DNA of 64,000 nucleotides from Magnolia sinica (Eukaryota; Streptophyta; Magnoliopsida; Magnoliales; Magnoliaceae), in contig NC_080588.1 of NCBI RefSeq assembly GCF_029962835.1, positions 64,628,001 through 64,692,000 on the forward strand, written 5' to 3'. Shown here piece by piece: positions 1-64,000 of this stretch; the first letter of the stretch is position 1; each line of letters starts with the position of its first letter. The notes beneath the pieces are model-generated. The model had not been told where the DNA came from, did no database searches, and saw only the letters and a list, made by a program, of their open reading frames with translations. Made by a program: the position numbers and the translations under genes.

Positions 1-3000
1 CTCAAATGTTGCATTTATTTTCATTACAAATAGGAAAAATCCATCCACTTTTTAGGAAGCACTATAAAACGGATATGCAGAGAAGATACCGATTCATGAT
101 GAGAAGGACCCTTTGTACAAAAATCAAACATGGGAGCCAGTGGAGCTGCTCACTGAGTGAAAAGCGATCGGTTGCAGGTGAATTTACTACAAAAAAATTA
201 GATAGGTACATGACTAGATTGATAGCGACTGGTTATGCTCAGAAAGAGGGTGTCGACTTCGATGAGATATTCACGCCAGTGGTAAAGCGAGTATCCTATG
301 AGATTTGCATTCTCCTTAGTTGTCCAATATAATCTGAAACAACAATAATTAGATATGAAGACTGCGTTTCTAAATGAGGAACTAGAAGAACAGATCTAGA
401 TGAAGCAATCAGAATGATTTGATGTGCAATGAAAGGAGAAATCAGTTTGCAGGTTAAAGAAGTCATTGTACAACCTGAAATAGTCGCCTAGGCAATGTTA
501 TAAGAAATTTAATTTTTTCATGTTGAGTTGGTGGTTATCATAAGTGAATTTAATCATTATGTTTATTTTAAGGTATTAATTGATAATGAATTCATTATTT
601 TGTTGTGTATGTTGATGATATGCTTATCGCCAGTCATAACATATATGAAATTAATATATTAAAGGCTTGGTTATCTAGGACATTTGAGATAAAAAAAACT
701 GAAGGCTGCAAAGAGGATTTTTGACATTAATATACACAGAGACAAAGAAAGGAGTTAGCTATGGTTGTCTCAAAAGGAATATCTTGAAAATGTCTTAGTC
801 AAGTTTGGACTGAAAAAGGCTAAACCGGTTAACACTCCCCACACTGCTCACTTTCAGCTTTATTCAAACTCATGTCCTACGTCAGATGAAGAAAAACAGT
901 ATATGTCTCGTGTGCCCTACTTAAGCACGAATGATAGTTTTATGTATGCCATGGTTGATACTAGACCGGATATTTCACATGCAGATGACATTGTGAGCAG
1001 ATATATGTCAATCTCGACAAGTAATATTGGGAAGTAATGAATTGGTTACTTTACTACATACGGAGTACCATGGACTACGCCTTTGTAACACCCCAACTTT
1101 TCAGGACTCGAATATGTGACCCGTGCCCCAAAAACCCGGGTGTTAACCTTAAAGGATGGTCAAATTCGAGTATATATATTTTTCAATTACCAGAGTAAGC
1201 AGATGAGCGTAAAATGAACAAATCAACATAAGAAAAAATTTCAATTACATTTAGCGTATACAAGAGAGTACCCATAATGACTTATACAAACCAATGTCTT
1301 TACATTAATAATTACAAGATCTACATACATGAGAAATATAAAAGAAATATATAACGAAAGCTGCATTCTTGACAGGTACAATCACGCATCCTTGACCATC
1401 ATAACGGCTCCTCATCAATCAGAACCTGCATATCACTTAAGCCATCCGTACTGCCTGTACGGTTGTATATTTGATGGATGAGTGGCTAACTCAGTGTGAA
1501 TTTTTCTCAAGATTACACACCGCCGCATTAAGTAAGTATAGTTATGAAAACAAACAAGACATACAAAACAATACATAACGTAGTCTTATTGAATGCATGG
1601 ATGTATGAGTGCACATCAACTGGGGATGCTCATCCAGTTGGCTTTTGGGCAAAACCCATGCAATGTGGCCGGTCACCAGCGAAAGTACATAGTACATACG
1701 TAGTGTCAAACTCACCAAAAGTAGGTTGATAGTCGATGGTCTGGGAGCTAGTGAAATGATACCTCAACTAAATTTTATTAGGCACGTGCTACAACATCCA
1801 GAATTAGCTACCCGTCATCGCTCGAATGTTATGAATGCATGATTAGTGATGAGTATCGAATATTGCATATCAGACCCAGTAATTTCCTGATTTTACATAC
1901 ATGATAATGTTTAATGCCAGATTTTACTCGTGTTTTTATTACATGATGAAATCAGGAGTGTGTATTGAAAGATGATGTTAAAAATATGGATTTAGCACTC
2001 CAAAATTACCAGAGCACGGGATAGATTCCAGAAAACCAATAGTGAAGATTTTACACGCCTGAGATTTGAGGAAAGCAAGCCAAAGGGGCCCGAAGGACGT
2101 CCAGAATACAAGATCACATGGTTTCCATCATCCGATCAACTTGAAACTTCATACATGTGATGGAGGCCATAAATTAACCGTACATATTAAATTGCAGCCA
2201 TTGAGGATCTCGGGAAGTGGTCCAACGGACAGATCAGCCCATTAATCTTCACTTTGGGGCCCACCTGATATTTGGAACTGCCTCAAACTTGGTTTTGGCG
2301 GTTGGAATTATATGAAGGAAAGGATGGACGGTGCAGATTTCCCACAAACATTACACTGGGCCCCACATGCGTGAGCACGTGCATAAAGTGCACGTGCGCT
2401 GGCGCTACACCGGACGGTTGAAGGGTCAGCGCAAGCGCTGACCCGAGGCGTCTTTGTCGAAAACGGCACAGCCGTTTCCAGCGTTAACGCTGCCGACGGC
2501 TGTCCTCAGTTGTGGGCCCCACACATTACCCAAATGCATGATCTGGGCCGTTCATCAGGTTTACATGAAGACTATTAGCATTGCTTAGGTGGCAAAAACT
2601 TCAAATGATAGCATAGATCGGTTTTTAACCGTACAAACGTAAGATGGACGGCAAGACAAAAAGCCACGTGGGCTGCACCGAATCCACCCTAAAACCAGTC
2701 AATTCCTACTGATTTTTCGAGCTGAAACCAATGGACGGCGTGGATTCCTGTGAAAAGTTCAATAATGGACCCAACCATCATCGCAGCGTCGGTTTGGCGT
2801 CCGCGAAACGCACGGACGCTGCCAGTTTTTGCGAAGGATTGTGGGCCCCGTACGTCACCCGTACGGCCTATCTGATCCGTCCATCGTGTAGAGGGCTTCG
2901 AGAGCTTCAAAACCATATTGATATTCCTCGCCCATGCGTTCACACGTGTGCGGTATAGAGGCCAAAAGTAGACTGCCCCGGGACGTTCAAAACTAAGTTT

Positions 3001-3193
3001 TTTGAGATTTCTTCTGTGGGCCGCGTTAATGGACCTTCCAAACCACTCATTCTTGACTGAAATTTCGTTCTGAATCCAATGGACGGGGTGGATTTTTCAG
3101 AAAATACCTCTGTGGGGCCCACCGATCACGGCTGCGAAAATTTGTACTCCGAGTCCTTCTACGACTCTGCCACCGACCCCAGCCATCCAGCAG

Positions 3194-3203
3194 CTATAAA
3201 AGG
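3194..3203 (+). promoter_or_regulatory. TATA box inside the 6.9 kb LTR-type insertion
   Basis: CTATAAAAGGGG is a strong plant TATA element about 2.1 kb into the insertion. It is followed by a purine-rich GAAAGAGAAGAAAG leader. This is the likely LTR promoter and supports plus orientation of the insertion. Confidence 0.5.
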
Positions 3204-5819
3204 GGAGTTTTGGATGTGGGAAAGGCATTTAGAACCAGGAAATTTCATATTTGGAGCAAGGGAGAGAAGAAAGAGAAGAAAGAGAAGAAAGAAGAGAGAG
3301 AGAGATTGTTTGGTTTGACGTTTTTTTATGAATTTTATTTAATATTTTTTATGGATTTTATGGGTCACTAATCTCTCAGCTAGGGCTGAGATGAAGCCCC
3401 TAATTTGATTAGCTCTTGTATTGGTTGATTTACTTTGAATTTCAATTAATTTGTTTCTTTCTTTAAGTGGGCTTTATGGGTTTAAATTCTATACTTCTCC
3501 ATCTATTAACTTGACCAAAGTATATATATGGATGTTGTTTGGATGCTTATTATAGGTGCTTGTGTCTGATCAAGAACAGGTTTCCTATAGAGGAAGAAAC
3601 AGGATGCTTTAATGAATTGTACATCCCTTATGCCCGACCAAGGATATGGGATATGTCATTCATGGCATTGCTTAAAGGAATTAGACAGTCTGTATGCCCG
3701 ATTAAGGACACAGATTGTGCTTTCTCTATTTAAGTGGTATTAATCTAGATCAAGGTGAATCAACAGACAAAACAAGGGTTAGGATAATTAGGGGTGGATT
3801 CGAAAGTCCTAGTGCTCTCTTTCTGATTGAATTTTCTTCCCTGTTCTTAATTGTTTTGTTTCCCTAAAATTGTGCTTAGTAGTTCATTCCATTATCTGTT
3901 GGATTAGTTAAGGAGAGTCATAGATTTGAATTGTGACGACCAGTCCTCGTGGGAACGATCTCGTAATACGTACCGTATCTGCATCTGATTCGTATACTTG
4001 CAAGTTTAAATATCATTTAAATCGTGTTGGTTTAAACAAAACATCAATTAGCCCAATCGTTATTAATCCGTTTACAACCAACAGGTTTAATAAGGTTAAA
4101 GGTCACTATGGGGAGCTTATAGCCCAGTATAGGCCAACAGTTCAGGCATAGTGTCCCATTCCACCATCCCTGGCTCATGAGGCTGTCATCTTAAGATGTT
4201 TAATGGAGCCCAATCGACTAGTGGCCAATCATTTCAGTATACGGGACTTACCATCGTATGGTTGCACAAAATAAAACATCGAACCCATATAGGGAGAATA
4301 CTAGAACAAAGCCACATAGGGCGATATCAAAACAAGCCATAGAGGGCAAAATTTCAAAATAGGACATATAGTGTAAGTATCGAAACCATGCGATAAAAGA
4401 CCATCCTTGAAAACCATTGGACATAGGCCCACATCAATGGTTAATTTAAACTACTATTCAATAACCACTAAGCCGAAGGTCCATTACAATCACAACCAAT
4501 CGGGTTACATCCTAAGTATGGGTATATATTTATAGGTGGTGGGTTTCCCACTGATGTACTGGTTTAAGTTTCATAAGAAATCTATAAATAATACACAAGC
4601 ATGAATAAATATGCAGGATAAACATTAAGCATGTAATGTAGCAATTTAATCCCAACACTTAGCACATATGACTATAAGATAAAAGATATCAATTATTAAC
4701 TAAAATGTAAATAAAAACTATCACTTAAGTTAATAAAAAAATGGAAAGCTCAAGGAGAAGAATCATCACCTCAAACTTTGAACTGCCTACCAGTGTTGCT
4801 AGAGAATGCATGTTTTCTTAGAATCAATCTCTATCATAAATCATGAACTTGTACAATTAAATCCAAGTTCTACACACTACATAGGGTTTAAGATCATAGC
4901 CTAGAGTTTTAATTACTTATATTTCAGTTTTTAGTGTAGAATTAGGGTTTTATCCTAAAGTTTAGTTATAGGCTCTAGATTCCAGGATTTGAATCCTAGA
5001 TGGCGTACCATCAATTAGAACGTAAATTAATAATTAAAAAATAACTATCAGTATTAGTGTTATAATTCATATTAACTAATCATAGTAATAGTAGTCATTA
5101 TGATGATAATTAATATCATGATTTACTATCAATGATAATATTTAAGGGTGACAAAACAAAACACCAGTGTCTAATAATGATATTATTTTATTTTATTTTA
5201 TTTTTATCTAACCTAACTAACATTAATATAGATAATTTGCTAGTGGCTATTCTTAGCTAATATTCATAGTAGAAGTATTAATTTGTCAATACTAATAATG
5301 ATAATTCACAAGTTCATATTTAAATATATCCACATTATCTAATATCCTTATAATGACTACAAATCCATTAAGTAATACAAGTAATAATGATAATAATTTA
5401 ATATAATAAGGACTAATACTAATAACCATATTAACAAGAGCTATACTAATCCCATGATAATATTTAAGGTTAGTAGATAAAATGTAAGTGTCTAATAATT
5501 ATAGTTTTGTTTATTATATTTAATATTAATATACGTAACATACTAATGGCTCTTCATGCTCAATATTCATGTTAGTTAGGGTCTTAACTATCTTATCTAA
5601 TGGACTTCAACCTACAATCTATACTATAGTTAAGGTTTTGATAAATACAAGTTTCATAGTTACAATTTCTAATTCAGTAATCAAATTTAAATTACACTTA
5701 AGAGGGTAGAGAGTTTATACCTTAGCAGTAGTTGAGTGTGGCCCAACACCTATTCCAGCAAGTTAACTTGGTCCTGAGTCAACTCCTCGACTCGGTCAAG
5801 TTGAGCTAGTGCAGCTACA

Positions 5820-6390
5820 CTCCTACTCACTCTCTCTCTTCTTTCTTTCTTTCTTTCTTTCTTTTCTCTCACTTTCCCTTTTTTTTTTTCTTTTCTTTCT
5901 CCCTAGGCTAACCCAAATCAGACTAGGTCCAACTTGACCTAGCTAGAGTCGGCCACAACTGAGTTGATTCAGTTACAACTGAGTCAACTCGGTCCAATAC
6001 CTTCACTCTCCCTATTCGCACTCTCCTTTTCTCTCTCTTTCTTCTTCTCCTTTTCTCCTTCTTTTCTCCTTTGCTGGGATGTCCAGCAATACTCGAACCA
6101 GGCCCAACCTGACCGGAACAGGCCCAATCCAGACCTGGCTCGGCAGACCACATCTCACTTATCTCCTCTCTCTCTCTACTTGATTCTTCTCCTTCTATCT
6201 TCTCTTTCATTTTTCTTCTTCCTGCTACCACCACCGGGAATGCCTAGCAATAGCCTAGACCAGAACCAGATGATTTGGTCCAACCAAACCGATGCAACAA
6301 CAGCCCTTTTGGCTGACGGCTTGGGTGGTCCAAGATTCGTGCAACACGCACCATCTCCCCATCTCTCTCTCTCTCTCTCTCTCTCTCTTT
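5820..6390 (+). repeat. Polypyrimidine tracts and (CT)n within the insertion
   Basis: Long C/T-only runs at about 5826-5905 and 6010-6075, and a clean (CT)n microsatellite at 6363-6388. Nothing coding is supported; long serine/leucine-rich open frames here are by-products of the composition. Confidence 0.8.
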
Positions 6391-8623
6391 GATTTCATTT
6401 CTTTCTTCTTTTTCTACTTTCCCTATCTTCTCTAGAGACGTCCAGCGGTGGGATTGGTTGCAATAAAGTTCAGCAACAGTCTCCCTTGACGAAGATGGTG
6501 ATGGCCATTGATGGCGAATTTTGAATGAGAGCTTTTCCTTCTAATAGGCTTCTTCCAAATGGTCCGTAGGGACCCTGGGGAGCTTGTAGACGAGCTTTTT
6601 CAAAGCTTGGGGAACGCCTGGGTGGTGGGTTCAAGTGGAGCAGATTTCGGTTGATTTTCTCTCGAACTACTGTAGGAGGTGCAGAGCGACCGCATCTACT
6701 AGCTCCCTATTTATGGAGAACCCTAGCTCTCTAAGGCCGTCAAATGAGAATAAACGGCCCGGATGCGTCTCATGGATGGAAGGTATTTGCAAATTGCGGC
6801 ACAACAAATCTGGCTATGATTCGTGGTTTCTGATTTGCTAAGAAAACCTTAGGTAAGGTAAGATGCACAGCTGAGATGCTCCACATCCAAGGGTCGAGGT
6901 TGCAAGTGTACAGCTTGCCAGCGAGGCAAATAAGAGAAGAATGGAAACTTTCCATTTCGAGGAGATGCTGCACACACACCGGATTTGGCTGGGGGCTCGT
7001 GCACACGTGCATTCTTTCTATCACGTGAAAGCAGTTAGGTTATGGTTAGCTCGACTTCCTTGATTAGATGAACGGCTTGGATCGTGTCGATGAGTGTTGA
7101 TGGTGGGCCACGGTCGTCGCAAACAGACACCGTCCGTTTAAACTGGACTCGGACAAGAGTCTCGTGAAGAGAAAGGAAAGAGGAAGTTTTCCTCTTCAGG
7201 ACAACGGGTTAAATGCCGCTTAACCGGCATGGTGCATTGCAGGTGTGCACCCACTGTGCTACACACATAGCGAAAATGTGGGGCCTATAGTGATGATCGA
7301 GGAAATTCACTCCGTCCATTTGGTTCTAGGGGGTCTAAATGGGTCCCCTGATTAAAAATTAAGCATGTCCAAGGTCTCGGTGGGCCGTACGAGCTGATTC
7401 CTAGCTTTAACAGTGACTTCCCATTGATTTAACGGTCGAATCATCCCGAGATTGAACGTCAATGATTAAAAGATCCTACTAGGCCATTTGTAAGGCTTTC
7501 ATTATTTATTACTAACCAATACTAATATTAATATAGACTTTATTTCTTCTGTAAATTGCTTGTAATTAAAATAATTAAAATCACACACACACACACAATT
7601 TTAATAGTAGCTTACTACTAATTACATGCTGTTGTTCACACATTCATTAATATATATAATTCATAATATACAATATCATATTTAATTAAAATTATATTTG
7701 TATTTAATAATATTGTTAAATAATATACAATTATATTAAAGTATCTAATGATTTTTTTATATATACTTATAAAAGATATTCAATGCTACATTATTATTTA
7801 TAATTTGATTTTATGTTGTGAATTTATTACTCATTGTATTTATTTAATATAACATTATTTTTATAATATCTTATTACATACAAAAATTTTAAATATTTAC
7901 GAAGTATATACATTTCATAGTGTATATATTTAGGTTGCACTATATATATATATATTTGTTTATATTAAATTAATTTACATGGTAACACTCGAGTACTAGA
8001 AAGTACGGGATGTTACAGCCTTGACTTTTAGAAATTCTATAGAAAAACTCGTATGTTATATGGATGCAGATTATGTAAAGAATGTGGATAATAGAAGGTT
8101 GACTTCCGATTACTTGTTTGTATTAGCGGGTGGAGCTATCTATTAGTTGGACGTCGAAGCTTCAATTTGTAGTTGCACTTTCCACAATTGAAGTTGAATA
8201 CATGCATTGATGGAAGCGTTCAAAGAGGTTATTTGGTTTAAAATGATGATGGATGAATTAGAGTCTCAGTAGGAAGTCGTGCCTGTACATTGTGACAGTA
8301 AGACTGCAGCCAATTTGACGGAGAACTCGGTGTATCACTCCTAGACTAAGTATATTGATGTTCGCCATCATTTTATTCGACAATGCTAAAGGAAAGAGAT
8401 GCCACTCTTAAGAAGATTCATACTATCGAAAATCCGACAGACATGCTTACGAATATTATTCCTATAGAGAAGTTTAAGTTTTGCTTGACTTCTTTGAGCT
8501 TGACAAAGAAGAAATGAAGATGGAGTGAGAATGAAGCAATGATGATATTATTTTAAAGATAATTATAAATGGTGGTAGTAACTTGGAGCAGTGGAGCTGG
8601 AGGATTGAAGTCACGTTGGAGAT

Positions 8624-9129
8624 TGTTGATTAAGTGCCTTTAATCCTAGTGCAAAGAAGACATTTTTTGGTTCGATTGGTTTCTCATTAGTTAACCAAAT
8701 TAGAGGGTGAATTCTTATATTGCACGCCATGATATTTTGTACTTATTTGTTTAACTGATGTGTGTGAGTTGGTTCCTATCGGTTCGACCAGCGGAATGCA
8801 TAAGTGTGGGTTTTATTTCTTAATTTTGTACAAGAGTGTATAAATACCATTCTAATTATTTTAATTGTGATTAGGGTTAACGAGGAAAGCCTATCACAGA
8901 TATTCAAGGGTTTTGAGGGGAAAGATAGGATTTCTACCGTAAGCTGTTCCATTTCTTGTAACTTTCTTCTAATTATAGTTGATTGATAGTTTCTCTGCGA
9001 TATGATTTTTTTCCTCATTAGGGTTTTTCACGTTAAATCTTTAAAATTTAGGTGTCATTTTTGTCCATGTGGATTTTTTGTTATTTATTGTTTGTTGGAT
9101 TCAATCTTAGATTACTTTCATGCCCAACA
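8624..9129 (+). repeat. Probable 3' LTR of the copia element
   Basis: The block starts TGTTG and ends CAACA, the usual copia LTR ends, and sits just after the RNase H remnant with a short purine-rich tract (GGAGAT) directly upstream. About 506 bp. It contains a TATA-like TATAAATA near 8839. The partner 5' LTR is outside the window, so the ends rest on motif alone. Confidence 0.7.
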
Positions 9130-10475
9130 CTCTTGGCTTCAAGTGAAGTTTTTGAGTTTTTTTTTTTTTTTTTTAACAATGCCACCGGCTATACCATGTA
9201 GATCAATGTGAGTTGTGGACTATTAAAATAGGGTCAAGTGTGAACTTTTGTTAATCATACTTTCATCACGAGAATAAGCAATATCTACAAATTTTTTCTT
9301 TTCAAGACAAGCCACACGGGCACTTGAACCCACAACGTCAATGTTGAACTCACTCAGTGTACTATTGAATCATGGGTTGTAACTTGAGAACATGTAAAGA
9401 TTATATTACATTTACTTTTGAAGGTTTGTAAATCATATATCAGAGATAGGATGTACAAGGAACCAAGATGGCAATACGAAAACATTACCAAATTATTTCA
9501 CTATTATCTTTGATTATTAATTAATATTTTTTATTTTTTGAATATGAGAAATTTTAAATATACTTTGGTGTGCTACTAATATTCTAATTATTCACAAGAT
9601 AACAATAATTATTACACATGTGTGCCACTTTGACACCGAACCTGACTAACCCATTATTAATGTGTCCTGAATGGTGGACCTGATCCCGACTCTATAAGGG
9701 TCTGAGAAACTGGACCCTGGTCTGAGAATCTTGTAGACAATCCTACGTGACATCCAATCCGATTGTTGGCCTATGTCTGTAGATGCCTCAGGTAAAAGCT
9801 TGCCAAACCAACAAAACTTAAACCTGGACCTGACATGAACTAAAGTGAAGTCACGGTACCAAGACCCAAAGGGTACTTGAACTCATTGGATCCCCGTGTA
9901 GGAACCTAATACGGTAACTAGGAGTGTCAGCGGGCTGGGCCAAGTTTTGTCCAAGCCATTGTCAACATAAATTCAAAGCCAACCTAGGCCCATTAGGCCC
10001 ATGATGGGCCTTAATAGTCCAGCCCTGGGCTGAGCCCGAGCTTTAATAGAGAGAGAGAGAGAGGGGTGTAGGTTGGTGGATAGATGCAGATTTGAGTGAA
10101 ATCGCATCAGCTCGTCCACCGTATGAAATGCGCCAACAAGCCGGACAAACGCCTCATTCTCATTGGTAATCTTCTGAAACCTGCCTTATCTCTCTCTCTC
10201 TCTCTCTCAAATTTTCATTTTCTCTGAACTCCTCTTTAGTATTTTATTGGTGAAAGTTAGGGTCTCTTTATAAATTTTAAAATGCGGCTGCAATGATTTT
10301 ATTTTCTTAAAAAAATCGTAAAAGGCTCTTCAGACATATACATACAAGCTCAGCTTGTTTTAGAATGGACTTGATTTTTAAACCCAAGGCTAACCATCTA
10401 GCTTGATTCTCCAGCCCAAGCCCATTACAAGGTGGGCCAAGCTCGGAGCCCGTGGCCCAATCCATCCCATTGACA
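9130..10475. other. Gene-free spacer
   Basis: AT-rich spacer after the copia element. It holds a poly-T run (about 9158-9175), a possible minus-strand SINE (9285-9395), and (GA)n / (CT)n runs at 10048-10064 and 10191-10208. I see no gene. Confidence 0.6.
9285..9395 (-). mobile_element. Possible tRNA-type SINE, minus strand
   Basis: Read on the minus strand, a B-box-like GGGTTCAAGTGCCC lies downstream of an A-box-like TCAATAGTACACTGAG, and an A-rich tail (plus-strand TTTTTTCTTTTC at about 9293) follows. The arrangement is that of a Pol III SINE. The A box is weak, so the call is tentative. Confidence 0.4.
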
Positions 10476-10483
10476 CTGATAAT

Positions 10484-11070
10484 TAGGGGTGTACACCGAG
10501 TTGAACCGAGTCAAGCTGGCCTCAGCTTGACTCGGCTTGGCCACTAGCTGACCCCAGCTCAAACTCAGCCCAACTCGGCTCGGTTCGGTCAGCAGCTCGG
10601 GCCAGTTTAAGCCGAGTTCCAGCCAAAATCGAGTCTTTGTGGCATTTTCACAAACACATGCAATGCAGTTTCAATTTCTCAATGTATGTAAAACAATAAC
10701 AGCTGTTTAAAGTATTTCATCAAACACCTTATAAGCAACATCAAAATCAATGAAAAATGGTATTTGTTTTATATACATACCTTCTTTGCCGCTAGTTGAT
10801 ACTTCGTCGAGTCATTTCATCAAACACTTGGTGAGCAACATCAATATCAAAGTAACCGAGTCACCGAACTAGTTCGATCTGAGTTCGATTCTGAGTTGGG
10901 GTTCGATTTGAGTCGAGTCGAGTCGAGCTTAGGCAAACTCGAACTTGGTTCGAAATTTTTTCGAGCTCAAAAAATCAGCTAGACTCAGCTTGAACTCAGC
11001 TTCAAACCAAGTCGAATTGAGCTTTTTCAAGTTGAGTCGAGCGAGCTAATTCGGTTCATATACACCCCTA
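10484..11070. mobile_element. Non-autonomous hAT-type element (587 bp) with perfect 8-bp target duplication
   Basis: The left end TAGGGGTGTACA and the right end TATACACCCCTA are inverted copies, and the element is flanked on both sides by the same 8 bp, CTGATAAT (10476-10483 and 11071-11078). An 8-bp duplication and TAGGGGTGTA ends are typical of plant hAT elements. The interior is rich in degenerate GAGTCGAG / CTCGGCT words and codes for nothing, so movement must depend on a transposase in trans. The perfect duplication suggests a fairly recent insertion. Confidence 0.85.
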
Positions 11071-11087
11071 CTGATAATGGTACTTGG

Positions 11088-11655
11088 TAGGGCTGGCAAT
11101 TGGTTGGGTTAGACATGGCCAAGCAAAATGAGTAATAGGTTAGGCTTGGGTTAGACATAGTCTGTATAAATAATGGGTTGGACTTGGATTGAACTCTGCC
11201 GAACCTGACCTACCGACGTAGCTTGTTGATGTTCTAGACCATATGATAGAACCAGCTAAACCTTGGAAGAATTCGTAGACGATGAGTCATAGATGCATCC
11301 ATATGGTGTATGTATGCACATATCCACTAATTAGGCTGGCGTGGACATACCTTTAGCCCATGATCTGTTCTTAAATCCATGTTTTTGTATGGGGATCGGT
11401 CGGGTCCATCAAGCTGATCACAAGGTAGGGTCTATCAAGCCCGACCCGGTTTCAATTAAATGATTCGGGTCCGTTTAAGCATGGCCAAAAGGAAATGGGT
11501 TGTGGGTCGGGTTCAGACTAGAATTATTTCTCCGTTTAATAAAGAAGTCGGATTGGGCCGACCCGATTAGACCCGAACCCGACCCGAAATTTAAATTCCT
11601 TGTGCACTGCCGGAGACATGTTACCCGACCCAAACACGACCCGATGGTAGCCCTA
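11088..11655. mobile_element. Possible second hAT-like MITE, degenerate
   Basis: Left TAGGGCTGGCAATTGGT and right end ACCCGATGGTAGCCCTA are roughly inverted, and the inside is rich in GGGTCGGGTT / CCCGACCC words, a layout seen in non-autonomous plant hAT elements. I find no matching target duplication, so ends and class are uncertain. It lies directly upstream of the KH gene. Confidence 0.4.
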
Positions 11656-11744
11656 GGCACATCCGCCTGCCAGCACGTGTGCCGCGAAAATCGCCTCTAA
11701 CTACCATATAAGACTAATTGCCCCACAGTCGCAGCAGCTGGATT

Positions 11745-11907
11745 TTTCACTTGGCGCTCTCCCTCGCGAAAACCCTACTCTCTGCCCTTTTCCTTTTCCA
11801 ACAACCCTTCCATCTCAGCAAATCCCTCCTTCTCAAAGCCATTTCCTCTACAATCCCATTTTCTTGATTTACGAGTTTCATCATCAACGCATCTCCTTTC
11901 GATCTAG
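11745..11907 (+). other. Leader (5' UTR) exon of the KH-domain gene, approximate start
   Basis: A pyrimidine-rich stretch (CCCTCGCGAAAACCCTACTC and following) of the kind found at plant transcription starts ends at a consensus donor, CTAG|GTATGT, at 11907/11908. The next clear acceptor in phase with the coding exon is TTCTGTGCAG at 14127-14129. This gives a leader intron of about 2.2 kb (11908-14129), typical for genes of this kind. The 5' end is a guess from composition; a TATA-like CATATAAG is at about 11704. Extra leader exons inside the intron cannot be excluded. Confidence 0.55.
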
Positions 11908-14129
11908 GTATGTACTTCTCTTCAGATTTTATTGTGGTTCGATTTAGGGCCCACCTTTTGGTGGTCGGTAGCCGTTGATCTCTCAGCCCTCAATCTACCC
12001 TAGGTGCTGAATGCCACAAAACCTCACAGATTCGAAGATGTTTAGCTTTTAAACTTCTTTCAGCCTCTTTCTTCTAATTATCTTCATATGAATGATTAGT
12101 GCATTCTATTACTACCCATTCATGTGTTACCCACCGATTAGAGAGTAATATTTTCCAATCTGTAAGTTTTTATTGCGCAACCCCGCCTGTCGTGTGGCCC
12201 GTCGAATCGACAGTTCGTATTGCCAAACCATGGTCTCGATCTGTACATGACTAGTCATCTCAGAAAACTGCATTTTGCAATGTTCAGGACCCAAAAGTTC
12301 CTTGGACATTAGCTATCCCATTTCGTCAGTTTCACCTATGGTGAGAGGCCACTGCAGGGGCTTGTGTCTAGATTGCTACTGTTTTCATTGTGCAGGATTT
12401 TCTTGAAGAAGGAAAGTCTTTTCTTGCAGCAATGCGTGGAGTATTAGTTTGCATTTTTCGTGTTTGTTTCTGATAATGCCATTTTCTTTTTCCTTATTTC
12501 TTTTCTTCTCTGTTTTATTTTTATTTTTATTTTTATTTTTATCTTATCTGAGAAAAAGGCTTAATTGTGTAATTATAATTTAGTAGGCTATATCTTTTTT
12601 CTTTCCTTGTTTCCAATCTTTGTCAAAGGTGAAAAATGTCGAATATATTTAGTGCAGTAGAGCCTTCTTTATGTAGCTTTTATCGATCTAATTCCGATAT
12701 GATCATCCTTCTTCAGTACCATTGTCTCAGTCTGATTTTTTTTTTTTTTCCTACCCTTTCGGATCGTGTCATCATTTGGGCGATAGTTTTATTGCTTCGT
12801 CAGTTGTTATCTCAACACCTGTCTCTAGATTTTTGTGTGATAACTTGATCTGGTCCATCTATTTTTGAACATGCGTACTCCACTGTCATTTACAGTTACA
12901 CGGGCATGTTGCAATGTGTGCTGTAAGCCGATATCATTCAACATTCAGAACCTGTGTCTAGATTTTATGTGGGTCATGACTTGCTTGGAGCCTAGAGGTG
13001 CATATTCGTAGATTTTTGAACAGGCACTAACTGGCATAGACCACCATCATTTATGGTTACATGAGTATGTTGCAACGTGCTTGATAAGCTATCGTACATT
13101 CACACTCAACACCTGCAGGCATTGCATCAACTGACTGTGGTAAATGGTCCAGTGTAAATTTCCTAGATGACGAACTAGGCTGTGCCAGTATGCTTATTTG
13201 ACAGATGCTGTCTTGATTTGAATTGATCGTTGTGGTGGTGCAGATGAGCCCTGGAACCCATCCATCTCCCTTTTTGTTGTGGTACATGTTATCAGTAACT
13301 TCTGTTTCATTGATAAGAATCTAAAAAACAGTTGATGACTTTAGCGTTGATTATTATTTCACAAGATACATTCCATCATATAGAGACTCTATGTGCGATG
13401 GGACAATTCTCTTTATTCATCCCGTGGCCATCCTTCATGGTTTAGCTGATTGGTATTTGGTCTGAAATAAGTGATGCTTAATGTGAATGAGTAACATCGG
13501 CCAAGTTATGCTGGTCTATGTTAGAAAACCACCTTTATGACACATCTCTCTAGATGCCAAGCAAGCAATGAAATTGAAGTATCGTTCATATGGGGGACTG
13601 AAGAAACTGCAGATTGTTTGTTTGAATACTTTGTTGCTAACTTTCTATGTTACTTGAGAATGGCTATGGGGATCAAATGCCGTGAGGATTGGGTATGGTG
13701 GGTCCCCTAAGCCTGAATTCTCAGGAATCGGGATACAGGTATGACTAGGATTGGTTACAAGGTCATGTTATTTAACTAACAATATGGCAGGTTGGGTTCA
13801 TATTGCAATTTGTACGATTCGATAAAACTTCTTAATAACTGTCATGTCTAGAGTTCAAGACACCAGTTGATCTGGAGTCTAGTTCTCGTGGAATGGGGTC
13901 CCCTTATCCTTGTCCTTATCTGTGTATTCAAGTAAAGTACTTCAATTTTCAGAAGATCCGAGTATCGCCGCTTTGTAAAACCTGATGAGGTTGACTCTTC
14001 AGTGGTGCATATATCCATTAACACATCATACATTGTTGTTTTATATTGATTAATGCCCTTGATTGTCCTATAACATTTCATTATGTTTGTCTCTAGCCTT
14101 CTAATTGCCTCTTTATTTTTTCTGTGCAG
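11908..14129 (+). other. Leader intron of the KH gene, with a degenerate internal duplication
   Basis: GT-AG intron in the 5' UTR. Two related stretches occur in tandem, about 12812-12965 and 12960-13120: both run from TTTTTGAACA through a ...CATTTA(C/T)(A/G)GTTACA... segment to GTTGCAA(T/C)GTG and ...CTGTAAGC/...GATAAGC. This is an old duplication of about 160 bp. No coding potential seen. Confidence 0.5.
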
Positions 14130-14168
14130 AGTCAAACTGCAAAGGTTCACTATAATCTTCTTGTGGAC

Positions 14169-17100
14169 ATGTCTTTTCCAATAACACCTTCTAAGAGACC
14201 CTATGATAGGAATCCTTTAGAGCTGAATGGAAGGGCAAAGTGGCAAAAGACTGCAGCTTTCAATCCACAGCTTCAACCACTGAAAATACCCCCTGGTTCC
14301 ACTGCTTTTCGGGTACTTTGTCCTGCTTTGAAGTCGGGCAGTGTTATCGGTAAAGGTGGCACCGTTGTAAATAAGATACGCAAAGAAACTGGCGCAAAGA
14401 TCAGAATTGAGGAAACTATCCCTGGGTGTGCTGAAAGAATTATTGTTATAGTGGGTTCTGATAAAGATGCAGAAACTAGCAATGACCAGAAGAAATCAGA
14501 TGATGAATCTGATGATATTGCTAATGACTCTGATGATGCTGGGGAACAAGATGAGAGCAAGGATGATAAGGAAGTTGCTCCTATAGAGAGTCCACAATCT
14601 GAAAAGGCAAGTTCATCTGCACAAAAGGCTTTGTTGCGTGTTTTTGAGAGAATGGTCGAAGTAGATCCCGAGGTGGATGGGGAAGATGAAGCGAGTAAGA
14701 AGTCTTCCGCAGTTTATGTGAGATTGCTTGTGCTTTCTAGCCAAGTTGGTTGCATTCTGGGGAAGGGTGGAAGCGTAATTAAGCATATATCTGCAGAAAG
14801 TGGGGCGCAGATCCGGATCCTTCCTAGGGACAAGCTTCCTTCATGTGCTTCGCCCTTTGATGAACTGGTCCAGGTAACATAAAAGCCATTGGATCATGAT
14901 ATTTCTTCTTTTTTGTTAGCGAAGAAACAGACTTTGAATGCCAACTGAGAAAAAAAGTTAATTGAATCAGCTCTGGATGGCAATGGGCAAAGTAACTAGC
15001 TCACTTGCCATTTGGGGCAATGGTCATTCTGTTCAATCTGAATGTAGCAATTACCAGACCATCCTGAATCGAAGCAGTTCGCAGCCCTGTTTCATTTATT
15101 ACATCGGTTGTGCTTTATTTTTTTCTTATCTTTAGTGTCATCTGCAATAACAATCTTGTGTGGTTTAGGGTTCAAGCTTCAAAAAATTTTAACATTTAAG
15201 TTATTCTGTGGCCGTCACATTATGATTGCAGATAACAGGAGGGTTAGATGCAGTTAGGAAAGCTCTTCAACTGGTTTCTCAACAGCTTCTTGAGAACCCA
15301 CCTCGTGACCGTGATTCATTTCCTGCAAGCAAGACTGCCGGGCCATCATCTCATCCGTTTACGCCTCTTCCTCAGCCAGAAATTTACCCACCTGCAATTC
15401 ATCATTTCCCTGTTCAAGGGGCACCATATGCTGTCAGGCCTCATTCTAGCTCTGATTTTCATCCAAGCATCACCCCATCTATTCCTAAATTTCATGAAAC
15501 TGAAAGTGTTATCTTGGGTCGAATGAGGACTTCTCAGGAAATACTCACATTCAGGTTGTTGTGTATGGATGATAAGATCGGAGGTGTGATAGGGAAAGGA
15601 GGGAGCATAATAAAAGCGCTCCAACACGAAACAGGTTGTGATATCAAAATTCCTGATGCTGTTGCTGACTCAGATGACCGTGTCATAATTATATCCGGCC
15701 CTGCAGTAATGTTTCTTTTGTCCTGCCTTTTCTTTTCTGACGAGTCAACTGTTAATATCTGCTGGATTTCTGAAGTTACTTGTCGAACTTTAGGTTTTCC
15801 TCTTGATATTAATTAATGGCTACGATGCGCTGTGCATGAATATTGTCCTGATCTGCTCAGTTCATAGAGGTGGGATCAATGCGTCAATGATTGAATCATT
15901 GAATTGATGCATCCTATCTTATATATGGGGGTTGCCTGATTGGAAGATCCTAAACTGTCGATCAGTGAACTACAAATAGAGGTTAAAAAAAAGAAGAAGG
16001 TGAAAGGCTAGATGGCTAGGATTTTCCAGTTTGGGAAAACTTCTGGGCAAGCCTATCCATGGTAGGTCCCATCAGATTGGTGGTTTGGTTCATGGAAAAA
16101 ATGGATCCCACTTGTACAGTCTGGGAGCATCAGGATGCTGTTCAAATGTGACACATCTTCTTCTTATGCATAATATTTCATTATAGTCCATCTCCTTCCT
16201 GTAACTTTCTTGTTTCTTTTTAATGATTACTTCCATTGCTTTATGAGCACAACTTAAGATGACTCCATTAATCGAATAATTTAAATGGTGCAGCATCTGG
16301 ATGATAGGATCTCTGCTGCACAGGATGCAGTCCTTCGAGTTCAGAGCAGGGTTTTGAGACCTGTATCTGACGGTAAAGAGAAAAGTATGTCGTCTAGGCT
16401 TCTTGTTCCTTCTAATCAGATTGGTTGCCTTCTTGGCAAGGGCGGTGCCATAATAGCTGAAATGAGAAAGGCATCTGGTGCGTACATACGTATTTTGGGG
16501 AAGGATCAGATCCCAAAATGTGCCTCGGAAAATGAAGAAGTAGTTCAGGTGCGTGTGTTTTACCTATTGAAATGTTGAAAGATACTAGGGATGCATCCCC
16601 ATGAGCCGCACCTCATCTAGGTCATTCATCGAAGGTCCACCGTAGATGGCCGGATGGGAAAAGATCTCACTAGCCTGTTCAGAGATCCTCAGATTATTGC
16701 CACATAGGCCATTGACAGTTGGACCTACTGGATGAATGGTCTGATTAACACATGGTGGGACAGAAAGGCGATCCAATGTAGCAAACGTCTTGATCATAGT
16801 CTCAGTGCCAACCTGATGTTTGAATCTCTCCTCTCCAGATAAATGGGGAATTTGAGGCAGTTCAGGAAGCGGTGTTGCAAATAACTTCAAGGTTGCGGCA
16901 TCATCAATTCCGTGATAAGTTTCCTTCCATGAACCATCCACCACGTTCTGCTTTTCCCGATCAAGGACCTCCTTTTGTTCCCTACATGGGAAGGAGGGAT
17001 CTTTCACCACCTGGAATGTATTCTAATTTGGGCCTCCCCTTTCACAAGTTTGATGGTGTTGGGGGCCTTCCTCATCATGATGAACGATCTGCTTTTGCTC

Positions 17101-18246
17101 ATGGCATTCACAGACATGGCTTCCCCCCACATAGTTCTGAAAGACTACCATCCTCAGTGCCATGGGCAGCTCAGGTATTTGTCTGTTTTATCGTCCGTGA
17201 CAATCTTCATTTTGTTTTTATCAGTCATTCTACATTTAGTTCTGCCCCATTGCCATGAATATTGTCAGCACATCCTTTCAATCGATCTGCTCTGGTGTAG
17301 AAGGCTAAGGATAAGGGATTTCTTTTTGGGAAAAAGCTATGACTGGAGTCTTGACATCCCTTGATGGGTGCTTTTTCATTACTCCTATGTGGATTGCAAA
17401 CAAATGTTCCACAGAAACAATTGGGACCGGAACTTCAGCTGTCAATTGCTTTTTCTTTCCTGCTTGGCAGGTGTAAGTCATATACCAAAAATTACAAGGA
17501 GACCATTTTCCCACTTGATTCCCTTCCCTTTCAGTTATGTTCTTTACGACTTCTGTTATCACGTCTCTATGAAACCTTTGCATAAGTTATTGGATGTAAA
17601 TTTTTACATGCTTTGTTCCACACCATCATATACCATTACTTAATCAGTGATATCGTAAAGATCGCAGAAATTTTTTGATTTTTTTTATATGCTTCCTTCT
17701 CAATTTGGTTTTATTCTGAATATAGGGCACACGGGATGGTGGTGGTCCAATTGGAATTTCAGATTACACAGGAGCTCCCCAGCGAAGAATGGGTGGAGCT
17801 GGAGGGTTTGTGCATTTTTACTCTTTCAGTATTAATTTTTTTCAGTAGTATTTTGAGGTGCTGAATTGTGTACGTTAGTGACATTGCCATGGATATCTGT
17901 TTGTCTATGCAGTGGAAGCCAGCCATCTTTTATCACAAGCACGACTGTAGAAGTTGTTGTTCCTCGATCACTTGTTGCTTCTATCTATGGAGAGGATGGA
18001 GGCTGTTTAAAACAGATACGCGAGGTTTATTCTGAGACATGATGGCTGTTGATGTTCCTGCATCCTTGATGCTTTGTTACTGACCAATAAATGCATTTTC
18101 AGATTTCTGGTGCTAAAATTACCATCACTGATACTGCACCTGGGGCAACTGAGACTGTCATTATAATATCGGGAACACCCGAACAGACCCATGCTGCACA
18201 GAGCCTGCTTCAAGCATTTGTAATGAGCGGGACAGCTTCCCCCTGA
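14169..18246 (+). CDS. KH domain-containing RNA-binding protein (five KH repeats, 701 aa)
   Basis: Seven coding exons: 14169-14873, 15232-15705, 16294-16548, 16839-17174, 17726-17805, 17913-18024, 18103-18246 (stop TGA). All introns are GT-AG and all phases close. The protein matches the plant poly(C)-binding-like KH family (Arabidopsis At5g15270/At4g18375 and HEN4 relatives), nuclear proteins acting in pre-mRNA processing and flowering control. Four KH domains carry the RNA-gripping GXXG loop as GKGG at about residues 61-64, 198-201, 356-359 and 441-444; a fifth, C-terminal KH has the altered loop GEDG at about 643-646. The N-terminus (MSFPITPSKRPYDRN) is the family's usual start. An acidic, serine-rich linker (residues about 98-145) and a proline/histidine-rich linker separate KH domains. 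The chosen ATG is the first within the exon after the leader intron. It looks intact; exact biological role cannot be read from sequence. Confidence 0.93.
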
Positions 18247-18400
18247 TTTGCCGTAGTAGACAGGTAACCTTCCTTACATTCTTCCTGTTGTATCAGAACT
18301 TTGTCCATGTGTGTAATGAGTGGGACAGCCTCCCTCTGCTTTGCCACAGCAAACAGGTAACCTCGTTTGTGCTGTTGTATCTGGCCTTTGTCATTGAGCT
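18220..18400 (+). repeat. Tandem duplication spanning the KH gene stop codon and 3' UTR (about 91 bp)
   Basis: The stretch GTAATGAGCGGGACAGC... that ends the last exon is repeated about 91 bp further on as GTAATGAGTGGGACAGC..., and both copies continue with ...ACAGGTAACCT and CTGTTGTATC. The first copy holds the TGA stop used by the gene; in the second copy the corresponding position reads as sense. Both contain an AG|GTAACC donor-like site. Confidence 0.8.
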
Positions 18401-19571
18401 TATTCAGCTAGTAAGAGGCACTCTGCTGCATTCCTCTGTTAACCATGGCTAGAAATTCTAGTGCTGCACTCACTTGCTATTTTAGGGCTAGACTGTGGTG
18501 TGCATTTCCCACCATGTTTTAAATGGCGATGACCCATTTCCTGGACAGGCATACATGCCTGCAAATCTAAACTGCGTGCATGACCCAAGATTCTTAACAA
18601 TCTAATGATCTGACTATCCTATTTATGGCCTTAAATTGGATGGTAAAATAAAGTTATCCGCGGTTGAGATTCAATGGGGAAATCAGATGGTTGAGATCAT
18701 CTGGGCAGTGTCATTTTCACGCCATGCTCCATCTTCAATAGGGCCCACAATTTGGATGGCTTGGATTGCCAAAATGTAGGGCATGTTTACAGTGAAGAGG
18801 TCACCACCATGTAAAGAATGGTGGCAGGTGCACATCATAGGGTAGCCCATTATTTTGTTGTTCTTCATTTAAAAAGGCAAGAGTGTCTCTAATGCTTCTT
18901 TATTTCACTTGTGTTGTTTGAATCTCAACATTGCTCGTCGGCGGACATAGAAGCTTGAAGAATGCAAAAATTAATTTTGCAGTTTTGAGACAATCATGTT
19001 CAAACCTCTGTGGAACATTACTAGGGACACACTTCATAATTTTCAGAGCCAGCAGATCTTTCATGGAAAGCTTACCCATCCAATATCAACTGAAGATTTG
19101 TTTGGAGAAGTAAAAAATGTACCTTTGACACTCAAAGAATGAGAGAAACAAAGAACCATTGAAATTCTCATGTATGGGAAAATGATAGGAACACAATGCT
19201 ATTGAACTTTTACCTTGAGCACTACTTTGCACATGCTTCTTGCCTCTTTGAATAATATTTCTTTGAGACTAAACATTCTTTTATAGCAGGTTTTATTTCA
19301 TAATGAATTATGTTGCGGATAGAGATCAGTTGAGATCAGTTGGGCAGGTTTTATAATAACTAATGCATTTGATGCAAAATAAACATATAGAGATCAGTTT
19401 GGCATATTACCCACTTGGAACTTTTAAGAGAATCCCTTGGGTGGAGTTGTTAATTTACTCTCAGAAGCTTGTATTATTGACAGTTACTTTGGAAATGATT
19501 CTTTTCATCATGTTAGGGTGTCACAATATTGTTTTGATTCGGTCTCTTGCACTACTTGGTTACTTGAAAGG
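18363..19571. other. Gene-free spacer with degenerate MITE-like words
   Basis: 3' flank of the KH gene. Around 18490-18850 there is a degenerate repeat of the type ATTTGGATGGCTTGGATTG...CCACCATGT that also appears near 27400-27710, 48660-48900, 54560-54910 and 57420-57780. No gene seen. Confidence 0.5.
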
Positions 19572-21212
19572 TGTAGACACCCCCACCTAGCATTAGAAGT
19601 TCCTAAAAACCATTCGATTGGACCTGATTAGGACTTAGGAGGGGCTGCCCCTTAACTTCTACCTCACAATGAATTGTATCCATTAAATTAGGCCAGGCCT
19701 CCTAAGCCCAATTCGATCCAAAAGCCCAAAAATCTTTGACTTTTCCTTGTGCGCTCCCATTAACTTTTTGACCCTTTCTCCCTCGACTCGTTTACCTTGT
19801 CTTTTGTATCTCACTTTGACTTTTGACTTTTTGATCCCTTTGACTCTTTGACTTTTATGTCTCGCTTTTACTTTTGACTTTTTTGTCATGTGTCACCCTT
19901 TGTTTTGTTGAGACGCGTCACCCTTTTGTCTTTTTGTGCCATCTCCTCCTTTTTATCTTTTTGTGTACCAGGTCTCCCTTTTCTTTTGTGCTGTTAAGTC
20001 TTTTTTCTCTTTTTGTTTCCTCATGAGAAAATGACATTGGGGATCCATATACCTTTGCCCTAAAGATCTCCAAAAGTACCATACAAAACTTGCCTCGAGA
20101 TCCTATGAGAGGGTGTCATGTGTCCCTACACCTAAAGTCAAATGGATTTGTGTCATGTGTCCCCTGCCCTGAAATCATTCTAAAAAAATACCAAAATGTC
20201 ACCCACCTCATCTACAAATAAGCCATCTCTCTACAAGCAAATGGCCTTTGGTTCAAGTTCCCCCTACACATTCTCTACATTTTCTCCCTCTCTCCTCCCC
20301 CAATGTTCCTAGAGTTGAACTGAGGAAACCCCTTTTTTCCTGGAGATTTAACATTGTGAAGTAGGAGTGTGTGAGCTTCCAAGTATTCGAGAAAGAGAAA
20401 GGAGTCGGGTATTTAAGACCCTTTGAAACTTATTTTTTCAATAGAAAAGGGTGTGCTCCTTGACCTCTTGGGTTTTTGAGAAATGGCTCCCAAAACATTG
20501 CCAAGTAGGAGGATTTGAGCCTTCTTTCTTCCTTGGTTCTCTGCCACCAAGGCCTTTAGATTTTCTTCCCTTCTCTACACTCCTCCCTCTCTTCTCATCC
20601 TTCTAAGGAAACCTATTCGTCCTTGAACTCAACCTTGCGAAGGAGAAGAAGAGGAACTACATACAACTAGAAAAGAGAAAGTGGTTAGGAATTTAAGACT
20701 CAAATCTTCGGTTAGTGCAATTGGCAAGTGTGTACAGGGTGCACCTTAACCTCCGGGTTTCGGGAAGCTGCTCCCAAACCATTGCTAGGAAAAAAAAGGA
20801 TTTGAGAGTTCTTTAACACTCAGCTCTCTAACAACCAAAGCTCTCCATTAAATTTACAGAATACTTGTAGATGGAGTTTTTATATTTTACACTTGCTACA
20901 TTTCCTTTATCTTACACCTTGCTCGCTCGCGTTTTATTTTCTTATGTCTATTGTTCAAGCAGAGGATCTTTCCCTGGAGCTCTAATCCTAAAAATCTTAG
21001 ATCTTGTTAAATAGAGATGGTACATCATATGACCAGAGAAGGTGACTAATACCCTCCTCCATAATTGAGGCCATTGCTCAGAAACTTTTGGAAAGCTACA
21101 CCATTGGAGTTATTCAATCAGCTCCCTTTGAGCTTATTAACCTTTGGGGTTATGTGGTCCTACAGATTATAGCCTTTTGTAGATTTGGGGAGTTTTAGAT
21201 AGTGGCGACTCC
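19572..21212 (+). mobile_element. Isolated LTR plus primer-binding site, Ty3/gypsy Tat/Ogre-like
   Basis: Starts TGTAGACACCCCC, the usual 5' end of plant Tat/Ogre-type LTRs, contains repeated TTGACTTTTTGACC words, and ends near 21201, directly followed by TGGCGACTCC (21203-21212), the sequence complementary to the 3' end of a plant tRNA-Arg used as primer site in that clade. About 1.63 kb of LTR. No gag-pol follows, so only the left end of an element survives. Fossil; broken. Confidence 0.7.
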
Positions 21213-24200
21213 TTATTTTTTGCTGAGTCCCTTCCACAGAAGGGCAACCTTTTTTGCATGTCATTTGGTTCTGTAGCAACTAAAAAGCTGTGGTCATACA
21301 TTGCTTTTTGTGATTTCAATTAATAATAAGTTATTGTATTAGTTATGCTCCTGCATTTTAGATAGCTTATGCTATGTAGTGTGTAGCTTATGCTACATAC
21401 CATAGCTTAGTCTTAATGCTACGTAGCTCATGAAAATAGCTTAAATCGTGTGTAGCGTATGCTACATGATAATTTGCATACACTACATGCTGCATAGACC
21501 ACATTACATGCTACATAGCTGATAGCTCATGTTGCTAGTTATTTTTCACTACAACATTCAATTAATGTTTTCAATAATTGATTACATATATTATTTTCAA
21601 TAAAAACTAGTTAATCTTTTCAATGCTTTTAGTAAAATAATATAAGTAACAGTGTTAAATCAGTTTCGGTACTCTTTCTTTACTTTTATACTTAATCATT
21701 GCCCTTTTCCTATTACTTTAGGCTGCGTTTCATTATTAATCAATCTAATTTTGTGCAAAATATCATGAAATTGGTGCAACCAAGCAACCTTGATTAAAAA
21801 TCTAGAACTAGTGTGTAGTTTACGCCTCACGCTTTAGAGGAGTGAATGCTATGCTACACACTATGCACACATATAGTTCAGGTTTTCTAGTCTAGTTTTT
21901 ATAAACTCCAATTGTGATGATCTAGTTGGTTGACATTGCATTATGCAATTGTCTAACAGCTTATTAAGTTGTCAACATATTGGAATCGTCTCGTATTAGA
22001 TGGTCAACAATTTAGGAATGGATGTCTACTGCATCCATAATTTATGTGCATGCGCCCAACGCAAAAATGTAGGTAATTCATTCCCCAAAATGGAAAATGG
22101 GTATTGTGCAAATCAAAATTAATTACAAAAGCAACAAAATGGAATCATGTTTTTTTGGATATTTATATTATTAAATTATCGAATATCTTTTATTTGATTG
22201 AAAATTTCTTCAAACACATTGACTAGATGTGAATTTATATCATTAAACAAGGGTAGCTTGTGGATGTCGGCATGTGCACTAGAGCCACGATGCGAGTGGA
22301 AATGTTATACCCTATTTGGCTTACGAAAGCACATTCCCTTGGTATTTTTGAAGCCTTCTAACTTGGGCAGCATCATGTTAATTTGTAGTAAGATTTGAAT
22401 ATCCAATAAAGTTCAACTTTGTTGTCATAAAAAACAAAAAAAATAAATATTCCAACTAATTTCATCATCATCATAGCCTTGTCCCATCTATTCGGGTTGG
22501 CTTGATGATGATGATTGTTTTGCAAAATTTTGATGACCGGCTGCCGACCTAGCATCTCCAGCCTGCACAACTAGCGGAGTTTGAACTAATTTGTAATGTT
22601 AACATTGCACCTGTTATTTGCAACATCTTCTCTTTTTGCACTGTTGGCTAGTTGGCATTGTTGCAGACTTGCAGTGCATTTTGTTGATGCTTCCATTTCT
22701 ATTTGGTTTTCATTTCTTAGCGTATTCTTTGCTGGTCGAAAATGTTGCAGTTTAGCTTCCAAAAATTTATCTTTCAATGCATGTTTCTGTATCTGGCAGA
22801 TACTCTGGCTTTTCACGCTGCCGTTGAATAGCCTCAAAGGTGTACCTTCAGGTTTGTTTTGTGCTCAAAAGTACTAAATGAAATCTGAGGTGGAATTCTT
22901 CATATAATATTTTGATTTTCGCTTGATGGTGCATTGATATGGTTAATTAAATTGATTTGCAATAGTTAAATTCAATAATGCGTAAATGGGGGCCACTCTA
23001 TCCCTGACATTCATAATGAAAGATTAGCCCCCACTTGAAGTCCAACTTGAAATGCATAGAATTCTGATAGGGGTTGAGTTGTCATTATGAATTCAAATGG
23101 CCCCCCTCCACCTTATCTTCTATAATGAATTGGTTGAGTTGCAATTCAATTCAATTAAATATCCAAACTCAAGCAATTATTCCATCGTCATATTGGTGGA
23201 TTGATCTATTGAAGTCTTTCTGTAGATTTGTGCCAATCAAGAAGACTGAATGGATGAATTTTAAAAAAATGATTGGAAGAATTCAACAGTGATGAGGAAT
23301 CCACCTTTCCGGCAAGTAATATTGAGCAGCTCCCAGAGAAAGTATTGAGGGAGGTGATCCATCAGATACAACTGTTGTATGTATGTTGTCATGATGGATC
23401 TCAGTTGGTTTGTGATACTGATGGCGATCATGGGCACTTTTAGATCAATGGTACTTGCACCAATCAGCTGGAAAAACGTGGGGAGACCCTTCTATTTTGC
23501 ATCTTGGTGCTTCTTTTAGCGTCAATTTTGTGGAGTGTATAATGGTTGCAAGAGGGAGATTAAACTTGGATCACCTAACTTTTGTAAAATAACCAACTTA
23601 CCTTTTTATTCTAATTTTTTATTTTTATGATGAAAGCGTCCTCTTTATGATGAAAGCGTCCTCTTTATATCCTCATCGAATCATTTTTGGCTTAAAAAAG
23701 AAGTTTGGTAAGTGCAGCTAATCTTTGGCAGCCCAGAAAAGTATTTGGTTGATTTTTTAATGATATTTTGTGATGGGTGGCTTATTTCTTCTCTTTATTT
23801 TATTTAGCTCTTGGATTAGCTGCATAACCCCGGCAGCATCCCTACTCTGGAATCCGTGGATGACTTAATAGCAACATTTACAAAAAAATATTTGTTATAA
23901 TGCCTACTTATGATGGTGCCATCGTAACAGGAACGGTCACCCTGCCTTAAAAAATAAAATAAAAATCCACGAATCAAATTTATTCAACAAAAACAAAGGT
24001 AAAAAGCAAAAAAACAACACCACGAGCTACAAAAATACAAGCCAAATAACCTCTCAGCAAGCCCCAAAAGGGACCACAAGCACTACCCACCGATTTCAAA
24101 CAAGATACAGGTGGCTCTTTGGCCTCTACGCAGAGCGCTGCCTAAATTGTCAGCTTTGGAATTTGTGGAAGGTTGCATGGTCAGCCTACTATGTAGTGGG

Positions 24201-24322
24201 AGAAAAAAATAAAAAAATCTGTTGACAGTGGCTGGTGCAGGGTGGAGATGCTGGGGACACTTGATTCTATGCCTGTTTGTTTGAAGATATTATATTTCTC
24301 CCGATTTTGTTTTAACCCCCGA
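21213..24322. other. Gene-free spacer with small repeats
   Basis: AT-rich. Contains a cluster of TAGCTTATGCTACATA-like words (21355-21530), a short GATGATGAT-flanked repeat (22470-22530) and a direct repeat GATGAAAGCGTCCTCTTTAT twice at about 23630-23665. A stretch near 23290-23450 reads as short protein-like sequence but I cannot assign it. No gene is supported. Confidence 0.5.
21355..21530. repeat. Cluster of TAGCTTATGCTACATA-like imperfect repeats
   Basis: The words TAGCTTATGCTA, GTAGCATA and CTACATAG recur at least eight times in both orientations over about 175 bp. They look like sub-terminal repeats of a decayed DNA transposon, but no inverted ends or target duplication are found. Confidence 0.5.
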
Positions 24323-24495
24323 GGCCCTGTTCTCAGATGCCTGAAAATGAGTTCATGTCATTTTAGTTGCCAGTAATTACGTATTAGAGATATTGATCTG
24401 TGATACATTATTATTGCTAAGATGATCCCATTATGCATTAGAGATGAAACTAAAATGAGATCCAACTCATTTTTAGGCATCTACCAAACAGGGCC
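24323..24495. mobile_element. Palindromic MITE, copy 1
   Basis: The left end GGCCCTGTTCTCAGATGCC and the right end GGCATCTACCAAACAGGGCC are inverted copies. Both arms continue through AAAATGAGTT...CATTTTAG and CTAAAATGAG...AACTCATTTTTAG, so nearly the whole 173 bp can fold on itself. Related copies are at 25765-25955 and 63250-63452. No clear target duplication. Confidence 0.75.
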
Positions 24496-26391
24496 AAGTA
24501 TTAAGCGCTGTGGAGACGGTCATTTTTGAGTTCTAATTTGAAGCCTGCATCTAGGACAAACGTTTGATTTTCATGTAGGTAGAGAAGCAATCGAGATTGC
24601 CGGCATGCTGACTGTAGTTGAAAAAAAGGCTTGTTGGTAATGAATGTGTAGGGGATTCCTATTTTCATCCCTCTCACGATGCATTACCTTTGTTTTGATG
24701 TATCACAGAAGATAAAAAGGGGGAATGAGAAATGTTTAAATAGGCAAGGATTGGTTCCTGTAAACTTTGAGAGGTGGGTTTTGCATCCCAAAATTGGATT
24801 GAATTAGTTGAAAAACGTCCCCTTTTAAAGCAGGCATGCCTGTGTGAGAGATGCTTTTCATCAGGTATGGCCATGGTCCATAAGTCATAAGTCAGGCTTG
24901 TTTGATTATCACATGCGGCCATATGCATAAAGAAAGGGCAGTTGAAAAGATGAAAGGAACGGTTGCGTTTAGATGCAACCCCAGATCATGATTTGGGTGA
25001 ATAAAAGGTGGGGAACAGGGCCTGTAAACATCATCAGGCAGGCTCCTGCTTTTCTGAGTGGGCAAAAATCATTTTCAGATGCTCTTCTTGATCCCCTACA
25101 CTAACAGTTCTTAGGGGAGCATTTTTTAGTATTTCCAAGTGCCTACGAGTCATCTATCACGCCTCCAGAATATCACCGTTTCTCTGTTGGGAGATGGCAT
25201 GCTTGCACTGCACCTTTAGCTAATGAATGGCCTGGATCTGTCACACGTGCTTTCACATGGATCTCTGACATCGATTATGGCTGCTCATAAATATCAGGTA
25301 ACCTCAGTCCTGAAATCCACCAAACCGGGTAAGTCGCCAATTTGGATGCTCTTGTGCAAGTGCCATTGAATGAAATGGCCATTAAAGTGTAGATGGGAAC
25401 CACATTTCGCCTCTCCGTTTCAAGCGGGCCTCCAACAGATGGGCCTAAGTTATTATGGTTTTTCATCTGCCGAAATGGATAAACTGTACAGAGAATATAA
25501 ACAAATAATTATTAGTGGTAAAAAAAGAAGAGAGAGTAAACCATGACTACTGCTGGAACTTGATCAGTAAGCAGGCGTACGAATCCTTTGTCAAATGACC
25601 ACATAATGCCGATTACTAGTTATGGGGTGCTAAATCAAAATTTGGGAAACGTCAGTCAATGAAACTGACACAATTACAGAACTAAGAAAATTGTATCAGT
25701 GATAAGTCAGATGTCCCTAAATCAAAATCGATGAACCATTGATCCCAAAATACGACACCAGCGTTCTATTTGGTAGAGGCCTAAAAATGATTCACCTCAT
25801 TCTACTTAAACGTAATTCCATATTAGAGATCTTGATTGTTGGTTATCAATAACGATTTTAATCCTTCCCAAAATGAAGTATGATCTCTAATACATAATTA
25901 TGATTAACTAAAATGAAATGAACTCATTTTTAAGCGTATGCCAAATGGGCCCTAAATGTTTCACAATCAGTCTGAATTCAGATTGGTTAACCACCATCAA
26001 CCAATATGAACAATCACTTGTTTTCAATTCAGTGCCTCATCATTCATACTGTCCTGAAATCAAATCTACTCATCGACATCATTAAAAAAAAAATGGAGAA
26101 CGCATTCTTCTCAATCTCAACGACATCAATATGAAAACAAAATCTGAAAACTAGATTCGCATTGATCACCATTTCCACACTAGTCTCTTTTTATCTGTAA
26201 TTTCAGTTTAAGTGTCAGTGTAACAAGTCTGCAGCTTACAAAATCCCAGGCTAACTTCCTTCTCGTTAGAAAAGAAAGCTAACCCAAGCAAGCAGACGAT
26301 TTCCTAAGTAGATGTAATTGATATATGACAATCGCTAACCTGCCAAGAAAAAAAATGCTAACCTGCCTATTTAGTAGAGTATTATATTGCG
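24496..26391. other. Gene-free spacer and 3' flank of the AT-hook gene
   Basis: Apart from the MITE at 25765-25955 I recognise nothing here. The last part (about 26060-26391) is A-rich and may include the 3' UTR of the minus-strand gene that ends at 26392. Confidence 0.5.
25765..25955. mobile_element. Palindromic MITE, copy 2
   Basis: Same family as 24323-24495: TTTGGTAGAGGCCTAAAAATG at the left and CATTTTTAAGCGTATGCCAAATGGGCC at the right, with inner GTATTAGAGATC-like words in both orientations (ATTAGAGATCTTGAT; GATCTCTAATACATAATTA). Confidence 0.7.
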
Positions 26392-29300
26392 TTACCACCT
26401 ATTGGAGGTGACAGCTGAAGGATCCATTCCAAAGCCACCCTCGGCTTTGGCCTGACTCATTTCATCCGCTGCCGAACTAACATCCTCTTCCATCTCATCA
26501 TCGTCTTTCCCTGACCCCACCACATCCTCAGGCTCCTCCGAAGCATCCTGATTCACGAAGCTCCATCCACTGAACAACTTCCCTCCTTGTCTTATGATAT
26601 TGGCACCATCGTAGAAAGCATGCGACCTGATATCCTCGGATAAGATATTCGATTGCCACGCATGGTTCCCATTACTTGTCCCCGCCGCATCAGCTCCCTT
26701 GATATGCTGAGATGGGATGGAGAAGGCAGTCTTCCGGCATTCTTCCTTGTCGTCCTGTCCTTTCATTTCCACAGCGGGAGTGAGACTGACCGGACTGATT
26801 TGGACTCTGGGACTGTAATGCACTTGATTTTGAAATGTTGGTATGGTTTGGACATCCGGAGAGAGCTTAAGCTTGCTTCCACAGAGCTCGGAGGGGCAGC
26901 CATTCACAAAAGTGTTTGAGATCTTTCCATCAGTTTCCCCTTGAAAAGATGCCGGGCCAATACCAAGCACTGGCTGACAGGCTTTTGCTCTATCTTCTTC
27001 CTTGTTTAAGCTTTCTTTCTCAGGAATCAACCCCTTAATCTCAGTTTCAACTTTACATGATGCGGGCTTTCTTCCGCGAGTTTTGGGTTGTAAATCATCA
27101 GTAAAGGGTAATGAACTGACTGAAGCAATGGGTCTCTTTGGTCTCCCTCTCTTTGATGTTTGTACAGCAGGAATGGCACCAGCCCTGGCGGATCCCTCTG
27201 CTGCAGAATCCCGCTGTGTTTTCAAGGATGAAACCTCAGCCTCCAGCTTTAGTAGCTTACTCCGGTGTGTAGCCAGTTCTGCTTCCACGCGGCAAAGAGC
27301 AGTTCGAAGATGAACATTTTCAGCTGACTGCATCATCAACATCAGAGACTCCAATTTACTAAACATTGATGACCACATGATTCAAACATGGTCAATTCTA
27401 CAGTGTGTTGCCCCATTTTTTTAAGGGGCTGTGACTCACCATTGTAGCATGCATGTACATCAATCAAGATCGTCTAAACACATGAGTCTGATTCTAGAGA
27501 AGGAACATCCTAAAAATTACACTAATCGATCATAACCATCCAATTTGTAGCCATAAAATGGATGTATAAGAATAAATTGGTATGTGGTCAAATACGACAG
27601 GCAAAATCAGGTAGTCTCAAGATCGTCCTGTTAGTGCGATTTCTGGGTTGTTCTCCATCCACAATGTGGCCCATGATTTAGATGATCTCGATGACTCTAT
27701 GCATGCCATGTGTATAAATTTTGGATGAATTGCTGCTGTTTTGAGAATGGTATCAAACACAGACCATATTCTGTTCTTTCAAACGAAAGGCCCATGACAA
27801 CAGAAAAGGAAATAGCTTGATAAGAGCGTACTTGTGCTTCCCATATCCGCTGGTGTTTCTGAGAAAGTTTCGCTTGAAGCTGCATAATTCCTCTCTGATG
27901 TGGTTGTCCAAATGACAAACTTTCTGATGCTGGCGGTGGTACTGCAAAGTGATCATATCCTCCAGTGCAAGCTGGATAATGCAGAGAATATGGAGGCTGT
28001 GGTTGCTGTGGTTGCCCCCACAAAGATGGAGGATACCAAGGACCTGAAAACAAGCTATGAGTATTGATTCAAAGATATCAATCATCCCAAGACCAAGAAC
28101 ATATAACACTTGCAGAAGTCCTGTTCTAGTATTTTACTTTACCTGGAAATCCCATTGGATAATAACCACCTTGATAGCCATATGTGGAAATAGATTCGCT
28201 TCCTGATGAAGCCCCAACTACTACCGGAGCTTGCCAACTAGAATCTGTGGTTCCTGCAGGAGCCAAGGGCTGATAAGGAGTTAAGGCTGCTTGGAATCCA
28301 GGCCGTGGAGGCAGCCAATAGGCCCCAAGCGATGGAGTTACTTGCAATTGCCCGTGTTGGTGATGATGGTTGATGGAATTCGGTTGCTGCTGTTGGGGGT
28401 TGAGCAACGGGGCTTGTCTTTGGTTTAAGATTGCTGGAGAGTTTTGTTGGGTGTTAAGCAACTGTCTACTAAGTGTGTGTTCTACAGTGGATGGCTGAGG
28501 CGTATATGGCCATTGAAGAGTCGGTATGTATTGCTGAGCTTGCGAAGATACAGCGTCATGTGGAGGGCTACCAACTTTGGAGTTCTTTCTAAGACGATCC
28601 ACACCGGTTTGTTTCTGGCATTCAGCGGTCTGTTTTATCATTTATGACGATCATCACCGCTAACAAATAAACAGAAAAGAAACAAACAAAAAAAGAAATC
28701 CAAGAACTTACTTTCCTATATCTAAAAAGAGCCACTAATAGAAATGAGATTTAAAAAAAAAAAAAACAAGCACTTTCAGTGGCTCTCTAAAACAATAGCA
28801 AAACAGTAAATGATGCCGAAAGGTTTAATGTGCCATTCAGGTTTCCAGCTTGGACAAGAGGGTGAAGTGGGGCCACATTTCCACAATCCAAACTTTTGAC
28901 ACCATGGACCCTGTTATGGATAGCCTAATGCCCAAAAAAAGCCCCAGATTGGAATAATCCTAACCCTTTAATAGGTGGTCAATAGGTAGTGTCCAAGGCT
29001 CATGGCCCATGGTTCAGCAATCCAAATAATTGGTCTTATGGACCCTGCTGTGTAAGGTCCATGCACCAGAAATACCTCAGATTGGAAAAAATCCCAACAC
29101 TTCAATAAGGTGGTCAAAAAATAGATATTCAGAGAGAAGATAAGCCAGAGTTTGCACTCAACCAAGAAAAGGGCCAAATGTTACATAGCTAGGATATTCC
29201 TATCTGGGGGATTTATGTGCATGGGCCATCCATGGCTAGGCTCTCTATATCAATGGTTTGGATCATTGAATCAGGTACCCAGTTATACAAACTGAAAACA

Positions 29301-29853
29301 TGAACGAAGCCATATAGCTCTCAGGCTCGAGCAATGTTAAAAACCTCAAACCAAAAAAAACCAGCTCTTTGTAAATTACCGATCATTTGAGTAGAGGCAG
29401 CAGGAAATAGAAACAGACCCAAATACCATATTTGATTATCTTTTTATGTGCATCCATAAGCAACAAGACCCATCTGCAAAACTCAGCAATATAGTCCAAG
29501 AAATGCTTCTATAATTTTTCCAAAAACCTCAAACACCACTTTCAAAAGCTTCTTTTCACGCATAATAAAGAAAACTCGTTTCCATAAATCATCAACAGAT
29601 TACAGGAAATGATTCTAAAACTCTCATGAGAAACCTCAACTATCACTTTCCATCACTTGCTGGTTTTTTCATGCATCCATAAACAAAACTGCATTTTGCA
29701 TGAATCAGCATTACAGTCCAAGAACAGCTTCTGTCGCCCTCTAAAAATACCATTAAATGCAACTTTCCATTGCTAAAGAAAACAAAAGAAGCTACTGATT
29801 TCAGGCTCTTTCATGCATTTCTAAATCAAACATAGTTGCAGAAATCCACTATG

Positions 29854-29923
<70 letters not shown>

Positions 29924-30706
29924 GAATGGGAAATTGCAGAACAAATTACCAAATTGGTTGCTATTCCATGAGAAGGCTCTATATAATGCTTGATCGCCGA
30001 TGGTAGGGATGGCGCCCACCTTTTGATAATACAAGCCGTTGATCTGGTGGGACTTTCATCATCAGATGGGACATGCACAACGCCTCCATAATCCTATCCC
30101 TCTGATGAAAATGAGAAATAACAACCAATGTATGAAATTTAACAAGGTTCCACTTAAACGGTTAGGAGGGTCCCAGCAGGACATATTTGAGATACCTCCC
30201 ATCCATCATAGGACACACCATATGAACGGTTTGGATCAGCAAAAAATCAACCCCATTTACAGAAATGTTCAACCAAACAATGTAAGTAAAAAAACAAAGA
30301 AAGATAAAAACAACCCAAATGTAATCTTATTTGATTCTTTTTTACTTTTTTAACTTATTTTTCTTTTTGTATTTAGTTTTTCATTTAAAAAAAAAAACAA
30401 ATAACTAACTAAACCCAAGAAAACAACTCAAACAAAATCTCTCTAACTGCAAATGCTTTGAACACAAAATAACAAGCAACAACAATAACCAAACACCCAA
30501 CAAAAATTTCAATGAGAAAGACCCAAAAGAGAATCAAAATATCAAAAAACCAACTTTCCATTCTTTCAAAAAAGAAAAAAAACCAACAAGAGTAAAAAAA
30601 AAACCCATTTCAATAAAAGGTAGAAAATATCAAAACTCACCAAATATTCATGTGATTCTATTTCCTGATTCTTCTGAGTGAGTTTCTCTTCCTTCTTCTT
30701 TTCCAT
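26392..30706 (-). CDS. AT-hook protein with Q/P-rich N-terminus, coiled coil and acidic tail (about 566 aa)
   Basis: Exons on the minus strand: 30706-30641, 28629-28143, 28043-27832, 27327-26392 (stop TAA); all GT-AG and in phase. Residues 1-22 are very charged and come from a separate first exon ending at a consensus donor (TTG|GTGAGT). Exon 2 and 3 encode a Gln/Pro/Tyr-rich region (LLNPQQQQPN, WGQPQQPQPP), like low-complexity interaction domains of nuclear proteins. A predicted coiled coil spans the exon 3/4 junction (residues about 234-295). Two AT-hooks follow, KRGRPKRP near 314-321 and TRGRKP near 338-343, which bind the minor groove of AT-rich DNA. The C-terminus is acidic (DDDEMEEDV). 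So it is probably a nuclear chromatin or transcription co-factor. Alternatively translation starts at an ATG at 28641 in exon 2, giving about 548 aa. I do not recognise a named orthologue. Confidence 0.85.
28630..28670 (-). promoter_or_regulatory. Ambiguous acceptor and alternative start at exon 2 of the AT-hook gene
   Basis: Two acceptors compete on the minus strand. AAAACAG ending at 28630 joins the first exon in frame. An upstream TTGTTAG near 28660 would put a stop right after the short first exon, leaving a 23-codon upstream ORF, and then start the main protein at ATG 28641, which has TAA directly before it. The choice decides the N-terminus and perhaps translational control. Confidence 0.45.
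29858..29920. repeat. (TA)n microsatellite in intron 1 of the AT-hook gene
   Basis: Uninterrupted TA dinucleotide run of about 31 units. Likely length-variable between individuals. Confidence 0.95.
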
Positions 30707-30889
30707 GGCCCTTCCCTTTCCTTTTCAGAAAAAAGACAAAAATGTAATTCTGGGATTGATTAATGGAAAAAAGGGGAAGTGGGTCGCTGCCATTAAAGTC
30801 AGTAAAAATAGCTTCAATGATCTCCTGCTACTGCTGACTCGAGAGAATGTGAGGAATTTGCAGCACTAGTTCCTGTTCTTATTTTCTCT

Positions 30890-31254
30890 CTGGTCGTTGG
30901 AGAATGAAATCAATTAAAATAGAGTGGTAAAATGCAGGTAGTCCTCGGACTACTGAAGTAAGCTCGTAGCGCGAACCACGTGGGACACATTAGGAACTAT
31001 GGTCCATGTTCCGTCTTTCCTTTTAAGGTGATCCTAACCTTCGAAAAATGGTCTTTTAATGTAAATCGTTGATCTATGTATGGCTTGTATCTTATTATAT
31101 TGAATGGACAGGATCATTTATGGAAACGTATTTTTTATTTTTGGTTTATACATTGTGAGACCTAACATTTGAGCGGTTCCGTTGATCCATGGCATTCTAT
31201 GGATTCACTTCAGTACTCCGCGGTCTACAACACCAGGACTCAAAATATAAACAA
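30890..31254. other. Upstream flank of the AT-hook gene
   Basis: Region 5' of the minus-strand gene. CTCTCTGGTCG near 30889 may lie in the leader; I see no confident TATA box. No gene. Confidence 0.4.
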
Positions 31255-31668
31255 AAGGGCGCGGCTTCCGTGGATCCCCGGATCCACAGAGATCGGTGGA
31301 TCCCTGACTGTGTGACCCACGGTGATGTATATATATATATATTATATCCACGCCGTCCATATGATTTTCCATATCATTTTAGTACATCATTGGAAAAATG
31401 GGGCAGATCCAAATCTCAGGTGGACCATACCACAGGAAACAGTAGTGATTGAACGCCCACCATTAAAAACTTCTGAAATGTTTATTTGCCATCCATGCTA
31501 TTGATAAGGTCACACAGATCTGGATGAAGGGACCATAAAAAAAAATATCAACTCGGTCCAAAAGTTTTGTAGCCCACGGAATGTTTTTAATGGTCAATCA
31601 CCACTATTTCCTGTGGTGTGGTCCACCTGAGATTTGGTGGTGGCCCCACAGGGATCCACCAAAGCCCC
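31255..31668. mobile_element. Short Mutator-like element (MULE MITE) A
   Basis: Left part GTGGATCCCTGACTGTG..GACCCACGGTGATGT and ATCCACGCCGTCCAT; right part CCACCTGAGATTTGG and GGCCCCACAGGGATCCACC. This is the common non-coding family of the window, with ends in inverted orientation. The typical GGACGGNGTGGAT word near the right end is missing here. Confidence 0.6.
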
Positions 31669-31683
31669 GTCCTGATGTTTCTC

Positions 31684-32075
31684 TTCTGAGAAATCCACCC
31701 GGTTCATACGTTTTGCCGGCTCGTGTTTGGACGTGGCTCTAAAAATGTGGCAGATCCAAAATTAAGTGGGCCGCACGATGGGGGAAATGTGGGTAAGGAA
31801 TTACCTACCGTTGAAACCTTCCCAGGATCTACCGTGATGTTTATTTGCCATCCATTCCCATTGGGATGAACTGAAAAAAAATATATATTAACCATCCAAA
31901 GCTTCTGTCACCCCACGAATGTTTCGACGGTGGAAATTCAATCCTCATTTTTTCTTGTGGTGCGGTCCACTTGAGTTTTGGACGTGCCTTATTTCTGGAG
32001 CCGTGGTCTAACATGAGCAGGCAAAACGTATGGACGGAGTGGATTTCTCACAAACATCACGGTGGGCCCCAGCAA
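31684..32075. mobile_element. Short Mutator-like element B
   Basis: Left inner word GAGAAATCCACCCGGTTCAT and right word GGACGGAGTGGATTTCTCAC are inverted partners, followed by ATCACGGTGGGCCCC. The outer left end is unclear. Confidence 0.55.
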
Positions 32076-32399
32076 TCCGGAAAATCGGGAGGAGAAAATT
32101 TTAAGTGCAGTCGCTGACGTATGAGATATTGGGGCAGCTCATCCGGCAGTCTAATTTGTGGACTTTATTCAAAAAAAAATAGGAGGAAACGATCATCAGT
32201 TGGATCACAGGCGCACAAAATAAATGAACGGTTAAGAACGCTGGCAAAACATTACTCGGGCCATGCTTCTGTGTACGATCAGATGCCTGATTTTTAACAG
32301 AGAGCATCCAGAAATCGAGGATGGGCTGATGAGCGGGTCCGATATCAAAGCTTGGCCTGGCTTCTAGTTGCAAGTGGAAATAAGGCCAATCCATTCACA

Positions 32400-32720
32400 G
32401 GGAACGATTGTGATGGGACACCCACCATTGAAAATCTTCGAATTTTATGTGGGCTAGGTGTTTTTTATATCCCATCCAATAAATTCATAAGACGAACCCA
32501 ACTAGGATGAATGAATAACCTAAAAATCAGACCATTTCAAAATTCAGGTGGGCCACACCACGTGATCTTAGAGGTTTTAGGCACCATTTTACATCGTGTG
32601 GCCCACGTGAGTTTTGGATCGGCCTGATTTTTGGATTCCGACAAGAACACTAAGGTTTGCACGTAAAGAACGGATGGGATGTCATGCCTACATCACGGTG
32701 GTCCCCATATATCCCGTTGT
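32400..32720. mobile_element. Short Mutator-like element C, degenerate
   Basis: Shares the family's inner words (CACCCACCATTGAAAATCTTC, GGGCCACACCACGTG, ACATCACGGTGGTCCCC) but lacks clear outer ends. Confidence 0.4.
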
Positions 32721-32884
32721 ATCTTAATCTTAACCTGCAAAGCATGGCATTATAGTGTGTGACCCATCTCGATGGAGGGAAAAGTAGAGTAAAAAGGTGT
32801 TTTAAAGTGTATGTTTGTAGCTGTTTTGGGAGGATCGGACGGTCATGAAATTGCCAAGAATGATTCTGAAATAAAGAAATTATG

Positions 32885-33200
32885 GCGCGCGGGACGAGGA
32901 TTTCCTGCGAAAGACCTTCGCAGGAAGCTCCTGCGCTGGGATGCAAGGTGGGGGCCACCGTGATGTTTATGAGAAATCTAACCCGTCCATCCGTTTTTAG
33001 AGCTCGTTTTAGTGCATACTATTAAAAATGAGGAGGATAAAATGTTCAAGTGGGCCATACGAGATGAAACAGTAGGGAAAGGAATTCCCACCGTTGAAAC
33101 CTTCCTAGGCTCCACTTTGATGTTTATATTCCATCCAAGCCGTTTACAAGGTCATTTTCACTGGGATGAAGTGAAAATACTAAAAATTAGACCGACACAA
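32885..33200. mobile_element. Short Mutator-like element D, right end lost
   Basis: Left end GATTTCCTGCGAAAG..CTTCGCAGGAAG..CTCCTGCG matches copy L at 55134, then GGGGGCCACCGTGATGTTTA. No right end is seen before unrelated sequence. A direct repeat CACATCCCAAAATTCAGGTA occurs at about 33291 and 33340. Confidence 0.55.
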
Positions 33201-33631
33201 AACCGCGTCCGGGCGCGAGTACCATTATCTCACGGGCAAAAGTATTGTTACTCTTGCAGAGTAGGATACTCCATACGCATGCACATAGCCACATCCCAAA
33301 ATTCAGGTAGATTGGATCACTGGCCCCATTGGAAATGCGCCACATCCCAAAATTCAGGTAGATTAGATGATATGAAAATCCGATTAATGGAAATCTGTAC
33401 GTTTAAATCGGACACTGGAAATTTTTTTAACTGTCTTTTTGATGGACAGAAATCCGACGGTTAAGATCACCCATTCGGTATATTTCCTGGGTTATTTTAC
33501 AGTTTGAAATTGGCCCTATCACCTGAAAAGTAGGATTTATGTGCTTCCACGTGTAAATTATTTGCATGCATGAGTATGGATTGTCATAGTCGACTAGCAT
33601 AAATAACTTTTCTTATATACGAGAACATGCG

Positions 33632-34990
33632 GAGAAATTTACGACTGTACGACCCATTTATGGCCCATTTAGGAGACTAGGCCCACCTTATTTTCCCTTG
33701 CGAGAGTAGGCCCCAGCTGTACGGATGGCTTGCCAAAGGTCGAAAAAGCCCCTGCTTGTTCCGTCAAGCAGATCGGTGGTACTCGAAGACGAGCGCTGGC
33801 ACTCCTCGAACTCCGAGTTGTACGATCGGTTCAAAAGATATCAAAGTTACATGGGCCCCACAGTTACGTATTTATTATATCCACAACGTTCATCCATATT
33901 TCGAGATCATTTGGGAGCATTTTCGAAAAAAAAATAATCATATCCACAGATCAACTGGACCACACTACAAAGAGCAACGGGAAAATTGATTTTCACCGTT
34001 AAAAATTTTGTACGGCCCACCGTAACATTTATTTTCCATCCAATCCATTCACAAGGTCACTAAAGCCTAGATGAAGAGGGAAAAGAAATTTCATAATGAT
34101 CCAAAACTTCTGTGACCCTTCAAAGGTTTTCAATGGTAGACGATCAATCCTCCACAGCCTTTTACAGTGTGGTCCACTTGATAGCTAGATCTGTCTTATT
34201 TTTTGTCTCAAGCTTTAATACGAGTTTGTCCAATATATTGACGGTTTGGATATAACACATACCTCATCATAGGACTCACAAAAAGCGGTGGGAATTACAA
34301 AAGTAAAAAATAAAATAATAATAAATAAATGACCAGGAACTTATGGCTACGGTGTTTTCTATAGCTACGGATTATAACCGTAGCCATAGCCATAGCCCTT
34401 GCTGCTTCGATATGTCCTTTTATATGTATCGAAGGTCTTTCGATTAATCGAAAAAGGTCCAGAATTGTCCAACGAGTTTGCCTCAAAAATCCTGCAATTT
34501 TCGATACATATTGAAGAGTATTCGATATGTATCAAAGATGATATGACCAATAGCTACGGATTATAACCGTAGCCATAACTGTAGTCTATGCCGGTTTATG
34601 AATTTTTTTTATTTTTTATTTTTTTACATAGATAAATTTATTCAACCTACAATTTTCTCTAATACATATTTATATAAATATGAGCATATAAAAAAAAATT
34701 TCTCTCTTTTTTTCATTTATTTCTTTATTCATTTAACAAGAATATCTCCTAAACTAAAATTAGTTACTTGACGAACCTTATATGATTTTGGGGTAGGAGA
34801 AGCTACTTTAGCCAACCAACCTAGTTATTTTTCAAGATTCCATTAGATCTATGGTCGAAAATCCATTTCATTCACTTCGCGGTCAATTTCAATCAGTTCG
34901 CGGTTAATTTCATTCATTTCATTTACTTCGCAATCAATTCCATGCATTTCACGGTCAATCCCAGCGATTCTGTTTTGATTCACGGTCATT
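33632..34990 (+). repeat. Left terminal inverted repeat of the MULE
   Basis: Matches the right end in inverted orientation from the terminus through GCTTGCCAAAGGTCGAAAA, a contained short MULE-MITE (about 33848-34285), a segment with TAGCTACGGATTATAACCG words (34350-34580), an AT-rich stretch and TAGATCTATGGTCGAAAATC, into the tandem array. Confidence 0.85.
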
Positions 34991-37500
34991 TCCATGCATT
35001 TCACAGTCAATTCCCTTCACTTCACGGTCATTTGCATGCATTTCGCGGTCAAATCGCTTCAAACCATGATCATTCCCATGCATTTCACGGTCGTCCCAAA
35101 CAATTTCGTGTTGATTCACGATCGTTTCGAGGCATTTCACGGTCAATTCCCTTCACTTCACGGTCAATTGCATGCATTTCGCAGTCAAATTGCTTGAAAC
35201 CATGTCATTCCCATGCATTTCACGGTCATCCCAAACAATTCCGTGTTGATTCACGGTCGTTTTGAGGCGTTTCGTGGTCAATTCCCCTCACTTCACGGTT
35301 AGTTGCATGCATTTTGCGGTCAAATCGCTTCAAACCATGATCATTCCCATGCATTTCACGGTCATCCCATACAATTCCATGTTGATTCAGGGTCGTTTCG
35401 AGGCATTTCGCGGTCAATTCCCTTCACTTCACGGTCATTTGCATACATTTCGCGGTTAAATCGCTTCAAACCATGATCATTCCGATGCATTTCGCGGTCA
35501 TCCCAAACAATTCCGTGTTGATTCACGGTTGTTTCGAGGCATTTTGCGGTCAATTCCCTTCACTTCACGGTTATTTGCATATATTTCGCGGTCAAATCGC
35601 TTCAAACCATGATCATTCGCATGCATTTCACGGTCATCCCAAACAATTTCGTGTTGATTCACGGTCGTTTCGAGGCATTTCACGGTCAATTCCCTTCACT
35701 TCATGGTCAGTTGCATGCATTTCGCTGTCAAATCGCTTCAAACCATGATCATTCCCATGCATTTCACGATCATCCCAAACAATTCCGTGTTGATTCACGG
35801 TCGTTTCGAGGCATTTCGCGGTCAATTCCCCTCACTTCACGGTCATTTGTATGCATTTCGCAATCAATTCCCTTCAAACCATGATCATTCCCATGCATTT
35901 CACGATCATCCCAAACAATTCCGTGTTGATTCACGGTCATTTCGAGGCATTTCGCAGTCAATTCCCTTTACTTCACGGTCATTTGCATCCATTTTGCGAT
36001 CAAATCACTTCAAACCATGATCATTCCCATGCATTTCACGGTCATCCTAAACAATTCCATGTTGATTCACGGTCGTTTCGAGGCATTTCGCGGTCAATTT
36101 TCCTCACTTCACGGTCATTTGCATGCATTTTGCGATCAATTCCCTTCAAACCATGATCATTCCCATGCATTTCACGGTCATCCCAAACAATTCCGTGTTG
36201 ATTCACGTTCGTTTTGAGGCATTTCGCGTTCAATTCCCCTCACTTCACAGTCATTTGCATGCATTTCGCGATCAATTCCCTTCAAATCATGATCATTGCC
36301 ATGCATTTCACGGTCATCCCAAACAATTCCGTGTTGATTCACGGTCGTTTCGAGGCATTTCGCGGTCAATTCCCTTAACTTCACGGTCATTTGCATGCAT
36401 TTCGCGGTTAAGTCGCTTCAATTCATGATCATTCTCATGCATTTCACGGTCATCCCAAACTATTCTGTGTTGATTCACGGTCATTTCGAGGCATTTCACG
36501 GTCAATTCCCTTCACTTCACGATCATTTGCATGCATTTCACGGTCAATTTGCTTCAATTCATGATCATTCCCATGCATTTCACGGTCATCCCAAACTATT
36601 CCGTGTTGATTCACGGTCATTTCGAGGCATTTCGCGGTCAATTCCCTTCACTTCACGGTCATTTGCATGCATTTCACGGTCAATTCGCTTCAATTCATGA
36701 TCATTCCCATGCATTTCACGGTCATCCCAAAATATTTCGTGTTGATTCATGGTCATTTCGAGGTATTTCACGGTTAATTCCCTTCACTTCATGATCATTT
36801 GCATGCATTTCATGGTCAATTCACTTCAATTCATGATCATTCCCATACATTTCACGGTCATCCTAAACTATTCCGTGTTGATTCAGGTCATTTCGAGGTA
36901 TTTTACGGTCAATTCCCTTCACTTCATGATCATTTGCATGCATTTCATGGTCAATTCGCTTCAATTCATGATCATTACCATGCATTTCACGGTCATCCCA
37001 AACTATTCCGTGTTGATTCACGGTCATTTCGAGGCATTTCACGGTCAATTCCCTTTACTTCACGATCATTTGCATGCATTTCATGGTCAATTCGATGCAT
37101 TTCACAATCAATTCCCTTCACTTCACGGTCATTTTCATGCATGGAACGGTCAATGAAGGTGATTCCGCTTCACTTCACGGTCATTTCCATGCATTTCACG
37201 GTCAATTCCCTTCACTTCACGGTCAATTCCCTTCACTTCACGGTCATTTTCTTGCATTCATGGTCATTCCCGGTGATTCCGCTTCACTTCATGGTCATTT
37301 CCATGCATTTCACGGTCAATTCCCTTCACTTCACGGTCATTTCCGTACATTTCACCGTCAATTCTCTTCACTTCACGGTCATTTCCATGCATTTCACCGT
37401 CAATTCCCTCCACTTCACGGACAATTCCATGCATTTCACGGTCAATTCCCTTCACTTCATGGACAATTCCATGCATTTCACGGTCAATTTCGACAATTCT
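34860..37500 (+). repeat. Left tandem array: 136-bp units made of 21-bp monomers
   Basis: About 2.6 kb. A 136-bp unit recurs from about 34985 to 37090. Within a unit the word TTCRCGGTCR lies at offsets 8, 39, 60, 81 and 102, spaced 31, 21, 21 and 21; a decayed copy (ATGATC) lies at 123. So the unit is six 21-bp monomers plus 10 bp. From about 37090 to 37500 the array is simpler, 21/42-bp repeats of TTCACGGTCAATTCCC and TTCACGGTCATTTCCATGCA. Confidence 0.9.
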
Positions 37501-38667
37501 GTGCATTCGAGTGTTCAACCTTCCCACACTTGAAAGAAATCAAAATTGTTTGTGATCGACTACCTCCTGTCATCCAATGCCTTTGTTGGTCAGACTGGGA
37601 ACATTTCCTTGGCTGTGCTACCACACCGTTTGCGGTTGCTAAATGTGACCCAAGTTCTTCGATCTGCTGATGATGGCCCACCTTGTCGACTTCACTTCCT
37701 GTACTAGGCAACGGTTGGGATCCTTTCCCATTTGATGTATTAAATGATGCACTCTCTCGCCCATTAACATCTCTTGTACTCCAATCTGTATGTAAACCGG
37801 GTTCCTTGCTAGGCAGATGGTAGGGAACCTCCGCCACTTGGAATCCTTCACCAGAAGATGATGGCGGCCCTTTATCTATGAATTCATGGAGTAACATACC
37901 CTCCAGTGCATTACCATTTCCTTTTGCCCCTTCATGTAAATTAAGACCCTTGATTGGTGGATGGTGGCTTCCCTCTGCTTCAAATACTTTTTGAGATGAT
38001 GATAGTAGTTCGTTCTCTATCGACCCATGGAATAACACACCCTCTAAATCACTACCATCTCCTTCTCCCCCTTCATGCAAATAGATATCCTCAATTTTAA
38101 GATGGTGGCCCACTTCCTTCACTTCAGATCCTCCACCAGATGATGAAACTGGCCCTCTCTTTATTGACTCATCAAATGATATATCCTCGCGTTTGTCATC
38201 ATCTCATACCCCTTGTTCATGTAAATTAATCCTTTCGATCGTGGATGGTGGTCCACTTCTACTTCAAATCCTTTACCTGATGATTTCTCTATTGACCGAT
38301 GCAATATCACATCCTCCAGTCCATTATCATATCTTTCTTTGAGCACTTCGATCAATAGAGATTCTTTACCAGATGATGATAGACAATCATTCTCAATTGA
38401 CCCATACAACAACATACCCTCGATTCTATCACCATCTCCTCCCCCCTCTTCATTTAAATTGAGCTTCTCGATCAGCGAATGGTGGCCCACCTCCTCCACT
38501 TGAAACCCTTCCCCAGTCAATAAGATTCTGGTTGCTGGACCATTGAGGTACACTTTCGATATATCGATATTTACTCGATATATACTTACTTTGATATATC
38601 GAAATATCGGAGATATAATCGATAATTGCACTAAAAAAGCAGTTCGACATTGGACATTTTCTGACAA
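37484..38667 (-). CDS. Unidentified MULE-internal coding stretch with degenerate ~50-residue protein repeats (broken)
   Basis: Minus-strand reading frames encode recurring units of the type SSSGEGFQVEEVGHH..IEKLNLNEEGGGDGD..EGMLLYGSIEN. I see about five or six degenerate copies (38520, 38370, 38290, 38130, 37990, 37870 regions, and a weak SEVDKVGHHQQIEEL near 37690). The frame changes between about 38160 and 38220, so no single frame covers it; it may be two exons or a decayed gene. I do not recognise the protein. It could be the low-complexity middle of a DUF1985/Ulp1-type transposon protein or another captured gene. Confidence 0.4.
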
Positions 38668-38960
38668 TTTTTGATATATCGAAATCTACTCGATATATCG
38701 ATACCCCGATATATCGACATCTACTCGATTATATTGATAATACAATTTAAAAAGCATTTTGTCGCTGGACAGTGTGTGACCATTTTTGATCAATCGAATA
38801 ATAGTCGATATATCGGTCGGTTGTAAGGATGACTTACTACTATTATATCGACTAGATTTCGATATAATCGACAACTTACTCTACCATTAATCGATTAGGT
38901 TTCGATTATATCGAAGAGTTTCGATATATCGTGTTCTATTCGATATATCGAAGTGTAATT
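38555..38960. repeat. Cluster of TCGATATATCGA-type palindromes
   Basis: Over about 400 bp the self-complementary words CGATATATCG, TCGATTATATCGA and relatives recur more than a dozen times, e.g. GATATATCGAAATC, CTCGATATATCGATACC, CCCGATATATCGACATC. A weaker set (TTCGATTAATCGAAA, TTCGATATGTATC) is in both MULE arms (34395-34540 and 43010-43085). Confidence 0.8.
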
Positions 38961-39099
38961 TTTTCATTTTTTTTTCTAATGTGTTTATATATATATTTGT
39001 TTTGCTTTTTTAAGTTAGCTTGTTAGTACACACCCATGTCGGTACACACTCCATGTTATCCAAGTTGTGTTCATAGTGTGCTTCTTCTAGTCTCTTAAG

Positions 39100-39690
39100 T
39101 TGCACGGTCATTTGCATGCATTTCGTGGTCAAATTGCTTCAAATCATGATCATTCCCATGCATTTCACGGTCATCCCAAACAATTTCGTGTTGATTCACG
39201 GTCGTTTCGAGGCATTTTGCGGTCAATTCCCTTCACTTCACGGTCAGTTGCATGCATTTCGCGGTCAAATCGCTTCAAACCATGATCATTCCCATGCATT
39301 TCACGGCCATCCCAAACAATTCCGTGTTGATTCACGGTCGTTTCGAGGCATTTCACGGTCAATTCCCCTCACTTCACGGTCATTTGCATGCATTTCGCGA
39401 TCAATTCCCTTCAAACCATGATCATTCCCATGCATTTCACGGTCATCCCAAACAATTCTGTGTTGATTCACGGTCGTTTCGAGGCATTTCGCGGTCAATT
39501 CCCTTCACTTCACGGTCATTTGCATGCATTTTGCGGTCAAATCGCTTCAAACCATGATCATTCCCATGCATTTCACGGTCATCCCAAACAATTCCGTGTT
39601 GATTCACGGTCATTTCGAGGCATTTCCTGGTCAATTCCCCTCACTTCACGGTCATTTGCATGCATTTCGCGATCAATTCCCTTTATTTTT
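39100..39690 (+). repeat. Middle tandem array of the same 136-bp unit
   Basis: About 590 bp, a little over four units, same orientation as the left array, ending abruptly at TTCCCTTTATTTTTGG next to the captured AAA exons. It is separated from the left array by 1.6 kb of other sequence. Confidence 0.9.
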
Positions 39691-39968
39691 GGAGGACTGA
39701 TCACCTGCAACCGAGATACATATGTACATACAAATTTATGAAGGCAGAAACTAGGCTGTGGCTTACCACTGGTTGTAGGTGGTGATCGTTCCCCCTATTC
39801 TCTTAAGATTATAGAATAATTGTATAGATATCGATATTAGTTTCAACGGCATCACCCTAGCAAACGCTTAGTCTGACCTGAGAGAATATACACTGGGCAC
39901 TTCTCTTTTAAGTATTTCAATCAATTACTATAGGAATTTGGAACTACAAAAGGAGATTATTTCCATAC

Positions 39969-40575
39969 CTTAGCTTTTGCTTGAATAAAATCGTCCAAAT
40001 TCAGAGGCCTCAATACTCACGGTGCATTATTTGTACCTCCCTAAACCAAAAGGCAATGGCAATTTAGCATATGTGAAAAAGTGAAAGAGAGAGTAACGAG
40101 TAATCAGATGAATTGTAAAAATGCACAAGTGGACACATCAATGCCTGTTCACAAAGCCCAATGCCCATGCACTGGTCCATACATTTTCAGAAATGAAGTT
40201 ATTCCTTAAAGCATACATAAATCTGGTTCGACTCTAACTGCATCCAAGGAAATAAACAGACATCAACAGTAACCTACAAGTCAAGGAAAATAGCCGCTTT
40301 TCTTCTTCTAGAAGTTCTTGCACTGGCCTATATGTCGCTACGATACAAATGTTCTGCACAAAAAGAAAGTAAGAAATTGAGGAATATATGGCCAAGAAAG
40401 ACAACAGGTGTAGGTACTTCACCTTCAAATCACTCCCTGAATATCCTTCAGTTGCATTGACAAGTTCGTCAAATCGGAATACAAAATCTAGGTTTTCTTG
40501 GGCCAGAAATATTCTTAGAATTTTCATCCGATTCTCAGCATCTAGGAGGTCCACATATATCTTACATACCAAAAT
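39969..40575 (-). pseudogene. Captured exons of a plant AAA-type ATPase (DAA1/ATAD1-like), with introns
   Basis: Three minus-strand blocks match the C-terminal half of plant AAA-ATPases of the At1g64110/At4g28000 group: 40575-40423 (IYVDLLDAENRMKILRIFL, ATEGYSGSDLK, ending at a GT donor), about 40353-40290 (NICIVATYRPVQELLEEEKR, after a GCAG acceptor), and about 40014-39969 (RPLNLDDFIQAKAK, ending at a GT donor). The order and the intron borders are those of the host gene, so capture was at DNA level. The Walker A and B part is absent, so no ATPase activity is expected. This is a pack-MULE-type gene fragment. Confidence 0.85.
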
Positions 40576-40584
40576 TTTTGGTAA

Positions 40585-40800
40585 ACACTCTGGATTACCA
40601 AACAGTGGGAAAAGGCCTATGGTCAATATCTGAATTTTTGGTGAACAGTCCATCCAATGTGGGTCCCTTAGATCAACACTCTGGATTACAAAATAGTGGG
40701 TCTCATATGCTTTTTCTGAAATGCCTTTTGGAAGGTTGTCCACCATGAGGACTCTGGATTACCAAACAGTGGGTCTCATATGTGGGTCCCTTGAAAAAAC
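40585..40800. repeat. Local triplicated segment beside the captured ATPase exons
   Basis: CACTCTGGATTACCAAACAG or close variants occur three times (about 40588, 40676, 40751), with GTGGGTCTCATATG twice and GTGGGTCCCTT twice. It looks like a small local duplication at the edge of the captured segment. Confidence 0.7.
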
Positions 40801-40835
40801 ACTACCTAATTGAAGGCATATTCGTGTCGGTACCC

Positions 40836-41150
40836 CTAACAAATCACTCTACACATATTCGTGTCGATACCCTTAATAAACCACTCCACACATAATATTA
40901 GTGCTAACTTCACGACATCTTCGTGCTTATTGCTATAAACTATCCTATTGAACACCTCCTGTACATGTTTCTTTAGGATAGGAAATTTATGAAAGTATTT
41001 GTCTCTTAATGACTTCTTTGAACGATGGATATTGGGTATATAGAGATCACTAGTCTTCAGCCCTGTTATTAGGGTGAAGTCCATCTTGGTAAATTTTATA
41101 TGGTTCCCCTGTATCTTGAATACAAGGTTGCCTATATATCTGTGAATCAA
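40836..41150 (-). pseudogene. DUF1985-like fragment (transposon-associated plant domain)
   Basis: Minus-strand sequence FKIQGNHIKFTKMDFTLITG, LKTSDLY, then FPILKKHVQEVF and DVVKLALILCVEWFIKG has the layout of DUF1985, a plant domain found mostly in Ulp1-protease-bearing MULE/CACTA proteins. The open frame continues upstream into array sequence, so in the present copy the N-terminus would be array-encoded. It ends after about 100 residues; no Ulp1 catalytic part follows. Confidence 0.6.
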
Positions 41151-42650
41151 CATGGAATAAGTGAGAATGACCATGATATGCATGGAAATGACCGTGAAGT
41201 GAAGCGATTGGACCGTGAAATGCATGGAAATGACCGTGAAGTGAAGGGGCATGACCGTGAAATGCCTTGAAATGACCGTGAATCAACACGAAATAGTTTG
41301 GGATGACCATGAAGTGAAGGAAATTGATTGTGAAATGCATCGAATTGACCGTGGAATGCATGCAAATGATCATGAAGTGAAGGAAATTGACCGCGAAATG
41401 CCTCGAAACGACCGTGAATCAACACGGAATTGTTTGGGACGATCGTGAAATGCATGGGAATGATCATGGTTTGAAGTGAATTGACCGCGAAATGCATGCA
41501 AATGACCGTGAAGTGAAGAGAATTGACCGCGAAATGCCTCGAAACGACCGTGAATCAACACGGAATTGTTTGGGACGACCGTGAAATGCATGGGAATGAT
41601 CATGGTTTGAAGCGAATTGACCGCGAAATGCATGCAACTGACCATGAAGGGAAGGGAATTGACCGCGAAATGCCTCGAAACGACCGTGAATCAACACGAA
41701 ATTGTTTGGGACGACCGTGAAATGCATGAGAATGATCATGGTTTGAAGCGAATTGACCACGAAATGCATGCAACTGACCATGAAATGCATGTAAATGATC
41801 ATGAAGTGAAGGGAATTGACCGCGAAATGCCTCGAAACGACCATGAATCAACATGGAATTGTTTGGGACGACCGTGAAATGCATGGGAATGATCATGGTT
41901 TGAAGCGAATTGACCGCGAAATGCATGCAAATGACCGTGAAGTGAAGGGAATTGACCGCGAAATGCCTTGAAACGACCGTGAATCAACACGGAATTGTTT
42001 GGGACGACCGTGAAATGCATGGGAATGATCATGGTTGAAGTGAATTGACCGCGAAATGCATGCAACTGACCATGAAGGGAAGGGAATTGATCGCGAAATG
42101 CCTCAAAACGACCGTGAATCAACACGGAATTGTTTGGGACGACCGTGAAATATATGGGAATGCTCATGGTTTGAAGTGAATTGACCGCAAAATGCATGTA
42201 ACTGACCATGAAGTGAAGGGAATTGATCGCGAAATGCCTCAAAATGACCGTGAATCAACACGGAATTGTTTAGGATGACCGTGAAATGCATGAGAATGAT
42301 CATGGTTTGAAGTGAATTGACCGCGAAATGTATGCAACTAACAGTGAAGTGAGGGGAATTGACCATGAAATGCCTCGAAATGACCGTGAATCAACACGGA
42401 ATAGTTTGGGATGATTGTGAAATGCATGGGAATGATCATGAATTGAAGCGAATTGACCGTGAAATGCATGCAAATGATCGTGAAGTGAAGGGAATTGACT
42501 GTGAAATGCATGGAAATGACCGTGAATCAAAACAGAATCGCTGGGATTGACCATGAAATGCATGGAACTGATCGCGAAGTAAATGAAATGAATGAAATTG
42601 ACCGCGAACTGATTGAAATTGACCGCAAAGTGAATGAAATGGATTTTCGA
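41140..42650 (-). repeat. Right tandem array, inverted, same 136-bp/21-bp unit
   Basis: About 1.5 kb of the same repeat in reverse orientation (TGACCGTGAA words 21 bp apart). With the left array it forms a very long inverted repeat within the MULE. Confidence 0.9.
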
Positions 42651-43861
42651 CCATAGATCTAATGGAATCTTGAAAAATAACCAGGTTGGTTGGCTAAAGT
42701 AGCTTCTCCTACCCCAAAATCATATAGGGTACGTCAAGTAACTAATTTTGGTTTAGGAGATATTCTCGTTAAATGAATAAAGAAATAAATGAAAAAAAAG
42801 AGAGAAATTTTTTTTTATATGCTTATATATACATATTTATATAAATATGTATTAGAGAAAATTGTAGGTAGAATAAATTTATCCATGTAAAAAAATAAAA
42901 AAATAAAAAACAATTTCATAAAGTGGCACAGACTACAGTTATGGCTACGGTTATAATCCGTAGCTATTGGTCATATCACCCATATCGAAAATTGCAGGAT
43001 TTTTGAGGCAAATTCGTCGGACAGTTCTGGACCTTTTTCGATTAATCGAAAGACCTTCTATACATATAAAAGGATATATCGAAACGGCAGGGGCTATGGC
43101 TATGGCTACGGTTATAATCCGTAGTTATAGAAAACACCGTAGCCATAAGCTCCTGGCCTAATTATTTATTATTATTTTATTTTTTTTACTATTGTAATCC
43201 CCACAGCTTTTTGTGGGTCCTACTATAAGGTATGTGTTATATCTAAACCGTTCATATATTCGATGAACTTGTATTAAGGCTTGAGGTGAAAAATAAGACA
43301 GATCTAGCTATCAAGTGGACCACACTGTAAAAGGCTGTGGAGGATTGAATGTCTACCATTGAAACCTTTTTAGGGGTCACAGAAGTTTTGGATCATTATG
43401 AATTTTTTTTCCCTCTTCATCCAGGCTTTTGTGACCTCATGAATGTATTGGATGGAAAATAAATGTAATGGTGGGCCCTACAAAATTTTTAACGGTGAAA
43501 ATCAATTTTCCCGTTGCTCTTTGTGGTGTGGTCCAGTTGATCTTTGGATATGATTTTTTTTTTTTTTGATAATGCTCCCAAATGATCTCGAAATATGGAT
43601 GAACGTTGTGGATATAATAAATACGTAACTGTGGGGCCCATGTAACTTTGATATCTTTTGAACCGTTCGTATAACTCGGAGTTCGAGGAGTGTCAGCGCT
43701 CGTCTTCGAGCACCACCTATCCGCTTGAAGGAACAAGCAGGGGCATTTTCGACCTTTGGCAAGCCATCCGTACAGCTGGGGCGTGTTCTCGCAAGGGAAA
43801 ATAAGGTGGGCTTGATCTCGTAAATCGGGCTATAAATGGGTCGTACAGTCGCAAATTTCCC
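42510..43861 (-). repeat. Right terminal inverted repeat of the MULE
   Basis: Inverted partner of 33632-34990. It keeps the same nested contents in the same order, including the contained MITE (about 43190-43650) and the two GCTACGGTTATAATCCGTAG segments (42940-43140). So the nested insertions predate the duplication or homogenisation of the arms. Confidence 0.85.
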
Positions 43862-43885
43862 GAACATACCCACGGGAAGCCGACT

Positions 43886-44385
43886 CCGTACTGAGTAACC
43901 CAGTACGCTATACAGTACTGAGTAAACTCTATGGAGCCCACCGTGGATGTAGGTGTCTTATCCACGCCGTCCATCCATTTTTTCAGCTCACTTTAGGGGA
44001 TGAAGCCAAAAATGAAGGATATCCAAAACTCAAGTGGACCACACTACAGGAAACAGTGGGGATAATGACCTCTACCGTTGAAACCTTCTTAAGGCCCACA
44101 GTGATGTTTATTTGTCATCCAACCTATAAATAAGGTCACACAGACATGGATGAATGGAAAACTCAAATAATATCAGTTTGATCGAAAACTTCTGTGACTC
44201 CAAGAAGTTTTCAACGGTAGACATTCAATTTTCATTGATTCCTATGACGTGGTTCACTTGAGCTTTGTATATGCTTAAATTTTGGTCCCACTTCTTAAAA
44301 TGAGCTGATAAAACGGATGGACCGTGTCGATGAGACACATAAATCATGATGGACCCCACAGAGTACCCTACTCAGTACACTTCCA
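43886..44385. mobile_element. Short Mutator-like element F, next to the big MULE
   Basis: Left GTACTGAGTAAC..AGTACTGAGTA..GGAGCCCACCGTGGATG and right GGACCCCACAGAGTACCCTA..CTCAGTAC are inverted. Inner words CCACGCCGTCCATCC and GGACCGTGTCGATGAG pair. It starts 25 bp beyond the MULE's right end. Confidence 0.65.
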
Positions 44386-46523
44386 TATCCATGCACGTAT
44401 CCTTCATACACGTGGCATATATTCAATCCAACCATGCAGCCTTGACTTTACCTTTGATGGTACGAGGTACTATCCTATTTTGTTACGGGTAAGCTGTGCT
44501 ACCAAAAAATTATTTTCCTCAAAAAAAAATAAAAAATAAAAATAAATAAATAAAAATCTTTTAGTAGTCATTGATTTCTAAGCCCGTTTAGGTAAAGCTA
44601 TTTTACAGATGGCATACAAGTAATTCAATCCAAACAGTAGATTTGGTGGGAACAACGTTAGATTGAGGATGCACCAATATCAGACGGATTGGAAGAGCCT
44701 GACATCCTACCATTAGACATTTGTAGCCTCCTAATGAGATACATTTGTTTTCTGCATATACAGTCGTCCATCTTACCTAGCGCATCAAGTATCTCTTTGT
44801 TGCTGTGGTGGTGGTGGTGCTGCTCGTATGATCGACTTAATTCATGAACATTTCGTCTTGTCATTCAATCATCTTAATATCATCATTTCAACTACTGTCA
44901 TCTTGTGAACATGTTGCTCTTTAACTGCCAAACAATCAATCCCATGAAGCATATCTTGTCTTTCAGGTATATATAAATTTTTTATTTAGTTTTAGTACAT
45001 AACATTTTTCATTTAATTTTAATACATAGTTATTATATAAAACTCTAGTGGCACATCTCCATTTCTTCCAATAAAATTTTATGAGCAATATATTTTTTCC
45101 ATCTCTCCACTCTCATAAATTATTAGCTTAATGAATTCCTTCAATTATGGAAATTAAAGCAATTGACTAAAATGTAAAATCTTGCTAAAGAATGCTCTTA
45201 GAGAAAATTTATGTTAAATGAGAATTAGATTTAGACATCTCAATTTAGATGTAAGGGGTTGGAATCTTGACCGGTTATTAAATGATTCGAGTCTGGAGCT
45301 CTCTCCTTAACTTGACCTGACCTGACTCCAAATTATTAAGCCTATGAGCCACAAGAGCAGCATGGGTGATCGCCCTAGAAATTTTCATACAGAACGATTT
45401 TGACCCTTTGAATTTTTTGCTTCATCTAATGTGGATTGTGGCTATAATTATCCCTCTTCCAATGGGTTATTTGTTGTAGCACTTGGCACAATATGATCAA
45501 GGAGAGTTTAGAGCATCCATATCATCATCAAGGACTATTAGATCAATGAGTTGATCACAGAAACAAGTGCCGGAATGTGCAATGTTTTTACAAGTCAAAG
45601 AAGTGTACATTTTTTTATATTAATAGGACCCTAATGTAGGGCCAAAAATGAATTTTTTCAATAATAGTCCATTTCCATTTATTTGGCATTATCAAGATAG
45701 TAACAACATTATAGGGAGTTTGTTTTTCTTAATTTCTTGACTATATATATATATATATATATATGTAACAAAAGCAACGTTTGTCTAATTTTACCTTGGC
45801 AATTAATCATGGGAGGGGCATCAACTTTTTGAAAAGTGGGATATGTGCAGCCATCAAACTATGGTCTTTTTGTTATTTCAATTCTTTTATATCACCCCAC
45901 TCTTAGTGTTTCTTTCTCTTTGCATCTAGCCCACACTCACGATAATATTAAGGTGTCACGTATGGGGCTCAGCCGTAATGAATGTGTTACATGCACTCTA
46001 CAATGTCAGGAGGTTAGCACAAACCAAGGTAAATTTAAAACTTTAATAGTAATAACATCGGAAAAGCAGTGAAATGGTTGCCCACCATTGAAAATATTTT
46101 GGTACCCTTCTCTCTCTCTCTCTTCGACATTTAGCTAACAACTGCATTTAGCCATGCTCTCTCTCTCTCTCTCTCTCTCCTACTTTCTACACATATATTG
46201 CATGTTCTATTTTGAAATAATATATTGGAAAGAATACAAATATATTTGTGCATGTAGATGAGGGCTGACCACCCTTTACAACGATCTTATCAAAATCACA
46301 TATCAGTAGCATTGCTCCTCAAGATGACATGTAATATTACCAATCATCTTATCTTTTAAATTTTAAAACGGAGACTGGATGACATAAAATAATATATTTC
46401 CAATAGAATTGAATTTCTATGCATCCAGGTAAGTACACACTTCTCTTTTATAGCTAATTTATATATTATAAAGACACGGATAGGAACGCCTATGGTTACA
46501 ACTACCAGGGTGCGGATTAGGCG
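44386..46523. other. Gene-free spacer
   Basis: AT-rich, with A-rich run at 44520-44560, (AT)n at 45743-45764 and (CT)n at 46109-46123 and 46157-46179. The GGTGGTGGTGGTG stretch near 44807 gives His runs on the minus strand but no gene. Confidence 0.6.
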
Positions 46524-47056
46524 TGCCCTGGCCTCACAGGAGACGTGGCCCTTAGTGTGGGTCCCACATTAATGTATGTATTTTGCATCCACATCATCCA
46601 TCCATTTTTCCATATCATTTTAGGACAGCCCAAAAATGAAGCAAATCCAAATCTTGAGTGGAACATATTTTAGGAAACAATGGTGATTGAACACCCCACC
46701 ATTAGAATCTTCCTAAGCTAACTGTAATGTTTCCATAATGTTTATTTGCCATCCAACCTCTTGGTAAGGTGACACAAACATGGATGAAGGAAAAAAGAAG
46801 CAAATATTAGATTGATCCAAAACTTTTATAGCCCACAAAAAGTTTTTAATATATGGTCAATCACCATTGTTTCCCATGGCATGTTCTACCTGAGATTTGG
46901 ATCTATTTCATTTTTTTTTTTTTTCTGAAATATGCCTTAAAATGATTTAGAGAACCAGATGGACGGCATAGATATAGAATATATACATCAAGATCGGCCC
47001 CACGGTGAGGGTCACATCGTCTTGGGTGAGGCCAGGCTACACCTAATCTCCTCCCA
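46524..47056. mobile_element. Short Mutator-like element G
   Basis: Left GTGCGGATTAGGCGTGCC and right GGCCAGGCTACACCTAATC are inverted. Inner words GTGTGGGTCCCACATTAATG and GATGGACGGCATAGATATAG belong to the family. Confidence 0.65.
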
Positions 47057-49469
47057 ATTATCAACCATTTACAGTAATTCTTTGAATGAAATATTTTTCT
47101 TTGAATTCAATATCTCGTATCATTATCACATACCCCTAGTTAGTATATAAGGGGCCGACTTTTCTAAGAAATAAGGAACGTCTATTTTGTACATCAAATC
47201 TGCACATGTAAGGCCCATGTTTGTTTTATCTACACCGTTGATTTAATGGCACTCATCTTGGATGGACCCTGCTTAAAAACTCCCAAATGGTAAGATTATA
47301 TTTTTGGTCTTTTCACCGTTGAATATGGATTGTTGGTGCATTTCTTCTTAACTACTTATTTGTGTGCTAACACTGGAAGGGGCATGGTCCATCTACAATG
47401 GAGGCAATTATACTTGTTGTTGCTCGAATTTGAATGGACAAGGACAATCCCTGTGGAGGTATGAGTACTTACAACACTAACATGGAAAGGACAACAAGGG
47501 TGCCTGTTATGGCAGGAGACCCTCCAATGCTTAAGTCAAGTGGATTGAATAATAGAAATGGGATGTGTTGAAATTTTTATGCTTACTTCCTTTCAATGAC
47601 CGTGGGTATAATTATAGGGTGTTTAGGCAGCTGCGTATCTAGCGTACTTTGGTAGGATACGCTGGACTTGTATATCATAGATATGCCTAAGGATCCTTAT
47701 TTGACTAGGGATCTTGTTTTCAAAAGTATTGTTGAGCTCACCTTAGTCAGCATGATCTTTGTCTAAAATCTTGTCGACTGATTCCTTTATTGGCATGAGG
47801 TGAGATTCTCTTCAGATATCTTGTATCCTAAGTTATGGTTAATTGATCAGCTCGGTACATGTGTTATGTTGCTGAGCTTTGCTCCTAAGTAGCTCATCTC
47901 GGTGTCAATTCTTCAAGGTCAACTCAGTGTTGATGCCTTGTCAACTTAAAGAATTCTTCGTATAATTCTAAGTCATTCTGGGATATTCTTTATATTGGTC
48001 GCATGTCTTGTATAGCTGGCCAGTTCAGTATTTCTCATAACAATATTGTTAGCACATATGCCTACTTATCATATCCGTACAATAAAATCGTAGCCATTGC
48101 TTAAAGTTTCAGTAGTAACATACAAAGGATGAGAATTTTAGTATATGGCCAATCCAAGAAGTGGTGATTTGGTTAGATGGGGTCAGGATCGATGAGCTTG
48201 TGCCCTAATTGGACGGTTGAGATGGCTTATGCACCCATAATTTTTATAACAATATTGAAATCTAATTTCGTATGTTCAAAATAATATAAATTATAACCAT
48301 TTAAAAACCCTTAAGGTAGTGTTTCCGGATCAAGTCCCGGTGTGTTGCTTTGTACCAGTTCTGGTGTGCTTCAACAAAAAAGAGAAGCAACGCACCAGTT
48401 TTGTCTGCTTCAACTAAAAAAGAAAAATAAAAAAAAAAGGCTAGTGGCCCGCTTAGAGTAAAATGACTATTTTGACCCTTTAGTTTTCTCAATGCTGGTG
48501 AGTATCTTGCCCATCTAGACTGACAGGAGCCCAAAAATCTCAGTGAATGGATGAGCCTGAGCACACAATCTGTGGTCATTTTTTATTTTTTAAAAAATCA
48601 ACGGTTCATATAATTTTCCTATGGATTTGGATCACACACGGATCTCGTCTTTGGAAGGTGGCCATATTAGAGGCGTGAAATATGTTGAATGGTCTGGATT
48701 GATGCACATGCAGGAATCGTGCGGTGCACATGGGTTTATTATATACTTTTACATCTTGCTATTAGTCATCCTAAAGGGTGAATAAATATAAAATCCGAAC
48801 CGTTGGATCAATAGGCTGCCCCTCTATTGAATTACAGCTCAAAAATTACACCGATCAGATATTCCAAACAGTTCAATCAATTGCCTAACATTCGACACTC
48901 ACCAAGAGCCCACAAAAAAACCTATTGATGTGAACATAGAAACATCTAATTAGTTCTGATTTTGGATGAGCTCTAATCCAATAGGCGATATTTGTGTTGG
49001 ACGGTCCAGATGGACGAAAAGGCAATGTTTGTGAAACTTACCACATTAATGCAAAAAATACCTATTTAGGCATGGGCAAATCTGTCATTTCATGGCGATC
49101 CAATGGGACATTCTTGAATTACAATAAGATTGCAAGTGAAACGATGAAAAAATACAGTATTATTTTTAATCTTGGATAGATAAAAAATAATTAAATAATT
49201 AATTAAAACAATAAAAATGTATTAATATAATAAAAGAGAGGAGAAGGTTGGAGGGGAGTGAGGGGGGCAACACTATAGAAAGGGATGTAGCTACATTGAA
49301 GACCACGCCCCTTAGTCAAATTCCTTTTTTTTTTTACTAATCACATTCCAAAACAATTCATAAATCCATGCTTACATCCACACGTGTATGTGCGTGTACA
49401 CGTGTATCTATAACAAACATGCAATGGTGTCAATGGGCTAGGAGAGCCCATTGGTCTCTCATGGGCCTG
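47057..49469. other. Gene-free spacer
   Basis: No gene seen. About 47600-48060 is a stretch of repeated GGTCAGCTCAGT-like words that may be part of an old LTR, not identified. About 48660-48900 carries degenerate words of the second MITE-like family (GGTCTGGATTGATGCACATG). Confidence 0.5.
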
Positions 49470-49955
49470 TGGTCGTGCCGGGCTCCTGCGCTGTGAACCT
49501 AGGTGGGGTCCACCGTGATGTTTGTGAGAAATCCACACCGTCCATCCATTTTTTGAACTCATTTTAGGTCATTTGGAAGAAAATGAGCTATATTTAATAC
49601 TCAAGTCGGCCTCAAACGTGAGAATTGAATGTACAGAGTTGAAAAATTCGTGGGCCTACAGAAGTTTTAAAACAGGCTAATATTTGTGTTTTCAGTTCAT
49701 CCCAGTAGGAATGACGTTATTAACTGCATGGATGGCATGTAAACATCACTTTCTACCCCAGAGAGGTTTCAACGGCAGGAATTTCTCTACCCACCTTTTC
49801 CTTTAGTTCGGCCCACTTGAGTCTTGGATCCTGCTCAATTTTGGTCTCAAATCCTAAAATGAGCTCATAAAACGGATGGACGGAGTAGATTTCTCAAAAA
49901 CATCAATTCGGGCCCCACCTAGGTTTCCAGGGCAGGAACTTCATAGGAAAGGCCT
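49470..49955. mobile_element. Short Mutator-like element H
   Basis: GGGCTCCTGCGCTG..AACCTAGGTGGGGTCCACCG at the left pairs with GGGCCCCACCTAGGTTTCCA..GGCAGGAACTTC at the right. GAAATCCACACCGTCCATCC pairs with GGATGGACGGAGTAGATTTC. Confidence 0.75.
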
Positions 49956-50824
49956 TTGAATACCCCAGATCTTACTTGATAGAGGGTGAGCTGACCAATC
50001 TTGGGATAGGCTTGGGCCTTTTTGTCTTGGCAGGCCAAGGGCCCAGGAAAAGGACAGGCTAGATTTTACTTTGTGGGCTGGACATGGACTGACCTAAACA
50101 AAACATTGGTCCGGCCTCTCAACGGTCCTGATTTTGGTTCGTCTGATTTTTAACTGGTTCTAAAGCTTTGGAATGTGTGGGCCCATCATTCTCACTAATC
50201 TGGCCTAAGATTTCACGCCCAGGTTGGCCCATCTAAAGCCAGGCTGGGCATGCTGGCTTGTTTCCATCCCTGTAGGCTTAATATTAAACACTTTAGGGTT
50301 ACCCACCATCCATGGTGGGGTCCACAATACCATGGGCCCCAAATATGCAAAATGGACGGATAAGAACACTATTCATATTTCTAACACATTAGGACCCCTT
50401 ATTTTCTCTTGGGCTGGATTTCTCTATATCTGGACTATTCTTCTGGCCATCCATTATTTCACATGTTGTGGTCCACCCAAGGTGTAAAATGCTTGTGCTT
50501 TGAGGTAGAAAATATTATGTGGCCCATTGAATGGAGAGCTCAAATTTCACTCCATTATTTTGGTTTTAGCATGATATGCTAGCTTGTAAGACCCCTACAT
50601 GCCACGTGGCAGCATACACGGAGTTATTTCTTTAGTATATTGTGGCTTTTTGATTTAACGGTGTCATTTTAAAAAAAATATTTAAATTATAAATGGTACC
50701 AAATACCTAATGGATACAACACCTTAAAGGGTACTCATATAATTTCCTATTTAAGGCCCAACATAGTATAGCCATGGGTGCAGTTGACCTAGATTGGGTA
50801 TTTAACCCATCAAGACATAGCTAG
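49956..50824. other. Gene-free spacer
   Basis: I see no gene or clear element ends. GTGGGGTCCACAATACCATG and similar words suggest decayed copies of the short element family. Confidence 0.4.
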
Positions 50825-51206
50825 AGACGGAAGATCTATGGAGCCCATCGTGACATACGCCCATCCATTTTGATAGGTCATTTTAAGAAACGAGCCTAAA
50901 AAGGAGGTAGATCAAACGCTAGAGTAGACAACACTATAAGAAGCCCAGTGATAATGTCCTTTATTGTTAAAACCTTCCTAGGGCTTACTGGATGTTTATT
51001 TGCCATCCAACCTGTTCATAAAGTCACATAAAGCACAAATGAAGGGAAAACATAAATACTGCATGATACAAAACTTCTTTAGCCCCCAAGAGATTTTCAG
51101 CAAGCATTCGATCTACCTCTTTAGCCCATGGCTTAAAATGATATGTTAAAATAGATGGACAACATGTATAAAACATATACGTCTTGGTGGGCCTCATGGA
51201 GCCCCC
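50825..51206. mobile_element. Short Mutator-like element I, degenerate
   Basis: GGAGCCCATCGTGACATACG near the left, ATGTATAAAACATATACGTC..GGTGGGCCTCATGGAGCCC at the right. Family inner words are present but the ends are worn. Confidence 0.5.
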
Positions 51207-51293
51207 GACAACAGCACTTAACTTGAATATTGGTGCAATACCTATTAGTGGGTTTCGACATAGACACATCCTAAGTCCATTACACCTACATCC

Positions 51294-51452
51294 ATAGCTT
51301 AAGTGGTACACTCGGTGAAAGACACCTCGTTTCAACCATGAGGTCTTGGTATCAATTCCCCAGTGGGGGTGACTAACAGTGAAGTGTGAACTAACGGTGG
51401 GTGCACTAACAAGCTAAGAGAAAAGGAAAAATAAAATAAAATAAAATAAAAA
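51294..51452 (+). mobile_element. tRNA-derived SINE, copy 1
   Basis: A-box-like TAGCTTAAGTGGTACA (51295) and B-box-like GGTATCAATTCC (51348) have tRNA-like spacing, followed by CCCAGTGGGGGTGACTAAC and an (AAAAT)n tail at about 51425-51455. A related copy with the same core words lies at 63510-63680. Confidence 0.75.
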
Positions 51453-51524
51453 AATCCTACGTCCATTCAAGCATGTGGTCTTATCTTTTCAGTCTTATAA
51501 ACTCATAAATTATGGTGTGATTAA

Positions 51525-51640
51525 GCTAGACACTACGGATTCGAGTGCTCATCCAGTGTCTGGTAGATACTTAGGTATAAACACTATGGTCATAAGTTCA
51601 AGTTGGTGTGTGTGGGTGTGTATAAAATTTAAAAAAATCA
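51525..51640 (+). mobile_element. Possible SINE-like remnant
   Basis: GGTCATAAGTTCAAGTTGG is B-box-like and is followed by GTGTGTGTGGGTGTG and an A-rich tail. The GT-rich tail resembles the SINE-like pair at 58143-58347. Low confidence. Confidence 0.3.
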
Positions 51641-52178
51641 TACAATGACATGTCATGTGGACAACCCAAAAGGGGAAAAAAAAGGAAGAATAACAACAAT
51701 GGAATTATTTCCATTTCACAAAAAACAAACTTATTTCTCCATTTCACGTAGCCACTACCAGCAATATACTAAAAGAAGAGGAATGCTACTTGTGCACTTC
51801 TTATCACACACTTGCTGTAAACACCTGGCACATACGTGCAAGATCCGGACCGTTGTCTGGCTATCCCCACCGTTTGGGTCATAGCCCATAAATAAGGTCA
51901 GTCGAATGATCCTAATGGATCCATCTGAAAATGGCCCAAAATGAGTTTTTATTCCTTTTTCTCACAAAAGAAGCCATTAGGATCATCCGATCAGCATGAT
52001 TTTTTGGGCCATGGTCCATTAATGGCCAGATTGCCGGATGAACGATCTGGATCGTGTACACGTAATCCAAGTGTCTCCTTGGGAGTAGGGTGTGTATCAT
52101 GAGCTGTGTTCAACTAGCATTCCTCCCATGATAATATAACTACCTACGTCCAATGGCACAGATGTAAATTACTCCAAT
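51641..52178. other. Spacer and 3' flank of the amino acid permease gene
   Basis: Contains inverted words GATCATCCGATCAGCATGAT and related, around 51840-52080: ATCCGGACCGTTGTC / GACGATCTGGATCG-type arms suggest a small degenerate MITE. No gene. The 3' UTR of the minus-strand gene should lie just below 52179. Confidence 0.4.
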
Positions 52179-55100
52179 CTAATGTGGGGTTTGGAAAGGC
52201 TTGTAGGCCACCACATGTTTCGCCAGCCCTTGAATAGAACCTGCGGCAGCAGCAACGGACACGATCAAGCAAACCCCACTCAAGACCTTCAACCACGTCC
52301 ACGTGGCAGAAAACCTTTTGATCCTGTGGTGGGCCAGGTACATTTCAGTTGGGAAATACACCGTTAACGGCCAGAACCCGCACGCTCCAAGCAGGGCTAC
52401 AAAGTCGTTGAAGAAAGGGAATATCATCGCTATAACGGCCGTTAAGATCACGAATCCCGTTCGCCAAACAAGACGGAAGAAGTTAACGGAGACGCTGCGA
52501 AGTAAAGGAAAATTGACGGCGTGTTCAGCCGTCAGGAATCTGCTTTCGGGCCAACGATGGTGGGCCCTCATTTCGACGAATTGGAAAATGGGCTGGCAGA
52601 AAACCTACGGTCAGAGATTTTTGTGTCAGAGTACTTAAATTTGTAGGGTGGTGATCAAAATCGATCATTAGGTGGGCCAAGGTGGGCCCGGTTTTGAAAA
52701 TAGCCCGCCTCATAATTCAGATCAATTCACTCATCATGTGGGCCAGGATCCTATGATGAAATTCAACGGTTTGAATGGGGCGTGGCTTTGGTGGATCCTG
52801 GACTGTGGGGCCACTATGTTACTTACATCCATGCCGTCCATTCGTTTTGACATATCATTTTAGGGAATGATCCAAAAAATGAATAAGATCTAAATCTCTG
52901 TTGGACCACACCATAGGAAACGGTGGTTATTGACAATTAAAAACTTATTGGATCAAGATGATATTTGTGTGGTACCTTCATGCAGGTCTCTGTGACTGGA
53001 TCAACAGGATGGATGGTAAATAAAAATTCCGGTGGCCCCCATGAAGTTTTTAATGGTTGGTATTCAATCATGGCTGTTTCCTGTGGTGTGGTCCAACTGA
53101 GATTTTGATTTGCTTCAATTTTGTGCTTGTGGCTTAAAATGAGCTTTCAAAACGGATGGACGGAGTGGATGTAAGGCACATACATCACGTGGTCCACCTG
53201 AACTCAGCATGCGCGCACATAGACCCATCTATGTATGAGCACGAATATCTCGCAAGCGTGCCACTTTTGGCACCTGTGGGAGCAGTTCAACCGTTCAAAT
53301 TCATGTTAGCGCGCGAATCGCTTCAGCTTTTCTCCTTGAGTGGGGTCCACCATACCTGGTATGCGCCGATTAGATGGATAGCTATGCACACGTTTGCCAA
53401 GTCCACGAGCCAGAAGGGTTCATAAAACCCGAACCCGGTTAGGAAATTGCCAGGAGCGTCGTTGCCGAAGGCTGCGTATCCCGCGCACCCACATAGCATG
53501 TAGAATATGGTTGTGGTGGTCACGCCGATGAAGGTAGCCTTCTTCATCACTTTATTCTCCGGGGGAGTAGATTTTAGAGTGTCCTGCAATCCACGTTTCA
53601 CGTCAACAGTCATAGACCTTGAATCGGGTAGCAATGGGGATGGGCCGTACTATTTCTGGACCCGACCCATGAACTATGAACCACAGTCCAAGCTAAGCTA
53701 AACCCAGCCAAAGATGTAAGTAAGCGGGCCAACCTATGCTAAACAAGACCCGGGGTCATCGGGCCCACCCGTTTAGTTCGTAATCTGGGTCAGAGTCTAC
53801 CCTAGGCCCGCCTGTTTTTGCATTGTAGCCGTTGTTATGAGCCCATCCAACAAAGATTGTGTGGGGCCCTCTCTATGAAGACGGCTTAAAATCCATCCGT
53901 ACAACTATTTCGTTGGCTTATGTTAAGACGTCGACCCAAACAACTCAAGTGGGCCACATTTTTCTCCTCTCTCCTGGATCCATCAAGGTGCGTGGGACCC
54001 CTGACTGTGGGGCCCACCTTGATGTATGTTACTACATCCACTCCATCCATCTATATTGAAAAGTCGTTATAGGGCATGATCCAGAAAATGAAGTAGATCC
54101 AAATTTCAGATGGACCATAGTATAGGAAACAGTAGTAATTGACCAATAAAAACTTCTTGTGGGCCACAAAGCTTTGGATCAAGATGATATTTGTGTGGTC
54201 TCTTCATATAGGTCTTTGTGACCTTATCAACAGGTTGGATGGCAAATAAACATTCCAGTGGGCTCCTACGAAGTTTTTAATGGTGGAGATTCAATCATGA
54301 CTGTTTACCCACCTAAAAGATTTTGTGCATGCTTCATTTTTGGTATCATGCCCTAAATGAGTTTTGAAAATGGTTGGACGGTGTGGATTTAAGGAAAATA
54401 TATTAATGTGAATCCCACAGTCAGTGTCCACCCACCTCGGTTGATCCGGGGTCTCACCTAGTCCGCTTCCCTTTCGGTCTCCTCTGCTTTCCTCTCTCCA
54501 CGAGAGCTACATACGTACCAATTCTCATGCATACAGGTACCCGACTCGCTTGGTGGTTCATCACTAGTGTGAAAAGTGGTCATGATTCTGGCCTCTTACA
54601 TATGGTACACGTTTTGTGAAATCAAAACCGTCCAAATTGAGGATCACATTGTAGATGGATCATTGCTGGAAAATCACACTCATTGGACAATTTTAACCAT
54701 GCAATTGGCTACTACCAAATGGACGGTTGAAATCACATTGAGTCGTCAAAAGTAAAATTATAAGTGTAATTTTTTACTTATGCTCCATCCACAACTAGGT
54801 CAGCGATTTGGATGGTCCAGATTGCAGTACAACTGTACAAGTATGCCTTGTCTATGGTTGTGAGTCACCACAAAATTTTAAATGGTGGTGAACCTTCGTA
54901 GAGTCTCGCCCTGCATGCATATGCATATAATCTTAGAGGTGTATGGGAAGATCCTAGCCCTTTGATCAGTGGCCTACGAATGAATGGCAAGGAAGAGAAA
55001 TACAAGAATGGTCCACTCTAAACGGAGAATCAGCCAATGATCGAAGGGTTATTATGATCTTACGTGGGACACTTCTGAGGCATTCACATTCACCGTGGCG

Positions 55101-58100
55101 TCCTTTGCATACAAACAATGGCCGTACCGACGCGGATTTCCTGCTAAATCCTTTCACACGAGGTTCCTGCGATGGAAACTTAGGTGGGGCCCACCGTGAT
55201 GTTTATGATAAATCCATCCCGTACATCCATTTTGTGAGCTCATTTAAGGACATGAGTCCAAAAAGAAGCTGGATCCAGTACTAAGTGGGCCGAAAACGTG
55301 AGAATTGAACGTCCACAGTTGAAATATTCAGAAGTCCAATAGAAGCTTTCGGCCCACTTCAGTATTGGATCCAGATTATTTTTGGCCTCATGTCCTAAAA
55401 TGAGCTCACAAAACTGATGGACGGGACGGATTTATCACAGACATCACGGTGAGCCCACCTACTTCCCAGGAACTTCCTACGGAAGGCTTTCGCAGGAATC
55501 CGCGCCCGTACCTTAGCAAGCTACACGTGGGTGCAGAGAACTTCGTGGAGTACAGAAGAGCCGACTCGCGTCTAACGGGGTACACCAGTCCCTTGTAACC
55601 CAAAGGTCTGTGCGCCCACCATGATGTTTGTTTTGTATCCACTCCGTTCAACCGTTTCTTCGGATCATTTTACGACAGGATACCAGACATGAGGGAGATT
55701 GAAGACTCAAGTGACCCACAGCAATGAGGATCGAAAGATCACCGTTGAAACCTTAGTGGGGTTACAGGATTAATCAGGGTTGTATTCGTGTTTTCCTTCA
55801 TTTTGGTGGGAATCAGCTTATGAACGGGCTGGATGGTATCGAAACTTCACGGTGGGGCCAAGAAGGTTTCAACGGTAACTTTCCTCATGCTCACTGTTTC
55901 CTTTGGCGTGGCCCAATTGAGTATTGTATCTCTCTGGTTTTTGGATCATGTCTTAAAATGAGCTTGAAGAAACAGATGGACGGAGTGGACATAACACAAA
56001 CATCGTGGTGGACCCCACAGAGCTTTGGGTTACAGGGGACCGTGTAACCTCTGGTTAAAGGCAAGTCTCGTCCGGTGACAGATGGATGCATGCATGCGCC
56101 TTTTTGGCCGGAACCGTTCGAATGAACGGGGATTGCGTCCTGCCCCCGCCTAGACGGATTACTGTCCATCAGATCTGTGGAGGGGCCCACCGTGATGTAT
56201 CTATTCATCCACACCGTCCATACACTTTTTCGGATCATTTGAAGTATACATATGGAGTGAAGAAGACCAAAATCTCAAATGGACCACACAAAATTGGGCA
56301 CTTGGGTTACATTAATTCACCAGTCATTAAATGCAAGAGTCATCTTTGGTGTGGTCTAAGTGAGCGTTTTATCTGCTTCACTCTTCGATCTTCTCTTAAA
56401 ATAATCCTAGAAAAGGGATGGACGGCGTGGATAAACAGATACATCATGTTGGGACCCTCCACAGATCTGCTGGACGGTAATCCGTCCATGCGACCGTCGA
56501 TGCATGGGCAGGACGCAATCCGCGCTCGGTTCGAATTGCGATAGGTTCCACGTGTGTGGCATGACCTTATGTGCCATCCAACCCATCCATCAATCGCGCC
56601 CCCACGAGTTAGTCCCATACACACGAAAAAAAAATTAAAAACCCAGCCTAATCAAGAACTCAGGCGGGCCACAACAAAAGATCAACGGGTAGCAATGGGG
56701 AGGGAGTCGCCCACCACAGAAACTTGCAGATTATGTATGGATCTCAACTCGCTGTATATATGCAAAATTGCTCCCCACTCCCCATACTTGTTCACCCTGG
56801 CATGGTCCACCCAAGTAATGGATCTTACTGATTTTTGTTATGTACAATGAACATGAGGCGGCACACCTGATGAACGGTTTGGATTCAAAGAACAAATCAC
56901 GATGGGCCCCATATAAGCTACATCATATGGTAACTGACCTATCTGTTCGTCCCCAAAATTACTACGGTAAAAAATATTTTACTCAAAATACCCCAGAATC
57001 CCTTTATCCCAAGCTCCGTCGTGCCGACATGAAATTTATATCATATCCACCCCGTCTTCATATCCTAAAACTAGCTGTAGAAACAGACGAACGGAGTGGA
57101 TATGGCACAAAAATCACGGTGGACCCCACAGAGCTTTAAGTCGAGTCACTTCGGAAAAAGCGTTTTATTAAAAAAAAAAAGAAGCAAGAGTAAAAAGACA
57201 GTGCCTGTATTTCGATGAGGACCGTAGAGAAAGCATAGGCGAACGCAATATCTCCAAGCGCTTGGAAAGTCCTCCACACCTTCTCAGTACCCGACACATC
57301 TACGCCTGCTGTCACGCCTGTTAGGCTCGTCCTCACGTGGCCTCCTCCTGCGGTTTACAGGCCACCCACCCATTCTCATCCAATGCATGCAAAGATAGGA
57401 ATACCATGTACGTTTTCCATAATTTCTTACACATCGTGGTCACCCATCCGCCGTACACGTGGCATCATGTATAGAAATCTGGACCGGCTAAATTGTTGTC
57501 CTCATCGTGGAAGGATACATCCCAAAAATTACACTAATAATATTATCATGACCATCTAAATGGTGGCCATTAAATTGAAAGCTGAAAATAAAAAAGGTCA
57601 CTCGTCCATTCAATGACCTGTATGGCACGGTAAAAAAAATCATTTGATCAATATGATTGGGACGAGTTCGATGATGACTCCAATATCAGGTCTCATGATT
57701 TGGGCGGTCTAGATTGATGTACATGTACCTCAATCCAACGGTAGATGAATCACCACCATTTAAGAAACGGTGAAAACACACATTAGTACTCCTACCCTGA
57801 AAAGAGAAAAGGGCCAGAATATCAATCTTGTCTTTGTATGACTAACCTGCGACCTTCGCAATGGAAAGGCCGAGGCCAATGGAAGAATAAGCAAAAGACA
57901 TGAGAGCTGCAATGATGGAAAGAAACCATATCTCGTGGAAGTTGGGTATTTGAGAAAGAACGATTTGGATGCTTGCAAAGATCATCATAAAGGCATTGTT
58001 GGAGGCATAGCACTTTGCATCGTGACCGTTCCTATGGAAACAGTTGGACCGTTGAATAGCCCTGCATATATTATAAGTAAATTAGAGAAAAACCCTGAAG

Positions 58101-59226
58101 TCATTATTTTATTTTATTTTTTAATTTTAATTTTTATTTTTGCACACGCACACACACCCCACACACTCACGCAAGTGGAATTTCACCACCTATGGGTACT
58201 CGATCCCTCGACCGGGTCGATCCCTCGACCGGGTGTTGAAACTCCCGGTAGACTCTCAGGAGTTTCGACACCGGGTCAAGGGTTCGAGTACCCATAGGTG
58301 GTAAAATTCCACCACGCATAAGTGTGTGGTGCTGTGTGTGCGTGCGTTAAAAAAAAAAAAAAAAAAAGAGCAAGGACCCAATCATTATAATACATATCTA
58401 AGGCCATTGAAAAGAATCATGTGATCTTGTAGCATATGAAGCTTTGATAACTCACGCCATACTTATAGATGCTGTGATGGTGTAACCTATGGTAACACCT
58501 ATGAGATTTCCATACTGAGCTATTCCACAAAGTTGGATTTTGATCCCTCCTGCAAAGAAAATGGGGGGTTTTAAGAAGAAAAAGTTGAATTAGGGAGGTT
58601 TTTGTAATAACCCACTAAAGTTTGGGGTTTCTCTAGAAGAGGAATATTGCCATACAGCCTGGTCTTTCATGTCATCTGAGCCATTCAAAAGATGGGCCAG
58701 ATCATCACCTTGTGCAAAAATCAGTCTGCCCTACTAATAGTATTGACTCGACCATCCAAATTAATGAATGAACAGCCGATGGTCCACCTCCAGAGGAATA
58801 TTCCCATACAACCTGGTCTTTCCCATCATCCGAGCCATTCAAAAGATGGGACAGATCATGAAGATCACCTTATACGAAAATCAGACTGACCCACTTACAG
58901 GATTGGCTGAACCATGGAAAATCAACAAACAGCCGGTGGCCCATCGAAGGAGTGGATGGGTATGATTTTACTAGCAAGTAATCTTCATAGTCTTTCCCAT
59001 CCTTTTCACGGATCAGATGTCCTACACACGATACATTAGCAGGAAAAGATGGAACTACATGTAAAACTTTTAAGTAATTTTAGCTACAATAATGATGATG
59101 ATGATGTTCCATTTTAGATAGATTATATAAATATTAAAAGTAGAATAATCTAATACCCAAAAAAAGAAGAAGAAGCTATTCCTCATTAAAGAAGTGCTAC
59201 ATAAGTATCATATTCCTTTGTAAATA

Positions 59227-59286
<60 letters not shown>

Positions 59287-59714
59287 CATTACCTAAGTTA
59301 GCTCTCACAACCTCCATGTAAGTATAGTTCCTCTTTCCAGTAACTGGGTCAGGAGATCTATAACAATCTGCTAGTAGTGTGGACATAAACCAAGTGATTG
59401 TAGAGAAGATCATGAGAGCTATTGGGCCAGCTATCCACCCCAACTGAGCTATTGCCCATGCAAGCGAAAGCACGCCGGATCCGATCACAGCCGTTATGAT
59501 ATGAGCACTTGCAGTCAGCAACGTACCTATACGAAAACAACCCAATTCAAACCAATCCAAACCATTCACAACTCTATCTAAAGATCAAGAAAGAGAAATG
59601 AAACGTACCAGTCCGTTTTTCACGTCCATCGTCATCAAAGTTCTTACGACTATCGTTGCCGGATTCGATGGCATCCATGTTCCTGAAGATGGTAGCATTG
59701 CTTTGCAACTCTAG

Positions 59715-59720
<6 letters not shown>
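52179..59720 (-). CDS. AAP: AAP-type amino acid permease (483 aa), plasma-membrane proton/amino acid symporter
   Basis: Seven exons on the minus strand: 59720-59609, 59526-59293, 58549-58456, 58061-57847, 57347-57205, 53583-53356, 52604-52179 (stop). Phases close throughout and the total is 483 codons, normal for plant AAPs (about 470-490). Diagnostic family sequence is present in order: TASAHIITAVIGSGVLSLAW at residues 42-61, GYTITASISM, RSNCFHRNGHDAKC, IPNFHEIWFLSIIAALMSFA, TLKSTPPENK, FYMLCGCAGYAAFG, GFYEPFWLVDLANVCIAIHL, VFCQPIFQFVE, IFPFFNDFVALLGACGFWPL and YKPFQTPH at the end. The hydrophobic profile fits the family's about eleven membrane segments. AAPs import neutral and acidic amino acids with protons, in phloem loading and seed filling. 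Which AAP number it equals cannot be decided here. All introns are GT-AG except intron 5, apparently GC-AG. It looks intact. Confidence 0.93.
52785..53205. mobile_element. Short Mutator-like element J, in intron 6 of the permease gene
   Basis: GGATCCTGGACTGTGGGGCC and CATCCATGCCGTCC at the left; GGATGGACGGAGTGGATGTA and ACATACATCACGTGGTCCAC at the right. Confidence 0.65.
53955..54475. mobile_element. Short Mutator-like element K, in intron 5
   Basis: GGATCCATCAAGGTGCGTGG..ACTGTGGGGCCCACC at the left; CCACCTCGGTTGATCC..GGGTCTCACCTAGTCCGC at the right, the same right-end type as copy P. Confidence 0.65.
55134..55503. mobile_element. Short Mutator-like element L, in intron 5
   Basis: Left GACGCGGATTTCCTGC and right GCAGGAATCCGCGC are inverted ends with an inner stem GGCTTTCGCAGG. 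The direct repeat CCGTACC lies just outside both ends (55126-55132, 55504-55510), consistent with a 7-9 bp target duplication. Confidence 0.75.
55577..56058. mobile_element. Short Mutator-like element M, in intron 5
   Basis: Left GGGTACACCAGTCCCTTG..TAACCCAAAGGTCTGTG pairs with right CAGAGCTTTGGGTTACAGGG..ACCGTGTAACC. Inner words CCACTCCGTTCAACC and GATGGACGGAGTGGAC. Confidence 0.7.
56126..56529. mobile_element. Short Mutator-like element N, in intron 5, with 9-bp target duplication
   Basis: Left GGATTGCGTCCTGCCC and right GGGCAGGACGCAATCC are perfectly inverted. The flanks TTCGAATGA (56117-56125) and TTCGAATTG (56530-56538) match at 7 of 9. Inner stems CAGATCTGTGGAG / CTCCACAGATCTG and CACACCGTCCATAC / GGATGGACGGCGTGG. 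Confidence 0.8.
56850..57135. mobile_element. Short Mutator-like element O, degenerate, in intron 5
   Basis: GATGAACGGTTTGGATTC..ACGATGGGCCCCAT and, 200 bp on, GACGAACGGAGTGGATATGG..ACGGTGGACCCCACAGAG. Two family right-end words in the same direction suggest two overlapping remnants. Confidence 0.45.
58143..58347. mobile_element. Head-to-head pair of SINE-like sequences in intron 3 of the permease gene
   Basis: The right arm (about 58250-58347, plus) reads GGGTTCGAGTACCCATAGG..TTCCACCACGC..GTGTGTGTGCGTGCG and then poly-A. The left arm is its inverted copy, with GCACACGCACACAC and a T-rich stretch outside. GGTTCGAGTACC is B-box-like. So two 3'-tailed copies meet at their 5' ends. The left arm has an extra tandem CGATCCCTCGACCGGGT. 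The element class is inferred from B box and tail only. Confidence 0.55.
59230..59284. repeat. (TA)n microsatellite beside the intron 2 donor of the permease gene
   Basis: About 27 TA units begin eight bases inside intron 2 from the GTAATG donor (59292-59287). A self-complementary run this close to a splice site could affect recognition of the 5' splice site. Confidence 0.9.

Positions 59721-59788
<68 letters not shown>
59721..59788 (-). repeat. (GA)34 microsatellite directly before the permease start codon
   Basis: On the minus strand the run of GA dinucleotides reaches the ATG itself (GAGAGAGATGGC). GA runs in leaders are common in plants and often bound by GAGA-binding (BBR/BPC) proteins; its length probably varies. 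Confidence 0.9.
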
Positions 59789-59793
<5 letters not shown>

Positions 59794-59899
59794 TCTCTCC
59801 CTCTCACTATCTATTATATTAGTGTGGAAGGACCGGATGGGGTGTTTTTCTCTCCCTCTCACTCTCTATTATATTAGTGTGGAAGGACCAGATGGGGAG
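59789..59899. repeat. 55-bp tandem duplication upstream of the permease gene
   Basis: GTTTTTCTCTCCCTCTCACT..TATTATATTAGTGTGGAAGG..ACCGGATGGGG occurs twice head to tail with a 55-bp period, next to the (GA)n leader run. It lies where promoter or leader elements would be. Confidence 0.85.
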
Positions 59900-60608
59900 A
59901 GAAAGATATGAAAGATAGTGAAAGATAGGAAAGAAGATTGCGCTTTAAAGAGGGGGGGAAAAGTAGTGTAAACTTGGTGATTTTGAAGGGAATATTGCTC
60001 TAAACGTGGACAGTTGAATTCAATGCAAGATAGTGTATAAAGTGATACTTCATTAAAGTGGGCCTTTTTGTAACGGAAGAGAAAAACTCTATCCTTGGTT
60101 TGGTTTGTATTTAATGATTGAAAGTGCCTCGGCCCACATTTCATAAACTTCTCTTTGAAGACAGAGAGATAGAGAGTATATTTAGACGTGGAAAGCACTT
60201 GGTTGACTCTCATCCACACCGTCTACCAGGTATACCACCTCTTGTAGGGCGTCGATTCCAAAATCAGGCTGATTCAGCACTTCGTTGGAACACATATAAA
60301 ACCCTCTAAATTCATGAGGTATGGCCCACCTGAATTTTTGAATAGTGTTATTTTTGGGTAGTTCTTTCGTCCTGATGAGAGATGTTAGATGAATAGATTG
60401 GATGGAATATAAAAACGAGTTACCAACAAACTAATGGTTGGGGTTCCATCTCATCTGTTTCCTGTGGTGTGGCCTGCCTGAGATTTGGGTGATCATGATT
60501 TTTGGTTTTAATGGATAATATGAGGTAGCCTACCTGATCGATGAAGTGGATCTCATGAAAGTTCAGTCTACGTGACTCTCGGTTTCCGAACGTAACCATG
60601 GTAGGTAC
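59900..60608. other. Upstream region of the permease gene
   Basis: Putative promoter side for the minus-strand permease gene; no confident TATA box picked. About 60195-60560 contains worn short-element words (CTCATCCACACCGTCTACC, GTTTCCTGTGGTGTGGCC, GATGAAGTGGATCTCATG). Confidence 0.4.
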
Positions 60609-61127
60609 GGGAGCGGATTAGGTGAGACGCCGGATCCACCCAGGTGGGTAGGACCCCTGACTGTGGACTCTATGTTCCTTAAATACACACCGTCCAACCG
60701 TTTTGAAAGATTATTTTAGAGCATGATTCCAAAAATGAAGATATGGAAATCCTGTGTGCACCATCCCACAGGAAACAATAGTGATTGAATCCTCACCATT
60801 AAAAATTTCAGGGTGGTCACCGGAATGTTTATTTGCCATCCAAACTTTTGATAAGGTGAAAAATCTCTGGATGAAGAGACAATACAAATATCAGCTTGAT
60901 TCAATTTTTTTTTCGCCCACGAAAAGTTTTTAATGGTCTATTACCACTGTTTTCTGTATTATGGTCCACCTGAAATTTTGATCTGCTTCATTTTTTTTTT
61001 ATCATGCCCTAATATGAGCTTTCAATACGGATGAACGGCGTCGATTTAGTCACATACATCACAGTGGACCCCACAGTCGGGGTCCCACGTACCTTGGTGG
61101 ATCCGGGGTCTCACATAATCCGCTCGC
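60609..61127. mobile_element. Short Mutator-like element P with 9-bp target duplication
   Basis: Left GGGAGCGGATTAGGTGAGAC and right, inverted, GCGAGCGGATTATGTGAGAC are the terminal repeats, continuing through CCGGATCCACC on both arms. Flanks GGTAGGTAC (60600-60608) and GGTAGGTGC (61128-61136) match at 8 of 9. This is the best-bounded copy and fixes the family as Mutator-like. Confidence 0.85.
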
Positions 61128-61162
61128 GGTAGGTGCCTACCGGCTACCGCGGCTCTGTATAC

Positions 61163-61700
61163 GGACGCGGATTAGCTACCGACAGGTTAAGTAGCGAGAC
61201 TCCCTGCTGAAGTGACGTCACCGAGTTATGTAGGCCCTGACATGATGTATGTGTTGTATCCACACCCTCCATCCATTTGTAGATATCATTTTAGTACATG
61301 AGCAAAATAATGAGGTAGATCCAAAGCTTGAATGGACCCCACCACAGAAAACAGTGAGGAGAGTGTTCCCCACAGTTGAAACCTTCCTAGTGTCCACCAT
61401 GATGTTTATTTGAGATCCAAACTGTTCATAAGTTAAAACAGACATGAACGAATGGAAAATACAAATATCAGCATGATTGAAAACTTCTGTGGCCTCTAGA
61501 AGTTTTTAATGGTAGGTGTTTAATCTCCACTGTTTTCTATGGTGGGGTCCAATAGAGCTTTGGATCTCACTCAATCTTTTTCTCATGCCCTAAAATGATC
61601 TCTCCAAATGGATGGACAATGTGGATACAACACATACATCATGGTGGGGCTCACAGGACTTGGTGAAGTCACTTTAGCAGGGAGTCTCGCTGCTCCACCT
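61163..61700. mobile_element. Short Mutator-like element Q
   Basis: GAGACTCCCTGCTGAAGTGA at the left and TCACTTTAGCAGGGAGTCTC at the right are inverted. Inner words GTGTTGTATCCACACC and GTGGATACAACACATACATC pair. Confidence 0.75.
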
Positions 61701-63249
61701 TCAGTAGGGTGCAATGGCAGGTGGGAATCACCTCATGCATTTCAAAATTTGAATTTCAGAACCCATTCCAAACGTGTGCCAGGGTTCCAACCCACCATGG
61801 TGTGGCCCACCTCTGTTGCAGATCAGGCCTGGCACATCTGATGTATGGGGTTGGATGGCACTTACACATCAGGTTGGGCCCCACATAGCTGGACCATATG
61901 TTATGATCATTTCTAATTTATACTCCAGAAATATTGTTTTGTAACGTAACATTTGTGGAAAGTGTGTTTTCTTAATCTTAGGAATTAAGAGTTATAATGG
62001 TGATAATTATACCAACTTATTTAGTGGATTTAATAGTAATTTAGGATACTTTGGAGAGTATGGTAGACATACTCATGTATAAATCCACCGAACATCCAAT
62101 CAGGACCGTCTGAATTGTCAGCCCCAACGATCTAAGGGGCCTAGCTCGAAAAGTAGTGTGATCAATGTACATTTGTCAGGGATTTGGGTCACAAGACATT
62201 TTTTCTAAGCCATCCATTTAATGCCCACTACTTGAATGGTTGTGATTGTATGGTAAATCTGATCCTTGGGATTTGAAACTTGGGTTAGGAATTTTCACAA
62301 ATTAGTACCTCACTGACCGTGAATTTGCATCATGGCACTTTCTTTTTTTTTTAAATATTATTTATAATGTTATTATTTTTTTTTTTCCTTTTACGTGCCG
62401 ATACCTACCATCACAAATTTTGGATATCTATTAGGCTTCTCTTGATTCATGGGAGGGAAAGGAAATATTATCCACGAATTAGCTTTCCATTTTTTGTGAA
62501 TCACTTGTGGGAAATCACAATTTCTCATTTATATTTTTTATTAGAAAGTTAATAAATCCAATTTTCTACCTCCATTTTGAAGAAATGCACTTTTGTAGAC
62601 GGCAACTTGGTTATTGTAATATGAACACGAACCCCAAGTTGAAGAGCAGAGAGCAAAGCCGAAGCACCTCACTAGTTTCATGACCCGTGACTCTTTACTC
62701 AACCTAAGAGTAAGCAATGATGGACTATTTCATACTCTTTCAAAATATGAGGCTGTAAAAGAACAAAAACTTCATAGTAGAATGTTTATCAACAGGAGAC
62801 TCAACATAATCAACATCGAAATAGGCTCCTATGTTGAGATGGTCGCGAGTAGAGTGAGTAGGAACATGATAATTAAGGTTATTAATTTGTCATTTTATGG
62901 AATATCCGCCCTAACTTAGTTTGAACCTAGCCTAGGAAGACCGCTACCCTGTAAAGTACAATATTCCTTTGCCAATGAGGAATACGTGTAGTGCCGTCTA
63001 TGGACGACATATTTGAAAAATAGTGTGCATCCTTGGTGATTGAAACCATTGATTTAATGGGTCACTAATTACCAAAATTTCAAACCATCCAATTCTTTAT
63101 GCAAATAAACCTTCTTGTATCTTTCAACCAAATATTTTCCAACATATGATTTATTTAGGAACTTTTGTAGACAATATAATGTTGGTTAATAAACGTGAAG
63201 AGTAGTGAATTTTAAATAAAAAGTTTGAAAGAAAATTTCAAAGTCTAAG
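61701..63249. other. Gene-free spacer
   Basis: AT-rich. Worn family words at 61790-61890 (GTGTGGCCCACCTCTG, GGTTGGGCCCCACATAGC). A 79-codon open frame at 62680-62919 has no recognisable feature. I see no gene. Confidence 0.5.
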
Positions 63250-63452
63250 ACTCTAATTGGCGGATACCTAAAATTGAATTGATCTCATTTTAGTTAATAG
63301 TAATTATATATTAAAAATCTTAATCTTTAACAAGTTGATGCTAACAATGATTATATAATAAATAATGGTAATGTATTAGAGATCAAGATCTTTAATACAT
63401 AATTACTATAAACTTAAATGAGATGAAGTCATTATTAGATGTATGCCAAATA
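63250..63452. mobile_element. Palindromic MITE, copy 3
   Basis: Same family as 24323-24495: GGATACCTAAAATTGAATTG..ATCTCATTTTAGTTAATAG at the left and ACTTAAATGAGATGAAGTC..GATGTATGCCAAATA at the right, with TAGAGATCAAGATCTTTAAT near the middle. Confidence 0.65.
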
Positions 63453-63509
63453 AGGATTAAGGTTTTTTTTTTTTTTTTTTTTAAATAAAATTATATTACA
63501 CCCTGATCC

Positions 63510-63680
63510 ATATTCAAGTGATAGGCTAAATGAAAGATACCTCGTTTCAACACTGAGGTCTTGGCATCTATCCCTAGTGGGGGTGGCTAACAATTCACTT
63601 AGGTCTTGGTATGGTTCCCTAGTGGCGGGGTGTACTAACAAGTTGACAGAAAAAAAAGAAAAGAAAAGGTTTTTATTTTT
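63510..63680 (+). mobile_element. tRNA-derived SINE, copy 2
   Basis: Shares AAAGA(C/T)ACCTCGTTTCAAC, CTGAGGTCTTGG and CTAGTGGGGGTGGCTAAC with copy 1 at 51294. An internal partial duplication repeats TAGGTCTTGGTATGGTTCCC. A-rich tail GAAAAAAAAGAAAAGAAAAGG. Confidence 0.7.
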
Positions 63681-64000
63681 TAAAAATAAAATAAAAATGA
63701 ATGCATACGAGGAAAGATAAAAAACACTCCCATCCAACTATAACTAAATCCAAAATGATCCTAGCTAATTGGGATGGTTCAAGCATATACTGCCAGAACG
63801 GAAGGCTGCCATAGCACAAAATAGAGATACTTTTAAGGTTGAAGTGCCAAAGAGTACATGGAGAAACAAAAGGTAGGGCTTCGTAATTCTTAAAGCTGAC
63901 CCATAAAGGGAAGGACAGGACTATAATAATTATGATGATCCATTTATTTTCAGGCCATTCATTAAAGGGTAGGACCATCAATATATCTCATACTCTAGCA
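63681..64000. other. Gene-free window end
   Basis: AT-rich sequence with no recognisable gene or element ends. Confidence 0.4.

Follow-up and report, generated by a model that had tools for sequence, protein, structure and literature searches.

Tandem arrays on a 21-bp lattice in a Mutator-like element of Magnolia sinica, candidate targets of a VANC/KIU-type protein

A Mutator-like element and its tandem arrays

The window analyzed here, a 64,000-nucleotide stretch of the 1.84-Gb Magnolia sinica genome, holds a 10.2-kb Mutator-like element (33632–43861) that carries three blocks of tandem repeats. Its features, in window coordinates, are:

33623..33631, unstranded: left target-site duplication GAACATGCG, matching the right flank at 7/9 positions
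33632..34864, plus strand: left terminal inverted repeat, non-array part, starting GAGAAATTTACGACTGTACGACCC; 93.4% identity to the right arm
34865..37489, plus strand: array A, ~19 copies of a 136-bp unit (TRF 18.9), 56 exact motifs
37484..38685, minus strand: anonymous open frames of 239 and 174 aa, common to L040, L042, L043 and L044; no Pfam match
39103..39683, plus strand: array M, 4.3 copies of the 136-bp unit, 14 exact motifs
40234..40758, minus strand: frame matching part of an AAA+ lid, at a score under the curated cut-off
40851..41129, minus strand: fragment of a DUF1985 (VANC/KIU-type) gene that reads inward, away from array B
41166..42640, minus strand: array B, about 10.2–10.8 copies of the 136-bp unit, 32 exact motifs, inverted
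42641..43861, minus strand: right terminal inverted repeat, non-array part, its minus-strand start being GGGAAATTTGCGACTGTACGACCC
43862..43870, unstranded: right target-site duplication GAACATACC, from comparison of the flanks and with relatives

The arms of the long inverted repeat measure 2.75 kb at 89% identity. Target-site duplications of 9 bp, as in Mutator-like elements, are perfect (9/9 bp) in all four relatives that have both ends (L039, L040, L041 and L042; read by eye with ends set at G[AG]GAAATTT, two further relatives having one end only) and match at 7/9 in the window copy. The termini are common to many copies (1,708 at ≤2 mismatches; reversed control, 7), and the outer 328 bp of the left inverted repeat are 92–95% identical in 39 scored relatives. 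The array motif is present in 29/29 other inverted-repeat loci examined and in six relatives examined as 10-kb stretches, while those same six stretches contain no DUF1985 match. The window copy is old and non-autonomous, with both arrays retained and DUF1985 present as a fragment only. This fragment matches Pfam at 5e-7, below the curated cut-off, and a profile of 30 DUF1985 domains from the same genome at 5.5e-40; it is 85% identical to L063 and 77% to L045, with dN/dS of 0.46–0.49 over three pairs that have few changes. DUF1985 gave no sequence match to solved structures up to E 1. None of the ten window frames scanned (four inside the element) matches C48 or Mutator domains, nor is DUF287 among their Pfam matches.

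A preliminary description held that TTCRCGGTCR recurs at 21-bp steps, and the numbers bear this out. The window has 103 exact copies against 0.26 expected, a count reached by 0/100 shuffles; 102 of them lie in the three blocks (56 on the plus strand in 34860–37500, 14 on the plus strand in 39095–39690 and 32 on the minus strand in 41140–42650), with 1 elsewhere. In each of the blocks the autocorrelation has maxima at lags 136, 272, 42 and 21, the value at lag 21 being 0.54–0.57 (median 0.26) and those at lags 20 and 22 being 0.29–0.30 and 0.24–0.25. Tandem Repeats Finder likewise returns a period of 136 (18.9, 4.3 and 10.2 copies) with 21 nested inside. The unit does consist of six monomers plus 10 bp, arranged as 31+21+21+21+21+21 bp (five 21-bp monomers and one of 31 bp), and the sixth monomer, ACCATGATCA, has the decayed core that had been described; wrap-around alignment gives ~209 monomer equivalents, in line with the early estimate of around 200. 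The three-block layout needs one correction: block B runs opposite to blocks A and M, as the long inverted repeat has A in one arm and B in the other. The 31-bp monomer is an inherited part of the unit.

Successive units are 136 bp apart in 24/28 intervals, 135 bp in three and 157 bp (136+21) in one. Steps between cores in the window are multiples of 21 bp in 123/160 cases and such multiples plus 9 or 10 bp in 34/160. The nearest units of a unit in one block often belong to another block. Among 391 substitutions in the arrays, 194 are C>T or G>A, and 103 of these fall at 22 CpG columns of the 136, as would be expected of methylated DNA. We also considered a coding (heptad protein) repeat, suggested by 21 being a multiple of 3 and by long open frames in the arrays, and rejected it because each further copy of the 136-bp unit changes the frame and the period in a related clade is 23 bp.

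DUF1985 genes and arrays across the genome

Among the 30 best-scoring loci (150 scored of 819 candidates), 28 have an array within 1.5 kb upstream, 25 with 21-bp and 3 with 23-bp periodicity. Each of these 28 exceeds all of its 20 shuffles, with five having a periodicity of 0.46–0.49; none of 34 control tiles from the window outside the element reaches 0.5 at lags 20–24 (highest listed 0.42, and up to 0.47 at other lags). The core word varies by DUF1985 clade, with at least six distinct cores. A core pattern could be matched in 44/50 loci and is sense-only in 41/44, L086 having a mostly antisense array. DUF1985 beside same-orientation arrays, the combination typical of VANC genes, is found among the best-scoring loci and again among the 20 further loci described below.

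TTCRCGGTCR itself occurs in only 2/30 loci, the two closest relatives of the window DUF1985 (tree support 0.999). A prediction relating array word to DUF1985 identity, set before these 20 further loci were examined, mostly held. At ≥77% identity, TTCRCGGTC was present in 9/9 (L075 with one exact copy, L083 with mixed strands); at 71%, related arrays were present in 2/2; at 54–58%, TTCRCGGTC was present in 0/6, with TTTGCCCCGCT arrays in four and CCCTCGCT and GGCCCGCT arrays in one each. Two of the five intermediates had no array. Three DUF1985 matches, L074, L087 and L088, have no array detected in the stretch examined, and L087 and L088 contradict the prediction. Protein and array distances are associated (Mantel r 0.77 over 26 loci, five loci, namely the 23-bp group, L061 and L074, having been dropped), yet the 350 nt adjoining the domain give r 0.915. 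The association is real, yet accounted for by linkage, which alone could explain the gene–array pairing.

Gene order around DUF1985 is also consistent. Using 150 matches of each domain, we find 59 pairs with a C48 domain on the same strand 2.2–2.6 kb downstream of DUF1985 and none upstream (0.04 expected); a hand-picked list of 25 clade genes, chosen for nearby C48, is left uncounted. The Mutator transposase domain PF03108 is convergent with 28/150 DUF1985 matches and never divergent or on the same strand (0.86 expected). Within the window's clade it is convergent, by coordinates, with 6/101 DUF1985 matches (0.58 expected), a list that omits four partial matches at ≥71%, including the window's own. 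PF10551 (best 150 of 1104 candidates, set against 104 of the 150 DUF1985 matches) forms one pair with DUF1985 within 20 kb where 0.34 would be expected, which lends no support to a nearby transposase; the clear signal is that of PF03108. One PF03108 match lies 9.5 kb inside a terminus of the window's family, which by coordinates places a transposase in full-length members. Two apparently complete elements with the family's ends, placed by coordinates only, have a clade DUF1985–C48 gene 2.4–2.8 kb inside one end, and the best 150 matches of PF10551 and of PF03108 all fall outside them. By coordinates, then, relatives include the KAONASHI/KIU arrangement of a DUF1985 plus C48 gene opposite a transposase.

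Core conservation, register and phasing

The CGGTC core had been expected to be more conserved than its flanks, and it barely is. Mean consensus is 0.917 in CGGTC columns and 0.908 in all non-core columns, close to the equality that the preliminary description had named as grounds for giving up its reading. With CpG columns excluded, a split chosen post hoc, the core stands at 0.955 against 0.915 for the spacer (permutation P = 0.006). Tests for a conserved contiguous core within single loci gave 0/29 at P < 0.05; pooled tests gave P = 0.026 for the window arrays and P = 0.33 for the clade loci, the window alone being significant and the other six groups not.

The arrays are well kept in register, as had been proposed. 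Between the arms, indels are few: 3 events accompany 157 substitutions in the array, whereas the inverted repeat next to it has 12 for 79 (P = 0.0005, Fisher's exact test), or 3 against 8 events once homopolymer events are excluded (P = 0.019). Comparison with six relatives shows a smaller and less even deficit, with 32 indel events per 747 substitutions in arrays and 42 per 352 outside, L040 and L042 together supplying 25/32. Register had been attributed to selection or to the mode of amplification, and tandem amplification alone already yields 21-bp spacing. The further proposal, that 21-bp steps and the extra 10 bp place all sites on one face of the helix, gains from the scarcity of indels between the arms and loses from the weak core, from the inherited nature of the 31-bp monomer, from the related clade with a 23-bp period and from another clade in which 14/181 spacings are off by ±1. 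The spacing count leaves out the CCTCGCT group (65 spacings), whose two core patterns sit one base apart. Sites on one helix face are plausible and no more than that, since the core is barely above the spacers in conservation.

Candidate function of the arrays

Several known systems resemble this family. In the passages cited, VANDAL elements share with it membership of the Mutator superfamily, a DUF1985 protein, one-way tandem arrays of a short motif in noncoding DNA (PMC5735166, PMC10398659) and a motif that differs between related families, as it does here by clade. Arabidopsis VANC proteins have a DUF1985 domain, and VANC21 is described as binding a 9-bp motif arrayed one way in tandem repeats (PMC5735166). 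VANDALs are characterized by degenerate inverted repeats (PMC10398659), whereas the element's arms are 2.75 kb long at 89% identity. The VANC21 motif YAGTATTAY likewise differs from the Magnolia family's 21-bp monomers and 136-bp higher-order unit (PMC5735166); it is absent from the element, and its single window match, at 49155, forms no VANDAL21-type array. KAONASHI/KIU elements have one gene encoding DUF1985 plus a C48 protease, with the transposase in opposite orientation, and KIU-carrying elements are said in the same review to recognize motifs of their own group (PMC13317346); as presented there they are non-TIR MULEs of Arabidopsis, whereas in the Magnolia family the arrays are part of long inverted repeats. 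In grapevine and melon, TIR-MULEs (MULEs with inverted repeats) likewise carry ULP sequence; the words "tandem" and "subterminal" are absent from the main text of PMC2528002.

Together with the gene layout and the clade-specific pairing of gene and array, these likenesses point to the arrays as probable cis targets of a putative VANC/KIU-type anti-silencing protein supplied by full-length family members, with binding followed by demethylation. That related families pair distinct array words with distinct versions of the neighboring gene suggests landing strips for a self-encoded protein of this kind. The protein that full-length members would encode has DUF1985 at its N terminus, a coiled-coil stretch, and a protease domain of the C48 (Ulp1-like) type. 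It would recognize about ten bases (TTCRCGGTC in the window's family) and occupy many sites that face the same way and lie whole helical turns apart. By removing DNA methylation from the element ends it would allow the element's genes and transposase to work. A protein-binding array, as first proposed, stays the best reading; of the binders then suggested, a host factor is less likely than an element-encoded DUF1985/VANC-type protein, and a transposase may still be considered.

It is unlikely, however, that the repeated word serves in the two arms as the binding site of a Mutator-type transposase, with the DUF1985 gene a mere neighbor. Arrays A and B do belong to the inverted arms of the two ends, arrays are retained in copies where no DUF1985 gene was detected, and related elements contain a transposase domain, but block M sits in the element's interior. 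Along the first 7.9 Mb of contig C1, the listed GCCCCGCT arrays are, by eye, not close to perfect termini of the window's family; array word and end sequence seem to change together, a pattern that weighs neither for nor against the transposase.

Neutral satellite growth within long inverted repeats strikes us as quite improbable. Foldback elements, which are animal transposons, have long inverted repeats with internal tandem repeats, and we know of no DUF1985 gene in Foldback, Galileo or Tetris. Galileo, of the P-element superfamily, and Tetris are animal elements that share this architecture (PMC3573991, PMC4079207). Under such growth, slippage and unequal exchange would have amplified the 21-bp unit; spacing and orientation would follow automatically and the gene association would be hitch-hiking. 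The core that is not clearly above its spacer, the units often closest to those of other blocks and the linkage control all agree with this account. It fits poorly with a 21-bp period repeated beside DUF1985 clades with unlike core words, with nearly uniform array orientation and with the depletion of indels relative to substitutions between the arms, the last being weaker and uneven against the six relatives. It is highly improbable that the array serves as a host-factor platform or as a source of small RNAs, helping or silencing the element with no binder of the element's own: the arms could form a long hairpin and the share of C>T and G>A changes is as expected of methylated DNA, but a word that changes clade by clade is hard to fit with a single factor.

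Should the arrays be targets of a VANC/KIU-type protein, the anti-silencing strategy would extend past the Arabidopsis elements of the cited VANC literature to elements with long inverted repeats, which earlier discussion has linked with small RNAs and silencing (PMC10398659). The parts of VANC that set target specificity were left for future work in the discussion by their discoverers (PMC5735166), and many DUF1985 genes beside arrays, with at least six cores and mostly one spacing, form a natural data set for that specificity code. More speculatively, DUF1985–C48 genes may have radiated within one genome, with a separate word for every lineage and a constant 21-bp lattice for all. Hundreds of natural protein–operator pairs might then spell out a VANC-type recognition code, and cooperative loading of the protein on one DNA face might be what makes the lattice (with a 31-bp step allowed) necessary. 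A motif able to direct methylation loss would be a possible epigenome tool.

The anonymous frames at 37484–38685 have dN/dS of 0.5–1.2 over six pairs, with the shifted frame lower in 5/6, and coding constraint on them is not clear. The frame with the AAA+ lid match (40234–40758), without a match in the six relatives examined, is probably a captured gene fragment.

Motif arrays in a Mutator-like element

The window holds a Mutator-like element, 10,230 bp long, with three blocks of the word TTCRCGGTCR:

33632-43861, Mutator-like element
34865-37489 (+), block A
39103-39683 (+), block M
41166-42640 (-), block B

As the preliminary description had it, the word recurs at 21-bp steps in three blocks, with 103 matches across the whole window against 0.26 expected (56 in A, 14 in M, 32 in B and one stray). 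In every block the highest autocorrelation peaks include lags 21, 42 and 136, and the window holds about 209 monomer equivalents, close to the 200 or so positions first estimated. The 136-bp unit had been read as six 21-bp monomers plus 10 bp, with the last one decayed. Its size, its six monomers and the decayed core of the final monomer hold, but the extra 10 bp lies inside a monomer, giving one of 31 bp and five of 21 bp. Genome-wide (1.84 Gb), there are 57,473 forward and 53,630 reverse copies of the word, versus 2,341 and 2,177 for the reversed-word control.

Blocks A and B are oppositely oriented because they are located in the two arms of a single inverted repeat (2.75 kb, 89% identity). 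The termini are GAGAAATTT and GGGAAATTT; with ends set there, 7 of 9 flanking bases agree in the window copy, and 9-bp duplications are perfect in all four relatives (L039-L042, of six fetched) that have both ends within the fetched stretch. When the outer 328 bp of the left arm served as query, 3,070 first-look candidates came up; 40 of them were scored, namely the window itself and 39 places at 92–95%. Allowing at most two mismatches, the 20-bp terminus has 1,708 matches in the genome and its reversed pattern 7. The motif is kept in all six relatives' 10-kb stretches (L039-L044), in none of which a DUF1985 match was found, and is present in 29/29 other fetched terminus loci. Further features of the window are:

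38554-38960, a 115-bp repeat in which the palindrome TCGATATATCGA is frequent, located between arrays A and M; related words also occur in the inverted repeats
40234-40758 (-), probably a piece of a captured host gene, weakly resembling an AAA+ lid domain; none of the six fetched relatives matches it
43924-44363, just beyond the right end, about 73–85% like window places at 31–33, 46–56 and 61 kb; the insertion is flanked by another repeat family
14097-15816 (+), KH-domain frames, probably host gene exons

Arrays upstream of DUF1985 genes

A DUF1985 fragment adjoins block B. The VANC proteins encoded by VANDAL transposons of Arabidopsis contain this domain; one of them, VANC21, binds a nine-base motif that lies in one orientation and at high density within tandem repeats (PMC5735166). 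Given the fragment and this precedent, arrays were sought in the 1.5 kb upstream of other DUF1985 loci, namely the 30 best-scoring from 150 scored of 819 candidates. The strongest upstream period was lag 21 in 25/30 and lag 23 in 3/30, each exceeding all 20 shuffles of its own DNA, with values of 0.46–0.88; the maxima listed for 34 control tiles from the window were 0.42 at lags 20–24 and 0.47 at any lag. One locus, L061, peaked at lag 19, and another, L074, had no array in its 1.5 kb. Array cores vary by DUF1985 clade (TTCACGGTCA, TACTCGGTCA, TTTGCCCCGCT, TTTGGCCCGCT and CCTCGCTCA, with GTCGTGGTTG in the 23-bp group), and TTTGCCCCGCTSA occurs 17,492 times versus 0 for its reversed word. TTCRCGGTCR itself lies upstream in only 2/30 loci, L063 and L045, whose DUF1985s are the nearest to the window's (grouped at 0.999 support in the tree).

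For 20 further loci (720 bp upstream each), array words were predicted before fetching from identity to the L045 domain: TTCACGGTCA at 75% or more, TTCACGGTCA or TACTCGGTCA type at 61–71%, and TTTGCCCCGCTSA type at 54–58%. At 77–85% identity, TTCRCGGTC was found in 9/9 genes, including L075, with a single exact copy and no strong period, and L083, with copies on both strands. Of five genes at 61–71%, the two at 71% have arrays of TTCGCGGTC or TTCACGGTC type and the one at 64% carries a TTCTCGGTCA-type array mostly in opposite orientation; contrary to prediction, those at 61% and 63% have no array in the 720 bp. Six genes at 54–58% carry TTTGCCCCGCT arrays (four), CCCTCGCT (one) or GGCCCGCT (one), with TTCRCGGTC in 0/6 of these upstream stretches. 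Over both sets, one of the core patterns tried was found in 44/50 loci, all matches being on the gene's strand in 41/44.

In three loci (L060, L069, L073), degenerate 13-bp AACCTA-rich telomere-like repeats adjoin the 21-bp arrays on their upstream side. Lag 21 is again the strongest period in 25/30 loci some 0.6–0.9 kb downstream of the DUF1985 domain; in the four frames examined (L050, L057, L066, L071) this period comes from a coding heptad repeat, e.g., EREELKK, resembling the tandem peptide motifs that VANC proteins are reported to carry.

Gene layout and relation to known systems

The genes are arranged as in KAONASHI/KIU elements. Pairing 150 DUF1985 matches with the best 150 of 882 C48 candidates gave 59 pairs with C48 2.18–2.58 kb downstream on the same strand and 0 upstream (0.04 expected). 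PF03108, the Mutator transposase domain (best 150 of 804 candidates), lies within 35 kb of 28/150 DUF1985 matches, always convergent (0.86 expected); for the TTCRCGGTC clade, the figure is 6/101 typed matches, all convergent (0.58 expected). A first transposase search, with PF10551, gave no support among its best 150 matches. Two elements that look complete and share the termini of the window family, located by coordinates (28.5 and 22.6 kb), each have a clade DUF1985-C48 gene 2.4–2.8 kb inside one end, reading inward, and contain none of the best 150 PF03108 or PF10551 matches. On three contigs (C1-C3), a perfect terminus lies within 40 kb of 3/15 clade genes vs. 0/27 other DUF1985 genes. Elsewhere in the genome (contig C5:104687089-105198382), 15/150 scored PF03108 matches share one strand of a 0.51-Mb stretch, in open frames of 634–843 aa; they make up a tandem cluster of genes that derive from Mutator and are perhaps domesticated.

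The arrays are rather likely to be anti-silencing targets of the VANC/KIU type, in a Mutator-like family that carries them within long inverted repeats. KIU-carrying Arabidopsis elements are reported to recognize motifs within their own group (PMC13317346, citing Sasaki 2022), so this kind of system is already known; 21-bp phased arrays, a higher-order unit and clade-wide gene-array pairing were not found in the open-licence literature searched. Over 26 loci (five were dropped), array words correlate with protein distance at r 0.77, but the 350 nt adjoining the DUF1985 domain do so at r 0.915. Linked sequences co-vary by descent, and the pairing therefore demonstrates a travelling unit, not binding.

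Register and core conservation

The sites had been proposed to be phased on the helix and held in register. Pooled over the window, 10 clade loci and 19 GCCCCGCT loci, there are 563 core-to-core steps, of which 455 are 21n and 83 about 21n+10. Another 65 spacings, from a fourth group whose patterns are offset, are left out. The +10 steps, absent among the 19 GCCCCGCT loci, stem mainly from the inherited 31-bp monomer, and the 23-bp clade departs from the two-turn rule. Register between the arms is better kept than in neighboring DNA, with 3 indel events per 157 substitutions in the array vs. 12 per 79 in the flanking repeat (P = 0.0005; 3 vs. 8 indels without homopolymer events, P = 0.019). 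The difference is weaker against the six relatives (32/747 in the array, 42/352 outside), L040 and L042 accounting for 25 of the 32. Selection and amplification had both been offered as the cause; homogenization could explain the register as well as selection.

Within arrays, the core is hardly better conserved than the spacers (about 0.918 vs. 0.908 in the window), although a post hoc split omitting CpG columns gives 0.955 vs. 0.915 (P = 0.006). A contiguous-run core test was negative in 29/29 single loci and gave P = 0.026 for the pooled window arrays and P of 0.33 or more for the other six pooled groups. Of 391 array substitutions, 194 are C>T or G>A, 103 of these at the 22 CpG columns, the pattern expected of methylated, silenced copies.
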